Positions 1-64,000 of a DNA stretch of 64,000 nt are shown here, one piece after another. Position numbers and translations under genes: made by a program. The notes beneath the pieces are model-generated. The model made no database searches. It was not told where the DNA came from and saw only the letters and a program-made list of their open reading frames with translations. The stretch is from Opitutia bacterium. GTDB lineage: Bacteria > Verrucomicrobiota > Verrucomicrobiia > Opitutales > Opitutaceae. How positions within the stretch are numbered: position 1 is the first letter of the stretch; the number at the start of each line of letters is the position of its first letter. The DNA lies in NCBI GenBank assembly GCA_016217545.1, contig JACRHT010000002.1, forward strand, positions 434,001 to 498,000, read 5' to 3'.

Positions 1-289
1 TGCGCGCGAGCGCGTGGCCGGCGCAGGCGAGCGACCACACCGTCACCGAGAGCACGAAACCGAAACGCGTGCCCACGCGATCGAAGATGCGCCCCGACAC
101 CGCCTGCCCGAGCGCGTAGCAAACCATGAACGCCGAGACGATGTTCGCATAGTCGCTCTTCGAGAGATTCGTGTCTGCCGAGATGCTCGGCCACATCACC
201 GCGAGCGAGGTGCGATCGACGTAATTGATCACGGTCGCGACCGCGATCAGGCCGATGATTGCCCAGCGGAGATGGGAGCGTTGTGCCAT
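1..289 (-). CDS. MFS transporter, ACS/hexuronate-type (partial, 3' end outside window)
   Basis: The first 96 or so residues of a major facilitator transporter are present; the gene runs off the left edge. The ATG is at 287-289. The start MAQRSHLRWAIIGLIAV leads into the first membrane helix, followed by INYVDRTSLAVMWP, a pattern typical of the anion:cation symporter family (ExuT/GudP-like). The loop motif GRIFDRVGTRFGF matches the MFS loop 2-3 signature. It starts 3 nt after the cupin gene's stop codon and is the last visible gene of the alginate operon. Import of uronates or unsaturated uronate (DEH) into the cytoplasm is inferred from family and context; the substrate cannot be read from the sequence. 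Confidence 0.85.
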   Translation of the reverse strand, partial: MAQRSHLRWAIIGLIAVATVINYVDRTSLAVMWPSISADTNLSKSDYANIVSAFMVCYALGQAVSGRIFDRVGTRFGFVLSVTVWSLACAGHALAR

Positions 290-292
290 GAG

Positions 293-655
293 TTATTGCT
301 TCGGGAGGAATTCGGCGCGCATCGGCGAGAACACGTCGACGAGCACGCCCGCCTCGAGCGCCGTGGCGCCGTGGAGAACGTCGGACGGGATGTAGTAGAA
401 GTCGCCCGCGCGCAGCACGCGTTCCTCGCCGCCGATGTGCACGCGAAACGCGCCGTCCTTCACGAACGTGATCTGCACGTGCGGATGGCGGTGGAGCGCG
501 CCGACGGCGCCGGCGGTGAACTCGACGTAGGCGGCCATCAATTGGTCGCCGTAGGCCATGACCTTGCGTCGCACTCCCCCGCCCTGGTCCTCCCACGGGA
601 TGGAATCGAAGGCGATGAAGAGCTGTTCCTTTTGGACGAACATCTGGGGATGCAT
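293..655 (-). CDS. Cupin-domain protein, KdgF-like
   Basis: A 120-residue single-domain cupin. The motif 1 metal ligands are visible as HRHPHVQ (residues about 56-62), with a later glutamate/glycine-rich strand and the motif 2 region YYIPSDVLHGATAL containing the last histidine. Size and motif agree with KdgF-type small cupins, which convert unsaturated uronates from pectin or alginate to linear ketosugars. It lies 7 nt downstream of the PL17 lyase and 3 nt upstream of the MFS transporter, so it is co-transcribed with them. A KdgF role is inferred from this context. A second ATG four codons in is an alternative start. Confidence 0.8.
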   Translation of the reverse strand: MHPQMFVQKEQLFIAFDSIPWEDQGGGVRRKVMAYGDQLMAAYVEFTAGAVGALHRHPHVQITFVKDGAFRVHIGGEERVLRAGDFYYIPSDVLHGATALEAGVLVDVFSPMRAEFLPKQ

Positions 656-662
656 CGGAAAA

Positions 663-2858
663 TCAGTCGCGGCGGAGCGCGGCGTTGCCGGTCCACGTGT
701 AGGTTTTGCCGTCCGCTTCGAGGCGGTGCTCGGCTTTCGCGTCGGCGGCGCGATTGGTGATCATCAACGTCCACGCGAAGCCATCCTTGCCCGTGATCGC
801 GACGACGGTGCCTTCGTCGGTGGAGGCGACGACGCGGACGGATTGCACCGTCGGGAAACCGCCCGTCGTGAACTCCTTCGTGCCGTCCCAAACGCCGTGC
901 GGCTCGAGGACGCTCGCGAAAACGTGATTCGCGGCGCGCGTGCGGAGCATGAAGGCCGCTTCGTTGCGGAGGTTGAAATTCGGGTCGTTCGCGCCGATGC
1001 GCGTGAGCACGAGCTGCGTCTTCGCGTCGGTGGACGACGTGACCGTGTAGTAGCGGCTGCCGTTCATCCACGTGAACTGCACGGGGCCAGTCGCGGTGCC
1101 CTCGCCTTCGAGCCAGAGATGCTGGTAGCCGTGATCCTTGCCGAGCGGCTTGCGCTCGGTGGTGGCGATTTTCACCGGGACGTTCGTCGAGAGGAAATGC
1201 CCCTGGTAGTAGAACGGCAGATCGTAGTCGTGCTCGGTCGCCGAGGACGCGCGGAGCACATCGACGAGCACCGGGAACGGAAGCTTCGGATCGCGCACCA
1301 TCGCGATCGTGCGCTGCATCGCGACGCCCTTGACGGCGGTGGTGTCGCGGGCGCTGACGATTTGGAAATTCGCGTCGCTCGCGTCGAAAAAGTGCGCCTC
1401 GGAGTGCTGATGCTCGGCCGCATCGTAGTCGCCACCGTATTGGGTGGTGCGATCGACGACGAGGGCGTTGTGCGCGACGGTCTGCTTGGCGTAGGACTTG
1501 TTCTCCTTCAAGTAGCGACCGCCCCACTTTTGCTCGACGTTCACCCAGCGGGCGGAGCCGTAGTCGGAGAGAATTTCGCGGCCTTGGTCGTAGTAGATGA
1601 CGCTCAGCTTGTCGTAGTGGCCGTGCTCCATGCCGAACGCGGAATACTTCAGCAGCGCGAGCGATTGGCTATTGCCGGACGGCGCGCGCAGCACGCCGAC
1701 GCCGCCGTGGGTGCCGTTAGGGCCGTCGCCGTAGGCCACGCTGCGATACTCGAACGCGGGCGGCTGCGGCGTGGCGACGAGCGCCTTCGCGACGGCAAGG
1801 CCGGCGGCGTTGAGCGCGACGGAGCCCTGGCGTTTCGCGATGTCGAGCAGGCGCGGATCGCGACCGTAGTGGATATAGGCCCAGTCCACCGCGAGCGGGA
1901 TTTCGGGCGATTGAAAGGTCTTCTCCTTCATCGCGTCGTTGAACGGGATGAATTCGCCGTTGAGGTAAGTCAGCTGGAGGAGCGAATCGACGGCCTGGCG
2001 CAGCACGCTGTCGCGGCGCGCGAAAACCTTCAGCTCGGGCTGGTTGTTCTCGATGACCTGCGCGAACACGTAGAACGGCATGATGACGTAGCGCGCGTAG
2101 TAGGGTCCCTCGCAGTAATAGCCGTCGGGCGCGTAGAGTTCGTCGAGCTGCTTGAACCAACCGCCGGTCTTGCCGTCCATCTTGGAGCCGTAGAGCGCCT
2201 TCTTCACGAGTTCGTCGTCGCCCATGACGTAGCCCGCCATGCCGACCGCCGTGGCGGCCCACGTGCCGTGGTTGTGGATGCGGTCGAACTCCTCCGCGCG
2301 CTCGTCGGCGAGGAAATGCGCCATCGGCTCGAAGATGTGCGTCTCGAAATTCTTCCGCTCGTCCGCCGTCAGCGTGTCGTAAATGCAGTCGTAGGCCTGC
2401 GAGGTGTGCACGAGCCAGACACACTCGTTCAGACTCTGGTGGAACAACCGGCCAGGCGACGAACTGGCGGCCGCCGGGTGATTGCCGAGCGTCGGGTAGA
2501 GCGCGGCGTATTTCTCCAGCATCGACTTGATGAAGGCCGCGTAGCGCGCCTCGCCCGTGATCTGGTAAAGGAAGCCGGCGAGCTGCATCTCGGCGTAGTT
2601 CGCCTTGTGGCGCTCGTGCGTGAAGCCCGCGGCGTCCTTCGGCTGCGGCACGACGATCGGCGCCGCGAGCGCCCGCTCGACGCGGTCCTTCGCCTCGGCG
2701 TAGGCCCGGTCGAACAGCGGCGCGTGGCCCAGCGACGCGCGGATATCGTTCACCTCGGCGGGCGTAAGCAACAGGCGCGGATGCACGCCGACAGCGAACG
2801 CGACGAGCTGCGTCGCGAGCACGGCGCTGAAAACGAAGGCGGAGCGTAGCAGCTTCAT
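663..2858 (-). CDS. PL17-type oligoalginate lyase (heparinase II/III-like)
   Basis: A 731-residue secreted or periplasmic lyase. The chosen ATG (2856-2858) gives a clean signal peptide (MKLLRSAFVFSAVLATQLVAF); the upstream in-frame extension is not signal-like. The N-terminal half is an alpha/alpha toroid with the conserved stretches NHGTWAATAVGMAGY and YCEGPYYARY. The C-terminal half is a heparinase II/III-like beta-sandwich beginning near YSAFGMEHGHYDKLSVIYY and containing KQTVAHNALVVD. These match PL17 exo-oligoalginate lyases, which release 4-deoxy-erythro-hexoseulose uronate (DEH). It is second in the operon after the SDR gene, with a 7-nt gap on each side. The family assignment is strong; the exact substrate (alginate rather than another polyuronide) is inferred. 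Confidence 0.88.
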   Translation of the reverse strand: MKLLRSAFVFSAVLATQLVAFAVGVHPRLLLTPAEVNDIRASLGHAPLFDRAYAEAKDRVERALAAPIVVPQPKDAAGFTHERHKANYAEMQLAGFLYQITGEARYAAFIKSMLEKYAALYPTLGNHPAAASSSPGRLFHQSLNECVWLVHTSQAYDCIYDTLTADERKNFETHIFEPMAHFLADERAEEFDRIHNHGTWAATAVGMAGYVMGDDELVKKALYGSKMDGKTGGWFKQLDELYAPDGYYCEGPYYARYVIMPFYVFAQVIENNQPELKVFARRDSVLRQAVDSLLQLTYLNGEFIPFNDAMKEKTFQSPEIPLAVDWAYIHYGRDPRLLDIAKRQGSVALNAAGLAVAKALVATPQPPAFEYRSVAYGDGPNGTHGGVGVLRAPSGNSQSLALLKYSAFGMEHGHYDKLSVIYYDQGREILSDYGSARWVNVEQKWGGRYLKENKSYAKQTVAHNALVVDRTTQYGGDYDAAEHQHSEAHFFDASDANFQIVSARDTTAVKGVAMQRTIAMVRDPKLPFPVLVDVLRASSATEHDYDLPFYYQGHFLSTNVPVKIATTERKPLGKDHGYQHLWLEGEGTATGPVQFTWMNGSRYYTVTSSTDAKTQLVLTRIGANDPNFNLRNEAAFMLRTRAANHVFASVLEPHGVWDGTKEFTTGGFPTVQSVRVVASTDEGTVVAITGKDGFAWTLMITNRAADAKAEHRLEADGKTYTWTGNAALRRD

Positions 2859-2865
2859 GGCGAGC

Positions 2866-3621
2866 TCAGGCGAAGAAGATGCCGCCGTTGATCTCGAGCG
2901 ACTCACCGTTGACGAACGACGAACGACCCGACGCGAGGAAAGCGATGGCTTCGGCGACTTCCTCCGCTTTGCCCTCGCGGCCGAGCGGTGTCATGCCCGC
3001 GACGCGCTGCCGCACCTCGGGCTTCGTGAAGGTGTCGTGGAACTGTGTCGCGATCATGCCGGGTGAAACGCAGTTCACGCGAATGCGCCGCGCGCCGAGT
3101 TCCTTGGCCATCGCACGCGTAAAGTTGGAGACGCCGGCCTTGGCCGTCGCGTAGGCGCTCGCGCCCGGACCGCCGCCATCGCGCGCGGCTTGCGAGGAGA
3201 CGTTCACGATCGTCGCGCCGTCCGGCATCAGCGGCAGCGCCGCCTTCGTGACGAGAAACACGCTCTTGAGGTTGAGCGCGATCACCTGGTCCCAAAACGC
3301 CTCGTCCATGTCCGCAATGGTCTTCCGCGCGACGAGGCCGCCGGCGAGATTGACGAGGATGTCGATGTGCCCGTTGCCCGCCTGTTCGGCCAGCTCCACC
3401 ACCCGCGCGACGTCCGCAGCCACGGCGATGTCGCCTTGGGCGAGCACACCTTTGCCACCGACAGCTTCGATCAGGCGCAATGTCTCTTCGGCTTGCTCGC
3501 GATTGCTGCGGTAGTTCACCACCACCGTGGCGCCGAGCTGAGCCAAGCGCACGGAAGTGGCTCGGCCGATGTCACGAGCGCCGCCAGTGACGAGCGCAGT
3601 TTTGCCTTGGAGTTCGAGCAT
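2866..3621 (-). CDS. SDR-family oxidoreductase, probable DEH reductase
   Basis: A 251-residue classical short-chain dehydrogenase. It shows the cofactor motif TGGARDIG near the N-terminus, NLAG, the catalytic Ser in NVSSQ, and YATAK with Tyr and Lys, then the usual NCVSPGMIATQ segment and the C-terminal NGESLEINGG. The motifs are complete, so it should be active. It resembles FabG-type 3-oxoacyl-ACP reductases. However, as first gene of an operon with a PL17 lyase and a KdgF-like cupin, the better guess is reduction of DEH to 2-keto-3-deoxygluconate, as done by known SDR-type DEH reductases. The candidate LacI-type operator lies about 80 nt upstream. Confidence 0.85.
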   Translation of the reverse strand: MLELQGKTALVTGGARDIGRATSVRLAQLGATVVVNYRSNREQAEETLRLIEAVGGKGVLAQGDIAVAADVARVVELAEQAGNGHIDILVNLAGGLVARKTIADMDEAFWDQVIALNLKSVFLVTKAALPLMPDGATIVNVSSQAARDGGGPGASAYATAKAGVSNFTRAMAKELGARRIRVNCVSPGMIATQFHDTFTKPEVRQRVAGMTPLGREGKAEEVAEAIAFLASGRSSFVNGESLEINGGIFFA

Positions 3622-3698
3622 GAGAGCAGGGGTTATGAGCGAAGGGGCGAGTGAATCGCGGGGCAGCGGACGGGAAGTTGAGAAGTTACGCGGAGACA

Positions 3699-3713
3699 GT
3701 CAAACGTTTTAGT
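3699..3713. promoter_or_regulatory. Candidate LacI-family operator
   Basis: The palindrome AAACGTTT (3702-3709) sits in the 196-nt gap between lacI's 3' end and the start of the SDR gene, flanked T-C on one side and T-A on the other. LacI/GalR regulators usually bind palindromes with a central CG. The gap is markedly AT-richer than the genes around it. I see no convincing -35/-10 pair, so the exact promoter is unassigned. Confidence 0.45.
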
Positions 3714-3817
3714 GCAACGATTGACTTTTCACCAAGCACACAGCTTCTTAGCATTCTAACAAACTATCGGAGAGCCGTTTCCTATCTTTAAACCCATAAG
3801 AAACAGCTTGGCTGCCA

Positions 3818-4885
3818 CTAGCGGGCGGGCGGACACCCCGTCGAGCGCCGCAGAACAAGTTCAGGCGTAAGGGTGAGATGAGCCGGTGGAGCAGCGTTCT
3901 TCCCCTCCATGCGATCGATCAGGAGTTCGACCGCCGATTTCATGAGCTCCACCAGCGGCTGTCGGACGGTGGTGATCGGCGGATCCATGATCTCGCAGAG
4001 ATGGATGTCGTCGAAGCCGACAACCGAAATGTCGCGCGGAATGCTCAATCCAAGTTCCCGACAGCCCGCGTAGATTCCGACGGCCGTCATGTCGTTGATC
4101 GCAAAAAAGGCGGTCGGAGGCTCGGGCTGTTTCAGCAAGGCAACGGCGGCCGCGCGTCCGATCTCGGTGACAATCTCCTCGTCGTCACCTGCCTTGGCGT
4201 TTCCCGTCCACTCCAAGCGAGCATCAGGCGCGATGCCGGCGGCGCGCAGCGTGTCGCGGTAACCATCCAAGCGGTCGCGTCGATTCGCCGAATTGATCGG
4301 TCCGGAGACGAACGCGATGCGACGATGCCCGAGTGACAGCAGGTGTTCGATCGCGAGTTTGGCGCCGAGCCCGTTGTCGACGCGCACGCTGTCCAGCTCG
4401 AGTCCGGCATCGTTCAGCGTCAGGCGATCAAACGCCACTGCCCGCAACCCGCGCTTCACCACGCCGGCCACGTGGCGGAGCGACAACGGCGACGAGCCGA
4501 GGATCACGCCGCGAATGCCGCGCGCGAGCATCGACTCCACATAGCGCTGCTCGCGCTCCGGATTGCCCTCCGCGTTGCAGAGGAGCACCTGGTAATTCTT
4601 CGCCATCGCCGCGTGCTCGACGCAGCGCGCGAACTCGCCCCAAAAAGGATTCGCCACCGTCGGCACCACGAGGCCGATCGTCGGCACGTAGCCGGTCTTC
4701 AGCGCGCGCGCCATCTCGTTGGTCGAGTAGCCGAGATCGGCGACGGCTTTCAGCACGCGCTCCTGGGTGTCCTGGCGCATGCGATCGAGCTTGCCGTTCA
4801 GCACGAGCGAAACCGTCGACGTCGAGACGTTCGCCGCCTTCGCGACGTCGTGAATCGTGACTCGTCCCACCGGTTTGTTCGGCAT
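3818..4885 (-). CDS. LacI/GalR-family transcriptional regulator
   Basis: A 355-residue repressor. The ATG at 4883-4885 places the helix-turn-helix (VTIHDVAKAANVSTSTVSLV) at residues 8-27, the normal position; an upstream in-frame start would add 12 unrelated residues. The hinge LKTGYVPTIGLVVP is followed by a periplasmic-binding-protein-like ligand domain with PFWGEFARCVEHAAMAKNY, FVSGP, FFAINDMTAVG and VVGFDDIHLCEIMDPPITTV. It is adjacent and co-oriented with the alginate operon, so control of that operon by an alginate-derived ligand is the likely role. The ligand cannot be read from the sequence. Confidence 0.9.
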   Translation of the reverse strand: MPNKPVGRVTIHDVAKAANVSTSTVSLVLNGKLDRMRQDTQERVLKAVADLGYSTNEMARALKTGYVPTIGLVVPTVANPFWGEFARCVEHAAMAKNYQVLLCNAEGNPEREQRYVESMLARGIRGVILGSSPLSLRHVAGVVKRGLRAVAFDRLTLNDAGLELDSVRVDNGLGAKLAIEHLLSLGHRRIAFVSGPINSANRRDRLDGYRDTLRAAGIAPDARLEWTGNAKAGDDEEIVTEIGRAAAVALLKQPEPPTAFFAINDMTAVGIYAGCRELGLSIPRDISVVGFDDIHLCEIMDPPITTVRQPLVELMKSAVELLIDRMEGKNAAPPAHLTLTPELVLRRSTGCPPAR

Positions 4886-5015
4886 CTCGTGCGTTGATAC
4901 AAGAAGCCTGTCGAACGGCAAGCGAGGTGTGCGGCACCGCGCGTCGCAACGCGCCCCGCCCTTCTGGCTCTGCCATCGCCCGCCAGCACGGAGGGCGGAG
5001 GTGCCCGCGGGAGGA

Positions 5016-5067
5016 GTAACCTATTAGGTTACCGCTCCCCCGCTCCCGCTCCGCCGCGCGGCGGAGC
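5016..5067. promoter_or_regulatory. Two adjacent perfect palindromes upstream of lacI
   Basis: GTAACCTATTAGGTTAC (5016-5032) is a perfect 8-bp inverted repeat around one T. Directly after it, 5048-5067 is a perfect loopless 20-bp palindrome with half-site GCTCCGCCGC. They lie in the 296-nt non-coding stretch 4886-5181 between lacI and smc. The first is AT-rich against a GC-rich background and could be an operator; the second could be a cruciform or terminator stem. No gene is seen in the stretch. Confidence 0.4.
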
Positions 5068-5100
5068 GGCGCATTCGTCCCGCGGATGAAGCGGGCGCAA

Positions 5101-5129
5101 AACAAAGAAGCCCGCGTTCTCGCGGGCTT
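5101..5129 (-). terminator. Rho-independent terminator of smc
   Basis: The stem AAGCCCGCG (5108-5116) pairs with CGCGGGCTT (5121-5129) around a 4-nt loop. On the minus strand it is followed by a T-rich tract (5100-5107), about 50 nt after the smc stop codon. Confidence 0.8.
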
Positions 5130-5181
5130 CGGGCACTTGCCGCTGACCGTGGCGCGCTGTCGCCGCTGCGGCGCGGATCGG

Positions 5182-8100
5182 TCACGCCTCGACCGTCTTC
5201 GGCTTCGCGTTGCGCACGGCGTCGGCGACGGTGGTCGGCAGCGCCTCGGCCTCACCGCTGACCTTGTCGAACTTCATCGAGAGCGTGCGCGACACGCCGC
5301 GCTCCTGCATCGTCACGCCGTAAATCGCATCCGCGGCCGCGATGGTGCTCTTGTTGTGCGTGATGATGATGAACTGCGAGCTGTCGACAAACTGCTTCAG
5401 CAGGTTCGTGAAGCGGTGAATGTTCGACTCGTCGAGCGGCGCGTCGAGTTCGTCGAGCAAGCAGAACGGCGACGGCTTCACCATGTAGAGCGCGAAGAGC
5501 AGCGCGACGGCTGTGAGCGTCTTCTGACCGCCGGAGAGCAGCGTGATGCCCTTGAGCTTCGTGCCCGGGGGCTGCGCGACGATCTCGATGCCGCTCTCGA
5601 GCGGATCCTCGGCCGTGACGAGTTCGATCTCCGCGCGGCCGCCGCCGAACAGGATGTTGAACGTGTAGGCGAAGTTCTTCCGGATCTGCTCGAAGGTGAC
5701 CTTGAACTGCTCGAGCGAGGTGTGGTTGATGTCGTCGATCGCTTTGAGCAGCGCGGCCTTGGCGTTCGTGAGATCGTCGACCTGATTCTTGAGGAATTCG
5801 TAGCGCTGCTTCAGCTCGGAGTATTCCTCGATGGCGACGAGATTGACGGCGCCCATGGAGCCGAGGCGTTGGCGCAGCGCGTCGACCTCGGTCTTGATCG
5901 CTGTCCAGTCGGTGCTCTCCAGCGCGGCCAAGTCGGCTTCGGTCGGCTCGCCCTTGTTTTCCTTCTTCTTTTTGCGGCGGGCGGGCTTCGCGGCGGCTTC
6001 AGGAGCGGGTTGGCCGGGGTCGACGCCCCCGGCTACAGGTTGGCCTTCGCTGGCGACGGTCGCTTCGCTTGGTGCGGCCGCGGGCAAAGCCGCCGGCTGA
6101 CTGCTGACCGCTGAAGGCTGACCACTTCCCTCGTCCTCCTCATCGAGGTCGAGATCCTTCATGCCCTCCGGCTCGTCATCGGAGTGCCAAAGGAGCTTCT
6201 TCCAATCGAGGGTCGAGACGTCGGTTTGGAACTCATGGGTGATTTCCTCGACGAGGAACTGCACGCGGGCGCGCGTCTCCGCGACCTTCACCTCGGTGCG
6301 CGACAGTTCGGACATCGAGCTCTCCGCCTCGGTGCGAATGGAACTCATGCCGGCTTCGACGGAGTTGATTTCCGACTCGATCGACGTGAGTTCGTTGCGC
6401 ACGGACTCGACGTTCTGCTGCGCGATGGAAAGGGTCGTGGCGATTTCCTCGGCGCGGGCGCGCTGGCCGGCGGCCTCGTTCTCCAGCTGCGAAACCTGCT
6501 CGTTCCACGTCTCGATCTCGATCTGGCGCTCGTCGTGCAGGTCGGCGAGCTGCGCGCGGCGGCGCTCCATCTCGGAGAGACCGCGGTCGAGCACTTCGAC
6601 CTTTTGGCGACGCTCGGCGAGCTCGAGGCGGGCTTGCGCGAGGGACTCCTTCTTCTGGTCGCGCTCGGCGCGCTTGCCGGAGATCTCCGCTTCAGTCTGC
6701 GCGATCTTCTGCTTCTGCGCCTCGACTTCGGCCTGCGCCTCGGCGAGCTGCGCCTGCGCCTTCGCGTGGCGGGCGAGCGCCTCGTCGTGGTCACGCTTGA
6801 GGTTGCCCAGCTCGTTCTGCATCCGGCCGAGGCGATTCGCCGCCTCGTCGTGCGCGCGCTGGGCATTCTTTTCCTCGGTGTGGAGCGAGGCGGCGTGTTG
6901 CGAAGCGGCGAGCACGTCCTTGCGCTTCTGCTCGAGCGCCTGCTCCGCCTCGACGAGCGCGGTGTTCAACTTCTCGATAAGCGCCTTCTGTTCGTCGTGC
7001 GCGGTCTGTTCGGCGACGACGGCCTTGCCGGTCTCGCGGAGATCGACTTCGCGCTGCACGATCGAGTTGGCCGGCTTCTTGTGATGGCCGCCGTAAATCA
7101 GGCCGCGCCGGTCGACGAGATCGCCCTTCGGCGTCGCGACCATGAGGAAACTGAATGCCGGGTTCGCCTTCCAGAATTCAAGGAACGCCGTCAAGTCGTC
7201 GGCCACGTAGCAAGCCGACAGCAGGGCCGCCGCCGGATGCGACGGTTCGAGATTGGCCACTGCCTCGGTGGCGGGCTTCAACCCGGCCGGCAGTTCGCTG
7301 TTCGCCGCGCCGCCGCCGAAACCAGGCACCTGCAGGCAAACGCTGCCGATCTTGTCGGTTTCGAGCTGCGCGAGGATTTTCTGCGCGGTGTCGACGTCAG
7401 CAACCGAGATTGCCTCGACCGACGAACCGAGCAGCGCCTCGACGGCCTTCGCCCACTCGACGCGGACCTCGAGGCCTTGCGTGATCGGCACGAATTTTTG
7501 CTCGCCGAAGATCGCGGTGAAACGGCCCTGGAGAATCGCCTTCGCGCCTTCGCCGAAGCCCTCCCATTTTTCGTGGAGCTGCTGGAGCAGCTTCAGGCGC
7601 GCGGTCTTCTGCGCGAGGTTGCGATCGATCTCCTGCAACTTGCGCTGACCTTCGCGGAAATCCTTCGTCGCCTCCTGCAACGCCACCTGCGCCGCCTGCG
7701 CCTCGTTGTTTTGGCGGCTCTGCTCAACGCGGGCTTCCTCGACGCGGGTGCGAGCTTCGTTCAGCGCCTGTGCGGCGGCCTCGACGTTGCCACGCACTTC
7801 CTCGAGGTCGGCGCCGACCTGATCGTATTTGTGCTGGCTCGTGCGGGCATCGACCTCGAGCGAGGAGCTCTCGGTGATGTGGCGCGCGACGGCGCTCTCG
7901 AGTTGGAGGAGATGAAACTTGTCCTGACCGAGCGCCTGCTCGACGCGCGTGAGTTCGCCTTCGAGGACGGCGAGCTCGCGATTCCGCTCCTGGAACACCG
8001 AGTCAGAGCTGCCGAGCAACGAGAGTTGCATCTGCTTGTCCTGCGCGCCGGTGTCGACCTGCGAGGCGAGCTCGCGGATCTGCATCTCGAGTTCGGCGAG

Positions 8101-9072
8101 GTCGTCGTTGCTCGAGGCGAGGCGTTCGGCGAGACCCTGGCGCTTCACGTGCGCCATGTTGGCGGCGTTCTCGGCCTGTTCCTTTTGCGAACGAAGATCG
8201 AAGACGGCCTGCTGCGCGTCCTGCACGCGCTGCATGAGCGCGGAGCGGTGGGCCTTGCGCTCGTCGAGCGCGCGCGTGCGTTCGTCGAGCGTGCTGCGGC
8301 GCGTGTCGGCGTCGTGCTGGAGGCCGCTGACGCGTCCTTCCAGGTCGGCCAGCGCCGTGGACATCTGCTTCCAGTGGTAGTTGCCGTGCGCGAGCGCGAG
8401 GTGGCGCAGGCGGAAGTTGAGGCGCTTGTAGCGCATGGCCTTCGCGGCCTGGCGGCGGAGCGAACCGATCTGGCGGGCGACTTCGTTGATGACGTCGGAC
8501 ACGCGCGCGAGGTTCTGCTCGGTGAGCGCGAGCTTGTTCATCGCCTCGCGACGCTGGCTCTTGTATTTCGTGATGCCGGCGGCCTCCTCGAACACCACGC
8601 GGCGCTCCTCGGGCTTCGACGAGAGGATCTGGTCGATCTGACCCTGCGCCATGATCGAGTAGCTGGTCCGGCCAATGCCGGTGTCCATGAAAAGCTTGTG
8701 GATGTCCTTCAGGCGGCAGGGCTGGCCGTTGAAGTAATACTCGCTCTGCCCGTCGCGGTGGACGCGGCGCGTGATCTCGATCTCGTGGAATTCGCTGCCG
8801 AGCTGCTTTTCGCACTCGGTGAGGAGCAGCGAGACTTCGCAAAACTGCGACGGCTTGCGCGTGTCGGCGCCCTCGAAGATCACGTCCTGCATCTTGCCAC
8901 CGCGGAGGGCCTTCGCGCTCTGCTCGCCGAGCACCCAGCGGATCGAGTCCGCGATGTTGGATTTTCCGCAGCCGTTCGGACCGACGATGGCCGTGACGCC
9001 AGGTTGGAAATTCAGGGTCGTCTGGTCGGCAAAACTCTTGAAACCGTTAAGCTTGAGCGCGCGGAGATGCAT
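5182..9072 (-). CDS. smc: Chromosome segregation protein SMC
   Basis: A 1296-residue condensin ATPase. The ATG at 9070-9072 begins MHLRALKLNGFKSFAD, the standard SMC N-terminus. Walker A is GPNGCGKSN (residues 31-39). The Q-loop/lever region is followed by a long coiled coil, the hinge at about residues 520-680, the return coiled coil, then the ABC signature LLSGGQKTLTAVALL and Walker B FCLLDELDAPLD near the C-terminus. It is about 100 residues longer than typical bacterial SMC. Part of the excess is a non-coiled Pro/Ala/Lys-rich stretch at residues about 975-1050 that contains two repeat elements translated in frame. ATPase residues are intact, so the protein should be functional. No scpA or scpB is adjacent. 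It has its own terminator and is apparently monocistronic. Confidence 0.95.
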   Translation of the reverse strand: MHLRALKLNGFKSFADQTTLNFQPGVTAIVGPNGCGKSNIADSIRWVLGEQSAKALRGGKMQDVIFEGADTRKPSQFCEVSLLLTECEKQLGSEFHEIEITRRVHRDGQSEYYFNGQPCRLKDIHKLFMDTGIGRTSYSIMAQGQIDQILSSKPEERRVVFEEAAGITKYKSQRREAMNKLALTEQNLARVSDVINEVARQIGSLRRQAAKAMRYKRLNFRLRHLALAHGNYHWKQMSTALADLEGRVSGLQHDADTRRSTLDERTRALDERKAHRSALMQRVQDAQQAVFDLRSQKEQAENAANMAHVKRQGLAERLASSNDDLAELEMQIRELASQVDTGAQDKQMQLSLLGSSDSVFQERNRELAVLEGELTRVEQALGQDKFHLLQLESAVARHITESSSLEVDARTSQHKYDQVGADLEEVRGNVEAAAQALNEARTRVEEARVEQSRQNNEAQAAQVALQEATKDFREGQRKLQEIDRNLAQKTARLKLLQQLHEKWEGFGEGAKAILQGRFTAIFGEQKFVPITQGLEVRVEWAKAVEALLGSSVEAISVADVDTAQKILAQLETDKIGSVCLQVPGFGGGAANSELPAGLKPATEAVANLEPSHPAAALLSACYVADDLTAFLEFWKANPAFSFLMVATPKGDLVDRRGLIYGGHHKKPANSIVQREVDLRETGKAVVAEQTAHDEQKALIEKLNTALVEAEQALEQKRKDVLAASQHAASLHTEEKNAQRAHDEAANRLGRMQNELGNLKRDHDEALARHAKAQAQLAEAQAEVEAQKQKIAQTEAEISGKRAERDQKKESLAQARLELAERRQKVEVLDRGLSEMERRRAQLADLHDERQIEIETWNEQVSQLENEAAGQRARAEEIATTLSIAQQNVESVRNELTSIESEINSVEAGMSSIRTEAESSMSELSRTEVKVAETRARVQFLVEEITHEFQTDVSTLDWKKLLWHSDDEPEGMKDLDLDEEDEGSGQPSAVSSQPAALPAAAPSEATVASEGQPVAGGVDPGQPAPEAAAKPARRKKKKENKGEPTEADLAALESTDWTAIKTEVDALRQRLGSMGAVNLVAIEEYSELKQRYEFLKNQVDDLTNAKAALLKAIDDINHTSLEQFKVTFEQIRKNFAYTFNILFGGGRAEIELVTAEDPLESGIEIVAQPPGTKLKGITLLSGGQKTLTAVALLFALYMVKPSPFCLLDELDAPLDESNIHRFTNLLKQFVDSSQFIIITHNKSTIAAADAIYGVTMQERGVSRTLSMKFDKVSGEAEALPTTVADAVRNAKPKTVEA
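6012..6037 (-). repeat. Palindromic repeat (TGTAGCC type) inside smc
   Basis: GCCGGGG (6013-6019) pairs with CCCCGGC (6027-6033), preceded on the minus strand by TGTAGCC. The same TGTAGCCGGGG hairpin occurs in murF at 29097-29121. Both are read in the same frame, giving VAGGVDPGQP here and VAGVADPGPV in MurF. Confidence 0.7.
6096..6123 (-). repeat. Heptanucleotide repeat array inside smc (4 units)
   Basis: On the minus strand there are four consecutive 7-bp units of form TCAGCNN (TCAGCCT is typical in this array). They are translated as part of the QPSAVSSQPAAL linker. The same TCAGCNN unit forms the six-copy array downstream of efp (41448-41489). Confidence 0.75.
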
Positions 9073-9269
9073 TGAGCGGAAAGTGGATAAGTGAGGCTCC
9101 GGCCTCCGTGCCGGCAACGGAAAAAACACGGTCACCCGGACAAGATATTCACAGCAGAAAAGCCTCGCGTTTTGCCGGGCCGTCAGCTGGCCGGACGCTC
9201 AGGCGAGCGTCGCGTCGACACCGGAAATTGCGCGTGCAGAATGCAACTTGAACCACCCTGCAGCGTCTG

Positions 9270-10967
9270 ATGTGCGAACGCATTTCCCTGCCTTTGCTCT
9301 CGTCCAAATCCTCCGCCCCTTCGTCCCGCGCTTTCGCCCGTTGCTCCCTCGCCAGCATTGTCGCGCTGTGCGCCGCCGCGAGCGCGATGCGCGCCTGGCT
9401 GCAATTCAGCACTCCCCTCGCCCCGGGCATGAACGGCGCGTATTACTTCGTGCAGGCGCGCGCGCTGCTCGAACACGGCCGATTGGGCATCCCGGATCTG
9501 CCACTAACCTTCTGGCTGCAGGCCGGACTCGCACGTCTCGTGGCCGCGATCACCGGCTGGCCGCTGGATGACGCCATCGTCTTTGCAGTGAAACTTGCCG
9601 ACTCCGTGCTCCCACCGATGGCCGCCCTGCCGATCGCGTGGCTCGCGGCGCGCTGGCAACGCGCGGACGGGCAGCCGTCGCTCGTCGCCGCCCTCGCGCC
9701 GGCGGCTCTCGTTTGCGCCAGCGCCGCGCCGCTTTCGATGACGGGCGATTTCCAAAAGAACTCGCTCGCGCTCGTCTGGCTCGCCGGCACCGCGTGGGCC
9801 GCACACCGGTTCCTCAGTGGGCCGACGCTCGTGCGCGCGGCGGCGCTGGTCGGCGGGCTCGCGCTGCTCGGCACGACGCACGTGGGCGTGCTGGGCGCCG
9901 CGCTGGTCTTTCTCGCCGTGCTTGGCGCGGTCGCGGCGGTAGCCGCACCGGCTGAAGTGCGTCGACGCCTCCTGCTCGCGGCGCTCGTTGGTTTAGTCGC
10001 GCTGGCAGGCGCTGCCGCCGTCACCTACCGCTACGACCCGGCGCGCGTGCAACGCCTCTGGCGCGCGATCGCGGAACCATCGAGCGTGCTTAGCGAGTCC
10101 CGCGACCGAGGCGATCATCCGCCGGGCCCTCCGCCGGGATTCGCACCACCCGATTTCGCCGCAGGCACCGCGCCGGTCGACCACCCGCGTCCGCCTCCGG
10201 GTTTCGGTCCGCCGGGAGCGCCCCGTGGAATATTGGGGACGTTGCCACGCGTGTTGTTCCTCGGCGTCGGCATCGCTGCGACGGCTTGGGCGCTCCGCCG
10301 CTGGAGTTCGCTGCCGGTGGCGGACCGCGCCCTGGCGATCGCCGCGGGAGTCAGCGCCGCCGTGCTTGGCGGGGGATTCTTCGACGCGCAGAAATCCGAG
10401 CGCCTCATGCTGATTGCAGTCGTGCCGGCGGCGATCGCGGGTTCATTTCTCCTCGCCCAAGTCCGCCGCGACCTTCCGCGCGCGACGCTGGGAATCGTGG
10501 TGGTCTTCCTCGCGGTCTTGAGCGGCGCGCTCTACGTCGCACGCGGCGGCAGGCAAATTCTCACCGTGGAGCAACGCGACGAATTGCGCACGCTCGCACC
10601 GCTGATCGCGTCGCCGGAACGCACGCTGATCGTCGCGCATCACGGACTCGAATGGTGGACCGCGTGGACGTTGCGCACCCACATCGCGCAACCCACCGCC
10701 GTGAGCCGCGAGGACTGGCAGCGCTACGATCATATTTATTACCTGAGCGAAAAGTCCGGCGTTCCGCGCGGTCGCGGTGGACCGCCAGGAGCGATCGGCG
10801 CGCCGGGCTCCGGGCCGCCGCCGGGCATGGGTCCGGAAGGTGCGACGCCGGAAAACGCCGTCACCGTTCACGACGGCCCGCTGTTCACTCTCTCCCGCGT
10901 CGACGAAGCACCGGAAGACCAGCCGACCGACGCCGAGGTGCAGGCGCAGCGTTTGAAGCGCCAATGA
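9270..10967 (+). CDS. Multi-pass membrane protein of unknown function with Pro/Gly-rich loops
   Basis: A 565-residue protein with roughly eight to ten hydrophobic segments and no family I can name with confidence. The N-terminal part (AMRAWLQFSTPLAPGMNGAYY, then HGRLGIPDLPLTFWL) is reminiscent of dolichyl-phosphate-mannose-type membrane glycosyltransferases, but no catalytic motif is certain. Two low-complexity loops are distinctive: about residues 280-320 (repeats of PPGFAPP and PPPGFGPP) and about 505-530 (GPPGAIGAPGSGPPPGM). It is divergent from smc, and the DHA2 exporter gene follows directly, so the two may share a transcript. The start at 9270 is the first ATG before the first hydrophobic segment. 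Confidence 0.75.
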   Translation: MCERISLPLLSSKSSAPSSRAFARCSLASIVALCAAASAMRAWLQFSTPLAPGMNGAYYFVQARALLEHGRLGIPDLPLTFWLQAGLARLVAAITGWPLDDAIVFAVKLADSVLPPMAALPIAWLAARWQRADGQPSLVAALAPAALVCASAAPLSMTGDFQKNSLALVWLAGTAWAAHRFLSGPTLVRAAALVGGLALLGTTHVGVLGAALVFLAVLGAVAAVAAPAEVRRRLLLAALVGLVALAGAAAVTYRYDPARVQRLWRAIAEPSSVLSESRDRGDHPPGPPPGFAPPDFAAGTAPVDHPRPPPGFGPPGAPRGILGTLPRVLFLGVGIAATAWALRRWSSLPVADRALAIAAGVSAAVLGGGFFDAQKSERLMLIAVVPAAIAGSFLLAQVRRDLPRATLGIVVVFLAVLSGALYVARGGRQILTVEQRDELRTLAPLIASPERTLIVAHHGLEWWTAWTLRTHIAQPTAVSREDWQRYDHIYYLSEKSGVPRGRGGPPGAIGAPGSGPPPGMGPEGATPENAVTVHDGPLFTLSRVDEAPEDQPTDAEVQAQRLKRQ

Positions 10968-10981
10968 TAAGTGAGGCGCCC

Positions 10982-11000
10982 GGCGGTTAATCCCGCCTAC
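10982..11000 (-). repeat. Possible degenerate copy of the GGTAGGG hairpin family
   Basis: On the minus strand it reads GTAGGCGGGATTAACCGCC, a hairpin with a GTAGG lead like the elements at 35189, 57926 and 59513. It lies in the spacer just before the DHA2 gene. The match to the family is weak. Confidence 0.35.
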
Positions 11001-11051
11001 TGTCGGCGCGGTGCGCTTGCGGCGCTACCGAACGCGGGTTTCCTGACCAAC

Positions 11052-12500
11052 GTGAGCAACACGACCGTCGCCACCGACATCGCCGAGACCAAGCGGTTTC
11101 TCCCATGGATCGTCGCGACGGCGCTGTTCATGGAAAATCTCGACGCGACGATCCTCAACACCGCGGTGCCGACGATGGCCGCGAACCTGCAGGTCGCGCC
11201 GCTCAGCCTGAAATCGGTGCTGACCAGCTACACGCTGTGTCTCGCGGTGTTTATTCCGATCAGCGGCTGGATGTCGGATCGCTTCGGCACCTGCCGCGTG
11301 TTCACGTGGGCGGTGTGGGCTTTCACGCTCGGCTCGTTGCTCTGCGGTCTGGCGCTGAACATCCCGATGCTCGTCGCCGCGCGCGTGCTGCAGGGCATCG
11401 GCGGCGCCATGATGACGCCGGTCGGCCGCATCGCGCTCGTGCGGACCTTTCCAAAATCCGAGATGATGGCCGCGATGAACTTCGTCGTCATTCCCGCGCT
11501 GATCGGGCCGCTGCTCGGGCCGTTCGTCGGCGGACTCATCGTGCACTGGCTGCCGTGGCGGACGATTTTCTTTCTCAATCTGCCGTTCGGGCTCATCGGT
11601 CTCTGGCTCGTGAAACGCCACATGCCGGACTTCCGTAACCCCGAAGTCGCTTCGCTGGACCGCACGGGTTTCCTGCTCTTCGGCAGCGGCATCGCGCTGC
11701 TGTCGTATGTGCTCGAGGTCTTCGGCGAACACTCGATGCAGACCGGTTCGGTGCTGTTCATGCTGGCCGTGTCGATTCTGCTGCTCGCCGGCTACGCGTT
11801 GCACGAGAGCCGCGAGCCGCATCCGGTGCTGGAGCTCGCGCTGTTCAAGACGCGCACGTTCAACGTCGCCGTGCTCGGCGGCATCATCACGCGTCTCGGC
11901 GTGGGCGGCATGCCGTTCCTCCTTCCCCTGCTCTACCAGCTCGGCCTCGGTTACCCGCCGTGGCAGGCCGGCCTGCTCACGATGCCGCAAGCGCTGGCCG
12001 CGATCCTGATGAAGATGATCAGCCAGAAAATCCTCGGACGTTTCGGCCACCGGCAGGTCCTCATCACCAACACCGTGCTCTTCGGCGTGACGATGATGGT
12101 GTTCTCCACCGTGGACGGAAACACACCGCTCCTCGCGATCCTCACGCTGGCGTTCACCCAGGGTTTCTTCTCCGCCCTGCAATTCACGAGCATGAACTCG
12201 CTCGTCTACGCCGACATTCCCGACCGGGAAGCTTCGATGGCGACCAGCATTGCGAGCACCGCGCAAATGATGGCGCTCTCGTTCGGCGTCGCCGTCGCGT
12301 CGCTCTGCGCCGCGTGGTTCCTCGGCTCCGCTCCGCAATCAGAGCGCGCGTTGCTAATTCCGGCGCTGCATCGGTCCTTCCTCGTGCTCGGCAGCCTGAC
12401 CGTGATCTCGTCGCTCATGTTCTGGCGACTGCACCCGGACGACGGCAACAACGTCAGCAATCGTCCGCGCGCCGGCGAGGACGAGGCCGTCGCCGCGTAG
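11052..12500 (+). CDS. MFS multidrug exporter, DHA2 (EmrB/QacA) family
   Basis: A 482-residue protein with about 14 predicted membrane helices. The DHA2 hallmarks are visible: LDATILNTAVPTMA in helix 1, GWMSDRFGTCRVF in loop 2-3, ARVLQGIGGAMMTPVGR (motif C region) and WRTIFFLNLPFGLIGL. It uses proton motive force to export drugs or small toxic compounds from the cytoplasm; the substrate is unknown. The GTG at 11052 leaves 16 residues before helix 1, normal for the family. The longer alternative from GTG 10971 would run through a repeat-like spacer and is less likely. Convergent with the GNAT gene, with a heptad-repeat hairpin between them. Confidence 0.88.
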   Translation: MSNTTVATDIAETKRFLPWIVATALFMENLDATILNTAVPTMAANLQVAPLSLKSVLTSYTLCLAVFIPISGWMSDRFGTCRVFTWAVWAFTLGSLLCGLALNIPMLVAARVLQGIGGAMMTPVGRIALVRTFPKSEMMAAMNFVVIPALIGPLLGPFVGGLIVHWLPWRTIFFLNLPFGLIGLWLVKRHMPDFRNPEVASLDRTGFLLFGSGIALLSYVLEVFGEHSMQTGSVLFMLAVSILLLAGYALHESREPHPVLELALFKTRTFNVAVLGGIITRLGVGGMPFLLPLLYQLGLGYPPWQAGLLTMPQALAAILMKMISQKILGRFGHRQVLITNTVLFGVTMMVFSTVDGNTPLLAILTLAFTQGFFSALQFTSMNSLVYADIPDREASMATSIASTAQMMALSFGVAVASLCAAWFLGSAPQSERALLIPALHRSFLVLGSLTVISSLMFWRLHPDDGNNVSNRPRAGEDEAVAA

Positions 12501-12523
12501 CGTCGCGCGGGCCGCGACGCTCG

Positions 12524-12608
12524 GAGGACTGAGGACCGAATACCGAGGACGGAAAGGTCCACAGCCGCTTTCCTCCGTTCTCCGTCTTCCGTCCTCTGTC
12601 CTCAGTCC
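12524..12608. repeat. Inverted pair of heptanucleotide repeat arrays
   Basis: Left arm (12524-12558): five 7-bp units on the GAGGACN theme. Right arm (12569-12608): the same theme on the opposite strand (CGTCCTC, TGTCCTC and so on). The two arms can fold into a long hairpin between the convergent DHA2 and GNAT genes and may act as a bidirectional terminator. The right arm runs into the GNAT stop codon (12602-12604), so the array encodes the end of that protein. Confidence 0.75.
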
Positions 12609-13030
12609 CGCTCCAGCCGTTTGCCGAGGCTGACCGCGCCTTCGACCGCGAAGCCGATGCGCTCGTAGAACGCGATCGCCGCTTTGTTGTCGGGGCGCAC
12701 CTGCAAGTTGATCTTCGGACAACCCGCCGCGCGCAGGCGCGTCTCGGCTTCGTCCATCAAGCGCCGACCAAGCCCACCGCGCTGCAATGCCGGCGCCACG
12801 CCGAGATAGTTGATCCAACCGCGATGTCCCTCATATCCGGCCATCACGCTGCCAACGATTGCGCCGCGCTGCTCGGCGACGAGAAACCACTCGGGATTCA
12901 CCTTCAGCTTGCGCGCGATGTCCTTGCGCGGGTCGTTCTGCGGACGCGTGAGCCCGCAGGCCTGCCACAGCGCCACGACCGCCTCGCTGTCGCGCGTTTC
13001 AAAACGACGGATGATCCACTCGGTGCTCAC
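12602..13030 (-). CDS. GNAT-family N-acetyltransferase (YpeA-like)
   Basis: A 142-residue GNAT enzyme starting at GTG 13028-13030 (VSTEWIIRRFETRDS). Upstream in-frame sequence is basic and unrelated, so this start is preferred. The acetyl-CoA-binding motif A is seen as LGVAPALQRGGLGRRLM, followed by the motif B stretch NKAAIAFYERIGF typical of RimI/YpeA-like enzymes. The acceptor substrate is unknown. The last codons (LERD, stop) come from a heptad repeat array. Divergent from the histidine phosphatase gene at 13119. Confidence 0.85.
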   Translation of the reverse strand: MSTEWIIRRFETRDSEAVVALWQACGLTRPQNDPRKDIARKLKVNPEWFLVAEQRGAIVGSVMAGYEGHRGWINYLGVAPALQRGGLGRRLMDEAETRLRAAGCPKINLQVRPDNKAAIAFYERIGFAVEGAVSLGKRLERD

Positions 13031-13118
13031 GGCGCGAGCGTGCGGATTTGCCGCGCCGGCAAAAGCCCAAAGCGCGTTTCGCTCTCGCCGCAACAGGACG
13101 CGTCGGCGACGCTTCGGC

Positions 13119-13805
13119 ATGCCTTCCCCGCTGCGCTTCCTGCTCGTGTGCGGCACTGCGCTGGTGCTGACGCTCACCGCCCTCGCCCAAACGCCCCCGG
13201 TCACACGCACCTTGTATCTGGTGCGCCACGGCTACTACGACGCCGTGGCTGGCGCGGACTCCAAAACCGCCAACGCCCTCAACGCCACCGGACGAGCGCA
13301 AGCCGAGTTGCTCGCGGCGCATCTGGCCTCGCTTCCGGTGAAATTCAGCGCCGTGACCTCAAGCGAATTCACCCGCGCCCGCGAAACGGGCGACGCGATC
13401 GCCGCGAAACTCCGTTTCGCCTGCGCCCGCGACGAGTCGCTCAACGAATGCACGCCTCCCGGCGCGGGCGTCGCCGAGAAGGACGTGGACGCCGGCGCAA
13501 CGGCACAGCTCGAACGGGCTTGGCAGCGCTACACGCAGCCGGCGAAGGGTGTTTCGACGAGCGAAATCCTCGCCTGTCACGGCAATGTCATCCGCTGGTT
13601 CGTCTGTCGCGCGCTCGGCGTCGACCCGCGGCAATGGACGCGGATGGAGATCGCGAACTGCTCGATCACGATCATCCAAGTGCGCGCCGACGGCACGACG
13701 CGCCTGCAGGTTTTCAACGACGTCTCGCACGTCCCGCGCGAACAGCAGACTTGGAGCGGCCGCGGGCCGGGTTGGCCGCTGCCGGCGCAAGCGGCGCGGC
13801 GCTGA
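13119..13805 (+). CDS. Secreted histidine phosphatase-family protein (PGAM superfamily)
   Basis: A 228-residue protein beginning with a signal peptide (PLRFLLVCGTALVLTLTALA, cleavage near AQT). The catalytic RHG motif is in TLYLVRHGYYD and the second histidine in ILACHGNVIRWF, with an intervening SSEFTRARETGDAI segment, as in the PGAM5/SixA branch of histidine phosphatases. It should act outside the cytoplasm as a phosphatase; the substrate is unknown. Upstream in-frame starts overlap the divergent GNAT gene and lack a signal peptide, so ATG 13119 is chosen. It converges on pilB. Confidence 0.85.
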   Translation: MPSPLRFLLVCGTALVLTLTALAQTPPVTRTLYLVRHGYYDAVAGADSKTANALNATGRAQAELLAAHLASLPVKFSAVTSSEFTRARETGDAIAAKLRFACARDESLNECTPPGAGVAEKDVDAGATAQLERAWQRYTQPAKGVSTSEILACHGNVIRWFVCRALGVDPRQWTRMEIANCSITIIQVRADGTTRLQVFNDVSHVPREQQTWSGRGPGWPLPAQAARR

Positions 13806-13808
13806 ATC

Positions 13809-13830
13809 CTGCGCGGCGTCAGCCGCGCAG
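13809..13830. terminator. Palindrome at convergent gene ends, overlapping the pilB stop
   Basis: CTGCGCGGC (13809-13817) pairs perfectly with GCCGCGCAG (13822-13830) around GTCA. The pilB stop codon (13819-13821) is in the loop. It probably serves as a stem for both converging transcripts, though no clear T-run is seen on either side. Confidence 0.5.
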
Positions 13831-15546
13831 TTCCATATCCTGCGGCACGGTGCTGAGCGCTTCGGCGAGCGTGGTGAGGCCTTCCTTCACCTTGATGATG
13901 CTGTCCTGGTGCAGCGTCTTCATGCCGCCGCGCATCGCGATCTTCTTCAGCTCGGCGGTTTCGAGTTCCTTGTTGATGCCTTCGATCAACTCCTCGTTGG
14001 TGACCATCAATTCGTGGATGCCCACGCGGCCCTTGTAGCCGGTGCCGCCGCATTTCGGGCAGCCCTTGGGATTCGCCTTGAAGATCGTGCCGCCCGTCCA
14101 GCCGATGGCGCGCTCCATGATGTCGCGCTCGCGGCCCTCGGGCTCGTAGCCGACGCGGCAGGTCTTGCAGACGCGGCGCATGAGGCGCTGCGCGCAGACG
14201 CAGACGAGCGAAGACGACACCATGAACGACTCGATGCCCATGTCGGTCAGGCGCGCCACGGTGCTCGGCGCGTCGTTGGTGTGCAGCGTGGAAATGAGCA
14301 AGTGGCCGGTGAGCGCGGCCTCGACGGCGATGTTGGCGGTCTCCTTGTCGCGGATTTCGCCGACGAGAATGATGTCCGGATCCTGACGGAGAAAGGCGCG
14401 CAGCGCGGCGGCGAAGGTCAGGCCGATCTGCCGGTGCATCTGCATTTGGTTGATGCCGGGCAGCGTGTATTCGATCGGATCCTCGGCGGTGCGGATGACG
14501 ATGTCGGGCGTGTTGATCTCGTTCAGCGCCGAGTAGAGCGTCATCGACTTGCCCGAGCCGGTCGGTCCGCAATGCAGAATCATGCCGTAGGGCTGGCGGA
14601 TGCACTCGCGGTATTTGGCCAAATTTTCCTCGGTGAAGCCGAGCGCCGGGAGCGGCAGCGTGGACTTCTGCTTGTCGAGGATACGCATGACCACGCCTTC
14701 GCCGTGATTGAGCGGCGCGGTGGAGACACGGAGGTCGATGTCGACGCCCTTCTTGTTGAATTGCTTGAAGACGATGCGTCCGTCCTGCGGCAGGCGGCGT
14801 TCCGCGATGTCGAGGTTGCACATGATCTTCAGGCGCGCGACGAGCGCGCCCGCGACCTTGGCGGGCAGGCGAAGCTTTTCCTGGGTGAGGCCGTCGATGC
14901 GGTAACGAACGACGAGGTCCTTTTCCTGCGGCTCGATGTGGATGTCGGAAGTGCCGGAGAAATACGCGTCCTCGATGATGCGATTGGCGAGCTGAATGAT
15001 CGGCGCGGAGTCCTCGTGCGTGAGGTCTTCCTCGCGGATCTCGACCTCGTCCTCGGAGAATTGCGCGCCGAGCTGGTCGACGACGTCGGAGAACTGGACC
15101 TGCTCGGGCGCGTTGTCCTTCTTGAGCTTCTCCTTGATGTCCTTCTCGGCACCGAGGAGGCGCGCGACGCGCATGCCGGTCTTCTCGGCGATCTTGGCGG
15201 CGAGCTGCGTGTCGAAGGGATTCGAGAACGCGACCAGCAGCAAGTCGCCGACCTGGCCGACGGGCAGGATCGTGTTCTTCTGGCAGAACTCCAAATCGAT
15301 CTTCTCGAACGTGGCGTTGTGGAGCTTGTAGCGACCGACGTTGAAGGGCGTGAGGCCGAGCGCGCGGCACTTCGCGAGGTGGAGCGGGAACGGCGTGACC
15401 TTGTGCTCGGTCTGGAGCAACGCGTCGAGCTGGTCGCCGTTGAGGTCGTCGGCGTGGTTGACGACGGCGGCGCGCGCCTCGGCGCTCAGCTTGCCGAGTT
15501 CGACCAGCTTGTCGACGATGTGGGTCTGGACGCGTCCGAGCGGCAT
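13819..15546 (-). CDS. PilB/GspE-family secretion or pilus assembly ATPase
   Basis: A 575-residue AAA+ motor that powers type IV pilus extension or type II secretion from the cytoplasmic face of the inner membrane. After an N-terminal domain of about 160 residues come Walker A GPTGSGKS, the Asp box ([17 protein letters not shown]), Walker [13 protein letters not shown] and the His box [14 protein letters not shown]. The C-terminal zinc-binding module CKTC...[14 protein letters not shown] is intact, as in PilB and GspE. The start ATG lies 1 nt after the upstream GspE-N-domain gene's stop, so the two are one operon. No pilin or other pilus genes are in the window, so PilB and GspE cannot be separated. 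Confidence 0.92.
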
Positions 15547-15547
15547 A

Positions 15548-16060
15548 TCAGGAAGCGGGGTGGGTCTTCGCGGCGGCCTCGCGTTCGGTTTGCTGGCGGT
15601 CGAGAAAATCGGCGATCACGTCCATCGTGGTCGCGTGCCAGACGATGTGACCGCCGAGCTTTTTTTCCCAAGCGGTGCGGACGGCCGGGCTGAGGTAGTA
15701 AGCGGTCGCGACGAGCCAGAAATCCTCCTCCTTGTCGTAGGGGACGGTCCAACTCGCCCAGCACATGCCGAGGTCGAGATTCTTGCGGATGTCGTCCGGC
15801 ACGTCGTAGTGGCGGAGGTCGACGACGCCGAGTTGATGTTCCTCCATCACGGCGTGCAGCACGTCCTCTTCACGGACGACCTTCTTCTCGAGCGCGAGGA
15901 TGCCAAGCACGGAGGCCTGCCGGAAATCGCCCTGCCCCGCCAGTTCGAGCACGCGCTCGTTGGCGGCTTCGAGATCCTCGAACTTCACGAGGTTGTGCTC
16001 GACGAGCGCCGAGCCGAGGAGGCGGTTGGCGCGCATGAGGAGGGGCCGATGTTCCATCAT
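15548..16060 (-). CDS. Stand-alone GspE/PilB N-terminal-domain protein
   Basis: A 170-residue protein made only of the type II secretion ATPase N-terminal domain, without an ATPase core. [20 protein letters not shown] resembles the LGxxLV...L..A pattern of GspE-N/MshEN domains, some of which bind c-di-GMP. The stretch [32 protein letters not shown] is the second helix bundle. It sits 1 nt upstream of pilB and 18 nt after obgE, so it may supply a regulatory domain in trans to the ATPase. The key glycine of the c-di-GMP motif is replaced by Asn (EHN), so ligand binding is doubtful. The start is ATG 16058-16060; the next codon is also ATG. Confidence 0.75.
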
Positions 16061-16078
16061 GGGAGAGCGCACGTTGCG

Positions 16079-17110
16079 TTACGCGGCGGGGGCTGGCGAT
16101 GCCTTTTGCTTCTTCCGCAGCTTCCGCACGCGTTTTAGCAGTTCTTTCTTAAGCTTGGGAATCCCCTCCTCGCTCAGGCAGGAGATCGGGACGAGCTCCA
16201 CCTTCTTGTAGCGCGTCTTGAATTTCTTGAGGTTCACGACGGCGGCGTCCTCGTCCATCTTGTTCGCGGCGACGAGGCGCGGCTTCTCGAGCAGCTCCGG
16301 ATCGTAGAGTTCGAGTTCCTTGAGCAACTGCTTGTAGTCGTCACGCGGGTCGCGGTTGTCGGTGCCGGCCATGTCGACGATGATCAACAGCAGCGCGCAA
16401 CGCTCGATGTGGCGAAGGAAGCGATGGCCGAGACCCTTGTTCTCGCTCGCGCCGGTGATGAGGCCGGGAATGTCGGCGAGGATGAGGCGATCGTATTCCT
16501 CCTCATACTCGATGATGCCGATCTGCGGCTGCAACGTCGTGAACGGATACGCGGCGACCTTCGGGTGCGCCTTCGTGATGAGGCCGGTGAGCGAGGACTT
16601 GCCGGCGTTGGGGAAACCGACGAGGCCGACGTCCGCGATGCTCTTCAGCTCGAGACGATACTCGCCATACTCGCCGGGCTCGCCGGGACCGAACTGGCGC
16701 GGCGCGCGGTTGACCGACGACTTGAAACGCGTGTTGCCGAAGCCGCCCTTGCCGCCCTTGCAGAGGATGAACTCCTGGCCGTCCTCGAGGATCTCGGTGA
16801 CGACCGCGCCGGTCTCGAGGTGATAGACGACGGTGCCGAGCGGCACGCGGAGGATCGCGTTGCGGCCTTCGCGACCGTTGCAGTCCTTGCCCTGCCCGTG
16901 CTCGCCGCGCTCGGCGTTCCAGTGCGGCTTGTATTTGAAATCGATGAGATTGTTCTGGTCGTCATCGCCGCGCAGCACGACGTGGCCGCCGCGGCCGCCA
17001 TCGCCGCCGTTCGGGCCGCCCCAAGGCTCAAATTTTTCGCGACGAAAGCTCACGCAACCGCGGCCTCCGTCGCCGGCGCGGGCTTTGATGGTGCATTCGT
17101 CGATGAACAT
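16079..17110 (-). CDS. obgE: GTPase ObgE/CgtA
   Basis: A 343-residue Obg GTPase involved in late 50S ribosome assembly and stress control. The start MFIDECTIKARAGDGGRGCV and the Gly-rich Obg fold (WGGPNGGDGGRGGHV, KGGKGGFGN) fill residues 1-158. The G domain shows G1 GFPNAGKSSL, switch I/G2 YPFTTLQP, G3 DIPGLI and G4 NKMD. A basic C-terminus (KKELLKRVRKLRKKQK) ends the protein; the extra OCT domain of some Obg proteins is absent. It follows the hydrolase gene after 41 nt and precedes the GspE-N gene by 18 nt. Confidence 0.95.
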   Translation of the reverse strand: MFIDECTIKARAGDGGRGCVSFRREKFEPWGGPNGGDGGRGGHVVLRGDDDQNNLIDFKYKPHWNAERGEHGQGKDCNGREGRNAILRVPLGTVVYHLETGAVVTEILEDGQEFILCKGGKGGFGNTRFKSSVNRAPRQFGPGEPGEYGEYRLELKSIADVGLVGFPNAGKSSLTGLITKAHPKVAAYPFTTLQPQIGIIEYEEEYDRLILADIPGLITGASENKGLGHRFLRHIERCALLLIIVDMAGTDNRDPRDDYKQLLKELELYDPELLEKPRLVAANKMDEDAAVVNLKKFKTRYKKVELVPISCLSEEGIPKLKKELLKRVRKLRKKQKASPAPAA

Positions 17111-17151
17111 GCCCCCCACGGTGCAGAATCCCGCGCGCTTGCCAAGCGGAG

Positions 17152-17703
17152 TTAGGCGCCCGGCAGGCGGTCGAGGAATTCCCGCCAAAGCGCCTGCCCC
17201 ACCGGCCACATGCCGAGATCGGAGTCGGAGTTGATGTGCCCCAACCCTTCCAAGACCCGCAACTCCGCGCCCCAGTTTTCGGCCCATTCCGTCGACCGCG
17301 CGACGCTCGCATAAGGATCGTCCGTGCTCGCGATCACCACGGCCGGAAACGGCAGTCGCCCGCGCGGAATCGGTCCGAAGCCGCGCAGCATCGGCAAATC
17401 GGGAGCCCGCTCCACGTCGGACGGCGCGACGAGGAACGCGCCCGCAATCTTGCCGCCGCCGCGTGCGACGTGACGCACCACCGTGATGCAACCGACGCTG
17501 TGCGCGATCACGACCGCGGGACCCGGCAACACCGCGAGCGTGCGCTCGAGCGCGTCCTCCCAATCCTGCGGTGAAGTCGAAAGCCAGTCGGCCAGCGCCA
17601 TCCGCGGCCACGCCGGATTCGCCGCATGCCACGCACGCATCCAGTGCAACGGGCCTCCGCCGGAATAGCCCGGCACGAGCAAAATCGGAAAATGCCCGGA
17701 CAT
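17152..17703 (-). CDS. RBBP9/YdeN-family serine hydrolase
   Basis: A 183-residue small alpha/beta hydrolase. The family start LLVPGYSGGGPLHWMRAWH is followed by the nucleophile elbow AHSVGC (Ser), the acid in ASTDDPYAS and the catalytic His in GLGHINSDSDLGMW, so the Ser-Asp-His triad is complete. RBBP9/YdeN proteins are cytoplasmic serine hydrolases of poorly known physiological substrate. It begins 5 nt after the ftsZ stop codon, so it is probably transcribed at the tail of the dcw cluster. A link with division is not implied by the family. Confidence 0.85.
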   Translation of the reverse strand: MSGHFPILLVPGYSGGGPLHWMRAWHAANPAWPRMALADWLSTSPQDWEDALERTLAVLPGPAVVIAHSVGCITVVRHVARGGGKIAGAFLVAPSDVERAPDLPMLRGFGPIPRGRLPFPAVVIASTDDPYASVARSTEWAENWGAELRVLEGLGHINSDSDLGMWPVGQALWREFLDRLPGA

Positions 17704-17708
17704 CGGGC

Positions 17709-19007
17709 TCAGACCGTCACCTTGATGCCGCGGCGCAGATACGTCGGCACGTCGAGGTCCTGGCCTTCGAAGAGATTGCGGTCGGACTTGTCGAACGAGC
17801 CGCGATTCGCGGCGGGTTCGGCGACGCCGCCGAAGCCAAACTCCTCCTGCTGGGGCTTGTTCGGATCGTGCGCCGCAGCCTTGGCCGACGCGCTGCTGGG
17901 CCGCGCCGCACGCTCGCGTTCGGCGGGCGCGGACGGCTTCGCCGGAGCGGATTCACCTTCCGCGTCCTCGCTCGCGGCTGGCGCGCGCTCAGGGCGTTTG
18001 GCGGGAGTGTTCGGCTTGGCGCGCGTGAAGGTGCGGCCACCGATGTCGGTCGCGCCAATGACGCAGACCTCGACCTTGCCCTGCAACGCCTCATCGATCA
18101 CGGCGCCCATGATCACGTGCGCCTCGCGGCCGAATTCCTCGGTCACCGCCGTCATCAGCTGATTGACCTTCGTCAGACTGAGATCGGCGCCTCCCGTGAT
18201 ATTCACCATCAGACGGTCGGCCTTGCGGGCGAACTCCGGCGTGGCGAGCAGCGGGCAATTCTTGAGGTCCTCGAACGCGGCGTCGGCGGCGTTCTCGCCC
18301 TCACCGGTGCCGAGGCCGAACAGGGTCTTGCCGCCGCGCGTCTGGAATGCGGTGCGCAGCGCCTGGAAGTCGACGTTGATCAGGCCGGTCTGCGAGAGCA
18401 TGGCCCAGATCGATTTCACGCCGCGGCCCATCCACACGTCGGCGCGGGCGAACGAGTCGAGCACGCTCGTCTGCTCCGTGCCTTCCTGAAGCAACAGGTC
18501 GTTCGAAAGCGGGATGACCGCGTGGCACTGCTTGCGGAGTTCGTCGAGCGATTCCTCGGCCTGCTTGCGGCGGCGGCCGCCTTCGAAGCTGAACGGCAGC
18601 GTGACGAACGCGATGACGAGCGCGCCGGCCTCGCGGGCGATTTCCGCCACGACGGGTGTCGCGCCCGAACCGGTGCCGCCGCCGAGTCCGGCCACGAGGA
18701 ACACGAGATCGTTGCCGCGCACGACTTCGGTGATCTTTTCGCGATCCGCGTCGGCCGCCTGGTAACCGAGCGCCGGGTCGCCGCCGGCGCTGAGGCCGCG
18801 CGTGACGCTGGTGCCGATGAGAATCTTGTCCTGCACCGGCGAGGAGCTGAGCGCCTTGAAGTCGGTGTTGATGACCGCGAGTTGGAGGCGATCAAGGTTC
18901 TCCATCTTCAGCCGGTCGACGGCGTTGGAGCCACCGCCGCCGATGCCGACGAGCTTGATGCCGATGTCGCGATCCGTGAGGGCTTCGAGGGGAAGTTCGT
19001 TGTTCAT
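17709..19007 (-). CDS. ftsZ: Cell division GTPase FtsZ, with altered T7 loop
   Basis: A 432-residue tubulin homologue that forms the Z-ring. The nucleotide site looks intact: GIGGGGSNAV (residues 21-30), NTDFKAL, and the G-box GGGTGSG (109-115). The synergy (T7) loop, normally NxDFxD, reads NVDFQA at residues 211-216. The second Asp, which in E. coli (D212) is needed for GTP hydrolysis across the subunit interface, is therefore Ala, while the first Asp is kept. A long Pro/Ala/Glu linker (about 330-410) leads to the C-terminal peptide LDVPTYLRRGIKVTV, comparable to the FtsA-binding tail. ftsA lies 10 nt upstream. No second ftsZ or tubulin gene is in the window. Confidence 0.95.
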   Translation of the reverse strand: MNNELPLEALTDRDIGIKLVGIGGGGSNAVDRLKMENLDRLQLAVINTDFKALSSSPVQDKILIGTSVTRGLSAGGDPALGYQAADADREKITEVVRGNDLVFLVAGLGGGTGSGATPVVAEIAREAGALVIAFVTLPFSFEGGRRRKQAEESLDELRKQCHAVIPLSNDLLLQEGTEQTSVLDSFARADVWMGRGVKSIWAMLSQTGLINVDFQALRTAFQTRGGKTLFGLGTGEGENAADAAFEDLKNCPLLATPEFARKADRLMVNITGGADLSLTKVNQLMTAVTEEFGREAHVIMGAVIDEALQGKVEVCVIGATDIGGRTFTRAKPNTPAKRPERAPAASEDAEGESAPAKPSAPAERERAARPSSASAKAAAHDPNKPQQEEFGFGGVAEPAANRGSFDKSDRNLFEGQDLDVPTYLRRGIKVTV

Positions 19008-19017
19008 CGTCGAGTCC

Positions 19018-20232
19018 TCAGCCGAAAAACTTGGTCAGGCCCGCGAAGATGCTGCCGCCCTTGCGGCGCGCGGGCACGTGGTGTTCCGAGGCGTGCTTGA
19101 AGCCGAACTGGAAGACGCCGAGCACGGTGCTGAACATCGGGTCCTTCAACTCGTCCTTCACCCACGACGGCGCTTCGCCGCGCCGCACCGGCAGGCCGAA
19201 GACGCGGCTCGCCGCTTCGTCGATGCCGGGCATCTTGGCGGTGCCGCCAGTCAGGACGACGCCCGCGCCGCAGTGCTCGACCGAGAGCTTCGGGCCGAGC
19301 TTCTTCTGCACGATTTCGAAAATCTCCTGCACGCGCGCGCTCGTGATCGTCTCGATCGCGCCGCGGGCAATCTGGCGGTCGCCGAAGGACATGTCGCCGT
19401 TGAGCCAGACTTTGTCGGCCTTGTCGCGCGTCTGCACCGTGCCGCGGCCGTGGCGGAGTTTCAGCATCTCAGCTTGCGTCGTGGTGACGCGGAGGCCGAT
19501 CGCGAGATCGTTCGTCACGTGTTCGCCGCCGACGGGCAGCGTGCCGGTCGCGGCGACGTGGCCGTCGCGATAGAGGACGTAATCCGTGATGCCCTTGCCG
19601 ACGTCGAGAACCAGCGCGCCGTGGATGCGCTCTTCCTGCGTCGTGAGCAACGCGCCGCTCGCGAGCGAGGAGAGCACGAGTTCGCGGACCTCGAGGTGAT
19701 AACCGCCGACGACGTGGATGTTGTCGCTCACCTTGCTCTCCTGCCCGTGCACGATCCAGTAACCGACTTCGAGGCGGCTGCCGGAAAGATGCTCGGGATC
19801 GGCCACGACGCGGCCGTCGAGGCGGAACGGGCGGCGCAACTCGTGGATGCGCGTGCGGCCGGCGGGCAGCTCCTTTTCCTTCGCGAGGTCGCAGACGGTG
19901 GAGATGTCGAGCTGCGTGACGGTGTTGTCGGCCGACTTCACGTTCACCGAGGCCTCGTTGTAGAAGCCGTCGAGATGCGGGCCGGTCTGCGCGAGCCAGA
20001 CCTCGTCGAGGCGCGCGCCGGCTTTTTTCTCAGCCATCTCGAGCGCGTGGTGCGCGGCTTCGGAGGCGGCCTTGTAGTCGACGACCTCGCCCTTCATCAC
20101 GCCGCGCGACTGCGAGAGGCCGACGCCGATGATGTTGAGCGCGCGGCCGCGGGCGATTTCGCCGACGAGGACCGCGATTTTGCCGGTGCCGATTTCGACC
20201 GCACCGATGATTCTGCTGCCGTTAGAGATCAC
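19018..20232 (-). CDS. ftsA: Cell division protein FtsA
   Basis: A 404-residue actin-like ATPase that tethers FtsZ to the membrane. Phosphate and adenosine motifs are seen as GAVEIGTGKIAVLVGE, ALVLDVGKGITDYVLY and GAGVVLTGGTAKMPGIDEAASRVFG. The SHS2-type 1C domain lies between about residues 85 and 165. The C-terminus KGGSIFAGLTKFFG is a plausible amphipathic membrane-targeting helix. The start is GTG at 20230-20232, and the coding region overlaps the ftsQ end by 11 nt, suggesting translational coupling. Confidence 0.93.
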   Translation of the reverse strand: MISNGSRIIGAVEIGTGKIAVLVGEIARGRALNIIGVGLSQSRGVMKGEVVDYKAASEAAHHALEMAEKKAGARLDEVWLAQTGPHLDGFYNEASVNVKSADNTVTQLDISTVCDLAKEKELPAGRTRIHELRRPFRLDGRVVADPEHLSGSRLEVGYWIVHGQESKVSDNIHVVGGYHLEVRELVLSSLASGALLTTQEERIHGALVLDVGKGITDYVLYRDGHVAATGTLPVGGEHVTNDLAIGLRVTTTQAEMLKLRHGRGTVQTRDKADKVWLNGDMSFGDRQIARGAIETITSARVQEIFEIVQKKLGPKLSVEHCGAGVVLTGGTAKMPGIDEAASRVFGLPVRRGEAPSWVKDELKDPMFSTVLGVFQFGFKHASEHHVPARRKGGSIFAGLTKFFG

Positions 20233-21223
20233 GTGAAGGTTTCCGTTTCGTGGAGGAAGAAGGAGAAAGCTGGAAGGCCGGCGCGGCGGTGCCGCTCTGC
20301 GCCTGCTTCGTGAGCTGCTCGGGCGTCTGCGCGAGCTTCACCGGCACCTGCGGTCCGAGCGCGAGGTTGACCGACTGGATCTGCGGCTCGGCGAGCGTGC
20401 GCTTCGTCTCGTCGACGATCATGTCGAGCTGCGCGATCTGGCGGAAGAAGTCCTGCTTCGCGCTGAAGACGATCTCCGGGATGTCCTGCGCCTTGACCGT
20501 GATTTCCTCGTGGGTGGCGAGGCGCGCGAGGGACACGAAGAGCCACTCGCGGTAGAGATGCGGCGCCTGCAATTGCGCGGTGGTGAGCAGATCGGAGACC
20601 TGCTTCATGCCCTCGATCGGAGCGTAGCTTTTGCCGTCCTCGGTGCGGCGCAGCCGGAAATCCGCAAGCCACGGAAGCGTCGCGAGCAGGGCCTTGTCGT
20701 AGCCGTAGCCTTCGTAGACGACGCCGTCCTTCGCGACGAGCAGCTGCTTCTTCTCCAAGCGGTCCTCGACCTGAATTCGGGCGACCGGAGTGCGCTCCTT
20801 GAGGTCGATCACGAGCGTGTCGGGGAAGCTGCGCGTGAGCACCGCGATGCGGACTTGGCCGGCGGAAATCAGTTTCTCGCGCAGCGCGGAGAGATCGAGC
20901 GCCATGAGCGTGGTGTTGCGCGGCACGGCCAGCAGGCGCGCCGCCCACTCCTTGCCGAGCACGCCGTCGGTGACGACGAGGATGTCCTTCACCGGCTCGC
21001 TTTTCACTGCGGAGGCGATGGCGGCGCGGTCGTTTTCCCACGTGTGCACCATCTCGTAGATGCCCCAGCCCGCCGCGCCGGTGAGGGCGACGAGGGAAAT
21101 GACCTTCAACCATGCGATCTGGCGGCGGCGGCGGCCGCGGGCGGACATCGCGCGCGGCGTCACGTCCTGGCGAATGGTGCGCCAGGAACGCTCGGCTGCG
21201 GCGTTGTCCTTCTCCTCGCTCAT
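20222..21223 (-). CDS. ftsQ: Divisome protein FtsQ/DivIB-like
   Basis: A 333-residue bitopic inner-membrane protein. A basic cytoplasmic tail with RGRRRRQIAW is followed by one membrane helix (LKVISLVALTGAAGWGIY), then a POTRA-like region (NTTLMALDLSALREKL) and the FtsQ domain segment RSFPDTLVIDLKERTPVARI. A Pro-rich C-terminal tail ends the protein. Sequence identity to classical FtsQ is low; the call rests on topology, the PDTL..ERTPVA pattern and position between ddl and ftsA. The ATG overlaps the ddl stop as ATGA. Confidence 0.85.
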   Translation of the reverse strand: MSEEKDNAAAERSWRTIRQDVTPRAMSARGRRRRQIAWLKVISLVALTGAAGWGIYEMVHTWENDRAAIASAVKSEPVKDILVVTDGVLGKEWAARLLAVPRNTTLMALDLSALREKLISAGQVRIAVLTRSFPDTLVIDLKERTPVARIQVEDRLEKKQLLVAKDGVVYEGYGYDKALLATLPWLADFRLRRTEDGKSYAPIEGMKQVSDLLTTAQLQAPHLYREWLFVSLARLATHEEITVKAQDIPEIVFSAKQDFFRQIAQLDMIVDETKRTLAEPQIQSVNLALGPQVPVKLAQTPEQLTKQAQSGTAAPAFQLSPSSSTKRKPSRDL

Positions 21224-22149
21224 TTCTTCGTGGTGCTGCCGGCGAAGCGCTCGAGGGCGGGCGCGACCAGTTCGCGGCAAAGCGCGTTGAAATCGAGGCC
21301 CACGCAGCGAGCGCTCATCGGCAAGAGGCTCGTTTCCTTCATGCCGGGCAGCGTGTTGATTTCCAGCAGATAAAGTTCGCCGTCCGGCGCGAGGATGAAG
21401 TCGATGCGCGCGTAGTCGCGGCAACCGCAGGCGGCGAACGCGGTCTCGGCCGCGCGCTGCACTTCGGCCGTCTGCTCGGACGAGAGCGGCGCGGGCGCGG
21501 TGTATTCCGTCATGCCCTTGGTGTATTTGCTCGTGTAGTCGAACACGCCGGACTTCGGCGTGATCTCGACCACGCCCATGGCGCGGCCGCGCAGCAGGCC
21601 GACGGTGAGTTCGCGGCCGACGATGCGTTTTTCGATGATCCAATCGCCTTGGCGGATGCCCGCGATGGCGATTTCGAGGCCCGCACGCGAGGAGATCATC
21701 TGCAGGCCCACGCTGCTGCCCTGCCGGTTCGGCTTCAACACGACCTGTTCACCGAGTTCGTCGGAAAGCACGGAGGCCTTCGGCTTGCTTGTGACGTCGA
21801 ACGCGCGGCCGGGCGCGACGCGCACCCCCATCGCGGAGACGGCCTGTCGCGTGCGCCATTTGTCGAAGCACAGCTCGGAGCCCGCTGCGTCGCAACCCGC
21901 GTAGGCGACGCCCGTCTGCTCGAGCAAGCGCTGCATGCCGCCGTCCTCGCCGAACACGCCGTGGAGCGTCGAGAAGACGACGTGGCGCTTCGGATCGAGA
22001 TCCGCCGGCAGCGCGTCGGCCTCGATGTTGAACAACTGGGTCGGGAACGACGTCGCCATCGCCAGGGCGGCGGCTTTGCCGGAGCCGAGGGAAACTTCGC
22101 GTTCAGGAGAGGTGCCGCCTGCGAAGACGGCGATGATGGGAGAGCTCAT
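21220..22149 (-). CDS. ddl: D-alanine--D-alanine ligase
   Basis: A 309-residue ATP-grasp ligase making the D-Ala-D-Ala dipeptide for MurF. FAGGTSPEREVSLGSGKA is the family start. VFSTLHGVFGEDGGMQRLLE, VLKPNRQGSSVGL and the metal-binding LYLLEINTLPGMKETSLLP are all present. The length is normal. Start and stop both use 4-nt ATGA overlaps, with murB upstream and ftsQ downstream, so translation is tightly coupled through this part of the cluster. Confidence 0.95.
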   Translation of the reverse strand: MSSPIIAVFAGGTSPEREVSLGSGKAAALAMATSFPTQLFNIEADALPADLDPKRHVVFSTLHGVFGEDGGMQRLLEQTGVAYAGCDAAGSELCFDKWRTRQAVSAMGVRVAPGRAFDVTSKPKASVLSDELGEQVVLKPNRQGSSVGLQMISSRAGLEIAIAGIRQGDWIIEKRIVGRELTVGLLRGRAMGVVEITPKSGVFDYTSKYTKGMTEYTAPAPLSSEQTAEVQRAAETAFAACGCRDYARIDFILAPDGELYLLEINTLPGMKETSLLPMSARCVGLDFNALCRELVAPALERFAGSTTKK

Positions 22150-23099
22150 AGAAATTTCTTCCAGTCGGAACCGAACAACATGACCTCGGGCTCGAGGTCG
22201 ATGCCGCGCGCGGCCTTCACCCGCGCGCGCACCACCCGCACGAGCGCGAGGATATCGGCGGCGGTGGCGTTGTCGCGATTGACGATGAAATTCGCGTGCA
22301 CGCGCGAGACCTCGGCACCGCCGACGCGTTCGCCCTTCAGCCCGCACTCGTCGATGACCTTGCCGGCGGAGGTGCCCGGCGGATTTTTGAAAATGCACCC
22401 GGCGCTCGGTTCGCGCGGCTGCGATTCCTGGCGCTTCTTCGTGTAGGCCTCGATCTGCTGCTTGATCGCCGCGGCGTCCGCGTGCTGGCGCGGCACGAGG
22501 AAAGCGCCGAGCGCAACGGCGGTCTCGAGCTCCGCGCAATGGCGGTAGTCGACGTGCATCGCGGCTTTTTTCATCACGCGCTTCTCGCCCGCGAGCGTCA
22601 TGAGGTGAACCTCGTCGACGACGTCAAAGGTCCAGCCGCCCATCGCGCCGGCGTTCATGCGGAGCGCGCCGCCGACGCTGGCCGGGATGCCCTCCATGAA
22701 TTCGAAACCGGAAAGGCCGGCCTTCGCCGCGAGGCCGCAGAGATTTTTCAAGCGCAAGCCCGCGCCGACCCACACGCGACCGTCGGGTTGCGGCTCGAAC
22801 GCCTGCCAGCTCGGGTGCGCGAGACTAATCACGAGGCCTTCGACGCCTTCGTCCGGCACGAGAAGATTCGAGCCACGGCCGAGCATGTAGGTCGGGAGGC
22901 CGCGCGCGTGGGCCGCGGCGAGCAAAGCGGCGAGATCCGCGGCGTTGGCCGGCTCGGCGTAAACGCGCGCCGGACCGCCGACGCGCATCGTGGTCTTCGG
23001 TGCGAGCGGCTCGCGTTCGACGAGCTTGGTCGCGACGTCGAGCGCAGGACGCACGGCGGCGACGAAATCGTTCCAGGAAGCTGCGGCGGCCGTGCTCAT
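22146..23099 (-). CDS. murB: UDP-N-acetylmuramate dehydrogenase MurB
   Basis: A 317-residue FAD enzyme reducing UDP-GlcNAc-enolpyruvate to UDP-MurNAc. PLAPKTTMRVGGPARV and YMLGRGSNLLVPDEGV bind FAD. The substrate segment GIPASVGGALRMNAGAMG and the motif EPSAGCIFKNPPGTSAGKVIDE place it with type II-like MurB proteins, in which the catalytic position is in the SAGCIFKNP stretch. The start ATG overlaps the murG stop by one base (TGATG). In most dcw clusters murC lies between murG and murB; there is no room for it here. Confidence 0.94.
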   Translation of the reverse strand: MSTAAAASWNDFVAAVRPALDVATKLVEREPLAPKTTMRVGGPARVYAEPANAADLAALLAAAHARGLPTYMLGRGSNLLVPDEGVEGLVISLAHPSWQAFEPQPDGRVWVGAGLRLKNLCGLAAKAGLSGFEFMEGIPASVGGALRMNAGAMGGWTFDVVDEVHLMTLAGEKRVMKKAAMHVDYRHCAELETAVALGAFLVPRQHADAAAIKQQIEAYTKKRQESQPREPSAGCIFKNPPGTSAGKVIDECGLKGERVGGAEVSRVHANFIVNRDNATAADILALVRVVRARVKAARGIDLEPEVMLFGSDWKKFL

Positions 23100-24238
23100 C
23101 AGGACGGGGAAGCGGGGGCCGGCGTGTGCCGGAGATGGCGACGCGGCGGGAGACGCTGGGCGAGCTCCTCGAGGTCGGTGACGATCGTCGCGACGGCGTC
23201 CTCGTGCGCCATGCGGTGCAGGTTTTCGCGAAATTTGTTCAGGAGCCAGTCGTTGAAGAGGATGTCGAACACCTCCTGCCGCAGCAGCGAGAGCGCGTTC
23301 TGGTCGATGACGAGCCCGCCGCCTTGTTGCTCGAAGTAGCGCGCATTGGCCCACTGGTGATTGTCGGCGGCGAATGGATACGGGATGAGCACGGCGGGCG
23401 CTTCGCAGCGGACGAGTTCAGCGATCGTGCCGGCGCCGGCGCGGCTGACGACGAGGTCAGCGGCGGAGAGCAGCACGCCGATGCGGTCGGTGAACGGCTC
23501 GAACCACGCGCGGACGACTTCGCCTTTCTTCGAGCGCAGTTCGCGGACGGATGCCTCGCCCTTGCCCAAGCCGGTGACGCACCAGACCTGCACGCCTTCG
23601 CCCGCGAGCGCGTGGAGGTTGTCGACCACCCATTGATTCAGATTGCCGGAGCCCTGGCTACCGCCGACGAGGACGAGCAGCTTCTGCGTCGCGTCGACGC
23701 CGAGCTGAGCCCGCGCCTCGGTGCGCGAGAGGCGCACGACCTCCGGGCGCACCGGCAAGCCGGTGTGGCGCACCATCAGGCCAAGTCGTCCGGGCAGACG
23801 CACGCCAGGCGGCAGGTAGAGTCGCTGCGCGAAACGCGAGAGCAGGCGCACGGCACGGCCGGGAATGCGGTTCGCCTCGTGGAGCGCGACGGGAATGTCG
23901 AGAAAGCGCGCCGCGAGCGTGACGCCGGCGTTGGTGAAGCCGCCGAAGCCCACGACGGCGTGCGGGCGGAACGCCGCGAGGTATTTCAGCGAAAAGACGA
24001 GACCGTGCGTCTGCTTGAACACGCAGCGCGCCAGCACGTCCGGCCGTAGGCCGAACGGCGCGCCGGGCACGGTGGCGGTCGTGAGGTGCGGGTATTTCTC
24101 CGCGAGGCGCGAATCGACCTTCTTGTGCGAGATGAACAGGCGCACGTCGTGGCCGCGCGCGCGGAGAGCCTCGGCGAGCGCGATGCCCGGCGCGAGGTGT
24201 CCGCCGGTGCCGCCACAGGCGATGAGAAAACGGCTCAT
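23099..24238 (-). CDS. murG: Lipid II synthase glycosyltransferase MurG
   Basis: A 379-residue GT28 enzyme that adds GlcNAc to lipid I on the inner face of the cytoplasmic membrane. The N-terminal G loop is ACGGTGGHLAPGIALAEAL. VVGFGGFTNAGV, ALHEANRIPGRA and LVGGSQGSGNLNQ follow, then the UDP-GlcNAc-binding stretch SRAGAGTIAEL with PYPFAADNHQWANA. The ATG at 24236-24238 starts directly at the family N-terminus. Upstream, a 142-nt spacer with inverted heptad repeats separates it from ftsW. Confidence 0.95.
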   Translation of the reverse strand: MSRFLIACGGTGGHLAPGIALAEALRARGHDVRLFISHKKVDSRLAEKYPHLTTATVPGAPFGLRPDVLARCVFKQTHGLVFSLKYLAAFRPHAVVGFGGFTNAGVTLAARFLDIPVALHEANRIPGRAVRLLSRFAQRLYLPPGVRLPGRLGLMVRHTGLPVRPEVVRLSRTEARAQLGVDATQKLLVLVGGSQGSGNLNQWVVDNLHALAGEGVQVWCVTGLGKGEASVRELRSKKGEVVRAWFEPFTDRIGVLLSAADLVVSRAGAGTIAELVRCEAPAVLIPYPFAADNHQWANARYFEQQGGGLVIDQNALSLLRQEVFDILFNDWLLNKFRENLHRMAHEDAVATIVTDLEELAQRLPPRRHLRHTPAPASPS

Positions 24239-24265
24239 GTCGGCCTCCCTTCGGGAGGAGGTGGC

Positions 24266-24377
24266 AAGTGACAAGGGACAAGGCTCAAGAAGCGCGCCGC
24301 TCGCGCGGTGCGATCACGCCACCCCGGAGGGTTTGGATTCTCTTGGTCCTTGTTAGTTGTCACTTCGCACTTCATCG
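24266..24377. repeat. Inverted pair of heptanucleotide repeats between ftsW and murG
   Basis: Left array: AAGTGAC, AAGGGAC, AAGGCTC (24266-24286). Right array (24343-24377): TTGGTCC, TTGTTAG, TTGTCAC, TTCGCAC and one degenerate unit. The segments 24266-24283 and 24348-24365 are inverted copies with two mismatches and can form an 18-bp stem. The pair fills most of the spacer inside an otherwise tight operon. Confidence 0.75.
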
Positions 24378-24380
24378 CAC

Positions 24381-25547
24381 TTACGCTTCGATTTCCGCCA
24401 GCGCGCGCTTGCGCTCGAGCGGCTTCGGCCGCTCCCACGTGCGCGCGGTGTTGATGATGACGCCGATGAGGAATCCCATCAGCAGGAGATTGGAGCCGCC
24501 GGCGCTGATGAAAGGCAGCGACATGCCCTTGGTGGGCATCATGCCGGTCACGACCATGAGGTTGATGATCGCCTGCAGGCTGATCAGGAGCAGGCAGCCG
24601 GTCACGAGGAGAAATTGAAAGAGATTCGGCGCTCGGCGCACGTGCATGAGCCCGGCGACGAACAAGGCGATGAAGAGGATCACGGTGAGCAGTGTGAAGA
24701 TCAGGCCCATCTCCTCGCCCATGATCGCGAAAATGAAATCGGTGTGCGCCTCCGGGAGAAACGACTGCTGTTGCCGACCGTTGCCGATGCCGACGCCGTC
24801 GACGCCGCCCGCCGCGAAGGCGAGGATGGCCTGCCAGAGCTGATACGCGCCCTCGCTGCGGTTCGCCTCGACGTCCATGAAGGCCGTGATGCGGCGCAAG
24901 CGGTTCGGGTTGTGCAGCACGAGCAGCACGAAACCCATGAGCGCGAACGCCACGCTCGGGAGGATGAACTTGAGGCGCCCGCCCGCGAGGAAGAGCAGGA
25001 TCATGCCCACGCTCGCGCAGAGGAACGCGGTGCCGAAATCGGGCTCGATGATGATCAGACCGGCGAAAAGGCCGATGCCGAGGCACGGGTAAATGAAACC
25101 GCGCTTCAGGTCCTCCATCTTGTTCTGGTTGAGCGCGAGGTAGTGCGACAGCGCGAAGACCATCGCGAGTTTGGCGAATTCGGAGACCTGCAGGCGCGTG
25201 AAGCCGAGATTCAACCAGCGCCAGCTGCCCTTCACGTTGACGCCAATGTGGGGGATGCGCACGAGCACCAAACCGAACAGGGTCACCCCGGCGAGAATCC
25301 AGGCGAACCGTCGCATGCCTTCCAGGTCGACGCGCGCCACGATCCAGGCGATGCCGATCGAGAGCGCGAGGAAGATGAGTTGCTTGAACAGATACGACTG
25401 CGGGCCACCCAACGCGCGCGAGCTGGCGCTAAACAGCACGGTCAGTCCCATGGCCAGCAACGCGGCCACGCACACGAGAATGACGCTCGCGGGAGTGATC
25501 GTGAGGTGGCGGCGGGGAGAAGAAGGTGGCGCGTCGCTCGAACTCAC
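24381..25547 (-). CDS. ftsW: Peptidoglycan polymerase FtsW (SEDS family)
   Basis: A 388-residue SEDS glycosyltransferase with about ten membrane helices, polymerising lipid II at the septum with FtsI. Conserved stretches are VNVKGSWRWLNLGFTRLQVSEFAKL, IIEPDFGTAFLC (with the catalytic Asp of the E-P-D-x-G motif), GAYQLWQAILAFAAGG, the PEAHTDFIFAIMGEE loop and the helix 10 motif GMSLPFISAGGSN. The start is GTG at 25545-25547, 21 nt after the LysM gene. It occupies the usual place of ftsW, but murD, its normal neighbour, is absent. Confidence 0.95.
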   Translation of the reverse strand: MSSSDAPPSSPRRHLTITPASVILVCVAALLAMGLTVLFSASSRALGGPQSYLFKQLIFLALSIGIAWIVARVDLEGMRRFAWILAGVTLFGLVLVRIPHIGVNVKGSWRWLNLGFTRLQVSEFAKLAMVFALSHYLALNQNKMEDLKRGFIYPCLGIGLFAGLIIIEPDFGTAFLCASVGMILLFLAGGRLKFILPSVAFALMGFVLLVLHNPNRLRRITAFMDVEANRSEGAYQLWQAILAFAAGGVDGVGIGNGRQQQSFLPEAHTDFIFAIMGEEMGLIFTLLTVILFIALFVAGLMHVRRAPNLFQFLLVTGCLLLISLQAIINLMVVTGMMPTKGMSLPFISAGGSNLLLMGFLIGVIINTARTWERPKPLERKRALAEIEA

Positions 25548-25568
25548 CGGGGGATTGGCGATTCGGCG

Positions 25569-26504
25569 TTAGCCCTTGGGCGGCGTCTGCGTCTTCGATT
25601 CGTCCACCTTGATCGTCGGGACGTCGGTCGGCTGGTCCTTCAAGCCGGCGTCGAGATCCTGGCCCGGAGGCGGCGGGGCGATTTCAAAATGCGGGGCGGT
25701 GCTGACGGTGGGTTCGGCGGCCGGTTGCGTCGCGGAGGTGCTGGCCGGAGCCGCGGCTTTGGTGGCGCTGCTGCTCTTCGTCGCGGGCGTCTTCGTGGCG
25801 GTGGATTTTTGCGGGACGGCCTTGAAACCCGGGATGACGAGCTTCTGGCCGGCGCGGACCTTGGTCGGGTCGGTGATGCTGTTGGCGGCGGCGAGTTCGC
25901 CGACCGTGACTTGGTAGCGGCGCGCGATCGTGCCGAGGCTCTCGCCGGACTGAACGACGTGGGTGACCGCGTCAGCGCTGCGAGCCGGGGCGGTGGCGGC
26001 GGGTGTCGTGGCAGCCGGCGTGCTCGTCGCGGGCGCGGCGGCGAGGTCCTTCGGGACGACTTTGCCCGGGACGATGAGTTTCTGGCCCGGCTTCAAGGTC
26101 GCGCCCACGGCGAGGCTGTTGGCCTTCGCGAGCTCGGCCACGGTCATGTGATTTTTCTTCGCGATGCTCCAGAGGCTGTCGCCGCGACCGACGGTGTAGG
26201 TGCTGACCGGCGCGACTTCCTCGGCGGCCTTGGCCGGCGTCACCGCCACGGCGTTCGGCGAGCCGGGGCGCGTGGGCTCGGCGCGGCCGGGTTGCGGCGC
26301 GGGCGCGTAGCTCACGGCACCGGTGTCGACCGGAGCGGGGTTGTAGGCAACGGGACTGCCGGCATCACCGCTGGCGGTGGGCACGGTGGCGTCCGGCGTC
26401 GGAACGTTGCGCGGGCTCGATTGGCAACCCGGGCTGGCGAAAATGACGATAAACGCAACTACGTGGACGGCGACCACGTAACCGAATATCTGCAGGATTT
26501 TCAT
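25569..26504 (-). CDS. LysM peptidoglycan-binding protein, probable lipoprotein
   Basis: A 311-residue exported protein. A hydrophobic N-terminal segment ends in FASPGCQSS, a tolerable lipobox. Two LysM domains follow: about residues 102-147 (YTVGRGDSLWSIAKKNHMTVAEL to GQKLIVPG) and about 182-228 (HVVQSGESLGTIARRYQVTVGEL to GQKLVIPG). Pro/Ala/Thr-rich linkers surround them, and no hydrolase domain is present. LysM binds GlcNAc-containing glycan, so it may anchor or guide divisome parts on peptidoglycan. It sits where murD usually lies, between mraY and ftsW, and is co-oriented with both. Confidence 0.88.
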   Translation of the reverse strand: MKILQIFGYVVAVHVVAFIVIFASPGCQSSPRNVPTPDATVPTASGDAGSPVAYNPAPVDTGAVSYAPAPQPGRAEPTRPGSPNAVAVTPAKAAEEVAPVSTYTVGRGDSLWSIAKKNHMTVAELAKANSLAVGATLKPGQKLIVPGKVVPKDLAAAPATSTPAATTPAATAPARSADAVTHVVQSGESLGTIARRYQVTVGELAAANSITDPTKVRAGQKLVIPGFKAVPQKSTATKTPATKSSSATKAAAPASTSATQPAAEPTVSTAPHFEIAPPPPGQDLDAGLKDQPTDVPTIKVDESKTQTPPKG

Positions 26505-26613
26505 GGGCGAAGTATGGGTTTGGGATTCGGCGATTTGCTATCTAAAAATGGGTCGCGGACGGAGCTTTCCACGCGATTGACGAATCGCGTGGAGGCGGCG
26601 GCGCGCGGGTCGC

Positions 26614-26694
26614 TCACGGATCGTTTCGCGGCGTGTCGAGCGTGAGCAGCGCCTGGACGATCAGGAGGGCGACGATGACGAGGGGGATGGTCAT
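26614..26694 (-). CDS. Candidate 26-residue hydrophobic membrane peptide
   Basis: ATG 26692-26694 to TGA 26614-26616 encodes MTIPLVIVALLIVQALLTL followed by a short polar tail (DTPRNDP). The peptide is one membrane helix with a charged end, typical of small membrane proteins. It is on the cluster strand between mraY and the LysM gene. No strong ribosome-binding site is visible, and random hydrophobic short ORFs do occur, so support is moderate. The remaining sequence of this 450-nt region (26505-26613 and 26695-26761) shows no gene. Confidence 0.35.
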   Translation of the reverse strand: MTIPLVIVALLIVQALLTLDTPRNDP

Positions 26695-26761
26695 GGAAAA
26701 CGAGCAGGTGTCCGTTAACAGCAGTGGTTGGTTCCGGTTAAGGTGATGGATAAAGAACCTG

Positions 26762-26941
26762 TCAGCGGACTCCTGCGAAAGTGCGGGCGGTCTTCAGCGG
26801 CAGCTCGGGGAGCGTCACGCCGCGGCGGAGGCGGCGGAGCTTCGCCGCCGAGCGAACGAGCGGCTTGTGGAGGAGCAGAAGACCGGCGTGGGAAATTTCA
26901 CGAAAGCTGGGCGAGAGATCGGAGCTGAAGTCGACGGGCAT
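26762..26941 (-). CDS. Candidate 59-residue basic small protein after mraY
   Basis: ATG 26939-26941 lies 13 nt after the mraY stop, and the frame stays open to TGA at 26762. The product (start MPVDFSSDLSPSFREIS, with the basic core KLRRLRRGVTLPELPLK) has no recognised domain. About four fifths of its third codon positions are G or C, like the true genes here, and it is co-oriented and closely spaced, so translation is plausible. No clear Shine-Dalgarno is seen. It fills part of the space normally held by murD but shows no Mur-ligase motif. Confidence 0.42.
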   Translation of the reverse strand: MPVDFSSDLSPSFREISHAGLLLLHKPLVRSAAKLRRLRRGVTLPELPLKTARTFAGVR

Positions 26942-26954
26942 GGTTTTTCGGGGG

Positions 26955-28070
26955 TTAGCGGAGTTTCAGCGTGGCCAGGCCCATGAGGGCGAAGCCGAGG
27001 GAGAGAACCCAGAAGCGCAGCACGACCTTGGTCTCCGGCCAGCCGAGCTTCTGAAAATGGTGATGGATCGGCGCCATGCGGAAGAGCCGGCGGCCCTCGC
27101 CGTAGCGGCGCTTGGTGAACTTGAACCAGCTCACTTGGAAAACGACCGAGAGCAGCTCCATCACGAACACGCCGCCGATTATCACGAGGGTGAGCGGCTG
27201 ATGGATCATGAAGGCGATGACGCCGATGAGCCCGCCGAGCGCGAGCGAGCCGGTGTCGCCCATGAACACCTCGGCCGGATGCGAATTGAACCACAGGAAC
27301 GCCATGCAGCCGCCGATGAGCGCGCCACACACGACCGTGAGTTCGCCCGCGCCGGGCACGTGGCTGAGCAGCAGGTATTCCGAGAAGATCGAGTTGCCCG
27401 CGATGTAGGCCATGATGCCGAGCACGAGCGCGACCGTGATCGTGCAACCGACCGCGAGGCCATCGAGGCCGTCAGTGAGATTGATGGCGTTCGAGAAGCC
27501 GACGATCCAGAGATAGATCAACACGAGCAGCAGCCACCACGGCATGTGGGCCATGACGGCGTCCTTGAAGAACGGCACCCAGAGCTCGCGAATTTTCTGC
27601 GCGCTGGTCGGATGCCAGAGGAGCGCGGCGAGGGCGACGCCGGTCGCGAGCGACTGCCAGCCGATCTTTTCCCAGGCCTTGATGCCGTCCTTGTTCTTGT
27701 GGACGACCTTCAGGTAGTCGTCGCGCCAGCCGGGAACGGTGAGCGCAGCGTAGACGAACAGCGCGACGAAGACCCAGATGTTGGGCCGCGCCCAGAGCGC
27801 GCTGCTGAGAAACACGGAGAGGAAGATGATCAGCCCGCCCATCGTCGGCGTGTGCTTCTTGTCGAAGTAGGTCGCGCCGAGCGCGCCGGTGCGTTCGTCG
27901 ATGTAGCCGTGGCCGAATTTCAACTCGCGGAATTTGCGGATCAACATCGGTCCGATGATGAACCCGATGATCAGCGCCGTGGCCGAACCCATGATGATGC
28001 GGAACGTCTGCGACGCGAAGAGGCGCAGCGGTCCGAAGTATTGCTCGTAGTCGGCGAGGTAGCTCAGCAT
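26955..28070 (-). CDS. mraY: Phospho-MurNAc-pentapeptide transferase MraY
   Basis: A 371-residue polytopic enzyme that makes lipid I by moving phospho-MurNAc-pentapeptide from UDP onto undecaprenyl phosphate. Family motifs are HTPTMGGLIIF (after KK), the magnesium-binding Asp pair in GWRDDYLKV (D-D), NAINLTDGLDGLAVG and VFMGDTGSLALGG, plus the C-terminal MAPIHHHFQKLGWPETKVV. The length is normal. The ATG begins 3 nt after the murF stop codon. Confidence 0.96.
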   Translation of the reverse strand: MLSYLADYEQYFGPLRLFASQTFRIIMGSATALIIGFIIGPMLIRKFRELKFGHGYIDERTGALGATYFDKKHTPTMGGLIIFLSVFLSSALWARPNIWVFVALFVYAALTVPGWRDDYLKVVHKNKDGIKAWEKIGWQSLATGVALAALLWHPTSAQKIRELWVPFFKDAVMAHMPWWLLLVLIYLWIVGFSNAINLTDGLDGLAVGCTITVALVLGIMAYIAGNSIFSEYLLLSHVPGAGELTVVCGALIGGCMAFLWFNSHPAEVFMGDTGSLALGGLIGVIAFMIHQPLTLVIIGGVFVMELLSVVFQVSWFKFTKRRYGEGRRLFRMAPIHHHFQKLGWPETKVVLRFWVLSLGFALMGLATLKLR

Positions 28071-28073
28071 GGC

Positions 28074-29498
28074 TCAGTGCGTGTCGGCGTGGGGATCGAG
28101 GATGGTTTCGAGGCGGTAGCGGCGGCTGCCCTTGAGGAACGCGGTGCCCTTGAAAGACGCGAGACGGGCGCGGACGGGCGCGACGTCGGTGACGACCGCG
28201 ATCTGCGCGGGGTCGTTGCCGTTTTCGAGGAGGCCTTCGCGCAACGCGGCGGCGTGCGTGCCGATCGTGAAAAGGAAATCGCCCGGCCGAAGCAGGATCG
28301 TGCGGCCGAGCTGTTGATGGAACTCCGCCGCCTGCGCGCCGAGTTCCTCCATGCCGCCGAGCACGTAGAGGCGCGGCAGTTCCGGCCGCGCGAGGCTCGC
28401 GAAAGCCGCGATGGCGTCGGTCATCGAGGCGGGATTGGCGTTGTAGAAATCGCAGTAGACCTCCGCCTCCCCCACCCGCTGCATCTCGCCGCGCCATTTC
28501 GACGGCTGCCACGTGGCGAGGCGCTGCTGCAGCGTCGCGTCATCGACGCCGAGTTCGGAGGCGAGCGCGAGAGCGAGCGCGGCGTTTTGCGCCATGCCAC
28601 CGGACACGCGACGGAGAATGAACGTGCGCTTCGCGCCAAGCGTGACCTCGGTGCGATCAGGACGATGCAGGACCGTGAAAACGATCGTCTGTCCGTCGAC
28701 ACGCACCATCGCCTCGTTCGCCGGCACGAGCACGAGCGGGTTCGCGAGCGAACGGAAGGCCTCGTATTGCCAGCACGACACCGGAAAAACCTGCAGGCCG
28801 CCCGCGCGCACGGCGGTGAGCAACTGGACTTTCTCCGCCGCGACGCCATTGAGCGAGCCGAGCTTCTCGAGGTGCGCCGGGCCGACGAACGTCACGATCG
28901 CGTGGTCAGGCTGGATCATGCCCGCGAGGTCGCGCATTTCGCCGGGCATGTTGATGCCGGCCTCGATCACGGCGGCGGCGTGCGCGGCCGGGTCGAGTTG
29001 CGTGAGCGTGAGCGGGACGCCGATGAAGTTGTTGAGATTGCCTTGGGTTTTGAAAACCGGGGAGCTCGGCGTTGTCGCCGGTCTCGCTGAGACCGGGCCG
29101 GGGTCAGCGACCCCGGCTACATCGCCGAGCAGGAGCGCGACGAGGTCCTTCGTCGAAGTTTTGCCGGCGCTGCCGGTGATGCCGACGACGCGGCCCGGGA
29201 AAGCGCGGCGGTGCGCGGCGGCGATGGCTTGAAAGGCGCGGAGCGGATCGGCGACGACGAGTTGCGGAAGCGCGGAGTCGGAAATCTCGCGCGCGACCAG
29301 CGCGGCGGCGGCGCCTTGCGCGGCGGCATCCGCGAGGAAATCGTGGCCGTCGCGTTTGTCGGTCTTCAGCGCGACGAAAACCTGGCCGGCGGACAGCGTG
29401 CGGGTGTCCTGATTGAAGCCCGAAAGCGACGAGACCGGCATCGTTGTCCAACGACCACCGGTCCAAGACGCGAGCGACTGCGGGATGAACTCACGCAT
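28074..29498 (-). CDS. murF: UDP-MurNAc-tripeptide--D-Ala-D-Ala ligase MurF, with repeat-derived insert
   Basis: A 474-residue Mur ligase adding D-Ala-D-Ala to complete the pentapeptide. The N-terminal domain contains DTRTLSAGQVFVALKTDKRDGHDF. The ATP loop is GITGSAGKTSTK (residues 106-117), and TQGNLNNFIGVPLTL, GINMPGEMRDLA and DFYNANPASM are the usual later motifs. Between LLL and TQGNLNN, residues about 126-150 form an unusual Pro/Ala/Ser-rich loop, encoded by two tandem perfect palindromes related to the one in smc. The loop sits just after the P-loop helix, where insertions can be surface-exposed. The ATG overlaps the end of a small ORF (ATGCGTGA). Confidence 0.95.
   Translation of the reverse strand: MREFIPQSLASWTGGRWTTMPVSSLSGFNQDTRTLSAGQVFVALKTDKRDGHDFLADAAAQGAAAALVAREISDSALPQLVVADPLRAFQAIAAAHRRAFPGRVVGITGSAGKTSTKDLVALLLGDVAGVADPGPVSARPATTPSSPVFKTQGNLNNFIGVPLTLTQLDPAAHAAAVIEAGINMPGEMRDLAGMIQPDHAIVTFVGPAHLEKLGSLNGVAAEKVQLLTAVRAGGLQVFPVSCWQYEAFRSLANPLVLVPANEAMVRVDGQTIVFTVLHRPDRTEVTLGAKRTFILRRVSGGMAQNAALALALASELGVDDATLQQRLATWQPSKWRGEMQRVGEAEVYCDFYNANPASMTDAIAAFASLARPELPRLYVLGGMEELGAQAAEFHQQLGRTILLRPGDFLFTIGTHAAALREGLLENGNDPAQIAVVTDVAPVRARLASFKGTAFLKGSRRYRLETILDPHADTH
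29078..29121 (-). repeat. Two tandem palindromes inside murF
   Basis: Hairpin 1: CCGGTCTC (29078-29085) with GAGACCGG (29089-29096). Hairpin 2: GCCGGGGTC (29097-29105) with GACCCCGGC (29109-29117). Both are perfect with 3-nt loops. On the minus strand the element starts TGTAGCC, as in smc at 6037. It encodes MurF residues about 126-141. Confidence 0.8.
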
Positions 29499-29667
29499 GG
29501 TGGTTGCTCGCGAGGTTGATGGCGCCGAGCTGCAAAGCGCTCGTGCGGTCGGTTTGTTTGCGGCGCGGCACGCGCTGCGCGCGCACCCAAGTCGCCGCCG
29601 GTTTGATGGCGTCGGTGGCTCCGGCCTTGGTCGCGGAGCGGGGAGAATTGTCGTTGGCGTGGTTCAC
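29491..29667 (-). CDS. Candidate 58-residue small protein between murE and murF
   Basis: GTG 29665-29667 starts 4 nt after the murE stop; the frame ends at TGA 29491-29493, overlapping the murF ATG by 8 nt (ATGCGTGA). The product is basic and apparently disordered (start VNHANDNSPRSATKAGATDA, core RAQRVPRRKQ). Over 80% of third codon positions are G or C, as in neighbouring genes, and the fit at both ends is what coupled translation would give. No known domain is recognised. It could be a real cluster-specific peptide or only a leader that delivers ribosomes to murF. Confidence 0.5.
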   Translation of the reverse strand: MNHANDNSPRSATKAGATDAIKPAATWVRAQRVPRRKQTDRTSALQLGAINLASNHHA

Positions 29668-29671
29668 TGGC

Positions 29672-31159
29672 TCAGACCGGCTTCAGCTGCTTGATGCCGA
29701 TGAGTTCGCGGGCGACCTGCCGGTCGTCGAACGGCACGACGGTGTCCGCGAGTTCCTGGAAAGTTTCGTGGCCCTTGCCGGCGATGAGCAGGCAATCGCC
29801 CGCGCGCGCGGCGTCGAGCGCGAGGCTGATGGCGCGGCGGCGGTCCTCGACGAAGGTGATCTTCGCGGGCGCCGTCACGCCGGGCTTCATGTCGGAGAAA
29901 ATCTGCAGCAGAGGCTCGTTGCGCGGGTTGTCGGCGGTGGCGAACGCGGCGTCGGCGAACTCCTGCACGGCGGCGGTCATGAGCGCGCGCTTGGCGCGGT
30001 CGCGGTTGCCACCGCAGCCGAAGACGACGAAGAGCCGGCCGGGCGTGATCGCCTTGAGCATGCTCAGCGAGTTGCGGAGGGCGTCGTCGGTGTGCGCGTA
30101 GTCGACGAGCACGTTGAACGGCTGGCCGGCGTCGATGCGCTCCATGCGACCGGAGACGCCAGCGAAGGACTTGAGGCGCTTCGCGATGATCTGCGGATCG
30201 CGGCCGAGCGCGTAGCAGGCGGCGAAGGCGGCGAGGAGATTGGAGACGTTGTAGCGGCCGATGAGCGGGCTCTCGATTTCGGCGCGGCCCTCGGGCCAGA
30301 CGAGCGTGAGCGCGGCGCTCTGGAACGAGAGACGGACGTTTTCGGCGCGGATCGTCGCGTCGGATGCTTCGCCGAAGGTGACGAGCTTCATGCCGGCAGG
30401 CACTTCGCTGGCCAGACGGCGGCCGTGGGCGTCGTCGAGATTGATCGCGACGGCGCGCGGCGCGGGCGCGGTTTCGCCGCGGAAGAGGCGCGCCTTCACC
30501 GCGAAATAGGCGTCCATCGAACCGTGGTAATCGAGGTGGTCCTGCGTGAGGTTGGTGAACACCGCGACGCCGAACTGCATACCGAGCACGCGCTGCTGAT
30601 CGAGGCCGTGCGAGCTGACTTCCATCACGGCCTGCCGGCAGCCGGCGTCGCGCATCTGCGCGAGCATGCCGAAGAGATCGAGCGCCTCGGGCGTGGTGCG
30701 ATACGAGGGCACGACGCGCGCGCCGAGGTCGTAGTTCACGGTGCCGATGAGGCCGACGCGCTGGTGCTCGGTCGAGAGCAGGTGCTTGGCGAGCGCGGCG
30801 ACGGTGGTCTTGCCGTTGGTGCCGGTGACGCCGACGAGGTCGAGCGAGCGGTCCGGGAACTTGAAGAAGCGCTGCGAGACGCGCGCGAGCGCGCGGCGAA
30901 CGTCGGCGACCTGCACGTAGGTGACGCGCTGCGAAGTGACGGCGGGAATTTTTTCCGCGATGATCGCCACGGCGCCGCGGTTGATCGCCTCGTCGATGAA
31001 GAGGTTGCCGTCAGCGCGGCGGCCTTTGACCGCGAAGAAGAGGTTGCCGTGCATCACGCGGCGGCTGTCGATCGCGAGGCCGGAGATGGGGCGGTCGAGA
31101 TCGCCCTTGCTCGCGACGATTTCGTCGTCGTTGAGGAAGTCGGAGAGCTTCGGGGCCAT
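29672..31159 (-). CDS. murE: UDP-MurNAc-L-Ala-D-Glu--2,6-diaminopimelate ligase MurE
   Basis: A 495-residue Mur ligase. MAPKLSDFLN aligns with normal MurE starts and gives the family length. An alternative ATG at 31262-31264 would add 35 unrelated residues but overlaps the ftsI stop as ATGA, so either start is possible. Motifs: GLAIDSRRVMHGNLFFAVKG, ATP loop GVTGTNGKTT, YRTTPEALDL, MEVSSHGLDQQRV and DYAHTDDALRN. The specificity motif DNPR (in TADNPRNEPL) marks meso-diaminopimelate as the added amino acid, as expected for a Gram-negative wall. Confidence 0.95.
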   Translation of the reverse strand: MAPKLSDFLNDDEIVASKGDLDRPISGLAIDSRRVMHGNLFFAVKGRRADGNLFIDEAINRGAVAIIAEKIPAVTSQRVTYVQVADVRRALARVSQRFFKFPDRSLDLVGVTGTNGKTTVAALAKHLLSTEHQRVGLIGTVNYDLGARVVPSYRTTPEALDLFGMLAQMRDAGCRQAVMEVSSHGLDQQRVLGMQFGVAVFTNLTQDHLDYHGSMDAYFAVKARLFRGETAPAPRAVAINLDDAHGRRLASEVPAGMKLVTFGEASDATIRAENVRLSFQSAALTLVWPEGRAEIESPLIGRYNVSNLLAAFAACYALGRDPQIIAKRLKSFAGVSGRMERIDAGQPFNVLVDYAHTDDALRNSLSMLKAITPGRLFVVFGCGGNRDRAKRALMTAAVQEFADAAFATADNPRNEPLLQIFSDMKPGVTAPAKITFVEDRRRAISLALDAARAGDCLLIAGKGHETFQELADTVVPFDDRQVARELIGIKQLKPV

Positions 31160-31260
31160 CTTGAAGATTTGTTGGGACGCACGGTCGACCGGCCGGCGGC
31201 GAGTGGCCGGCAGCGAGCGAAAGGCCGCGATGAGCGGGTAATTGGGCGTGAGATAGCCGA

Positions 31261-33066
31261 TCATTTGGCGGTTCCGGTCAGCGCGAGCGCGACGCGGGAG
31301 GGCGCGCGCACGGGCTTGATGTCAAGGTATTGGACGAGTTGTTCCGCGACGTGCTTGAACGCGGGGGCCGAAACGGCGCGGCCGTAAGCGAGACCGCCGG
31401 GGACCTTCGCGTCGTCGACGATGACGGAGAGCACGACTTGCGGGCGGCTGGCGGGGAAGAAGCCGACGAAGGACGCGACGTGGCGCGTATTGGAATATTT
31501 GCCGTCGACGATTTTTTGGGTCGTGCCGGTCTTGCCCGCGAGTTCGAAGCCCTCGATGTCGAAGCCGGCGGCGGTGCCGCCTTCCTGCACGACGCCGTGG
31601 AGCATCTGCGCGAGCGTGGCGGCGGTGCTGGGCTTGAGGACTTGGCTGCGCTTCTCGGGCGTCAGCGTCTGGACGATCTTACCCTCGGGGTCGCGGATTT
31701 CCTTGATGATTTGCGGGCGAAGCAGCGTGCCGCCGTTGGCGACGACACTCATCGCCATGTGGATTTGCAGCGGCGTGGCGGCGACGGCGTGGCCCATCGG
31801 CATGCGCGTGATCGTGAGGCCGTCCCACTTGGCGGGCGGCTCGAGGATGCCGCGGACTTCGCCGCCGAGGCCGAACTTCGTCGCTTCGCCGAAGCCGTAG
31901 AGCTTGGCGTATTCGTAGAAACGCTGGGCGCCCATCTTCATCGCGATGTGGGCGGCGCCGCGATTGGAGGAGTGGCTGACAATCTCGCGCACGGAGAGCG
32001 TGCCCATGGCGTGGTCTTCCTTGGGCAGGCGGCGCTCCTTGCCGTCGATGATGACGGTGGGGCTCTCGCAATCGAAGGTGGTGGTCGGCATCACGGTGCC
32101 GTCGTTCAGGCCGCCGCCGGCGGCGACGATCTTGAAGGTGGAGCCGGGCTCGACGATGTCGGTGACGGCGTTGTTGCGCTGGACGTCGAGCGGGGCCTTG
32201 AAGAACTCGTTGAGGTTGTAGCTCGGCCAGTTGGCCATGCCGAGGATCGCGCCGGTCTGCGGATCGCTGACGATGATGGTGGCGAACTTCGGGTTGTATT
32301 TTCCGGCGATGGTTTCGAGTTCGCGCTCGATGATGTTCTGGACGACGGAGTCGATGGTGAGGACGACGTCGTTGCCGTCCTGCGGGTCGACTTCGCGGGT
32401 GCGGAACTGCGCCATCTCGCGGCGCGCACCGTCCTTCTCGGATTCGATCCAGCCGTCCTGCCCCTTGAGGTAGAGGTCGAGGTGCTTCTCGGCGCCGGTG
32501 ACGGGAATGTTCTCCTTATTAATGTAGCCGATGACGTGCGCGGCGAGCTGGTTGCCCGGGTAGACGCGCTTGTAGCCGCGGGAGCCGTAGATGCCGCGGA
32601 TCTTGAGATCCATGATCTGGTCGTAGACGGCTTCGTCGACTTCGTCGGCGAGCTTCACGTAGCGGACGCGCTTGTCCTTCACCGCTTCGTCGCGCGAGGC
32701 GAGCGCGAGCTGGGAGGCGGCGATGTTTTTCCGCAGCGTCTTGTCGAGTTCGAGGAAATTGGTGTTCAGCAGGCGCGCGAGGGCGGCCCACTTGGTGCTG
32801 TCGGCCTCCTTGAGCATCTCCGGGTCGGCGCCGAGGACGATGTAGGAGCGCGAAGTGGCAAGGACGTTGCCCTTGGTGTCGAGGAGCGCGCCGCGACGGG
32901 CGTGTTCGACGACGATCTGGCGGCGGGCCTTGTTCACGAACTTCAGCAACTCGTCGCGATGGAGCACGTGGAGGTAAACGAGTCTCCCGCCGACGGCGGC
33001 GAAGAACCCGAGCACGCCCACGGCGAGGAGCGTCATGCGAAAGTTGGAAGCAAAGCCCTTGGACAT
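31261..33066 (-). CDS. ftsI: Septal peptidoglycan transpeptidase FtsI (PBP3/class B PBP)
   Basis: A 601-residue class B penicillin-binding protein. One N-terminal membrane helix (MTLLAVGVLGFFAAVGGRL) precedes a dimerisation/pedestal domain with RRGALLDTKGNVLATS. The transpeptidase domain shows all three active-site motifs: STFK (in EPGSTFKIVAAG), SSN (in SHSSNRGAAHIA) and KTGT (in ELAGKTGTTQ). It crosslinks septal peptidoglycan in the periplasm with FtsW. The start ATG lies 3 nt after the ftsL-like stop. Confidence 0.94.
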   Translation of the reverse strand: MSKGFASNFRMTLLAVGVLGFFAAVGGRLVYLHVLHRDELLKFVNKARRQIVVEHARRGALLDTKGNVLATSRSYIVLGADPEMLKEADSTKWAALARLLNTNFLELDKTLRKNIAASQLALASRDEAVKDKRVRYVKLADEVDEAVYDQIMDLKIRGIYGSRGYKRVYPGNQLAAHVIGYINKENIPVTGAEKHLDLYLKGQDGWIESEKDGARREMAQFRTREVDPQDGNDVVLTIDSVVQNIIERELETIAGKYNPKFATIIVSDPQTGAILGMANWPSYNLNEFFKAPLDVQRNNAVTDIVEPGSTFKIVAAGGGLNDGTVMPTTTFDCESPTVIIDGKERRLPKEDHAMGTLSVREIVSHSSNRGAAHIAMKMGAQRFYEYAKLYGFGEATKFGLGGEVRGILEPPAKWDGLTITRMPMGHAVAATPLQIHMAMSVVANGGTLLRPQIIKEIRDPEGKIVQTLTPEKRSQVLKPSTAATLAQMLHGVVQEGGTAAGFDIEGFELAGKTGTTQKIVDGKYSNTRHVASFVGFFPASRPQVVLSVIVDDAKVPGGLAYGRAVSAPAFKHVAEQLVQYLDIKPVRAPSRVALALTGTAK

Positions 33067-33069
33067 CGC

Positions 33070-33486
33070 TCAGCGCTGGTAGGAGGCGGGGATGACGCGA
33101 AACGCGAAGGCGTTCGCGTTCTGGGCGGCGGTGGCCGAGTTGAAAATGGCTTCCGCGGAACGCTTGCGGCCGAGTTCGAGGACCGGATCGCGCTCGACGC
33201 GGACGACCTGGACTTCCTTCGCGGTGGCGAGGCCGAGGCGGAGCGCGTCGTTCTGCTGGAGCAGCGTGGCGACGCTCTCGGCGGACGCGATCTGCGCGGC
33301 TGCTTCGTCGAGCTTGCGCACGACGTCGGCGTTCTCGCCTTCGAGAACGCGAATGCGGTTGGCGGTGGCGAAAATTTCCTGGCGCACCCAGACGGCGCCG
33401 AGGCCGAGGGTGCCAGCGAACATGAGGAGCACGAGCGTCAGGAGAACGACTTTGTTGACGAGCGCGTTGGGAGGAGGCGGCTTCAT
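33070..33486 (-). CDS. FtsL-like divisome protein
   Basis: A 138-residue bitopic protein: a short Pro-rich cytoplasmic start (KPPPPNALVNK), one membrane helix (VVLLTLVLLMFAGTLGLGAVW) and a heptad-patterned coiled coil (RIRVLEGENADVVRKLDEA onward), then a short tail. FtsL proteins are defined by this topology more than by sequence. The position between rsmH and ftsI is exactly that of ftsL, so an FtsL role (recruiting FtsI/FtsW with FtsQ) is inferred from topology and place. Confidence 0.75.
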   Translation of the reverse strand: MKPPPPNALVNKVVLLTLVLLMFAGTLGLGAVWVRQEIFATANRIRVLEGENADVVRKLDEAAAQIASAESVATLLQQNDALRLGLATAKEVQVVRVERDPVLELGRKRSAEAIFNSATAAQNANAFAFRVIPASYQR

Positions 33487-33514
33487 CGGGGGGGGACAGG
33501 TTGGACAGGAGCGA

Positions 33515-34429
33515 CTAAAGTTTGCGGAGGACGCGCAGCTTCGAGGAACGGCTGCGGGGATTGGTGGAAATCTCGGCGTCGGTCGGGACGACGGGTTTGC
33601 GCGTGAGCAACTCGGCGTGCTTCGCGCGGAGCTGTTGCGGCGTGGAGTCGTTCTCGTCGACCGGCAGACCGCACATGCGGCGGAAGAACTGCTTCACCGG
33701 GCGATCTTCGAGCGAGTGGAAGCTGATGACCGCGAGCACGCCGCCGGAGGCGAGGCGCTCGAACGCGGCGGGCAACGCGCGCTCGATGGCGCCGAGTTCG
33801 TCGTTCACGGCGATGCGGATGCCTTGGAAGCTGCGCGTGGCGGGGTTGATCTTGCTGTCGCGCTTCACGGCGGCCGGGATCGCGTCGGCGATGACCTGCG
33901 CGAGCGAAGCGGTGCGGGCGAGCCGGCCGGTGCCGCGGGCGGCTTCGATCGCGGTGACGACGCGGCGCCAGTTCTGTTCTTCGCCGTAGTCGCGGATGGC
34001 GCGGACGAGCGCATCGTGCGAAGCGATCTCGAGCCAGCGCGCGGCCGGCTGGCCTTCGCGCGGGTTCATGCGCATGTCGGCCGGCGCGTCGTGGCGGAAC
34101 GCGAAACCGCGCTCGACCTCGTCGAGCTGGAAGGACGACACGCCGAGGTCGAACAGGATGCCCGCGAAGTCGCGATCCGGCAGCGCGGCGAGTTCGCCGA
34201 AGTTGATGTCGACGAAACGAAAGGCGCCCGGGAACTGCGCCTGCACCGACGCAGCCCGGGGTTGGGCGGATGGATCCCGGTCCAGTGCTACAACACTGGC
34301 GCCACGGCGCAGAATTTCCTGCGTATGGCCACCACCGCCGAAAGTGCAATCGAGGTAGGTCCGGCCGCTCTCGGGCGCGAGGTATTCCAAAACCTCGTGC
34401 AGGAGAACCGGCTGGTGCCCCGTGGTCAT
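33515..34429 (-). CDS. rsmH: 16S rRNA (cytosine-1402-N4)-methyltransferase RsmH
   Basis: A 304-residue SAM methyltransferase (formerly MraW) modifying C1402 in the ribosomal P-site. The start [19 protein letters not shown] is the family N-terminus; an in-frame ATG at 34463-34465 would add 12 residues. SAM-binding [19 protein letters not shown] and [13 protein letters not shown] are followed by the late conserved stretches [18 protein letters not shown] and [17 protein letters not shown] 163-nt spacer separates it from mraZ; I see no convincing gene there. Confidence 0.95.
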
Positions 34430-34592
34430 TGTCCGGGTCGGAAGCTCAAGCAGCGCGGCGCACATGGGTCTTCTTCCGGCGGAGCGAAAAGGCTCCGCGC
34501 GCGTCGCGCCGGTGGGCGCAACGGACCATGGCAAGCTTGGGCAAAGGCTGGGGACGGACAGGAGTGTTGTGCATGGTCGTGGTTGTCATGGC

Positions 34593-35045
34593 TCAGAGGC
34601 CGATGCGGCGCATCATGTCGCCGAAGTTCTCGCCCGCCGTGGCGCGCTGCATGTCCTGCCAGCGCGACGGGCTCATGATGTTGAAAGTGTCACCCATGCC
34701 CACGAGCACCGCGTCCTTCGCGATGCCGGCGTGAGCGAGCAGGTCGGCCGAGGCGCCGAAGCGGCCCTGCTTGTCGAACGTGAACTGGAGCGCCGACGAA
34801 AAGATGCGCGCCTTCACGGCCTGCGCGTCGCGATCCGAGAGCTTCATCTCGCCGATCTGCGCGAGGAGCTTCTCGACGCGCGCGGGCGGCAGCACGGCGA
34901 TGTAACCATCCGGGTGCGGCATGGCCAAAAACGTCTCCGCGTCCGTGTGAACCCAGCGCCAGAGCGACGGAATCGTGAGACGATTCTTGTCGTCGAGCGT
35001 GTGCTCAAAACGGCCGGAATAAACGGTTGTGCCTGACTGCGCCAT
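34593..35045 (-). CDS. mraZ: Transcriptional regulator MraZ
   Basis: A 150-residue AbrB-like DNA-binding protein, first gene of the dcw cluster. The start MAQSGTTVYSGRFEHTLDDKNRLTIPSLWR carries the first DxxxR swapped-hairpin motif; the second repeat has FTFDKQGRFGASADLLAHAGI. MraZ forms ring oligomers that bind TGGGN repeats upstream of its own gene and repress the cluster. Three such boxes are found 36-60 nt upstream of the ATG. Confidence 0.94.
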   Translation of the reverse strand: MAQSGTTVYSGRFEHTLDDKNRLTIPSLWRWVHTDAETFLAMPHPDGYIAVLPPARVEKLLAQIGEMKLSDRDAQAVKARIFSSALQFTFDKQGRFGASADLLAHAGIAKDAVLVGMGDTFNIMSPSRWQDMQRATAGENFGDMMRRIGL

Positions 35046-35080
35046 GAAGGGTGTCCGAGAAGGGCGTCGACTGCTAGGCG

Positions 35081-35105
35081 CCCCAAAGTGCACCATTTGT
35101 CCCCA
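35081..35105 (-). promoter_or_regulatory. MraZ-box operator (three 10-bp-spaced repeats)
   Basis: On the minus strand TGGGG (35105-35101), TGGTG (35095-35091) and TGGGG (35085-35081) recur with an exact 10-bp period. This matches the described MraZ site, TGGGN direct repeats separated by 5 nt. It lies directly upstream of mraZ, so autorepression of the cluster is expected. Confidence 0.8.
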
Positions 35106-35188
35106 TTTCGCCCCCGGCGCTCAAGTAAAAAAGCGGCGTAACTGCCGGATTTTTATTCACAAAGACCTCACATTTTCGGTGAACAACT

Positions 35189-35199
35189 CCCGCCCTACC
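35189..35199 (-). repeat. GGTAGGGCGGG lead of the dispersed repeat family (partial)
   Basis: On the minus strand it reads GGTAGGGCGGG, identical to the start of the element after the tryptophanase gene (59513). No full hairpin follows, so this is a fragment or chance match in the mraZ-dinB intergenic region. Confidence 0.35.
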
Positions 35200-35229
35200 C
35201 GCGCCCCGCCAAACCGGATCCAGGCAGTC

Positions 35230-35245
35230 ATTTTAAACTTAAAAT
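35230..35245. promoter_or_regulatory. AT-rich palindrome in the mraZ-dinB divergent region
   Basis: ATTTTAAACTTAAAAT is a perfect 7-bp inverted repeat around AC, almost pure AT in a GC-rich genome. It lies 99 nt upstream of the Y-family polymerase start and 185 nt upstream of mraZ. It may be a regulator site for dinB. It does not match the E. coli LexA box. No clear promoter hexamers could be fixed in 35106-35343. Confidence 0.4.
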
Positions 35246-35343
35246 GCCAGCCACCTTCCCACTCCGAGGTCGCGCCGTGGGCTGATCGATTCGTCTCAAT
35301 TTGTCGGCTTTGACTCCTCGCGGCGGGCGGCAATTTTCGCGGC

Positions 35344-36651
35344 GTGGCGCTGCGCTACCTCACGATCGACTTCAATTCGTTCTTCGCTTCCGTCGAACAG
35401 CAGGAGCGGCCGGAGTTGCGTGGCAAGCCGGTGGCGATCGTGCCGGTGGCGGCCGAGACGACCGGCTGCGTCGCTGTGAGTCTCGAAGCGAAAGCGGCCG
35501 GCTTGAAGCGCAACTCGCGCGTCGCCGAGGCGCGCCAAATTTGCCCCGGTCTCGTCGTCGTCGAAGCGCGACCCGAGGTCTACATCGACTACCATCGTCG
35601 GCTGCGCGACGTCATCGCCTCGTGCACGCCTGAACTCACGGTGCAGTCGATCGACGAGGTCACGGCGCGCGTCGCGGGATTGATCAACTCACGCATCGAC
35701 GCGGAAAAACTCGCTCACGCCATCAAGGCGAAGATCACGCGCGAGGTCGGCCCGCTGTTGCGCAGCTCGATCGGCATCGCGCCGACGTGGCTGCTCGCGA
35801 AGGTCGCGTCGGACATGCAGAAGCCCGACGGCCTCGTGATCCTCGACGACGAGGACCTGCCCGCGCGACTGCTCCATCTCGCACCGGGCGACATCGCCGG
35901 CATCGGCCCAAACATCCAGCGCCGGCTCAGCGAGCACGGCATCACAACGATGGAGCAACTGTGGGCCGCGAACCACCAGGTGTTCCGCGGCGTGTGGGGT
36001 GGCGTGCGTGGCGAGCAGATCTGGCGGCTGCTGCACGGCGAAGACCTCCCCTACTTCGAGCAAAAGACCGGCCAGACCATCGGGCACGGCAATGTGCTGC
36101 CGCCCGAGCGCCGCAATCACGACGCCGCGCTCGCGGCGCTGCACCGGCTGCTGCAGAAAGCCGCGATGCGCCTGCGACACTCGCAGCTCTACGCGGGCGC
36201 GTTGAGCGTGTCAGTCGACTACCTTGGCGATCAAAGCTGGGCCGAGGAAATGACGCTCACCGAAACGCAAGACACGTTGCGCCTGACGCACGCGTTGAAC
36301 GAACTGTGGGCGCGACGTCCCGCGAAATTCGCGAAGCTAAAGCCGCTGCGCGTCGGCGTGCACCTCACGCGCCTCATCGACCTGAAGCTGCACACGCCCG
36401 ATCTCTTCGAGGAGAAAACGGAGAAGTCGCGCGGCGAACTCTTCAAGGCCGTCGACCACCTCAACAAGGTCTTCGGCAAGAACACCGTTTATCTCGGCGG
36501 CGCGCACGGCGCGACGAAGGACGCGCCGATGCGGATCGCGTTCACGCGCATCCCCGAGCCGGAGATCGAGGAGATCGACCGCAGCTACGAGGGTCGGCTC
36601 AAGAAGCCCGCGAAGAAACTGCCGCCGCCGGCGGAGCCGGAGGTTTGGTGA
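35344..36651 (+). CDS. Y-family DNA polymerase (DinB/Pol IV-like)
   Basis: A 435-residue translesion polymerase starting at GTG 35344. The palm motif LTIDFNSFFASVEQQ carries the first catalytic Asp and the steric-gate region. SIDEV (about residues 102-106) has the Asp-Glu pair, so catalysis should be intact. SSIGIAPTWLLAKVASDMQKPDGL and the helix-hairpin-helix IAGIGPNIQRRLSEHGI follow, then a little-finger domain. The C-terminus is Pro/Lys-rich rather than a clear beta-clamp peptide. Its last 53 nt overlap the 3' end of the convergent NDH-2 gene. Confidence 0.88.
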   Translation: MALRYLTIDFNSFFASVEQQERPELRGKPVAIVPVAAETTGCVAVSLEAKAAGLKRNSRVAEARQICPGLVVVEARPEVYIDYHRRLRDVIASCTPELTVQSIDEVTARVAGLINSRIDAEKLAHAIKAKITREVGPLLRSSIGIAPTWLLAKVASDMQKPDGLVILDDEDLPARLLHLAPGDIAGIGPNIQRRLSEHGITTMEQLWAANHQVFRGVWGGVRGEQIWRLLHGEDLPYFEQKTGQTIGHGNVLPPERRNHDAALAALHRLLQKAAMRLRHSQLYAGALSVSVDYLGDQSWAEEMTLTETQDTLRLTHALNELWARRPAKFAKLKPLRVGVHLTRLIDLKLHTPDLFEEKTEKSRGELFKAVDHLNKVFGKNTVYLGGAHGATKDAPMRIAFTRIPEPEIEEIDRSYEGRLKKPAKKLPPPAEPEVW

Positions 36652-37924
36652 AGCTCAGACCGGTGATGATTCGCGCGCCGCGCTGGCAGGTGAAATACGC
36701 GTAGACCCACTGCAGGAAGACCGACACGCGATTGCGGAAGCCGATCAGGAAAACGAGGTGGATCGCGAGCCACGCGGCCCACGCGGGGAATCCGCTGAGA
36801 TGCACCTGGCCGATCTGTGCGACCGCTTTCGAGCGACCGATCGTGGCCATGTTGCCCTTGTCGCGATAGCGGAACGCTGCGCGCTTCTCTGGCGCGCGTT
36901 CGCGCGTCGCGATGTCGAACGCCATCTCGCGCGCCACGTGCGCACCGGCCTGCATCGCGCCTTGCGCGACGCCGGGAACAGTGACGCCGCTCGCATCGAC
37001 GAGCGTGGCGAGGTCGCCGATCGCGAAGACGCGCGAGTTTCCCGGCACGCTGAAATCGGGCCGCACCGGAATGCGTCCGGCGCGATCGGTCGCGATGCCG
37101 AGCGTTTTCGTGATCGGCACGGCGCCGACACCGGCGGCCCACACGATGTTACCGGCGCGAATCGTCTCGTCGCCGAGTTGCACTTCGCCGTCGCGGATCG
37201 ATTTGACGAGAGTGTTCAGGCGCACCTCGACGCCGAGCTTCGTCAGCTGACGATGCGCGCTGTCGGATAGATCAGGCGGAAATGTGGCGAGCACGCGCGG
37301 GCCGCCCTCGACGAGAAGAATGCGCGCCTGCCGCGCATCGATGTGGTCAAAATCGCGGTAAAGCACGGTGCGCGCGAGTTCGGCAAAGGTGCCGGCGAGC
37401 TCCACGCCCGTCGGTCCGCCGCCCACGACGACAGTCGTCATCAGTTCGGCGCGGCGCTGCGGATCGGTTTCGAGTTCCGCGCGCTCGTAGGCGAGCAGCA
37501 TGCGGCGGCGCAGCAGCGTGGCGTCGTCGAGCGTCTTGAGGCCGGGCGCGAATTGCTCCCACTCGTCGTGGCCGAAATAAGTCGTGCGGCTGCCGAGCGC
37601 GATGACGAGCCAGTCGAAGTCGAGCGCGCCGGTATCGAGTTCGACGCGACGCGCGGCGAGATCGATGCGCTGCACGCTGCCGAGCTGCACGGCGAGGTTC
37701 GGCTTGTCGCGCAGGATGTGCCGGATGGGCTGCGCGATGTCCGGCGCAGCGAGGCCCGCGGTGGCTACTTGATAGAGCAGCGGTTGAAACAGGTGGTGAT
37801 TCTGCCGATCGACGACCGTGACGCGCGCGAGGTGCGACGGAAAATGCTGCGCGAACGCGAGGCCGCCGAAGCCGGCCCCGAGAACCACCACATGAGGAAG
37901 ACCCGCGGACGTGAACGCTGTCAT
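36599..37924 (-). CDS. Type II NADH dehydrogenase (NDH-2)
   Basis: A 441-residue FAD enzyme that passes electrons from NADH to quinone without pumping protons. The FAD motif VVVLGAGFGGLAFAQ is at the N-terminus, followed by NHHLFQPLLYQVATAGL (a hallmark of NDH-2), the NADH motif VVVGGGPTGVELAG, and FAIGDLATLVD with GVAQGAMQ. A C-terminal hydrophobic region (WLAIHLVFLIGFRNRVSVFLQWVYAY, given here only in part) mediates membrane attachment. The ATG at 37922-37924 is the family start. The 3' end overlaps the polymerase gene by 53 nt in opposite orientation. Confidence 0.92.
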   Translation of the reverse strand: MTAFTSAGLPHVVVLGAGFGGLAFAQHFPSHLARVTVVDRQNHHLFQPLLYQVATAGLAAPDIAQPIRHILRDKPNLAVQLGSVQRIDLAARRVELDTGALDFDWLVIALGSRTTYFGHDEWEQFAPGLKTLDDATLLRRRMLLAYERAELETDPQRRAELMTTVVVGGGPTGVELAGTFAELARTVLYRDFDHIDARQARILLVEGGPRVLATFPPDLSDSAHRQLTKLGVEVRLNTLVKSIRDGEVQLGDETIRAGNIVWAAGVGAVPITKTLGIATDRAGRIPVRPDFSVPGNSRVFAIGDLATLVDASGVTVPGVAQGAMQAGAHVAREMAFDIATRERAPEKRAAFRYRDKGNMATIGRSKAVAQIGQVHLSGFPAWAAWLAIHLVFLIGFRNRVSVFLQWVYAYFTCQRGARIITGLSFTKPPAPPAAAVSSRAS

Positions 37925-38098
37925 GCTCGAGAGCCTAGCCCGAATCACCGCGGTAGCCATGGACCGAAGGACTAGAATGCCCGGTTGCGAGATAGGTAAC
38001 AGTCCGCCTTCAGGCTCCGAACAGAGCGACTACACCTCGGCGCGAGCCGGGGATTTCCGGCCTTTTCTCCGTCGGAAAATCGCATCTAGTTCAAACGC

Positions 38099-38404
38099 AT
38101 GGAAGCTCTCCGTCCGCTCGACGTGCAACTCATCGGCCCCGAAGTCGCCATCCGCTGGAGCGATGGCGCGGAGAGCTACATCGGCGTGGAGAAGCTCCGC
38201 GCGAACTCGCCCAGCGCCGAGGTGAAGGGCGAACAGGACATCTTCGGGAATCAATACGGCGGCGAGGCGCGCAAGAGCCACGCGGGCGTGGCGGTCACCG
38301 GCTGGGAACAGGTCGGGAACTACGCGATCCGTTTCGATTTCAGCGACGGACACCGCACCGGACTTTACAGCTACGCGCTGTTGCGGGAATTGGGCGCGAG
38401 CTGA
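38099..38404 (+). CDS. DUF971 (GBBH-like N-terminal domain) protein
   Basis: A 101-residue single-domain protein. RPLDVQLIGPEVAIRWSDG and the late stretch VGNYAIRFDFSDGHRTGLYSY, ending LRELG, match the DUF971 family, which is related to the N-terminal domain of gamma-butyrobetaine hydroxylase and often found near Fe-S cluster carriers. The usual metal-binding cysteines of the eukaryotic homologues are not seen. Function is unknown. It is divergent from NDH-2 and convergent with lpxA, with a repeat pair between. Confidence 0.8.
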   Translation: MEALRPLDVQLIGPEVAIRWSDGAESYIGVEKLRANSPSAEVKGEQDIFGNQYGGEARKSHAGVAVTGWEQVGNYAIRFDFSDGHRTGLYSYALLRELGAS

Positions 38405-38446
38405 CTGTAGCGCTCAAAGCGGCGACGTCCGCCCAAAGAGAGGCGC

Positions 38447-38527
38447 GGTAGGGGCGCTTGACCCCAAGCGCCCTCTTCAAGCAGCGGGCTGCAATTCCGA
38501 GGGCCGTTGAGGGCAACGGCCCCTACC
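38447..38527. repeat. Inverted pair of GGTAGGG hairpin repeats
   Basis: Copy 1 (plus, 38447-38473): GGTAGGG lead, then a stem with GGCGCTTG and CAAGCGCC arms. Copy 2 (minus, 38501-38527): same lead, arms GGCCGTTG and CAACGGCC. The copies face each other between the convergent DUF971 and lpxA genes. Arm differences compensate, so each still forms a hairpin; together they probably terminate both transcripts. Nothing else is seen in 38405-38559. Confidence 0.75.
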
Positions 38528-38559
38528 TCACGCGAGTGACAACGAATGCCGCGCCAAAC

Positions 38560-39345
38560 TCAGCGGCCGGCGACGAGGCCGCGGTCGCTGGACGTCACGA
38601 ATTTCAGGAACGCCTTGAACTCCTCGGTCGCGGCGAGCGAGTGCGAGTTCATCGCATCGAGGGCCTGCGTGCGGTTGTAGCCGGCGCGATAGAAGAGACG
38701 GAAGGCGTGTTTCACGGCGTCGAGGCGTTCGGGCGAGAAGCCGTGGCGCTCGAGGCCGATTTTGTTGATCGAGCGCGCGATCGCGGGATTGCCGTCCGCG
38801 ATGATGTAGGGCGGCACGTCTTGGACGACCTTGGACATCGCACCGACCATCACGTGCGCGCCGACGCGGCAGAACTGATGCACGCCGCACTTGGCACCGA
38901 GCGTCACGTGGTCATCGACGATCACGTGGCCCGCGAGGCCGACCGAGTTGCTCGCGATGAGGTGATTGCCGATCTGGCAATCGTGCGCGACGTGGCAGTA
39001 GGCGAGCAGGAGGTTGTCGTTGCCGATGGTGGTGAACTCGCCGTCGTTGGTGGCCGAGTGGACGCTGGTGTATTCGCGGAAGACGTTGCGGTCGCCGATG
39101 CGCGTGCCCGGCCGCCCGCCGCGATACTTGAGATCCTGCGTCTTGGTGCCGATGCAGGTGAACGGGAAAATTTCGCACTGCTTGCCGACGAAGGTGTAGC
39201 CCTCGACGGCCGCGTGGTGGTGCAGCACAGTGCCGTCGCCGATCGTCGATTCACGGCCGACGAAGGAATAGGCGCCCAACGTGACGTCGGCGCCGAGCTG
39301 TGCGCCCGGTTCGACGATAGCGGTCGGATGGATGTTCGACGCCAT
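38560..39345 (-). CDS. lpxA: Acyl-ACP--UDP-GlcNAc O-acyltransferase LpxA
   Basis: A 261-residue left-handed beta-helix acyltransferase for the first step of lipid A synthesis. Hexapeptide repeats run from HPTAIVEPGAQLGADVTLG to about residue 185. CHVAHDCQIGNHLIASN holds the catalytic histidine, and GVHQFCRVGAHVMVG and the C-terminal helical domain NKIGLERHGFSPE are typical. The length is normal. The ATG lies 3 nt after the lpxC-fabZ stop, so they form one operon. Confidence 0.95.
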   Translation of the reverse strand: MASNIHPTAIVEPGAQLGADVTLGAYSFVGRESTIGDGTVLHHHAAVEGYTFVGKQCEIFPFTCIGTKTQDLKYRGGRPGTRIGDRNVFREYTSVHSATNDGEFTTIGNDNLLLAYCHVAHDCQIGNHLIASNSVGLAGHVIVDDHVTLGAKCGVHQFCRVGAHVMVGAMSKVVQDVPPYIIADGNPAIARSINKIGLERHGFSPERLDAVKHAFRLFYRAGYNRTQALDAMNSHSLAATEEFKAFLKFVTSSDRGLVAGR

Positions 39346-39348
39346 GGC

Positions 39349-40683
39349 TCAGTCCATCGCGCTCGTGTCGACGAGCGCGAACATGAGTTCGCCGGACGAG
39401 ACGACTTGGCCGCCGACGGAGCACTCGGCTTCGGCGCACGCGATGGTGCCGCGGGCCTTCGTCATCTTGACCTTGATGCTGAGCTGGTCGCCGGGGCGGA
39501 CGGGTTTGCGCCATTTCACGGCGTTGCAGCTCATGAAAAGCGCGGTCTTGTTTTCGATGCCGCTGGTGCGGCGGATGAGCAGGATGCCGGCGGCCTGCGC
39601 CATGGCCTCGATCTGAAGCACGCCGGGCATGACCGGGTTGCCCGGATAGTGGCCCTGGAAATACGGCTCGTTGATCGTGACGTTCTTGATCGCGGTGAGC
39701 GTGTCGTCACCGACCTCGACGACGCGGTCGATCATCACGAACGGATAGCGGTGCGGGATCGTGTCGAGCACGCGGCGGATATCGAGCGTGGTCTCGGTGG
39801 TGATCTCGGCCTTCGGCGCGGCGGGCTTGGCGGGTTTCTTGCCGCCCTTTTTCCACGCCTCGTATTTTTCGAGGAGAAGCTTCGTCAGCTCCGCGTTGAT
39901 CGCGTGGCCGGGGCGCGTGGCGACGATGTGCGCCTTCAGCGGGACGCCGAGGAGCGTGATGTCGCCGATGATATCGAGGATCTTGTGGCGGACGAATTCG
40001 TCGGCGAAGCGCAGCGGCTCCTTCGAGATGATCTTGTCGCCCTTGATCACGACGGCGCAGTCGAGCGAGCCGCCCTTGATCTTGCCCATCTTCAGCAGAC
40101 CCTCGATGTCCTCGTAAACCGTGAACGTGCGCGACGCAGCGACCTGCGTCACGTAGACGTCGGGGTCGATCGTGAGAGAAAGGTGCTGCGTGTGGATGCC
40201 GCGATCGTCGGCGCTGGTGCAGGAAATTTTCAGGCCGTCGAAGGGCAGCGCGATGACGGACGAGTTGCCGCGGGAGACGGAGATCGGCTCGGTCAGAGTG
40301 AAGTATTCGCGCTCGGCGTCCTGTTCGACGGGCTCGCCCTGCTGGATCATCTTCACGAACTCGCGCGAGGAACCGTCCATGATCGGCGGCTCACCGGCAT
40401 CCATTTCGATGAGGAGATTGTCGATGCCGCAGCCGCTGAGCGCGCTGAGCACGTGCTCGACGGTATGGATTTTGGCGTGTCCCTGCTGGATGGTCGTGGC
40501 GCGCACGAGATCCGTGACGAGATCGACCCGCGGCTTGATTTCCGGGTGGCCGTGCAGGTCCGCGCGCTTGAACACGATGCCGTGGTTCACGGGCGCGGGC
40601 TTGAAGGTCATGTGCACGGCGTCTCCGGTATGCAGGGCGTTGCCCTTGATGGAGACCTCGCGCAGAAGGGTGCGCTGCTTCAT
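39349..40683 (-). CDS. Bifunctional LpxC deacetylase / FabZ dehydratase
   Basis: A 444-residue fusion. The LpxC part (residues 1 to about 280) starts [21 protein letters not shown] and shows the zinc-binding [17 protein letters not shown], the substrate stretch [12 protein letters not shown] and [10 protein letters not shown] with a catalytic His. After a Lys/Pro/Ala linker the FabZ part has [13 protein letters not shown] (catalytic His) and [20 protein letters not shown] (catalytic Glu). LpxC performs the committed step of lipid A synthesis; FabZ dehydrates 3-hydroxyacyl-ACP, which LpxA also uses. The same fusion is known from Bacteroidota and Verrucomicrobiota. ATG 40681-40683 is the family start. 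Confidence 0.94.
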
Positions 40684-40806
40684 GTGAGTGTCCGGGCGAG
40701 TGTCCGGAGGCCCTTGGAAATGACAAGCTTGGAGATGATTTCTCCACCCTCGCCTCACGCGGCGTTCGCGGCGGCCGGCCTCGCGGAAAAATCGCCCAGA
40801 CGGCAG

Positions 40807-40836
40807 TTGACAGAGGGAAAACCGGCTGGGTATTCC
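40807..40836 (+). promoter_or_regulatory. Candidate sigma-70 promoter of efp
   Basis: A perfect -35 hexamer TTGACA (40807-40812) is followed after 18 nt by a weak -10, TATTCC (40831-40836), 38 nt upstream of the efp ATG. The divergent lpxC-fabZ gene starts at 40683. Confidence 0.5.
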
Positions 40837-40874
40837 TCTAACCTTTCCAAACTCAACTTCGTTCCGAAATCGTC

Positions 40875-41432
40875 ATGCCCGCAGCCAACGACCTCCGCAA
40901 AGGCCAAGTCATCAAGTTCAACGGCGAGCCGCACCTCGTCATGGAGACCCAGCACCGCACGCCGGGCAACCTCCGCGCCTTCGTGCAGGTGAAGATGCGC
41001 AATCTTCGCTACGGCAAGTCGCTCGAACAGCGCTTCAACTCGCCGGACCCGGTCGAGGTTCTCCCGACGGATCGCCGCACGCTCGAGTTCAGCTACGCGG
41101 ACCGTGAGACGTTCTCGTTCATGGATCCGGAGACCTTCGAGACCTTCGAACTCACCGCCACCATGATCGGCGACTCGAAGAACTACCTCGTCGCCGGCGG
41201 CAAAGCCGAAGTCCTTTTCATCAACGACAACCCGGTCACGATCGACCTGCCCTCCACCGTCACGCTCAAGATCACCGAGAGCGCCGAAGGCATCAAGGGC
41301 GACACCGCGTCGAACGTCCAGAAGCCCGCCACCTGCGAGACCGGCTTGGTGATCCAAGTGCCGCTCTTCATCAAGGAAGGCGAACTCGTCCGCGTCAGCA
41401 CGCTCGACGGCACCTACATGGGTCGCGCCTGA
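40875..41432 (+). CDS. efp: Elongation factor P with Asn at the loop tip
   Basis: A 185-residue EF-P, which enters the ribosomal E site to relieve stalling at polyproline. All three beta-barrel domains are present, from MPAANDLRKGQVIKFNGEPH to IKEGELVRVSTLDGTYMGR. In the conserved loop, where E. coli has PGKGQAF with lysylated K34, this protein has PGNLRAF, with Asn32 at the tip. Neither a lysylation (EpmA) nor the usual arginine rhamnosylation (EarP) site is therefore at the canonical position; Arg34 lies two residues later. Transcribed alone, with its own promoter and terminator. Confidence 0.95.
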   Translation: MPAANDLRKGQVIKFNGEPHLVMETQHRTPGNLRAFVQVKMRNLRYGKSLEQRFNSPDPVEVLPTDRRTLEFSYADRETFSFMDPETFETFELTATMIGDSKNYLVAGGKAEVLFINDNPVTIDLPSTVTLKITESAEGIKGDTASNVQKPATCETGLVIQVPLFIKEGELVRVSTLDGTYMGRA

Positions 41433-41447
41433 GTCGGCAGCCCCCTG

Positions 41448-41489
41448 TCAGCAGTCAGCGATCAGCTCTCAGCTTTCAGCTTTCAGCTT
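41448..41489 (+). repeat. Heptanucleotide repeat array (6 x TCAGCNN)
   Basis: Six uninterrupted 7-bp units of TCAGCNN: AG, GA, TC, then three identical TT units. It lies between the efp stop and its terminator. The same unit forms the array inside smc (6096-6123). Confidence 0.85.
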
Positions 41490-41501
41490 TCTAAAGTTTC
41501 G

Positions 41502-41532
41502 AACCCGCGGCCCGAGCCGCGGGTTTTCTTTT
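41502..41532 (+). terminator. Rho-independent terminator of efp
   Basis: AACCCGCGGC (41502-41511) pairs with GCCGCGGGTT (41516-41525) around CCGA, followed by a T-rich tract to 41532. It is 70 nt after the efp stop codon. Confidence 0.85.
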
Positions 41533-41546
41533 GCCGCATCCCTGAC

Positions 41547-42602
41547 TCAGGACGTCGGCTCGCACGTCGTGCAGACGCGCCGCACGCTGCTGTAACCGAG
41601 CAACTCGACCTGCGGAGAAAAATAGCCATCGCGCACCGCCTCTTCGCGCATCAGGTCCGTGCTGAGGTATTTCTTGTTGTCGTCGCAAAACACGGTCGCG
41701 ACCACCGCGTCGGGACCGAGCCGCTCCTGCGCCGCTAGCGCCGCGAGGAAATTCGCGCCCGACGAAATCCCGAGCGCGAGACCGAGCGAGCGTGCGAGCT
41801 GTTGCGCCATCAGGATCGCGTCGCCGTCGTGCACGGCGATCACCGGGTCGAGTTCGCCGAGTTTCAGAATCGCGGGGATGAACTCATCCGAGATGCCTTG
41901 GATGCGATGGCGGCCGACCTTGTGGCCCGTCGTGAGCGTCGGCGATTCGGCCGGCTCCTCCGGATGCAATTTCGCCGCGGGATTCACGCTCCGCAAATGC
42001 TGCGCGACGCCCATGATCGTGCCACCGGTGCCGACGCCCGCGACAAACGCGTCGGCGCACAATCCCAGTTGCGCGAGCTGCGCCGCGAGTTCCGGTCCCG
42101 TGCCGCGCGCGTGCGCCTCGACATTGGCCTCGTTGGCAAACTGCCGCGGCAGAAACGCCCCGCGCTCCGCCGCAAAATCCTCGGACATCTTGATGCTGCC
42201 GAGAAAACCGCCCTGCTCGCGCGACACCGGCACGATGGTCGCACCGAGGCTGCGAATCAGGTCCTCGCGTTCACGACTCATCCAATTCGGCATGAAGATC
42301 GTCACCGGATGCCCGAGCGCGCGCCCGATCGCGGCGAACGCGATGCCGGTGTTGCCGCTCGTCGCTTCCGCGATCGGTTGTCCCGGGCGAATCTCGCCCC
42401 GCTCGTAGGCGACGCGCAGCACGTGCAGCGCCATGCGATCCTTGATGCTGCCGGTGAGGTTGAACTGCTCCGCCTTGGCGAAAATCCGCCGCGTGCGACC
42501 GCGAAAGCGGAAACGCACTTCGAGCAGCGGCGTGTTGCCGATGAGCGGACGGAGCGCAGCGAACTTTTCCTGCCAAACGCCGGGAGCGGACGCGAGATTC
42601 AT
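41547..42602 (-). CDS. Cysteine synthase-family PLP enzyme
   Basis: A 351-residue fold-type II PLP enzyme. NTPLLEVRF, the PLP lysine in [33 protein letters not shown] and the phosphate loop [13 protein letters not shown] match O-acetylserine sulfhydrylase (CysK/CysM) and related enzymes. [11 protein letters not shown] replaces the GIGAGFIP loop of CysK. The C-terminus extends to [12 protein letters not shown], with a CxxC pair not usual for CysK. Cysteine synthesis from O-acetylserine and sulfide is the likely reaction, but a different nucleophile or acceptor is possible. Start ATG 42600-42602; monocistronic. Confidence 0.85.
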
Positions 42603-42702
42603 GGGGCGGATCGTTTGTGAGCGAACCGCCGCGGCCGCGCAACGCCGGGCACGGGCTTGGTTCTTTCGGCCCAAACGGCGCGTCCCGCGGCCGACTCGGA
42701 CT

Positions 42703-43350
42703 CTATTCGCCGAGTTCGACGACGGCCTTCTGGTAAGCCGCGCTCATTTCATCGGTGCTGCTCGCCGACACCTTCAAGTCGCGCAGCAACCCATCCTTCA
42801 ACCCGTAGATCCAGCCATGGACGGAGAGTTCCTGACCGCGCGCCCACGCATCGCGCACGATGGTGGTCTGCGCGACATTGGCGGCTTGCTCGATGACGTT
42901 CAGCTCGCACAAGCGCGCGCTCCGCGCCGTGTCGTCTCGCAGCAGGTGCAGGCAGCCTTGGTGCTTCTCCTTCACGTCCTGCACGTGGCGCAGCCAGTTG
43001 TCCGCCAAGCCGACCCGCTCGCAGCGCAGCGCAGCGCCGACACCACCGCAACCGTAGTGACCGACCACCATGATGTGTTTCACCTTCAGCACATCGACGG
43101 CGAACTGGATCACGGAGAGACAATTCAGGTCCGTGTGCACGACCACGTTGGCCACATTGCGATGCACAAACACCTCGCCGGGCAGCAGGCCGATGATCTC
43201 ATTCGCCGGCACGCGCGAATCCGAGCAGCCGATCCAGAGATACTCCGGGTTCTGCTGGCGGGAGAGCTTCGCAAAAAACTCCGGGTCGCGCTGCTTGATC
43301 GCCGCGGCCCAGGCCTTGTTCTGCGCAAACAGGTGTGGAAGCTGATGCAT
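42703..43350 (-). CDS. can: Beta-carbonic anhydrase (Can-like)
   Basis: A 215-residue zinc enzyme interconverting CO2 and bicarbonate in the cytoplasm. Zinc ligands and the Asp/Arg dyad are visible as CSDSR (Cys42, Asp44, Arg46) and HYGC (His98, Cys101). The numbering equals that of E. coli Can, which supports ATG 43348-43350 ([14 protein letters not shown]) as the start. The C-terminal [13 protein letters not shown] is typical. Divergent from the GH105 gene; no operon partner. Confidence 0.94.
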
Positions 43351-43476
43351 GCGACCGCGAAGTTGAGCGAAGAGCGCCCGTGTGGGAAGCCTATCCGCCG
43401 CCACGCATCGCCGACCCGCGGACGCTCCGAATGGACCGCACTTGTCGCCGCGCGGCCCGCCCGTAATTTCCCCGAC

Positions 43477-44607
43477 GTGATCTCCCCTACCCGTTGCCTT
43501 GCTCTCGCCTGCGCTCTCGTCGCCGTCCCGCTCGCCGTCGCGAGTTACGACTTCGGCTCGTGGCCTGCCGGCCAGTCACCCCGCGAGATCGGACGGCGTG
43601 TCGCCGCGAACTTCGTCGCCCGTCCGCACATGCCGATGTGGGAGCCGAAGTTCATCCACTACGCCGAAGCGTGCACTTGGTATGGCGCGTTCCAATTCGC
43701 GCAGATCACCCACGACGACGCGCTGCGCACGCAACTCGTCGCGCGCCTCGAGCCGCTCTTCGGCCCCGAAAAGAATCTCATCCCTGAGCCCTATCATGTC
43801 GACGGCACGGTCTTCGCCATCGTCCCGCTCGAAGCCTACATCCAAACTCGCGACCCGCGCGCGCTCGAAGTCGGCAAGCGCATGGCGGACCGCCAGTGGG
43901 ACGGCGAGCCCTACGGCCCGCGTTTCGCGAAGGATGGCGACAAAGCCTGGAAGGAAAACGTCGCGGCCGGCCTCTCGTGGCAAACCCGCTTCTGGATCGA
44001 CGACATGTTCATGATCACGATGGCGCAGTCGCAGGCTTACCGCGCCACGGGCGAACGCCGCTACATCGACCGCGCCGCGCTCGAAGCCGTCGCCTACCTC
44101 GACCGCCTGCAACAGCCGAACGGACTCTTCTACCACGCCCCCGAAGCGAAACACCACTGGGCGCGCGGCAACGGCTGGATGGCCGTCGGCATGGCCGAAC
44201 TCCTGCGCACGATGCCCAAGGACAGCCCGCACCGCGACCGCATCCTCCGCGGCTACCACGCGATGATGGCCGCGCTCCTCGCCAATCAGGACGCGAACGG
44301 CATGTGGCACCAGTTGATCGATGGTCCGGACTCCTGGCCCGAGACGTCCGGCACCGCAATGTTCACCTACGCTTTCATCACCGGCGTCCAACTCGGCGTG
44401 CTCGACGAAAAAACCTACGGCCCCGCCGCGCGCAAAGGCTGGCTCGCGCTCCTCACCTACCTCGAGGCCGACGCGAATCTCCGCGAAGTCTGCGCCGGCA
44501 CCGGCATCAAGGCCGATCGCGAGCACTACCTGAAGCGCCCGCGCATCACCGGCGATTTCCACGGCCAAGCGCCGCTGCTCTGGTGCGCCGCGGCGCTGCT
44601 GCGGTGA
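43477..44607 (+). CDS. GH105 unsaturated uronyl hydrolase (YteR/RhiN-like)
   Basis: A 376-residue alpha/alpha-barrel hydrolase that removes the unsaturated uronic acid left at the end of oligosaccharides by polysaccharide lyases. A signal peptide (CLALACALVAVPLAVA) suggests a periplasmic enzyme. Family motifs include QTRFWIDDMFMITMAQSQAY with the catalytic Asp, GLFYHAPEAKHHWARGNGWMAVGMAEL, and the late stretch WPETSGTAMFTYAFITGVQLG. GTG 43477 is chosen as it starts the signal peptide. The substrate (rhamnogalacturonan or another uronan) is inferred. It is isolated, 39 kb from the alginate operon. Confidence 0.88.
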   Translation: MISPTRCLALACALVAVPLAVASYDFGSWPAGQSPREIGRRVAANFVARPHMPMWEPKFIHYAEACTWYGAFQFAQITHDDALRTQLVARLEPLFGPEKNLIPEPYHVDGTVFAIVPLEAYIQTRDPRALEVGKRMADRQWDGEPYGPRFAKDGDKAWKENVAAGLSWQTRFWIDDMFMITMAQSQAYRATGERRYIDRAALEAVAYLDRLQQPNGLFYHAPEAKHHWARGNGWMAVGMAELLRTMPKDSPHRDRILRGYHAMMAALLANQDANGMWHQLIDGPDSWPETSGTAMFTYAFITGVQLGVLDEKTYGPAARKGWLALLTYLEADANLREVCAGTGIKADREHYLKRPRITGDFHGQAPLLWCAAALLR

Positions 44608-44640
44608 CGCTCTCTTCGGTCACGCCGCGGCAGTCGCACG

Positions 44641-45036
44641 CTACGCCCCGAGCGTGAACTTGATCGTTTGCACGATGAGCACTCGCGCCGGCTTGCCATC
44701 TTTCTTGGCCGGCTTGAAGCGCCATTTTTTCACCGCCTCGATCGCGGCAGTTGCGAAGTGGACATCTGTCGCGGTGACCGCCTGCACCTGCTCAGTGCGA
44801 CCTTTCTCGTTGATGAGAAAAGCAACCTGAGCCTCGCCTTCGATCGTGCGGTCGCGCCACTCCGATGGATAGGCGGGCGGGGGCACCTCCTTCATCGCGG
44901 GCGGCACTTCGATGTCCTTGGGATAAAAAAACTGCCCCGTAAACTGCACGTCATTTTTCACGGGGTGCAGCACCGGCGGCTTTGCCAATAGGCCGCCTCC
45001 CAGGAGACAGCAGACGCAAACAACAATTCGTTTCAT
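44641..45036 (-). CDS. TonB C-terminal-domain periplasmic protein
   Basis: A 131-residue exported protein. A signal peptide or anchor (MKRIVVCVCCLLGGGLL) is followed by a Pro-rich stretch (EVPPAMKEVPPPAYP) and a TonB C-terminal fold: GEAQVAFLINEKGRTEQVQAV, ATAAIEAVKKWRFKPAKKDG. It lacks the long Pro-rich spacer of classical TonB, so it is probably a TonB-like energy-transduction fragment or a stand-alone TonB-domain protein. No exbB or exbD is adjacent. The next gene upstream on the same strand is the RlmI-type methyltransferase, 56 nt away. Confidence 0.8.
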   Translation of the reverse strand: MKRIVVCVCCLLGGGLLAKPPVLHPVKNDVQFTGQFFYPKDIEVPPAMKEVPPPAYPSEWRDRTIEGEAQVAFLINEKGRTEQVQAVTATDVHFATAAIEAVKKWRFKPAKKDGKPARVLIVQTIKFTLGA

Positions 45037-45092
45037 GGTTTTTGGCCCACTCCAACGAGCACTGACCACTCCACGCTGTCAATCGCGCTGAC

Positions 45093-46382
45093 TTACACCA
45101 CCCGCGCCCAGAGCAGCTTGAGGTAACGGCTCTCGAGGCAATTTGAGTAGACCGGGTGGTCGATGCCGGGGCCGGTGCGGTCGAAGATTTGCAGGCGGCG
45201 ATTCAGGCGGTGCACGCCCTTGATCACGACCTGCTCGAAATCCTCGAGTGAAACCAAGCCCGAACACGAGCACGTGACGAACAGGCCGCCGGGCTTCACG
45301 AGACCCGCCGCGATGGTGTTCAAGTCGGCGTATTTCCGCATGCCCTCGGCGGCGCCGGCCGGCTCGCGCGTCATGACGAACTTCGGCGGGTCGCACAACA
45401 CGAGGTCGAACTGCTCGCCGTTCTTCTGCATCTGCCGCGCGTAGGCGAACGCGTCGGCGTGCACCCACTTCAGCTTGTTCGGTGAAACCTGGTTGAGGTT
45501 CGCGTTGCGGCGGCCTTGCGCGACGGCTTTCTCGTCGAGGTCCACGGCCGTGATTTCCGTCGCGCCGCCGAGCGCGGCGTTGATCGAGAAACCGCCGGTG
45601 TAGCTGCAAAGATCGAGCACACGCAGCCCCTTCGCGAGCTGGCCGAAGCGCCGGCGGTTGTCGCGTTGGTCGCAGAAGAAACCCGTCTTGTGTCCCTCGG
45701 CGAAATCGACCTCGAACTTCACGCCGTGCTCGCGGATGCGCACCTTGTCGGGCGCGCTGGCGGTGATCTCTTTCATCATCGAAGGCTTGATGCCCTCGAG
45801 GCTGCCGAGGTCGTGATCCACGTGCACGCGAACGTGTTTCGTGCCGAGCAACTCGTGGAGCAGCGGCAGCCATTTCGGCAGGCGCTGGAAAATGCCGAGC
45901 GAGTAAACGTCGCAGAACAGCGTGTCGCCGTAGCGATCGATCGTGAGGCCGCTGATGCCATCGCCGTCCGAGCCGACGACGCGGTAGGCGTCGGTGACCT
46001 CGTCGAGCTTGAACAAATCGCGCCGCAACGCGACCGCCCGGCGCAGCGCCGTTTCGAAATACTCCTCGCCCACCGCTTCGGCCGTGTGCGTGACGACGCG
46101 CAGCGGCATCTTGGCGCGCGGGTTGAAGAGTCCCGCGCCGATGCGATTGCCGAACTTGTCGTAGACCGAAACAAAATCGCCCGGCCGCGCGTCGCGCGAG
46201 ACGTCGCCGAGCATGCGCGGGAAAATCGCGGGCTGAAACGTGACGAACTTCAATTGCGCCCACGGCCGCGGCCACTGCGCCTTTTCCTCGGGCGTGGCGG
46301 GGCGGGCCTTCTCGCGCATGAGCGGATTCGGCTCCGGCGCGGCGGGCGTGTTTTCCAGTTCGTCGTCGAATTCTTCGGCCAT
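45093..46382 (-). CDS. Class I SAM rRNA methyltransferase, RlmI-like
   Basis: A 429-residue protein with an N-terminal PUA-like domain (GDFVSVYDKFGNRIGAGLFNP), a central linking domain (DGDGISGLTIDRYGDTLF) and a C-terminal Rossmann methyltransferase: VLDLCSYTGGFSINAALGGA (SAM), AVDLDEKAV and the catalytic motif IV CDPPKF. CSCSGLVSLEDF supplies the motif VI Cys region. The architecture matches RlmI, the 23S rRNA m5C1962 enzyme, though target base and position are inferred. ATG 46380-46382 is preferred over an upstream GTG. The N-terminus has an acidic extension. Confidence 0.88.
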   Translation of the reverse strand: MAEEFDDELENTPAAPEPNPLMREKARPATPEEKAQWPRPWAQLKFVTFQPAIFPRMLGDVSRDARPGDFVSVYDKFGNRIGAGLFNPRAKMPLRVVTHTAEAVGEEYFETALRRAVALRRDLFKLDEVTDAYRVVGSDGDGISGLTIDRYGDTLFCDVYSLGIFQRLPKWLPLLHELLGTKHVRVHVDHDLGSLEGIKPSMMKEITASAPDKVRIREHGVKFEVDFAEGHKTGFFCDQRDNRRRFGQLAKGLRVLDLCSYTGGFSINAALGGATEITAVDLDEKAVAQGRRNANLNQVSPNKLKWVHADAFAYARQMQKNGEQFDLVLCDPPKFVMTREPAGAAEGMRKYADLNTIAAGLVKPGGLFVTCSCSGLVSLEDFEQVVIKGVHRLNRRLQIFDRTGPGIDHPVYSNCLESRYLKLLWARVV

Positions 46383-46433
46383 CGCCTTCACGGAAACGCG
46401 GGGCGCCGCGGCGGGCGACTCATTTCTCGCGGC

Positions 46434-46469
46434 AAAAAAGAGGCCGGTCCCGTGTGCACAGGACCGGCC
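46434..46469 (-). terminator. Rho-independent terminator of thymidine phosphorylase gene
   Basis: GGCCGGTCC (46442-46450) pairs with GGACCGGCC (46461-46469). On the minus strand it is followed by CTCTTTTTT, 38 nt after the stop codon at 46508. Confidence 0.85.
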
Positions 46470-46507
46470 AGGGGTGCCGAAAGCAACGGCGGCAAAACTT
46501 CCTCGCG

Positions 46508-47848
46508 TCAGGCGACGCGCTCGACGACGAGCGGCGGCGGGATCGGACGCTTCGGCGCGAGACGGTAGGCTTCCTTGAAGTAATCGAGCGCCTGCTCGAG
46601 CTTCGCCTCGTCGTTGTAGTGAATCATCATGAGCGGCTCGCCCTGCTTCACCTGCGTGCCGACCTTCTTGATCTCAGACACGCCGACCGCGTGGTCGACC
46701 TTGCCGTGAGAGTCCTTGCCGGCGCCGAGGATGGAAACGCCCTTGGCGATGAACGCGGCATTGATGGTGTGCACGTAGCCGCGCTTAGGCGCGGGCAGCT
46801 TGCGGATGTGTTTCGCCGTCGGGAATTTTTCCGGATGATCGATGAAGGACGTGTCACCGCCCTGGGCGCGGATCATGTCCTTGAACTTCTCGAGCGCGGA
46901 GCCGTCGCTGAGGTGGCGCTGCACCGTCTGCTTGGCGGAGAGCGTGGAGCCCGCGACGCCGGCGAGGCGGACGATTTCCATGCCGAGCTTGAGGACGAGT
47001 TCCTTCATGTCCTCGGGGCCTTCACCCTTGAGGAGCTGAATGGCTTCCTTGATCTCGAGCGCGGTGCCGACGGAATCGCCGAGCGGCTGGTTCATGTCGG
47101 TGACGAGCGCGACGCAGCGGCGCTTCATCGAGCGGCCGACGCGGGTCATGGAGCGCGCGAGCTGCTTGGCTTGCTCGAGGTCCTTGATGAAGGAGCCGTT
47201 GCCCCACTTCACGTCGATGACGAGGCCTTCGGCGCCTTCGGCGAGCTTCTTGGAGAGCACGCTGCCGGTGATGAGCGGGAGGCTCGGGATCGTGCCGGTG
47301 TCGAGACGGAGGTCGTAGAATTTCTGGTCGGCCGGAGCGAGCTCCTTGCTCTGCTCGACGATCGCGCCGCCGACGCGGGCGAGTTGATCGGTGAACTGCT
47401 GGATGCTCAGGTGGCTCTTGAAGCCAGGGACGGCCGCGAGCTTGTCGAGCGCGCTGATGACGTATTGCTGTTCGACGCCGACCATCATCGGCACGACCAC
47501 ACCGCTGGCCATCGCGAGCGGCGCGAGGACGAGGGCGGTCTTGTCGCCGACGCCGCCGGTGGAGTATTTGTCGATCTTCGGCTTGGTGATGTGCGAAAGG
47601 TCGATCACCTCGCCGGACAGCATCATCTCCTCCGTCAGAATCGCCGTCTCCTGCGCGGACATGTTGGCGAAATAAATCGCCATCAAAAGCGCAGCGAGCT
47701 GGTGCTGAGGCATCTCACCGTCGAGGGTCGAGTCGATCAGATAGCGAATCTCCTCTTGGGTGAATTCGCCATTGTCGCGCTTCTTCTCGATCAACGAGGT
47801 GAACGACGGCTTGATGAAACGGCGCGTCGGAATTGGACGTTTTCTCAT
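46508..47848 (-). CDS. Thymidine/pyrimidine-nucleoside phosphorylase
   Basis: A 446-residue enzyme of nucleoside salvage, splitting (deoxy)thymidine or uridine with phosphate. The signature KYSTGGVGDKTALVLAPLAMASG, the PGFKSHLS loop, LPLITGSVLSKKLAEG and DVKWGNGSF are diagnostic for the DeoA/Pdp family. The C-terminal alpha/beta domain has GYVHTINAAFIAKGVSILGAG and GVSEIKKVGTQVKQGEPL. ATG 47846-47848 is chosen; in-frame sequence upstream lacks similarity. It has its own terminator. DeoA and Pdp types are not separable by eye. Confidence 0.9.
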   Translation of the reverse strand: MRKRPIPTRRFIKPSFTSLIEKKRDNGEFTQEEIRYLIDSTLDGEMPQHQLAALLMAIYFANMSAQETAILTEEMMLSGEVIDLSHITKPKIDKYSTGGVGDKTALVLAPLAMASGVVVPMMVGVEQQYVISALDKLAAVPGFKSHLSIQQFTDQLARVGGAIVEQSKELAPADQKFYDLRLDTGTIPSLPLITGSVLSKKLAEGAEGLVIDVKWGNGSFIKDLEQAKQLARSMTRVGRSMKRRCVALVTDMNQPLGDSVGTALEIKEAIQLLKGEGPEDMKELVLKLGMEIVRLAGVAGSTLSAKQTVQRHLSDGSALEKFKDMIRAQGGDTSFIDHPEKFPTAKHIRKLPAPKRGYVHTINAAFIAKGVSILGAGKDSHGKVDHAVGVSEIKKVGTQVKQGEPLMMIHYNDEAKLEQALDYFKEAYRLAPKRPIPPPLVVERVA

Positions 47849-48051
47849 GGAATGTGTCACGGTGGATAAAAGAATCCCGGCCGGGCCGGGCGGCGCAAAG
47901 CCCGCAAAGACAAAGAGTTTCGCGTGTTTAAGCAAGTCTAAAGTAGCGATAGCACGCGATTTCCGCAAGCGGCAATCTCAGCAATTCCCCGAGGCGGGAC
48001 CCCGCAAAAATCCTTCTTGCTCAGCGCCAAGCGCAATTTCTCAATGCCCGG

Positions 48052-49830
48052 ATGGACCTTCCCTTTCACGTCGCCAGCCACGTTGATGCGGCCCTCCGGG
48101 CCGCCGCCGCCCGTTTGGGGCTGGCGGAGCGCGGCTTCCAGCCGGAGGTCCGGGTCGCCGATCCTGCCCACGGCGACTTCCAAGCCAACGGCGCCCTCGC
48201 CTTCGCCAAACGCGAGAAGCAAAACCCGCGCGCCCTCGCCCAGCAGGTGGTCGACGCGCTCGACGCCGACACGCAGGCGGCGTTCGAGATCACGCTCGCT
48301 GGACCGGGCTTCATCAACTTCCGCCTGAAACCCGCGACGCTGCTCGCGTGGCTCGCGCGCTACGATTCCGAAGAACATCTTCACTCCGGCGCCGCGACCG
48401 AGCACGCGCAGCAAACTTGGGTCGTCGACTACTCCTCGCCCAACACCGCGAAGCAGATGCACGTCGGCCACCTCCGCTCGGCCGTGATCGGCGAAGCGAT
48501 TTGCCGCCTGCTCGCCTTCACCGGCGCGCGCGTCATCCGCGACAATCACCTCGGCGACTGGGGCACGCAGTTCGGCAAACTCATCTACGGCTACAAGCGC
48601 TGGGCCGATCCCGTCGCGCTCGCCGCCGATCCGATCGAGGAACTCGAGCGCCTCTACAAACTCGGCAACAACGCCACCGACCCCGAAAAATCTCCCGAGC
48701 CCGAAAAGGCCGCTCGCGAACTCGAAATCGCCCGCGCCGAACTCGTGAAGCTGCAGAACGGCGACCCCGAAAACGTCGCGCTCTGGAAAAAATTCTCCGA
48801 AGTCAGCCTCGCCGCGTTCCAGCAGATCTACGACCGCCTCGGCATCCGCTTCGACCACAACCTCGGCGAATCCTTCTATAACGACAAGGTCGACCGCATC
48901 TACCGCGAGCTCACCGAAACCGGCCTCGCGCAGGAGAGCGAAGGCGCGCTCGTCGTCTTCCATCCCGAGCACCCGCGCTTCAAGACGCAGCCGTTCCTCA
49001 TCCGCAAAGCCGACGGCGCCTCCAACTACGCCTCGACCGACCTCGCGACCGCCGCGTATCGCGCTGAGCACTTCAAGGCCGACGGCATCGTCGTCGTCAC
49101 CGATTTCCGCCAAGCCGACCACTTCGAGCAGCTCTACCTCACGGTCAGAAAATGGTTCGCGGCGAAAAGCTACCGCGTGCCCGAACTGCATCACGTGACC
49201 TTCGGCGCCGTCACCGGCGAAGACGGCAAAGCCCTGAAGACGCGCAGCGGCGACGTGATCAAACTCAAGGCGCTCCTCGACGAGGCCGAAGACCGCGCCT
49301 TCGCGCTGGTCACCGAGAAAAGCCCCGAGTTGTCCGAGACCGAGCGTCGCGACATCGCGCGCGCCGTCGGCATCGGCTCCGTGCAATACGCGGACCTCTC
49401 GCAGAACCGCTCGAGCAACTACGTCTTCTCGTGGGACAAGATGCTCGCGCTCGACGGCAACACCGCGCCGTATCTCCTCTACGCCGTCGCGCGCGTCCGC
49501 TCCATTTTCCGCAAAGCCGAGCTCGATCCGACGCAGCCGCCGACCACCGGCGCCTCCGCGCCCGAGACGCCCCAGGAACTCACGCTCGCCCGCAAGCTCG
49601 TGCAATTCGCCGACGCCGTGCAGCTCGCCACCGCCCAGCTGCGCCCGCACTTCCTCTGCCTCTATCTCTACGAACTCGCCGGCGCCTACAGCGCGTTCTA
49701 CGCCGCGGACAAAGTCATCGTCGACGATCCCGCCGTCCGTGCGCGCCGTCTGCTGCTCTGCCACCGCACGCTCATCGTGCTCGAAACCGGCCTGCACCTG
49801 CTCGGCCTCCGCACGCTCGAGCGGATGTGA
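48052..49830 (+). CDS. argS: Arginyl-tRNA synthetase
   Basis: A 592-residue class I synthetase charging tRNA-Arg. The N-terminal ArgRS domain (FHVASHVDAALRAAAARLG and on to GPGFINFRLKP) is followed by the catalytic core with VDYSSPNTAKQMHVGHLRSAVIG (HIGH motif as HVGH). The degenerate KMSKS region is in GKALKTRSGDVIKL. The C-terminal DALR anticodon-binding domain starts near KMLALDGNTAPYLLYAVARVR. ATG 48052 gives the normal length. It is divergent from the thymidine phosphorylase gene; the 203-nt spacer shows no gene. Confidence 0.95.
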   Translation: MDLPFHVASHVDAALRAAAARLGLAERGFQPEVRVADPAHGDFQANGALAFAKREKQNPRALAQQVVDALDADTQAAFEITLAGPGFINFRLKPATLLAWLARYDSEEHLHSGAATEHAQQTWVVDYSSPNTAKQMHVGHLRSAVIGEAICRLLAFTGARVIRDNHLGDWGTQFGKLIYGYKRWADPVALAADPIEELERLYKLGNNATDPEKSPEPEKAARELEIARAELVKLQNGDPENVALWKKFSEVSLAAFQQIYDRLGIRFDHNLGESFYNDKVDRIYRELTETGLAQESEGALVVFHPEHPRFKTQPFLIRKADGASNYASTDLATAAYRAEHFKADGIVVVTDFRQADHFEQLYLTVRKWFAAKSYRVPELHHVTFGAVTGEDGKALKTRSGDVIKLKALLDEAEDRAFALVTEKSPELSETERRDIARAVGIGSVQYADLSQNRSSNYVFSWDKMLALDGNTAPYLLYAVARVRSIFRKAELDPTQPPTTGASAPETPQELTLARKLVQFADAVQLATAQLRPHFLCLYLYELAGAYSAFYAADKVIVDDPAVRARRLLLCHRTLIVLETGLHLLGLRTLERM

Positions 49831-49841
49831 CGGAAGCTCGG

Positions 49842-49926
49842 GGTGGAACGCGTTGACCTCAATGCGTTCGAGAATTTCCGCCGCCGGACGAACGTTCAAA
49901 GCGCGTTGAGGTCAACGCGCTCCACC
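49842..49926. repeat. Inverted pair of GGTGGA hairpin repeats after argS
   Basis: Copy 1 (plus, from 49842) reads GGTGGAACGCGTTGACCTCA then ATGCG. Copy 2 (minus, from 49926) has lead GGTGGAGCG and the same TTGACCTCAA core. Each arm is self-complementary, and the two are also complementary to each other, giving a 24-bp stem with few mismatches. It belongs with the elements at 38447 and 57926 by its TTGxCC core. Nothing else is seen between argS and 50066. Confidence 0.75.
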
Positions 49927-50066
49927 TCGGCCGCCGGCGAGCGCGCGTTCGCGCCACGACCGGCTTTTGAAATCCGCGTAACTTTGCCTCCCGATCGCGC
50001 CCCGGGTGTTTCGCGGACCAATTCACTCTTGCCGGTGCCTCCGGCCAGCCCAACATTCCCGGCACT

Positions 50067-50834
50067 ATGTCGAGCGGCGCTTCCCCCTCTTCCGGCCCCG
50101 ATTACTACGTCCGCGGCATCAACGACGCCGAGGCGCGCGGCCCGTTCACCGTCGAGCAACTCGCTTCGCTCGCCGAAGCCGGCCAAGTCACCGTCGACAC
50201 CTACTACTACGATCCCGCCACCGAACAGTGGCTCACCTTCGGCAGCAACGAGTCGCTGAAGTCCGCGATCTGGCCGGAGAAAAAGAAACTCGGGTTCAAG
50301 GAAAAGGAATTCAAGGCCGTCAACAAAGCCGACGAAAAGTCGCCCGCCATCACGGTGCAGCAATTCCTCGACGCCGCCGAGGGCAAGACCGACGACACCA
50401 AGGGCAAGAAGGACAAGTCGCTCGACATGATGAAGGCCGCCATGTGGGGCACGAAGGGCGCCGCGATCATCATGTTCGTCAGCGCCGTGGCGCTCATGTT
50501 GCCCGGTCTCGAGGCGCTCACCGCGATGGATTTCGGCAAGCTGCTCGACAAGCCGCTGGTGTTCCTCGGCGCGCTCGACCTCGTCCTCGGCCTGCTGCTG
50601 CTGCTCGGAGTCATCAGCCTCTATCCCTTCGTGCGCTTCCGCGCCGTGTTCGGATTCGGCTTTCTGGGTTTCATTCTCTGGACGCAGGGTGAACCGGTCG
50701 CGATCGCCGCTCTGGCCGCCGGCTCGGCCGGGCTCTATTTCAGCACGATTTTCCTGAGTTACATCCCGCTCGGCGTCGCGCTGCTCGCCGGCATCGGCGG
50801 CATGGCCGCCCTGGCGGGCATGAACCTGTTCTGA
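50067..50834 (+). CDS. GYF-domain membrane protein
   Basis: A 255-residue protein. The N-terminal bacterial GYF_2 domain is about residues 11-65 (DYYVRGINDAEARGPFTVEQL, ending near TEQWLTF). A charged linker is followed by four or so membrane helices from about residue 125, including IMFVSAVALMLPGL and LVLGLLLLLGVISLYPF. GYF domains bind proline-rich peptides, so it may be an inner-membrane adaptor; no partner can be named. The yihY-like gene follows after 28 nt. Confidence 0.8.
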   Translation: MSSGASPSSGPDYYVRGINDAEARGPFTVEQLASLAEAGQVTVDTYYYDPATEQWLTFGSNESLKSAIWPEKKKLGFKEKEFKAVNKADEKSPAITVQQFLDAAEGKTDDTKGKKDKSLDMMKAAMWGTKGAAIIMFVSAVALMLPGLEALTAMDFGKLLDKPLVFLGALDLVLGLLLLLGVISLYPFVRFRAVFGFGFLGFILWTQGEPVAIAALAAGSAGLYFSTIFLSYIPLGVALLAGIGGMAALAGMNLF

Positions 50835-50862
50835 CCTCCGCGGCCACTCGTGCCGCGCTCCC

Positions 50863-52383
50863 ATGAACTGGCTGAAACAACTCGCCGCCCGCCTGCAGCG
50901 GCTCTGGCACACCGACATCTGGGCGGCTGCGACCGCTCGCGATCGCTCGATGAAGGGCCGCGCTTACGCGGTGCTGCGCGTGCTCTCGATCACGATCTCC
51001 GGCTTGCAGGAACTCAAGGTCGCTGCGCGCGCCGCGGCGCTCAGCTACAGTTCGCTGCTCGGGCTCGGCCCGCTCGTCGCGCTGACGGTGCTCATCGCGG
51101 GCTTCGCGCTCGGCGACCGCGATCCCGTCATCCTCGCGCGCAGCCTCAACAACATCATCTCGTTCGTCGCGCCGCAGGTCGCGCAATACGATCGCGCCGC
51201 CTCCGCCGCCGACGCCGAACACGATGCCACGACGGAATTGCGCGCGGCCCCGCCGCCCGGTCAGCAAGTCGCGGCCGTGACGCAGCCCGACCCCGAGCTC
51301 GTCAAATTCATCACGCACCTCATCGAGAGCTCACGCTCCGGCGCCGCCGGCGCGCTCGGCCTGCTCACGCTGCTCATCATCGCCGTGCAACTGTTCACGA
51401 CGGTCGAGAACGCCTTCAACGACATCTGGGGCGTCCGCCGCGGGCGCAGCTGGCTCACGCGCATCGTCTACTACTGGACCGTCATCACGCTGGGTGCACT
51501 GCTGTTCTTCACGTCGTTCACGCTGCTCTCCGCCGGCACGTTCATCGGCGTTTTTCTCGAGCGTCTCCCGATGGGCGGGCACCTGAAGGCGCTGTTCGCG
51601 TGGATGCTGCCCTCGTCGTCGGCCGCGCTGCTTGTGATCGTCCTGACGCTCTTCTACCGCGCCATCCCGAACACCCGCGTGCGCTGGAGCGCCGCGCTCA
51701 TCGGCGCGATCGTCGTCACTGCGCTGCTGCTGCTGAACAACACCCTCGCGTTCCTCTACTTCAAACGCGTCGTTCTCTCCAAAAGCCTCTACGGCTCCGT
51801 CGCGCTGCCGATCGTGCTGATGCTCGGGCTCTACATCTTCTGGTTCTTCGTCCTTGTCGGCGGGCAGATCACCTACGCGGTGCAAAACGTCCACTACCGC
51901 AGCAGCCAGACGGCGTGGCACAGCCTCAACCATTTCGCCCGCGAGAGCTTGTCCCTGCTCGTGCTGCTATTGATCGCGCGGCGCTTCAAGGAGTGCCTGC
52001 CGCCCTACTCCGTCACGCAACTCGCCCAACGCATCCGCGTGCCCTCTCAGGTGCTCAACGAGAGCCTCAACCGCCTCTGCGATCTTCAACTCATCGCGCA
52101 GCTCCCCTCCGCCGAGGACAAGGACCCGAACGACTACCGCTACCAGCCCGCGCGGCCGCTCAACAAGGTCACGCTGCTCCAGTTCCAGCAGCTCTTCGTC
52201 CACTACGGCGAATCGCCCAGCGGCGAGATGCTCGACAGCGTCGACCCCATCCTCGCGCACTACCACGCGCGCCTCGCAGCCGCGCTTCCCGAGGCGATCG
52301 GCGGCCGCTCGCTCGACGAGCTCCTCGAGAACTTCGAATCCACGGCCACGCGCGCGCCGTTCGCCGCGCCGGAAAATCGCTAG
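50863..52383 (+). CDS. YihY/BrkB-family inner-membrane protein with C-terminal wHTH-like domain
   Basis: A 506-residue protein. The YihY/BrkB core shows ARAAALSYSSLLGLGPLVAL, GLLTLLIIAVQLFTTVENAFNDIWGVRRGRSW and FYRAIPNTRVRWSAALIGAIV, and then GLYIFWFFVLVGGQITYAVQ, with six helices. An unusual Gln/Asp-rich periplasmic loop is at about 108-140. The last 120 residues form a winged-helix-like domain (QLAQRIRVPSQVLNESLNRLCD), found in longer members. The family was once called RNase BN, an attribution later withdrawn; its role is uncertain, linked to envelope integrity or transport. A hairpin follows. Confidence 0.88.
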   Translation: MNWLKQLAARLQRLWHTDIWAAATARDRSMKGRAYAVLRVLSITISGLQELKVAARAAALSYSSLLGLGPLVALTVLIAGFALGDRDPVILARSLNNIISFVAPQVAQYDRAASAADAEHDATTELRAAPPPGQQVAAVTQPDPELVKFITHLIESSRSGAAGALGLLTLLIIAVQLFTTVENAFNDIWGVRRGRSWLTRIVYYWTVITLGALLFFTSFTLLSAGTFIGVFLERLPMGGHLKALFAWMLPSSSAALLVIVLTLFYRAIPNTRVRWSAALIGAIVVTALLLLNNTLAFLYFKRVVLSKSLYGSVALPIVLMLGLYIFWFFVLVGGQITYAVQNVHYRSSQTAWHSLNHFARESLSLLVLLLIARRFKECLPPYSVTQLAQRIRVPSQVLNESLNRLCDLQLIAQLPSAEDKDPNDYRYQPARPLNKVTLLQFQQLFVHYGESPSGEMLDSVDPILAHYHARLAAALPEAIGGRSLDELLENFESTATRAPFAAPENR

Positions 52384-52403
52384 CGCGACCGGCTAAACGC
52401 AAA

Positions 52404-52435
52404 CCGCTCGTCTGGCTGAACATCCAGACGAGCGG
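52404..52435. terminator. Perfect 12-bp hairpin after the yihY-like gene
   Basis: CCGCTCGTCTGG (52404-52415) pairs perfectly with CCAGACGAGCGG (52424-52435) around an 8-nt loop. No T-run follows, so termination is likely but not certain. The rest of 52384-52563 shows no gene. Confidence 0.6.
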
Positions 52436-52563
52436 CACGTAGTGCTAAACTTAGTCGAGTTCAAAAACCCAACACGCGGCTCGGAGAGTAGCGCATCGGT
52501 GCCTCCACCGTCTGTAGGACCGGGGATAATCCTTCTGTCAGGCGCGCCCGGACGCCTCGCGCA

Positions 52564-53214
52564 TCACAACACGCCTTCGGTCCAACGGACCGCCGCGCGC
52601 ATGAGTTCCGTCGCATCGGCGAGGCCGAGCTTGTCTTTGATCCGCGCCTGATACTCCTGCACCGTTTTCATGCTCACGCCCAGGTCCGTCGCGATGCGCT
52701 TGGTCGCATGGCCCTCGCCCATCCGGCGAAACACCTCGAGCTCACGATCGCTCAGGGCATCGACCGAGCCGGGGGCATTGCGGCGACCCACCATGCGCTC
52801 GGCCAGGCGGGAGAGCACTTCTGGATTCGCATAAACGCTGCCGCTGCGCACCGTGCGGATTGCCTCCACGATGCGGGTCGTCGACTCGCGCTTCATCACA
52901 TAGCCGGCCGCGCCCGCGCGCAGCGCCCGCTCCACTTGCGCGAGCTCCTCGTGCATCGACAGCACGATGACCTGCACGGCGGGCAACTGCGCCCGCAGGT
53001 CCTTGATCAAATCGAGGCCCGTGCCGGAGCGCAGCGTGAGATCGACGATCGCAATGTCCGGCGCCGAAGCGCGCATCGCCGCCAGAGCGCTTGCGGCGTC
53101 TTCGGCCTGCCCGACGACTTCGAAACCGGGCTCGCTGCGCAGCAACTGTTCGAGCCACTCGCGCACCAACGGGTGATCATCGACCAGGAAGATTCGAATC
53201 GTCTCTGTTTTCAT
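52564..53214 (-). CDS. NarL/FixJ-family response regulator
   Basis: A 216-residue two-component regulator. The receiver domain has the acidic pair in FLVDDHPLVREWLEQ, the phosphoacceptor Asp58 in APDIAIVDLTL and the conserved Lys in GAAGYVMKRES. The LuxR-type helix-turn-helix is LSDRELEVFRRMGEGHATKRIATDLGVSMKTVQEY. ATG 53212-53214 is the family start and lies inside the 3' end of the kinase gene (38-nt overlap), so the pair is translationally coupled. Targets are unknown. Confidence 0.93.
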   Translation of the reverse strand: MKTETIRIFLVDDHPLVREWLEQLLRSEPGFEVVGQAEDAASALAAMRASAPDIAIVDLTLRSGTGLDLIKDLRAQLPAVQVIVLSMHEELAQVERALRAGAAGYVMKRESTTRIVEAIRTVRSGSVYANPEVLSRLAERMVGRRNAPGSVDALSDRELEVFRRMGEGHATKRIATDLGVSMKTVQEYQARIKDKLGLADATELMRAAVRWTEGVL

Positions 53215-54355
53215 GGGAAATCCTGCTGCCGTTCTCCCGCCCGAGCGGCACGGCACACACGATCCGCGTGCCCCGGCCGAGTTGCGAGCTGATGAGGAGC
53301 CGCGAGCCAAGATGCTCCGCGCGGTGACGCATGATGCGCAGCCCCATCCCCGCCGTCCGCTCGTCGTCCGGTCGCAACCCGCGCCCATTGTCTTCGACGG
53401 CAACCACCAACTCCTGACCTTCCTGGTGCAACGTCACCGTCACGCGCCCCGCGCCACTGTGCCGGCAAGCGTTGCGCGCCGCTTCCTGCGCAATGCGGAA
53501 CACCTGCGCCGCCACCGAGGCGTCCGCGAGCCCTGCCGGGGTCTCGACGCTGGCCACGCATTCCACCTTGGGGAATTGCTGCCGCAACCCTGCGCACAGC
53601 TCGACCAGCTCCGACGGCAAACGCGCGGGCTCGATCCGTTCGAGCAACAGGCCCCGGGCGAGCTGACGCGTCTGCGCGATGCCCTGCTCCACCAAGTCGG
53701 CAATTTTGCGCGCCTCGCGCGCGCCGTTCTCGTCGTGTGCGTGCAGCCGCTGCGCCAGCACCTGAGCCGCCATCGCCGTGCCCACGAGATGTTGACCGAG
53801 CTGGTCGTGCAATTCGCGTCCCATCGCGCTGCGTTCGCTTTCACTGAGTTCGAGCAGGTCGCGCTGCACCTCTTGCCGTTTCAGGGTCTCGCGCTCCAAT
53901 TCGGCCGTGCGCTCGATCACGCGCTGCTCCAGCTGGCGGTGCAGCAGGATCAGCGCGTGCAAGATCCAGATCACGGTGAAATACATCAGCAGCGCCGTGG
54001 CGGAGTTCCACCACAGCCACGTCTGGTGCCATGCTCTCGGATCGTCGGTGAGATCGGCCATGACGCGCACCAGCCAGCTCACAATCGCCATCGTCGATCC
54101 CGCGCCGACACCCAGCCAGAGCACCGACAACGCGACGGGGAACAGATAAAAGAAGCCCATCGAGACGCGCGTGCCGGTCACGTAGTCGACCCAGCCGATC
54201 GCCGCGAGGAACAGTCCAATCCACGCGAAGGCCGCACGCCGACCGCCCTTCGGCAAACCGGTCAGACGCTGCATCGTCCAATCGGTCAAGCGTCCCCAGC
54301 CACGCGCCGCGGCGGAACGGGAGTCGCGGTTCGGTGAGACCATGCCCGATTGCAT
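53177..54355 (-). CDS. Sensor histidine kinase, HisKA_3 type
   Basis: A 392-residue membrane kinase paired with the NarL-type regulator. An N-terminal sensor region with about four helices (AFAWIGLFLAAIGWVDYVTG through YFTVIWILHALILL) leads to a coiled coil (RQLEQRVIERTAELERE). The HisKA_3 dimerisation motif is SAMGRELHDQLGQHL with the phosphoacceptor His. The HATPase domain shows RIAQEAARNACRHSGA (N box), VEDNGRG (G1) and GMGLRIMRHRAEHL (G2). Start ATG 54353-54355 is one choice; another ATG is four codons later and one is 21 codons earlier. Signal unknown. Confidence 0.9.
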   Translation of the reverse strand: MQSGMVSPNRDSRSAAARGWGRLTDWTMQRLTGLPKGGRRAAFAWIGLFLAAIGWVDYVTGTRVSMGFFYLFPVALSVLWLGVGAGSTMAIVSWLVRVMADLTDDPRAWHQTWLWWNSATALLMYFTVIWILHALILLHRQLEQRVIERTAELERETLKRQEVQRDLLELSESERSAMGRELHDQLGQHLVGTAMAAQVLAQRLHAHDENGAREARKIADLVEQGIAQTRQLARGLLLERIEPARLPSELVELCAGLRQQFPKVECVASVETPAGLADASVAAQVFRIAQEAARNACRHSGAGRVTVTLHQEGQELVVAVEDNGRGLRPDDERTAGMGLRIMRHRAEHLGSRLLISSQLGRGTRIVCAVPLGRENGSRISHENRDDSNLPGR

Positions 54356-54461
54356 GACGCGCGCCGCGCGCCGCCAATTGTTTTCTGAGTGAAAATCTGT
54401 CCGCCGCCGCCCGACCATCCGCGCCGATTTTCCCTGACGGCGCCTCCGCCCTAACCGACGG

Positions 54462-54490
54462 TTGACAGCCCCCCGGGCGCAGCCTAGCCA
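54462..54490 (+). promoter_or_regulatory. Candidate sigma-70 promoter of the PpiD-like gene
   Basis: TTGACA (54462-54467), 17-nt spacer, TAGCCA (54485-54490). The -35 is perfect and the -10 weak. The ATG follows 15 nt after the -10, so the leader would be very short. Confidence 0.5.
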
Positions 54491-54505
54491 GAACGTTTCC
54501 ATTCC

Positions 54506-56173
54506 ATGATTTCCTGGATTCAAACCTACTTCCAGAAGCACTTCCGCACCGTCTTCGCGGTTCTCCTGGGCGTCACCATCATCTCGTTCGTCTTCACGAT
54601 CGGCGCCGCCCCCGGCATCGGCCGCGCCGGCAACAAGCTCCTCGAACAGCGGTTCTACGGCCACAATTTGGGCAACGAGCAGGAAGCCCGCCGCGTCTTC
54701 CGCGACGGCAACTTCTCCGCCCAGCTCCGCGGCGCCTACCAAGCCTCCAGCGCGCAGCTGCAGGAATACTCGCTCGGTCGCATCGCCGGCCTCGCGCTCG
54801 CCGACGAACTCCACGTCCCCGCGCCCACCGAGAAGGAACTCGGCGCGTTCATCGGCAACCTCCCCGCCTTCAAGAACGAGCAAGGCAACTTCGACCAGGC
54901 CCGCTACAAGCAATTCGAAGACAGCCTCAAGACCTCCCGCGAGTTCACCATCGCCGACGCCAACCGCGTCTTCCGCGACGACGCGCGCCTCGAAGCCGTC
55001 GGCAAAATCATCTCCGGCCCCGGCTACGTGCTGCCCTCCGACGTCGCCGAGCAGCTGAAGCGCAGCGACGCCACCTGGTCGCTCGCCGTCGCCTCCTGGG
55101 ACTACGCCTCCTTCGACGCCGGCGTGCAGGCCAACGACGTGGCACTCCAAAAATTCTTCGACGAAAACGCGTTTCGCTACGAAGTCCCCGCCCGTCCGAA
55201 GCTGAGCATCGTCGAGTTCAAGACCGCGGAGTTCGTTCCGCCCGTCGCCCCGACCGAGCAGGAAATGCGCGCGTTCTACGAGCAGAACAAAGCCCGCTTC
55301 CCCGCGCCCGCGGACGACAAGAAGGACGCCACCAAGCTCGCCGACGCCGCCAAGACCGCGACCGACGACTTCCCGAAAGTCCGCGCCCAAGTCGAACAGG
55401 TCCTGAAGGACGCCGCCGGCCGCAGCCGCGCCTCGAAAGCCGCCAACGACTTCACCGTCGCCGTCTACGAGCGCAAAGTCGCCGCCAACTCCGCCGACCT
55501 CGCCGCGCTCCTCACCGCGCAGCACCGCACCGCCGTGCAGCTCCAGCCCTTCACCTTCGACAACCCGCCGGCCGACCGCCCGTGGCTCTCGAACTACGCC
55601 GAGCAAATCTCGCGCCTCAACAAGGACCGCTTCTTCTCCGATCCCGTCCCGTCGCCCGAAGGCTACATCGTCCTCCTCTGGAACGATGCCCTCCCGAGCC
55701 ACAAGCCGATGCTCGGCGAAGTGAAGGACAAGGTCACCGCCGACTACAAGGAAGCCGAGAAGCGCAAGCGCTTCGTCGAAGCCGGCAAGGCCCTCCGCGC
55801 CAAGCTCCAGGTCGCCGCCAAATCCGGCAAGTTCGAGGACGTCGCCAAAGCCGAGAAGCTCGACGTGAAGTCCTACGCCAACTTCTCCGTCCGCCAGCCG
55901 CCGCAAGACCTCCCCTACGCCGCCTACGGCGCGATCCAGACGTTCCTCGACAAGGGTGAAGTCTCCGAGATGGTCGCCACCGGCGACAAGGGCGTCTTCA
56001 CGCTCGTCGTCGATCGCAAGCTCCCCGACACCTCGACCGCCAACCCGCGCTACGCCGAGATTCAAAAGCAGCTCGCGCAATACACCGCGGCCGCCAACGA
56101 GAGCGCCACGCTCTCCGCCCTCGTCGAAGCCGAGCTGAAGAAGAACGCGCCCGCGAAAAACGCCGCGCCCTGA
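54506..56173 (+). CDS. PpiD/SurA-like periplasmic foldase (SurA_N + parvulin-like)
   Basis: A 555-residue membrane-anchored chaperone. One N-terminal helix (FRTVFAVLLGVTIISFVFT) is followed by a SurA-N-like chaperone domain (LADELHVPAPTEKELGAFI and FDQARYKQFEDSLKTSREF), the usual PpiD layout. The C-terminal half has a parvulin-like region with PVPSPEGYIVLLWNDALPSHKPM, but classic active-site His/Cys residues are not evident, so it may act only as a chaperone, as E. coli PpiD largely does. Rich in Ala/Lys. Its own promoter and a UUCG-loop terminator frame it. Confidence 0.85.
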   Translation: MISWIQTYFQKHFRTVFAVLLGVTIISFVFTIGAAPGIGRAGNKLLEQRFYGHNLGNEQEARRVFRDGNFSAQLRGAYQASSAQLQEYSLGRIAGLALADELHVPAPTEKELGAFIGNLPAFKNEQGNFDQARYKQFEDSLKTSREFTIADANRVFRDDARLEAVGKIISGPGYVLPSDVAEQLKRSDATWSLAVASWDYASFDAGVQANDVALQKFFDENAFRYEVPARPKLSIVEFKTAEFVPPVAPTEQEMRAFYEQNKARFPAPADDKKDATKLADAAKTATDDFPKVRAQVEQVLKDAAGRSRASKAANDFTVAVYERKVAANSADLAALLTAQHRTAVQLQPFTFDNPPADRPWLSNYAEQISRLNKDRFFSDPVPSPEGYIVLLWNDALPSHKPMLGEVKDKVTADYKEAEKRKRFVEAGKALRAKLQVAAKSGKFEDVAKAEKLDVKSYANFSVRQPPQDLPYAAYGAIQTFLDKGEVSEMVATGDKGVFTLVVDRKLPDTSTANPRYAEIQKQLAQYTAAANESATLSALVEAELKKNAPAKNAAP

Positions 56174-56202
56174 CCACGCGCCAAGTCGCGTCGCATTTCC
56201 CA

Positions 56203-56234
56203 GGGGCGCAGTTCGCTGCGCCCCTTCGTTTTTT
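56203..56234 (+). terminator. Rho-independent terminator with UUCG tetraloop
   Basis: GGGGCGCAG (56203-56211), TTCG loop, CTGCGCCCC (56216-56224), then TTCGTTTTTT. It is 30 nt after the PpiD-like stop codon. Confidence 0.9.
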
Positions 56235-56452
56235 CCCACCGCTCGATCCGCGTCCCCCGCGTAACTCGCTGGCCAGCACGCCGTCTATCCCGTCGAATGA
56301 CCGCCCGCCCGCAATCACCCTGCCCCGCCGACGGCGGCCCGCATACTCGGTGACATCGCAGGGTTTGCGCGCCACTTCGCGTATCACTCCGCAAAATCAT
56401 CCAACTTTCGCGCCGCCCGCGTGTCCTTTTCCCACCACTTTCCGTTAACCGA

Positions 56453-57925
56453 ATGAACCTCCGCCGCCTCGCCCTCGCCTCCACGGCCCTCCTCGTCTCC
56501 GCCCTCGGTCTCGCCGCGCAAACCGCCGCTCCCGCGCCGGGCAGCCTCACGGTCGACGAAGCCATCAAGCGCGCGCTCCAGCGCAACTTCACCCTCGAGG
56601 CCGGCCGCCTCAGCCCGCAGATCGCGAAGGACCAGATCGACATCGCGCAGAGCACCTACCTGCCGAATTTCTCTTTCTCCACCTCCCGCGGCCTCTCCCG
56701 CACCACGCAGGACGGCACCACGCCCGGCACCAAGGTCAAGACCGGCGACACGCGCTTCAGCGTCAGTGAGGTCTTCCAAACCGGCACCACCGCCTCCGTC
56801 AGCACCAAGCTCGACCGCACCGAGACCTCCTACTTTTCCGCCGTCAACCCGGCCTACAATTCCGACCTCACCGTCTCCGTCCGCCAGCCGCTCCTCGCCG
56901 GCGCCGGCCTCGAAGTGAACCGCGCCCCCATCAAGCGCGCCCAGATCGGCCTCGAACGCGCCAACCTCAACTACGAAGCCAGCGTCCTCGACATCATCCA
57001 GCGCACCGAGAACGCCTACTACGCCCTCGCCTACGCCCGCGAGCAGCGCGAGGTCTTCAAGTTCTCCCTCGCCCTCGCCGAGCGCCTGCTCGACGAAGCC
57101 AAGACCCGCCGCCAGACCGGCGTCGCCACCGACCTAGATGTCCTCCAAGCCGACGTCGGCGTCGCCAACGCCCGTCGCAGCCTCCTTCTCTCCGAGCAGA
57201 ACGTGAAGGACTCCGAGGAAGCCCTGCTCGCGCTGATCGGCCAATTCGAACTCGATTCCGTCGTCGGCACCGTCGCCCTCCCCTCCGCCGCGCCGGAGAT
57301 TCCCACCTTCGCCTCGTCCTACAACGCCGCGAAGCTCCACCAGCCCGACTACATTTCCGCCAAGCTCCTGCTCGACCAACTCCAGCTCGACGCCCGCGTC
57401 GCCAAGAGCAACCGCCTCCCCGACGTCAGCGTCGGCGGCGCCGTCGGCTTCAATTCCTACCCGTCCACCCGCAGCTACTCCTCCGCCGTCAGCAGCGCGC
57501 TCGATCGCGACAGCAACTCGTGGCAGGTCGACCTCGCCGTCAATCTCCCGTGGGGCCAGAAAGCCGACCGCGCCCGCTACCGCCAGGCCCTCGCCACCGT
57601 CACCCAGCAGGAGATCAGCGTCCGCTCGCTCGAGCAGACCATCGAGGTGCAAGTTCGCGCCGCCGTTCGCGCCGTCGAGACCAACACCGAAAGCGTGAAA
57701 ATCTCCGCGCAGGCCCGCCAGCTGAGCGAGAAGCAATACGAACTCGAGCAAGCGCGCTTCACCGCCGGCCTCTCGACTTCCCGCCGTGTCCTCGAAGCGC
57801 AGAACGACCTCGAAACCGCCCGAGTCAACGAACTCCAAGCCAAGGTCGCGCTCCGCAATTCCTACACCGCGCTCTACCGCCTCGAAGGCAGCGCGCTCCA
57901 GCGCTACGGCCTGACGCTGCAATGA
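56453..57925 (+). CDS. TolC-family outer-membrane efflux protein
   Basis: A 490-residue outer-membrane channel protein. A signal peptide (LASTALLVSALGLAAQ) is followed by two repeats of the OEP fold. SLTVDEAIKRALQRNFTLE and ARFTAGLSTSRRVLEAQNDLETARVNEL are the recognisable repeat starts and helical segments; SVRQPLLAGAGLEVNRAPIKRA and TGVATDLDVLQADVGVANARRS are typical of TolC proteins with RND or ABC partners. No pump or adaptor gene is adjacent. It carries a repeat element and a terminator directly after the stop. Confidence 0.9.
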   Translation: MNLRRLALASTALLVSALGLAAQTAAPAPGSLTVDEAIKRALQRNFTLEAGRLSPQIAKDQIDIAQSTYLPNFSFSTSRGLSRTTQDGTTPGTKVKTGDTRFSVSEVFQTGTTASVSTKLDRTETSYFSAVNPAYNSDLTVSVRQPLLAGAGLEVNRAPIKRAQIGLERANLNYEASVLDIIQRTENAYYALAYAREQREVFKFSLALAERLLDEAKTRRQTGVATDLDVLQADVGVANARRSLLLSEQNVKDSEEALLALIGQFELDSVVGTVALPSAAPEIPTFASSYNAAKLHQPDYISAKLLLDQLQLDARVAKSNRLPDVSVGGAVGFNSYPSTRSYSSAVSSALDRDSNSWQVDLAVNLPWGQKADRARYRQALATVTQQEISVRSLEQTIEVQVRAAVRAVETNTESVKISAQARQLSEKQYELEQARFTAGLSTSRRVLEAQNDLETARVNELQAKVALRNSYTALYRLEGSALQRYGLTLQ

Positions 57926-57953
57926 GGTAGGGGCGGTTGCCCCAACCGCCCTA
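57926..57953 (+). repeat. GGTAGGG hairpin repeat after the tolC-like gene
   Basis: Beginning immediately after the TGA stop: GGTAGGG lead, then GGCGGTTG pairing with CAACCGCC around a short CCC loop. Same architecture as the copies at 38447 and 38527, with different, compensated arms. Confidence 0.75.
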
Positions 57954-57975
57954 AAAGCTACGCCGCCTGAAACCA

Positions 57976-58000
57976 AGCCCCGCACCCCGCGGGGCTTTTT
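57976..58000 (+). terminator. Rho-independent terminator of the tolC-like gene
   Basis: GCCCCGC (57977-57983) pairs with GCGGGGC (57989-57995), followed by TTTTT. Confidence 0.85.
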
Positions 58001-58006
58001 CATTTC

Positions 58007-58041
58007 CTACTCACTACTCGCTACCCGCTACTCGCTACTCA
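58007..58041 (+). repeat. Heptanucleotide repeat array (5 x CTACTCN-like)
   Basis: Five consecutive 7-bp units: CTACTCA, CTACTCG, CTACCCG, CTACTCG, CTACTCA. It lies just after the tolC-like terminator and 83 nt before the tryptophanase start. Confidence 0.85.
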
Positions 58042-58123
58042 GTCCCCCTACTCCTTTCGGCCTACCCACTTTCCATTGGCACGCGCCACGCGCGCGGCGA
58101 TATCCTGCGGGCAAAAACCCCGC

Positions 58124-59512
<1,389 letters not shown>

Positions 59513-59545
59513 GGTAGGGCGGGACCGCTGGGCTCGCCGCGAGCC
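59513..59545 (+). repeat. GGTAGGG repeat after tnaA
   Basis: GGTAGGGCGGGACC begins directly after the TGA stop, as after the tolC-like gene. A hairpin follows: GGCTCG (59531-59536) with CGAGCC (59540-59545). Together with the GC-rich sequence to about 59580 it probably terminates tnaA. Confidence 0.6.
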
Positions 59546-59655
59546 ACAGTGGAGCCCCGCTCGCTCCGCCCCTCGCCAAACCCCGCCACATCTTCGCCAA
59601 CAAACGCCACGCGCCCGCGCTCGACGACGCGCGCCGCCCGCGCCAGCTTTACGCC

Positions 59656-60375
59656 ATGGCAAAACCGTCCGCGCCTTCCACGCCGCCGCCCGCGCAACCG
59701 TCGTTCTGGATTCCCTTCCTCATGGTCGGGATCGTCGGCGCGCTGCTCGGTTCCACCGTCACCTACCTCGCGCTGCGCCCCCAACTCGATCGCGCCGCCC
59801 GCGCCTCCGCGATGCCCATCGCTGCCAACGCCAGCATGCCCGCCGATATCAATCACGCCCCGCCCGCCGACCTGACCGCCGGCATGCCGCCCGCCCAAGC
59901 CGAACGCACGCTCGGCAACTTCTACTACGACCACCAGAACTGGCCCGAAGCCATCCGCCGCTACGAATCGGCCATCAAACAGGGCAGCGATGACGCCGAC
60001 ATCCGCACCGATCTCGGCAACGCCTACCGCTTCTCTGGCCGCCCGCAGGACGCCCTTACGCAATACGAGCTCGCCCAGCGCATGAACCCGCAACACGAGT
60101 TCAGCCTCTTCAACCAAGGCGGCCTCTACTTCGAGGATCTAAAGAACACCCCCAAGGCCATCGAGACCTGGACCGCCTACCTCGCGCGTTTCCCGAACGG
60201 CACCAACGCCGCCAACGCCCGCAATCTCATCGCCCAAGCCTCCGGCGCCCCGGCGCCCCTGATGCCCGGTGGCACCGGCCCGCTCGGCGCCCCGAGCCAA
60301 CCCTCATCGCCCGGCCAAAGCCCCAACGATCAGCGCCTGTTCGACCTCATCAACGGCGCGCCCAAGAAGCCCTGA
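59656..60375 (+). CDS. TPR-repeat protein with N-terminal membrane anchor
   Basis: A 239-residue protein. A Pro/Ala-rich start and one helix (FWIPFLMVGIVGALLGSTVTYL) anchor it in the inner membrane. TPR repeats then cover about residues 85-190: AERTLGNFYYDHQNWPEAIRRYESAI, DADIRTDLGNAYRFSGRPQDAL and FSLFNQGGLYFEDLKNTPKAIETW are the helix pairs. The C-terminus is Pro/Gly/Ser-rich. TPRs mediate protein-protein contacts; the partner is unknown. The 210-nt gap to the next gene holds no recognisable gene. Confidence 0.85.
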   Translation: MAKPSAPSTPPPAQPSFWIPFLMVGIVGALLGSTVTYLALRPQLDRAARASAMPIAANASMPADINHAPPADLTAGMPPAQAERTLGNFYYDHQNWPEAIRRYESAIKQGSDDADIRTDLGNAYRFSGRPQDALTQYELAQRMNPQHEFSLFNQGGLYFEDLKNTPKAIETWTAYLARFPNGTNAANARNLIAQASGAPAPLMPGGTGPLGAPSQPSSPGQSPNDQRLFDLINGAPKKP

Positions 60376-60585
60376 GGGACCTTCGTCGCCGACCGCTGAA
60401 CGGACGCGGAAATCCGCTCAAACGGGTCACATATTTTTCCTGTTAGACGCAAAACTCCACTGGACGCAGCTGCGGCGCGCGCCTATCACCGCACGCACCT
60501 AATCGCCGGACACGACGCGCCCCACGCCTCGCCGTGATATCCACTGCCGTGGCATGGGCCGTGCACCGAACGGCGCACTGCACCA

Positions 60586-63500
60586 ATGAAGCCAAAGTCC
60601 CCCCTCCTCGGCAGGCTCCTCCTGCCGGTGTTTCTGTTCATCGCCGCGCTCGGGCTCGTGCCGAGCACGCTCGCCCAAGGCATCGTGTCGTCAGGCATGA
60701 CGGGCGCCGTCACCGACAAGACCGGCGCACCGCTCGCCGGCGCGACGGTCGTCGCCACGCACGTGCCCACCAACGCCGTGTTCACCGCCACCACGCGCAC
60801 CAACGGCCATTTCATTTTCCGCGGCCTCCCTCCGGGCGGCCCCTACACCGTCACCGCCACCGCCGCCGGCTACACCACCGGCAGCGTCAGTGAAGTCACC
60901 ACCGAGCTCGGCCGCGAAATCGACGTCAACCTCACCCTCAATTCCGAGATCGTGAAACTCGACGCCTTCAAGGTCACCGCCACGAACGACGACCTCGACT
61001 CCACCGCCAACGGCGCCGGCTCCGTCCTCACCGCCGCCCGCATGGCCGCCCAGCCCTCCGCCAAGCGCTCCATCGGCGACATGGCCCGCACCAATCCCCT
61101 CATCAGCTTCCGTCAGGCCATCACCGACCGCGACGACCAGATGATCACCGCCGTCGGCCAGAACAACCGCTACAACTCCATCCTCCTCGACGGCGCCCGC
61201 ATCAACGACCAGTTCGGCCTCAACGCCTCCGGCATCCAGTCGTTCTTCAACCCGATCTCCCTCGACACCGTCGAACAGTTCTCGATCGCCATCTCGCCCT
61301 ACGACGTCCGCAACAGCGGCTTCACCGGCGCCGCCATCAACGCCGTCACCAAATCCGGCACCAACAAGTTCTCCGGCTCGATCTACACCTACTACACCTC
61401 GAAGAACCTCGCCGGAAAAGACGTCTCCGGCACCTCCTCTGTGCCGATCGAAGGCATCAAGCCGCTCGACACGCAGAAAACCTGGGGCGCCACGCTCGGC
61501 GGCCCGATCTGGAAGGACCACCTGTTCTTCTTCCTCAACTACGAGAAGTTCGACCGCGAGTCCGCCGCCAGCGTCCCCGGCTTCACGCCGACCTCGACCG
61601 ATCTCACGGCCATCAACACCCGCCTCGCCGCGATCAACACCGCCCTCGGCGCCAAGAAGGCCGACTTCGGCACCTTCGGCGGCTCCCCGCTGCAGACGCA
61701 GGAAGAAAAACGCCTCGGCAAGATCGACTGGCGCATCAACGCCGACCATCGCCTCTCCGTCCGCTACAACGAGACCAAGGGCACCCTCCCGCAGTTCGGC
61801 CGCTTCAGCACCACGAGCACCTTCGCCCCGTCGACCTCGCTCGTGAACACCGCCTCCCGCGGCACGAACCTCTCCTCGAACTTCTACACCCAGCAACGCA
61901 CCGAAAAAGTCTGGGCCGGCACCCTCTTCTCCAGCTGGACGCCTGACCTCAAGACCGAGCTGCGCTACGCGAAGACTTCCTACGAGCAGCTCACCACCAG
62001 CCCGATCGCCTTCCCCGAAGTCCGCATCTTCGGCGTCTCCGGCATCAACAACGCCGGCACCGCGATCAACAACGGCGTCCTCTTCTTCGGCACCGAGCAG
62101 TTCCGCCACGGCAACATCATCCGCGTCGAGACCAAGAGCTACGCCGCGCACGCCGACTACTTCCTGAACAACCTCACGCTCTCCGCCGGCCTCGATCGCG
62201 AGAACAGCGACTTCTACAATCTCTTCCGCGCCGGCTCCTACGGCCTCTTCGAATACGCCGACATCAACGCGTTCCTCGCCGACACGCCGAACGCCTTCCG
62301 CCGCGAATACTACGTGCAAGGCACACCCGCCGCCGACGTCTCGCAGTTCGACATCACCGGCCTCTACGCCCAGGCGAAATGGGACGCGACCCCGCGCCTC
62401 AACTTCACCTTCGGCGTCCGCGAAGACCTCGTCGGCTCCAGCATCCGCCCGATCCTCAACACCGCGTTCCAGACCGCGTTCGGCACGCGCAACGACGGCC
62501 TGCCCGACGGCGTGACCGAATTCTCGCCGCGCGCCGGCTTCAACTGGTCGATCGACGACGCCCGCACCCTCCAGCTCCGCGGCGGCCTCGGCCGCTTCCT
62601 CGGCCGCGCGCCGTGGGTGTTCTTTTCGAACTCCTTCTCCAACCCCGGCGTCGGCCGCTTCGGCATCACCAACACGCTCACCACCGCCACGCCGCCCCCG
62701 AGCCTCGTCAGCTACATCAACAACCAGTTCGACCCGGCCAGCCCGATCGGCGTCGCCGCCACCGACGGCGATCCGAACGCCCGCCGCACGATCAACCTGC
62801 TCCAGGACAAGATCCACCTCCCGGCTGTCATGCGCGGCAACCTCGCGCTCGACTGGAAGGCCAACGCCCTCGGCGGCAACTTCACCGTCGAATACGTCTA
62901 CACCAAGCAGGACAACGCGCTGTTCTCCGACAACCTGAACATCAAACCGCTCGTCGTCACCGGCACCAGCGGTCCCGCGATCGGCCTCGACGGCCGCCAG
63001 CGCTTCAACTTTGTCGTCAACCCGAACGGCAGCATCTCCGCCGGCTCGAACAGCGCCGCCGCCTTCAACACCGCGTTCAACGAAGTCATCCGCGTCCGCA
63101 ACGTCTCCGAAGGCGCGAGCTCCTACGTCACACTCATGTGGGACCGCCCGATGAAGAGCCACTGGGCCGCCAACGTCGCGTTCACCAAGGGCCGCTCCAC
63201 CGAAGCCCAATCCACCGGCCAGACCGTCGCCGTCGACGGCTGGACCCGCAACGCCGTCTTCAACCAGAACGCCGTCGAGGTCTCCACCTCCGACTTCGAG
63301 GTCAAGGACCGCCTCCAGCTCACGCTCACCCGCGAGTTCGAGTTCCTCAAGAACTGGAAATCCTACGCCTCGCTCTACTACGAAGGCCGCACCGGCAACC
63401 CCTACTCGTTCGCCTACTCGAACGACCTCAACACCGACGGCGTCTCCGGCAACGACCTCGTCTACGTGCCCACCGGCCTCAGCGACTCGAAGATGGACTT

Positions 63501-63927
63501 CTCCGGCCTCACCGCCGCGCAAGCCCAGGCTTACGTGAACTACTTCGCGAACAGCGAGCTCAGCAAATACGCCGGCAGCTACGCCCCGCGCAACAAGTTC
63601 AACCTGCCCTGGCAGAACCGCCTCGACCTCCGCTTCAGCCAGAAGATCCCGCTCTACAAGCCCGCCGAGCTCGAGCTCTTCGCCGACTTCATCAACTTCG
63701 GCTACTGGCTCAGCCGCGAGACCTTCGGCTACGTCGAAGAACTCGGCAACAACAACGGCGTCTACGCCCGCCGCCTCGCCGGCAGCGCCGCCTACAACTC
63801 CACCGGCCAGATCAAGCCGAGCGGCGTCACCCTCGACGCCGGCGGCAACTACGTGCCGGCCGAAGCGACGGTCAACCCGCTCGCCTCCCGCTGGCGCATC
63901 CAAGTCGGCGCCCGCCTGCGCTTCTAA
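60586..63927 (+). CDS. TonB-dependent receptor with carboxypeptidase-regulatory-like domain (Oar-like)
   Basis: An 1113-residue outer-membrane receptor. A signal peptide (LLPVFLFIAALGLVPSTLAQ) is followed by a carboxypeptidase-regulatory-like domain (about residues 38-115, GAVTDKTGAPLAGATVVATH to TTELGREIDVNLTL). The plug (about 130-250) contains NNRYNSILLDGARINDQFG and GFTGAAINAVTKSGTNKFSG. A 22-strand-type barrel runs to the C-terminal RIQVGARLRF, which ends in Phe as outer-membrane proteins do. The layout matches Oar-type receptors. The ligand is unknown; a large glycan or peptide is typical for this architecture. Monocistronic, with its own terminator. Confidence 0.92.
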   Translation: MKPKSPLLGRLLLPVFLFIAALGLVPSTLAQGIVSSGMTGAVTDKTGAPLAGATVVATHVPTNAVFTATTRTNGHFIFRGLPPGGPYTVTATAAGYTTGSVSEVTTELGREIDVNLTLNSEIVKLDAFKVTATNDDLDSTANGAGSVLTAARMAAQPSAKRSIGDMARTNPLISFRQAITDRDDQMITAVGQNNRYNSILLDGARINDQFGLNASGIQSFFNPISLDTVEQFSIAISPYDVRNSGFTGAAINAVTKSGTNKFSGSIYTYYTSKNLAGKDVSGTSSVPIEGIKPLDTQKTWGATLGGPIWKDHLFFFLNYEKFDRESAASVPGFTPTSTDLTAINTRLAAINTALGAKKADFGTFGGSPLQTQEEKRLGKIDWRINADHRLSVRYNETKGTLPQFGRFSTTSTFAPSTSLVNTASRGTNLSSNFYTQQRTEKVWAGTLFSSWTPDLKTELRYAKTSYEQLTTSPIAFPEVRIFGVSGINNAGTAINNGVLFFGTEQFRHGNIIRVETKSYAAHADYFLNNLTLSAGLDRENSDFYNLFRAGSYGLFEYADINAFLADTPNAFRREYYVQGTPAADVSQFDITGLYAQAKWDATPRLNFTFGVREDLVGSSIRPILNTAFQTAFGTRNDGLPDGVTEFSPRAGFNWSIDDARTLQLRGGLGRFLGRAPWVFFSNSFSNPGVGRFGITNTLTTATPPPSLVSYINNQFDPASPIGVAATDGDPNARRTINLLQDKIHLPAVMRGNLALDWKANALGGNFTVEYVYTKQDNALFSDNLNIKPLVVTGTSGPAIGLDGRQRFNFVVNPNGSISAGSNSAAAFNTAFNEVIRVRNVSEGASSYVTLMWDRPMKSHWAANVAFTKGRSTEAQSTGQTVAVDGWTRNAVFNQNAVEVSTSDFEVKDRLQLTLTREFEFLKNWKSYASLYYEGRTGNPYSFAYSNDLNTDGVSGNDLVYVPTGLSDSKMDFSGLTAAQAQAYVNYFANSELSKYAGSYAPRNKFNLPWQNRLDLRFSQKIPLYKPAELELFADFINFGYWLSRETFGYVEELGNNNGVYARRLAGSAAYNSTGQIKPSGVTLDAGGNYVPAEATVNPLASRWRIQVGARLRF

Positions 63928-63954
63928 GCGCGCGCTCAACTCGTTTAATCGCAA

Positions 63955-63984
63955 AGGCGGCTCCGATCCCGGAGCCGCCTTTTT
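63955..63984 (+). terminator. Rho-independent terminator of the TonB-dependent receptor gene
   Basis: AGGCGGCTCC (63955-63964) pairs with GGAGCCGCCT (63971-63980), followed by TTTT. It is 27 nt after the stop codon. Confidence 0.9.
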
Positions 63985-63987
63985 GTT

Positions 63988-64000
63988 GGTAGGGCGAGTC
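63988..64000 (+). repeat. GGTAGGG repeat (cut by window edge)
   Basis: GGTAGGGCGAGTC begins 3 nt after the terminator T-run, as in the elements at 57926 and 59513. The rest is outside the window. Confidence 0.5.

Follow-up and report, generated by a model that had tools for sequence, protein, structure and literature searches.

The palindromic stretch within the murF gene of this bacterium is very probably a REPIN, a dimer of GTAG REPs inserted into a tolerant loop of MurF and spread by a RAYT of the same genome. Here the window means the whole 64,000-nucleotide stretch of DNA that was analysed, and G000 the genome that contains it. In the proposed mechanism, the REPIN would be non-autonomous mobile DNA consisting of two GTAG-headed REP hairpins arranged tail to tail, and it would be spread by the RAYT, a HUH/Y1 single-strand transposase encoded in the same genome. 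One copy would have entered the MurF loop between the helix that follows the P-loop and the next strand, presumably while the DNA was single-stranded. Three things would explain its survival: a net addition that preserves the reading frame (54 bp more than at the empty site), entry in the dimer's only stop-free frame, and a loop able to tolerate 18 extra residues.

The REPIN in murF and its family

The host gene murF (window 28074-29498, minus strand) encodes a 474-aa protein with the Mur ligase middle and C domains. The core of the insert (29073-29121, minus strand) spans 49 bp and consists of two GTAG-headed REP hairpins placed tail to tail. It encodes 16 residues, V127-T142 (VAGVADPGPVSARPAT). 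The coding strand reads ...CTC GGC GAT GTA GCC GGG GTC GCT GAC CCC GGC CCG GTC TCA GCG AGA CCG GCG ACA ACG.... Hairpin 1 is TGTA-GCCGGGGTC-GCT-GACCCCGGC and hairpin 2 is CCGGTCTC-AGC-GAGACCGG-CGACA, with stems of 9 and 8 bp, respectively, and 3-nt loops in both. Thus the two 3-nt-loop hairpins that had been noticed near the ATP loop, from the sequence alone, are indeed present, about 11 residues past an unchanged P-loop (GSAGKTS, residues 109-115, 29154-29174, minus strand). The description of them as a palindrome pair needs a correction, since the pair is tail to tail and one head is mutated. Arm A (TGTAGCCGGGGTCGCTGACCCCGG, 29098-29121, minus strand) has an intact TGTAG head and matches the genomic family exactly. 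Arm B (TGTCGCCGGTCTCGCTGAGACCGG, 29073-29096, plus strand), inverted and separated from arm A by 1 bp, retains its stem and has TGTCG as its head, GTAG being changed to GTCG; lacking this GTAG head, the copy may be immobile. DNA folding of the element returns exactly both hairpins (z = -4.3), and RNA folding recovers them too, with a strong fold around the copy (z -4.3). An additional 8-bp inverted repeat flanks the REPIN and lengthens the fold (29064-29071 and 29123-29130, GCTCGGCG / CGCCGAGC); the other copies listed show no such outer palindrome around them. In a structure model of MurF built from 28 sequences, the mean pLDDT is 91, and confidence is lacking mainly at residues 129-142, which score below 50 and are placed between helix 113-123 and strand 148-150. 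The insert is therefore predicted to be a disordered loop, and MurF carrying it presumably stays fully active.

The similarity to smc had also been pointed out. The smc match (6014-6037, minus strand, TGTAGCCGGGGGCGTCGACCCCGG) is real and belongs to the same family, but it is a single, degraded REP and not a pair: it has one mismatch and a 7-nt loop, lacks a partner, and is weaker than the murF copy. It lies in smc (5182-9135, minus strand) and encodes residues from V1034 (VAGGVDPG), so that both genes read the element as GTA GCC GGG (VAG..DPG), in the same frame, as had been proposed. The SMC linker that carries it differs in every relative, varying widely in length and sequence, and in G015 it includes a degraded REP-like stretch; the smc copy would be an older or partly lost single REP inside this variable linker. 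Upstream of the REP, the linker contains a GTCAGC-rich tandem motif (6096-6123, minus strand, GGTCAGCCTTCAGCGGTCAGCAGTCAGC) that is missing in the relative G007. The other seven one-mismatch matches to TGTAGCCGGGG in the window form no hairpin and look like chance.

In the whole G000 genome, TGTAGCCGGGG has 55 matches, versus 4 for the reversed control, and the full REP pattern with up to two mismatches has 127 versus 5. Places in the genome were taken from 100 of the 127 matches, and the stretches around the matches were analysed. Four matches were set aside by eye as chance (C2:466139, C11:42056, C11:282843 and C16:13508); the first of these is VEPGST, a PBP motif that G007 and G006 share unchanged. 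The family consensus is TGTAGCCGG. Most copies form plus-minus pairs with their heads outward, many of them 1-4 bp apart, and the pairs are mostly 49-52 bp long, with a second class of 75-81 bp. Dimers of this second class (C2:311197-311275 in G000 and similar ones; L004, L005, L013) lie within a larger, MITE-like repeat whose outer arms are AT-rich and roughly inverted (..GCGTTTTCAAAAATAA-TGTAG ... CTACA-GAAAAACAGAAAAGGCTCTA..) and which is found only between genes. Three G000 genes, namely purL (C2:577735 and C2:579064), recD2 (C3:205614 and C3:206256) and a CobW-type GTPase gene (C17:915577 and C17:915838), each contain two in-frame short REPINs.

G000 has ten Y1_Tnp genes. One of them, at C4:115716-115991, encodes a RAYT of 153 aa (Pfam Y1_Tnp, E 1.5e-8) with the HUH motif PDHVHFF and the tyrosine motif WLYVRENP, and is bounded on both sides by REPs of the murF family, at 115554-115615 and 116121-116149 (locus C4:115554-116149). 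REPs flanking a RAYT gene are the standard REPIN/RAYT arrangement (PMC3116915, PMC3733652, PMC8266576). We infer that this RAYT moves the murF REPIN family; the link is one of position, and with ten Y1_Tnp genes the choice of the responsible one is a guess. Altogether, the family shows several traits of GTAG REP dimers: a GTAG 5′ foot on a short palindrome (arm A), close inverted REPs, high dispersed copy number, a RAYT flanked by REPs, and presence or absence at the same site between relatives.

The same sites in related genomes

A MurF match was found in 36 of the 38 genomes searched. G007, the closest murF relative (MurF 93% identical), has GGC GGC GCG CCG TCG in place of the insert and is net 54 bp shorter, and most other relatives also have a short loop with no insert. 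The element had been taken for an insertion that is tolerated as a protein linker; its absence from most relatives and the predicted disorder of the MurF loop are both consistent with this. A VAG-DPG linker conserved among relatives with scrambled codons would have pointed the other way, and most relatives have no such linker. The evidence for insertion is presence or absence between species whose proteins differ by at least 7%; the insert could have been lost from G007 instead of never having been there, although most other relatives are without it as well. In G007 the insert is also missing from the ileS-like and purL-like hosts, whose sites are net 63 bp shorter in each case, and from smc.

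Several of these sites are filled by other repeats. In G006 (MurF 89% identical), a different REPIN occupies the same murF site in the same frame (GTAGCGCCGGTCTCCGACCGGCG...CGCCGGTCGGAGACCGGCGCTAC). It belongs to G006's own REPIN family, GTAGCGCCGGTCTCNGACCGGCG (L145:8732-8826 and elsewhere in the G006 genome), which has 193 matches in G006 and 12 in G000 and is nearly absent from the closest sisters of G006. In the lpd loop, G000, G008 and G015 have a murF-family REPIN and G012 an apparent GTAGG-type hairpin; G007, G006 and G002 have short tandem motifs there, and G005 and G009 have little. The tandem motifs (L310, L313, L311) are CTTAAACTTCA(A/G)CCTTCAACTTCAAC in G007 and G006 and of AAAATCG type in G002, so that in-frame translation extends to other short repeats. 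Other palindromes are present at the second purL site in G007 and at the uvrA site in G006. In the G006 uvrA-like gene (L148:9775-12999) a GTGG-headed dimer, GTGGAACGGGTTGACCTCAACCCGTTCC..GCGCTCCAC, lies where the G000 uvrA has a TGTAG REP; GTGG heads were reported for GTAG-20 of Opitutus terrae. The same protein loops are reused by different repeats across species and accept whatever lands in them. Four in-gene copies (sucB, lpd, uup and rlmB-like) share positions in G000 and G008. MurF of G000 is closer to that of G007 and Lpd to that of G008, and the sharing of copies between genomes may reflect gene transfer.

Reading frame and location of short and long dimers

The consensus dimer has stop codons (TAG or TGA) in two of the three frames per strand, leaving only the GTA GCC GGG frame open. 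All in-gene dimers use this frame (28 in G000, 8 in G008 and 18 in other genera), because stop codons close the other two frames and selection on the host gene leaves one. The idea of the sequence-only reading that the element is shaped to be translatable is not borne out: the stop filter explains the frame. In long dimers, too, the GTA frame stays open over the core in 86 of 96 strands (34 of 96 with 45 bp on each side included), yet none of these dimers lies in a gene. Therefore the open frame alone does not decide where a copy is found. The in-gene dimers of all genomes tested are 49, 50, 52, 53, 55, 65 or 67 bp long. Dimers of 48 and 51 bp, in which the second arm would fall into an Arg-rich frame, all lie outside genes, but they are few (four in G015, one in G008).

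To assign copies to genes, flanks were scored by a codon model that had been trained on the stretches retrieved, the genes having no independent annotation; 29 of the 30 host proteins scanned match NCBIfam families at 1e-15, and housekeeping genes predominate among the hosts. Short dimers (up to 70 bp) and long dimers (over 70 bp) were divided after G000 had been seen, and the division was tested on G008. In G000, 26 short dimers are in genes and 4 outside, versus 0 and 18 long ones; the corresponding counts in G008 are 7 and 2 versus 0 and 30 (Fisher p 1e-9 and 2e-6, respectively), so that none of the 48 long dimers of both genomes is in a gene. It is modestly new that short dimers are mostly in genes in G000 and G008 and long ones never. 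A REPIN class specialised for genes was considered and rejected as a general explanation: the pattern is strong in these two genomes, whereas short dimers in other genera are mostly intergenic (18 in, 39 out; G015 10/20, G042 2/9, G045 0/8, G048 4/1, others 2/1), which indicates that the gene preference belongs to the two genomes and not to the element. Random insertion followed by a one-third frame filter predicts 66-79% of copies in genes, depending on coding density. The 33 of 39 short dimers observed in genes in G000 and G008 exceed this proportion only marginally (p 0.009 to 0.28), and for this reason we claim no targeting.

Why short dimers of G000 are mostly in genes may have a historical explanation, which would add to the REPIN/RAYT explanation and not replace it. 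The short REPIN may once have been active everywhere in G000 and G008, after which intergenic copies were lost and in-frame copies, hard to remove precisely, were kept as fossils. Loss of the intergenic copies with retention of the in-gene ones is the simplest reading, which we offer tentatively, as one that may well prove wrong. It is consistent with the in-gene excess in these two genomes compared with the rest, and with the finding that 5 of 9 short dimers of G008 are placed as in G000, versus 2 of 30 long ones, although most long loci could not be compared, their flanks having no counterpart among the fetched stretches. On the other hand, the in-gene stems are nearly perfect (68 of 72 arms) and not decayed, G048 is also mainly in-gene, and the differing affinities of MurF and Lpd mean that gene transfer may explain the sharing. 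A stronger proposal, that short REPINs of this lineage are preferentially kept in, or aimed at, coding sequence, with in-frame copies persisting longer than intergenic ones and unrelated repeats refilling the same loops in different species, so that mobile repeats would continually supply proteins with new linkers, seems to us doubtful.

Far less probable is a selected role of the RNA hairpins or the peptide in MurF and other essential genes, such as translation pausing, mRNA stability or protein regulation. In-gene copies have better preserved stems than long intergenic dimers (a mean of 7.94 versus 7.66 of 8 pairs), the RNA fold around the murF copy is strong, and most hosts are housekeeping genes, but the closest relative is without the insert in murF, ileS, purL and smc, unrelated repeats fill the same loops in sisters, and no pathway is common to the hosts. 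A function specific to MurF and SMC was rejected, the hosts being unrelated. Finally, although loop length is naturally variable among relatives, an ordinary MurF linker that is GC-rich and palindromic by chance is refuted, as nearly as such a thing can be, by the copy number (the same DNA recurs 127 times across the genome, both between genes and inside unrelated proteins) and by the empty site in the closest murF.

Comparison with known repeats

Translated GTAG REPs have precedents. According to Di Nocera et al. 2013 (PMC3733652), in-frame GTAG REP dimers in genes were reported for O. terrae, which has the largest number of intragenic GTAG repeats; over half of the intragenic inserts consist of dimers or groups, which add 20-30 aa; GTAG-19 forms TT dimers 1-2 bp apart; and both uvrA genes of O. 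terrae carry inserts. The murF REPIN resembles these in its GTAG head, short perfect stem, close dimers and in-frame copies. The present study differs from that report in the genome and, as far as its available text goes, in the host genes, murF and smc not being named there, in testing the frame rule, and in comparing short and long dimers and sister species. The same paper describes two Xanthomonas recB genes with different REPs at about the same site, much as in murF of G000 and G006, in another gene and phylum. In a search of the literature for later studies of intragenic REPs in Verrucomicrobiota, the 2013 paper alone proved relevant.

The REPINs and RAYTs of Bertels and Rainey 2011 (PMC3116915) are similar in that inverted REP doublets are the unit and are tied to RAYT genes. 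However, those REPINs are described as extragenic and their commonest doublets are spaced 71 and 110 bp, whereas in murF only 1 bp separates the two REPs and the copy is translated. Rickettsia palindromic elements (RPE) are also palindromic repeats translated in frame in housekeeping proteins, but RPE-4 and RPE-6 belong to a CGTC-tagged superfamily with no known transposase (PMC3733652), while the murF family has a GTAG tag and a REP-flanked RAYT.

The translated REPIN in murF is thus a well-explained case of a phenomenon already described in the relative O. terrae. It is a clean example of mobile hairpins joining essential proteins: close relatives have both occupied and vacant sites, and the translated frame follows from stop codons alone. 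The comparison marks insert-tolerant loops in MurF, dihydrolipoyl dehydrogenase, UvrA and PurL, and annotators should note that VAG-DPG linkers in proteins of Opitutaceae derive from repeats.
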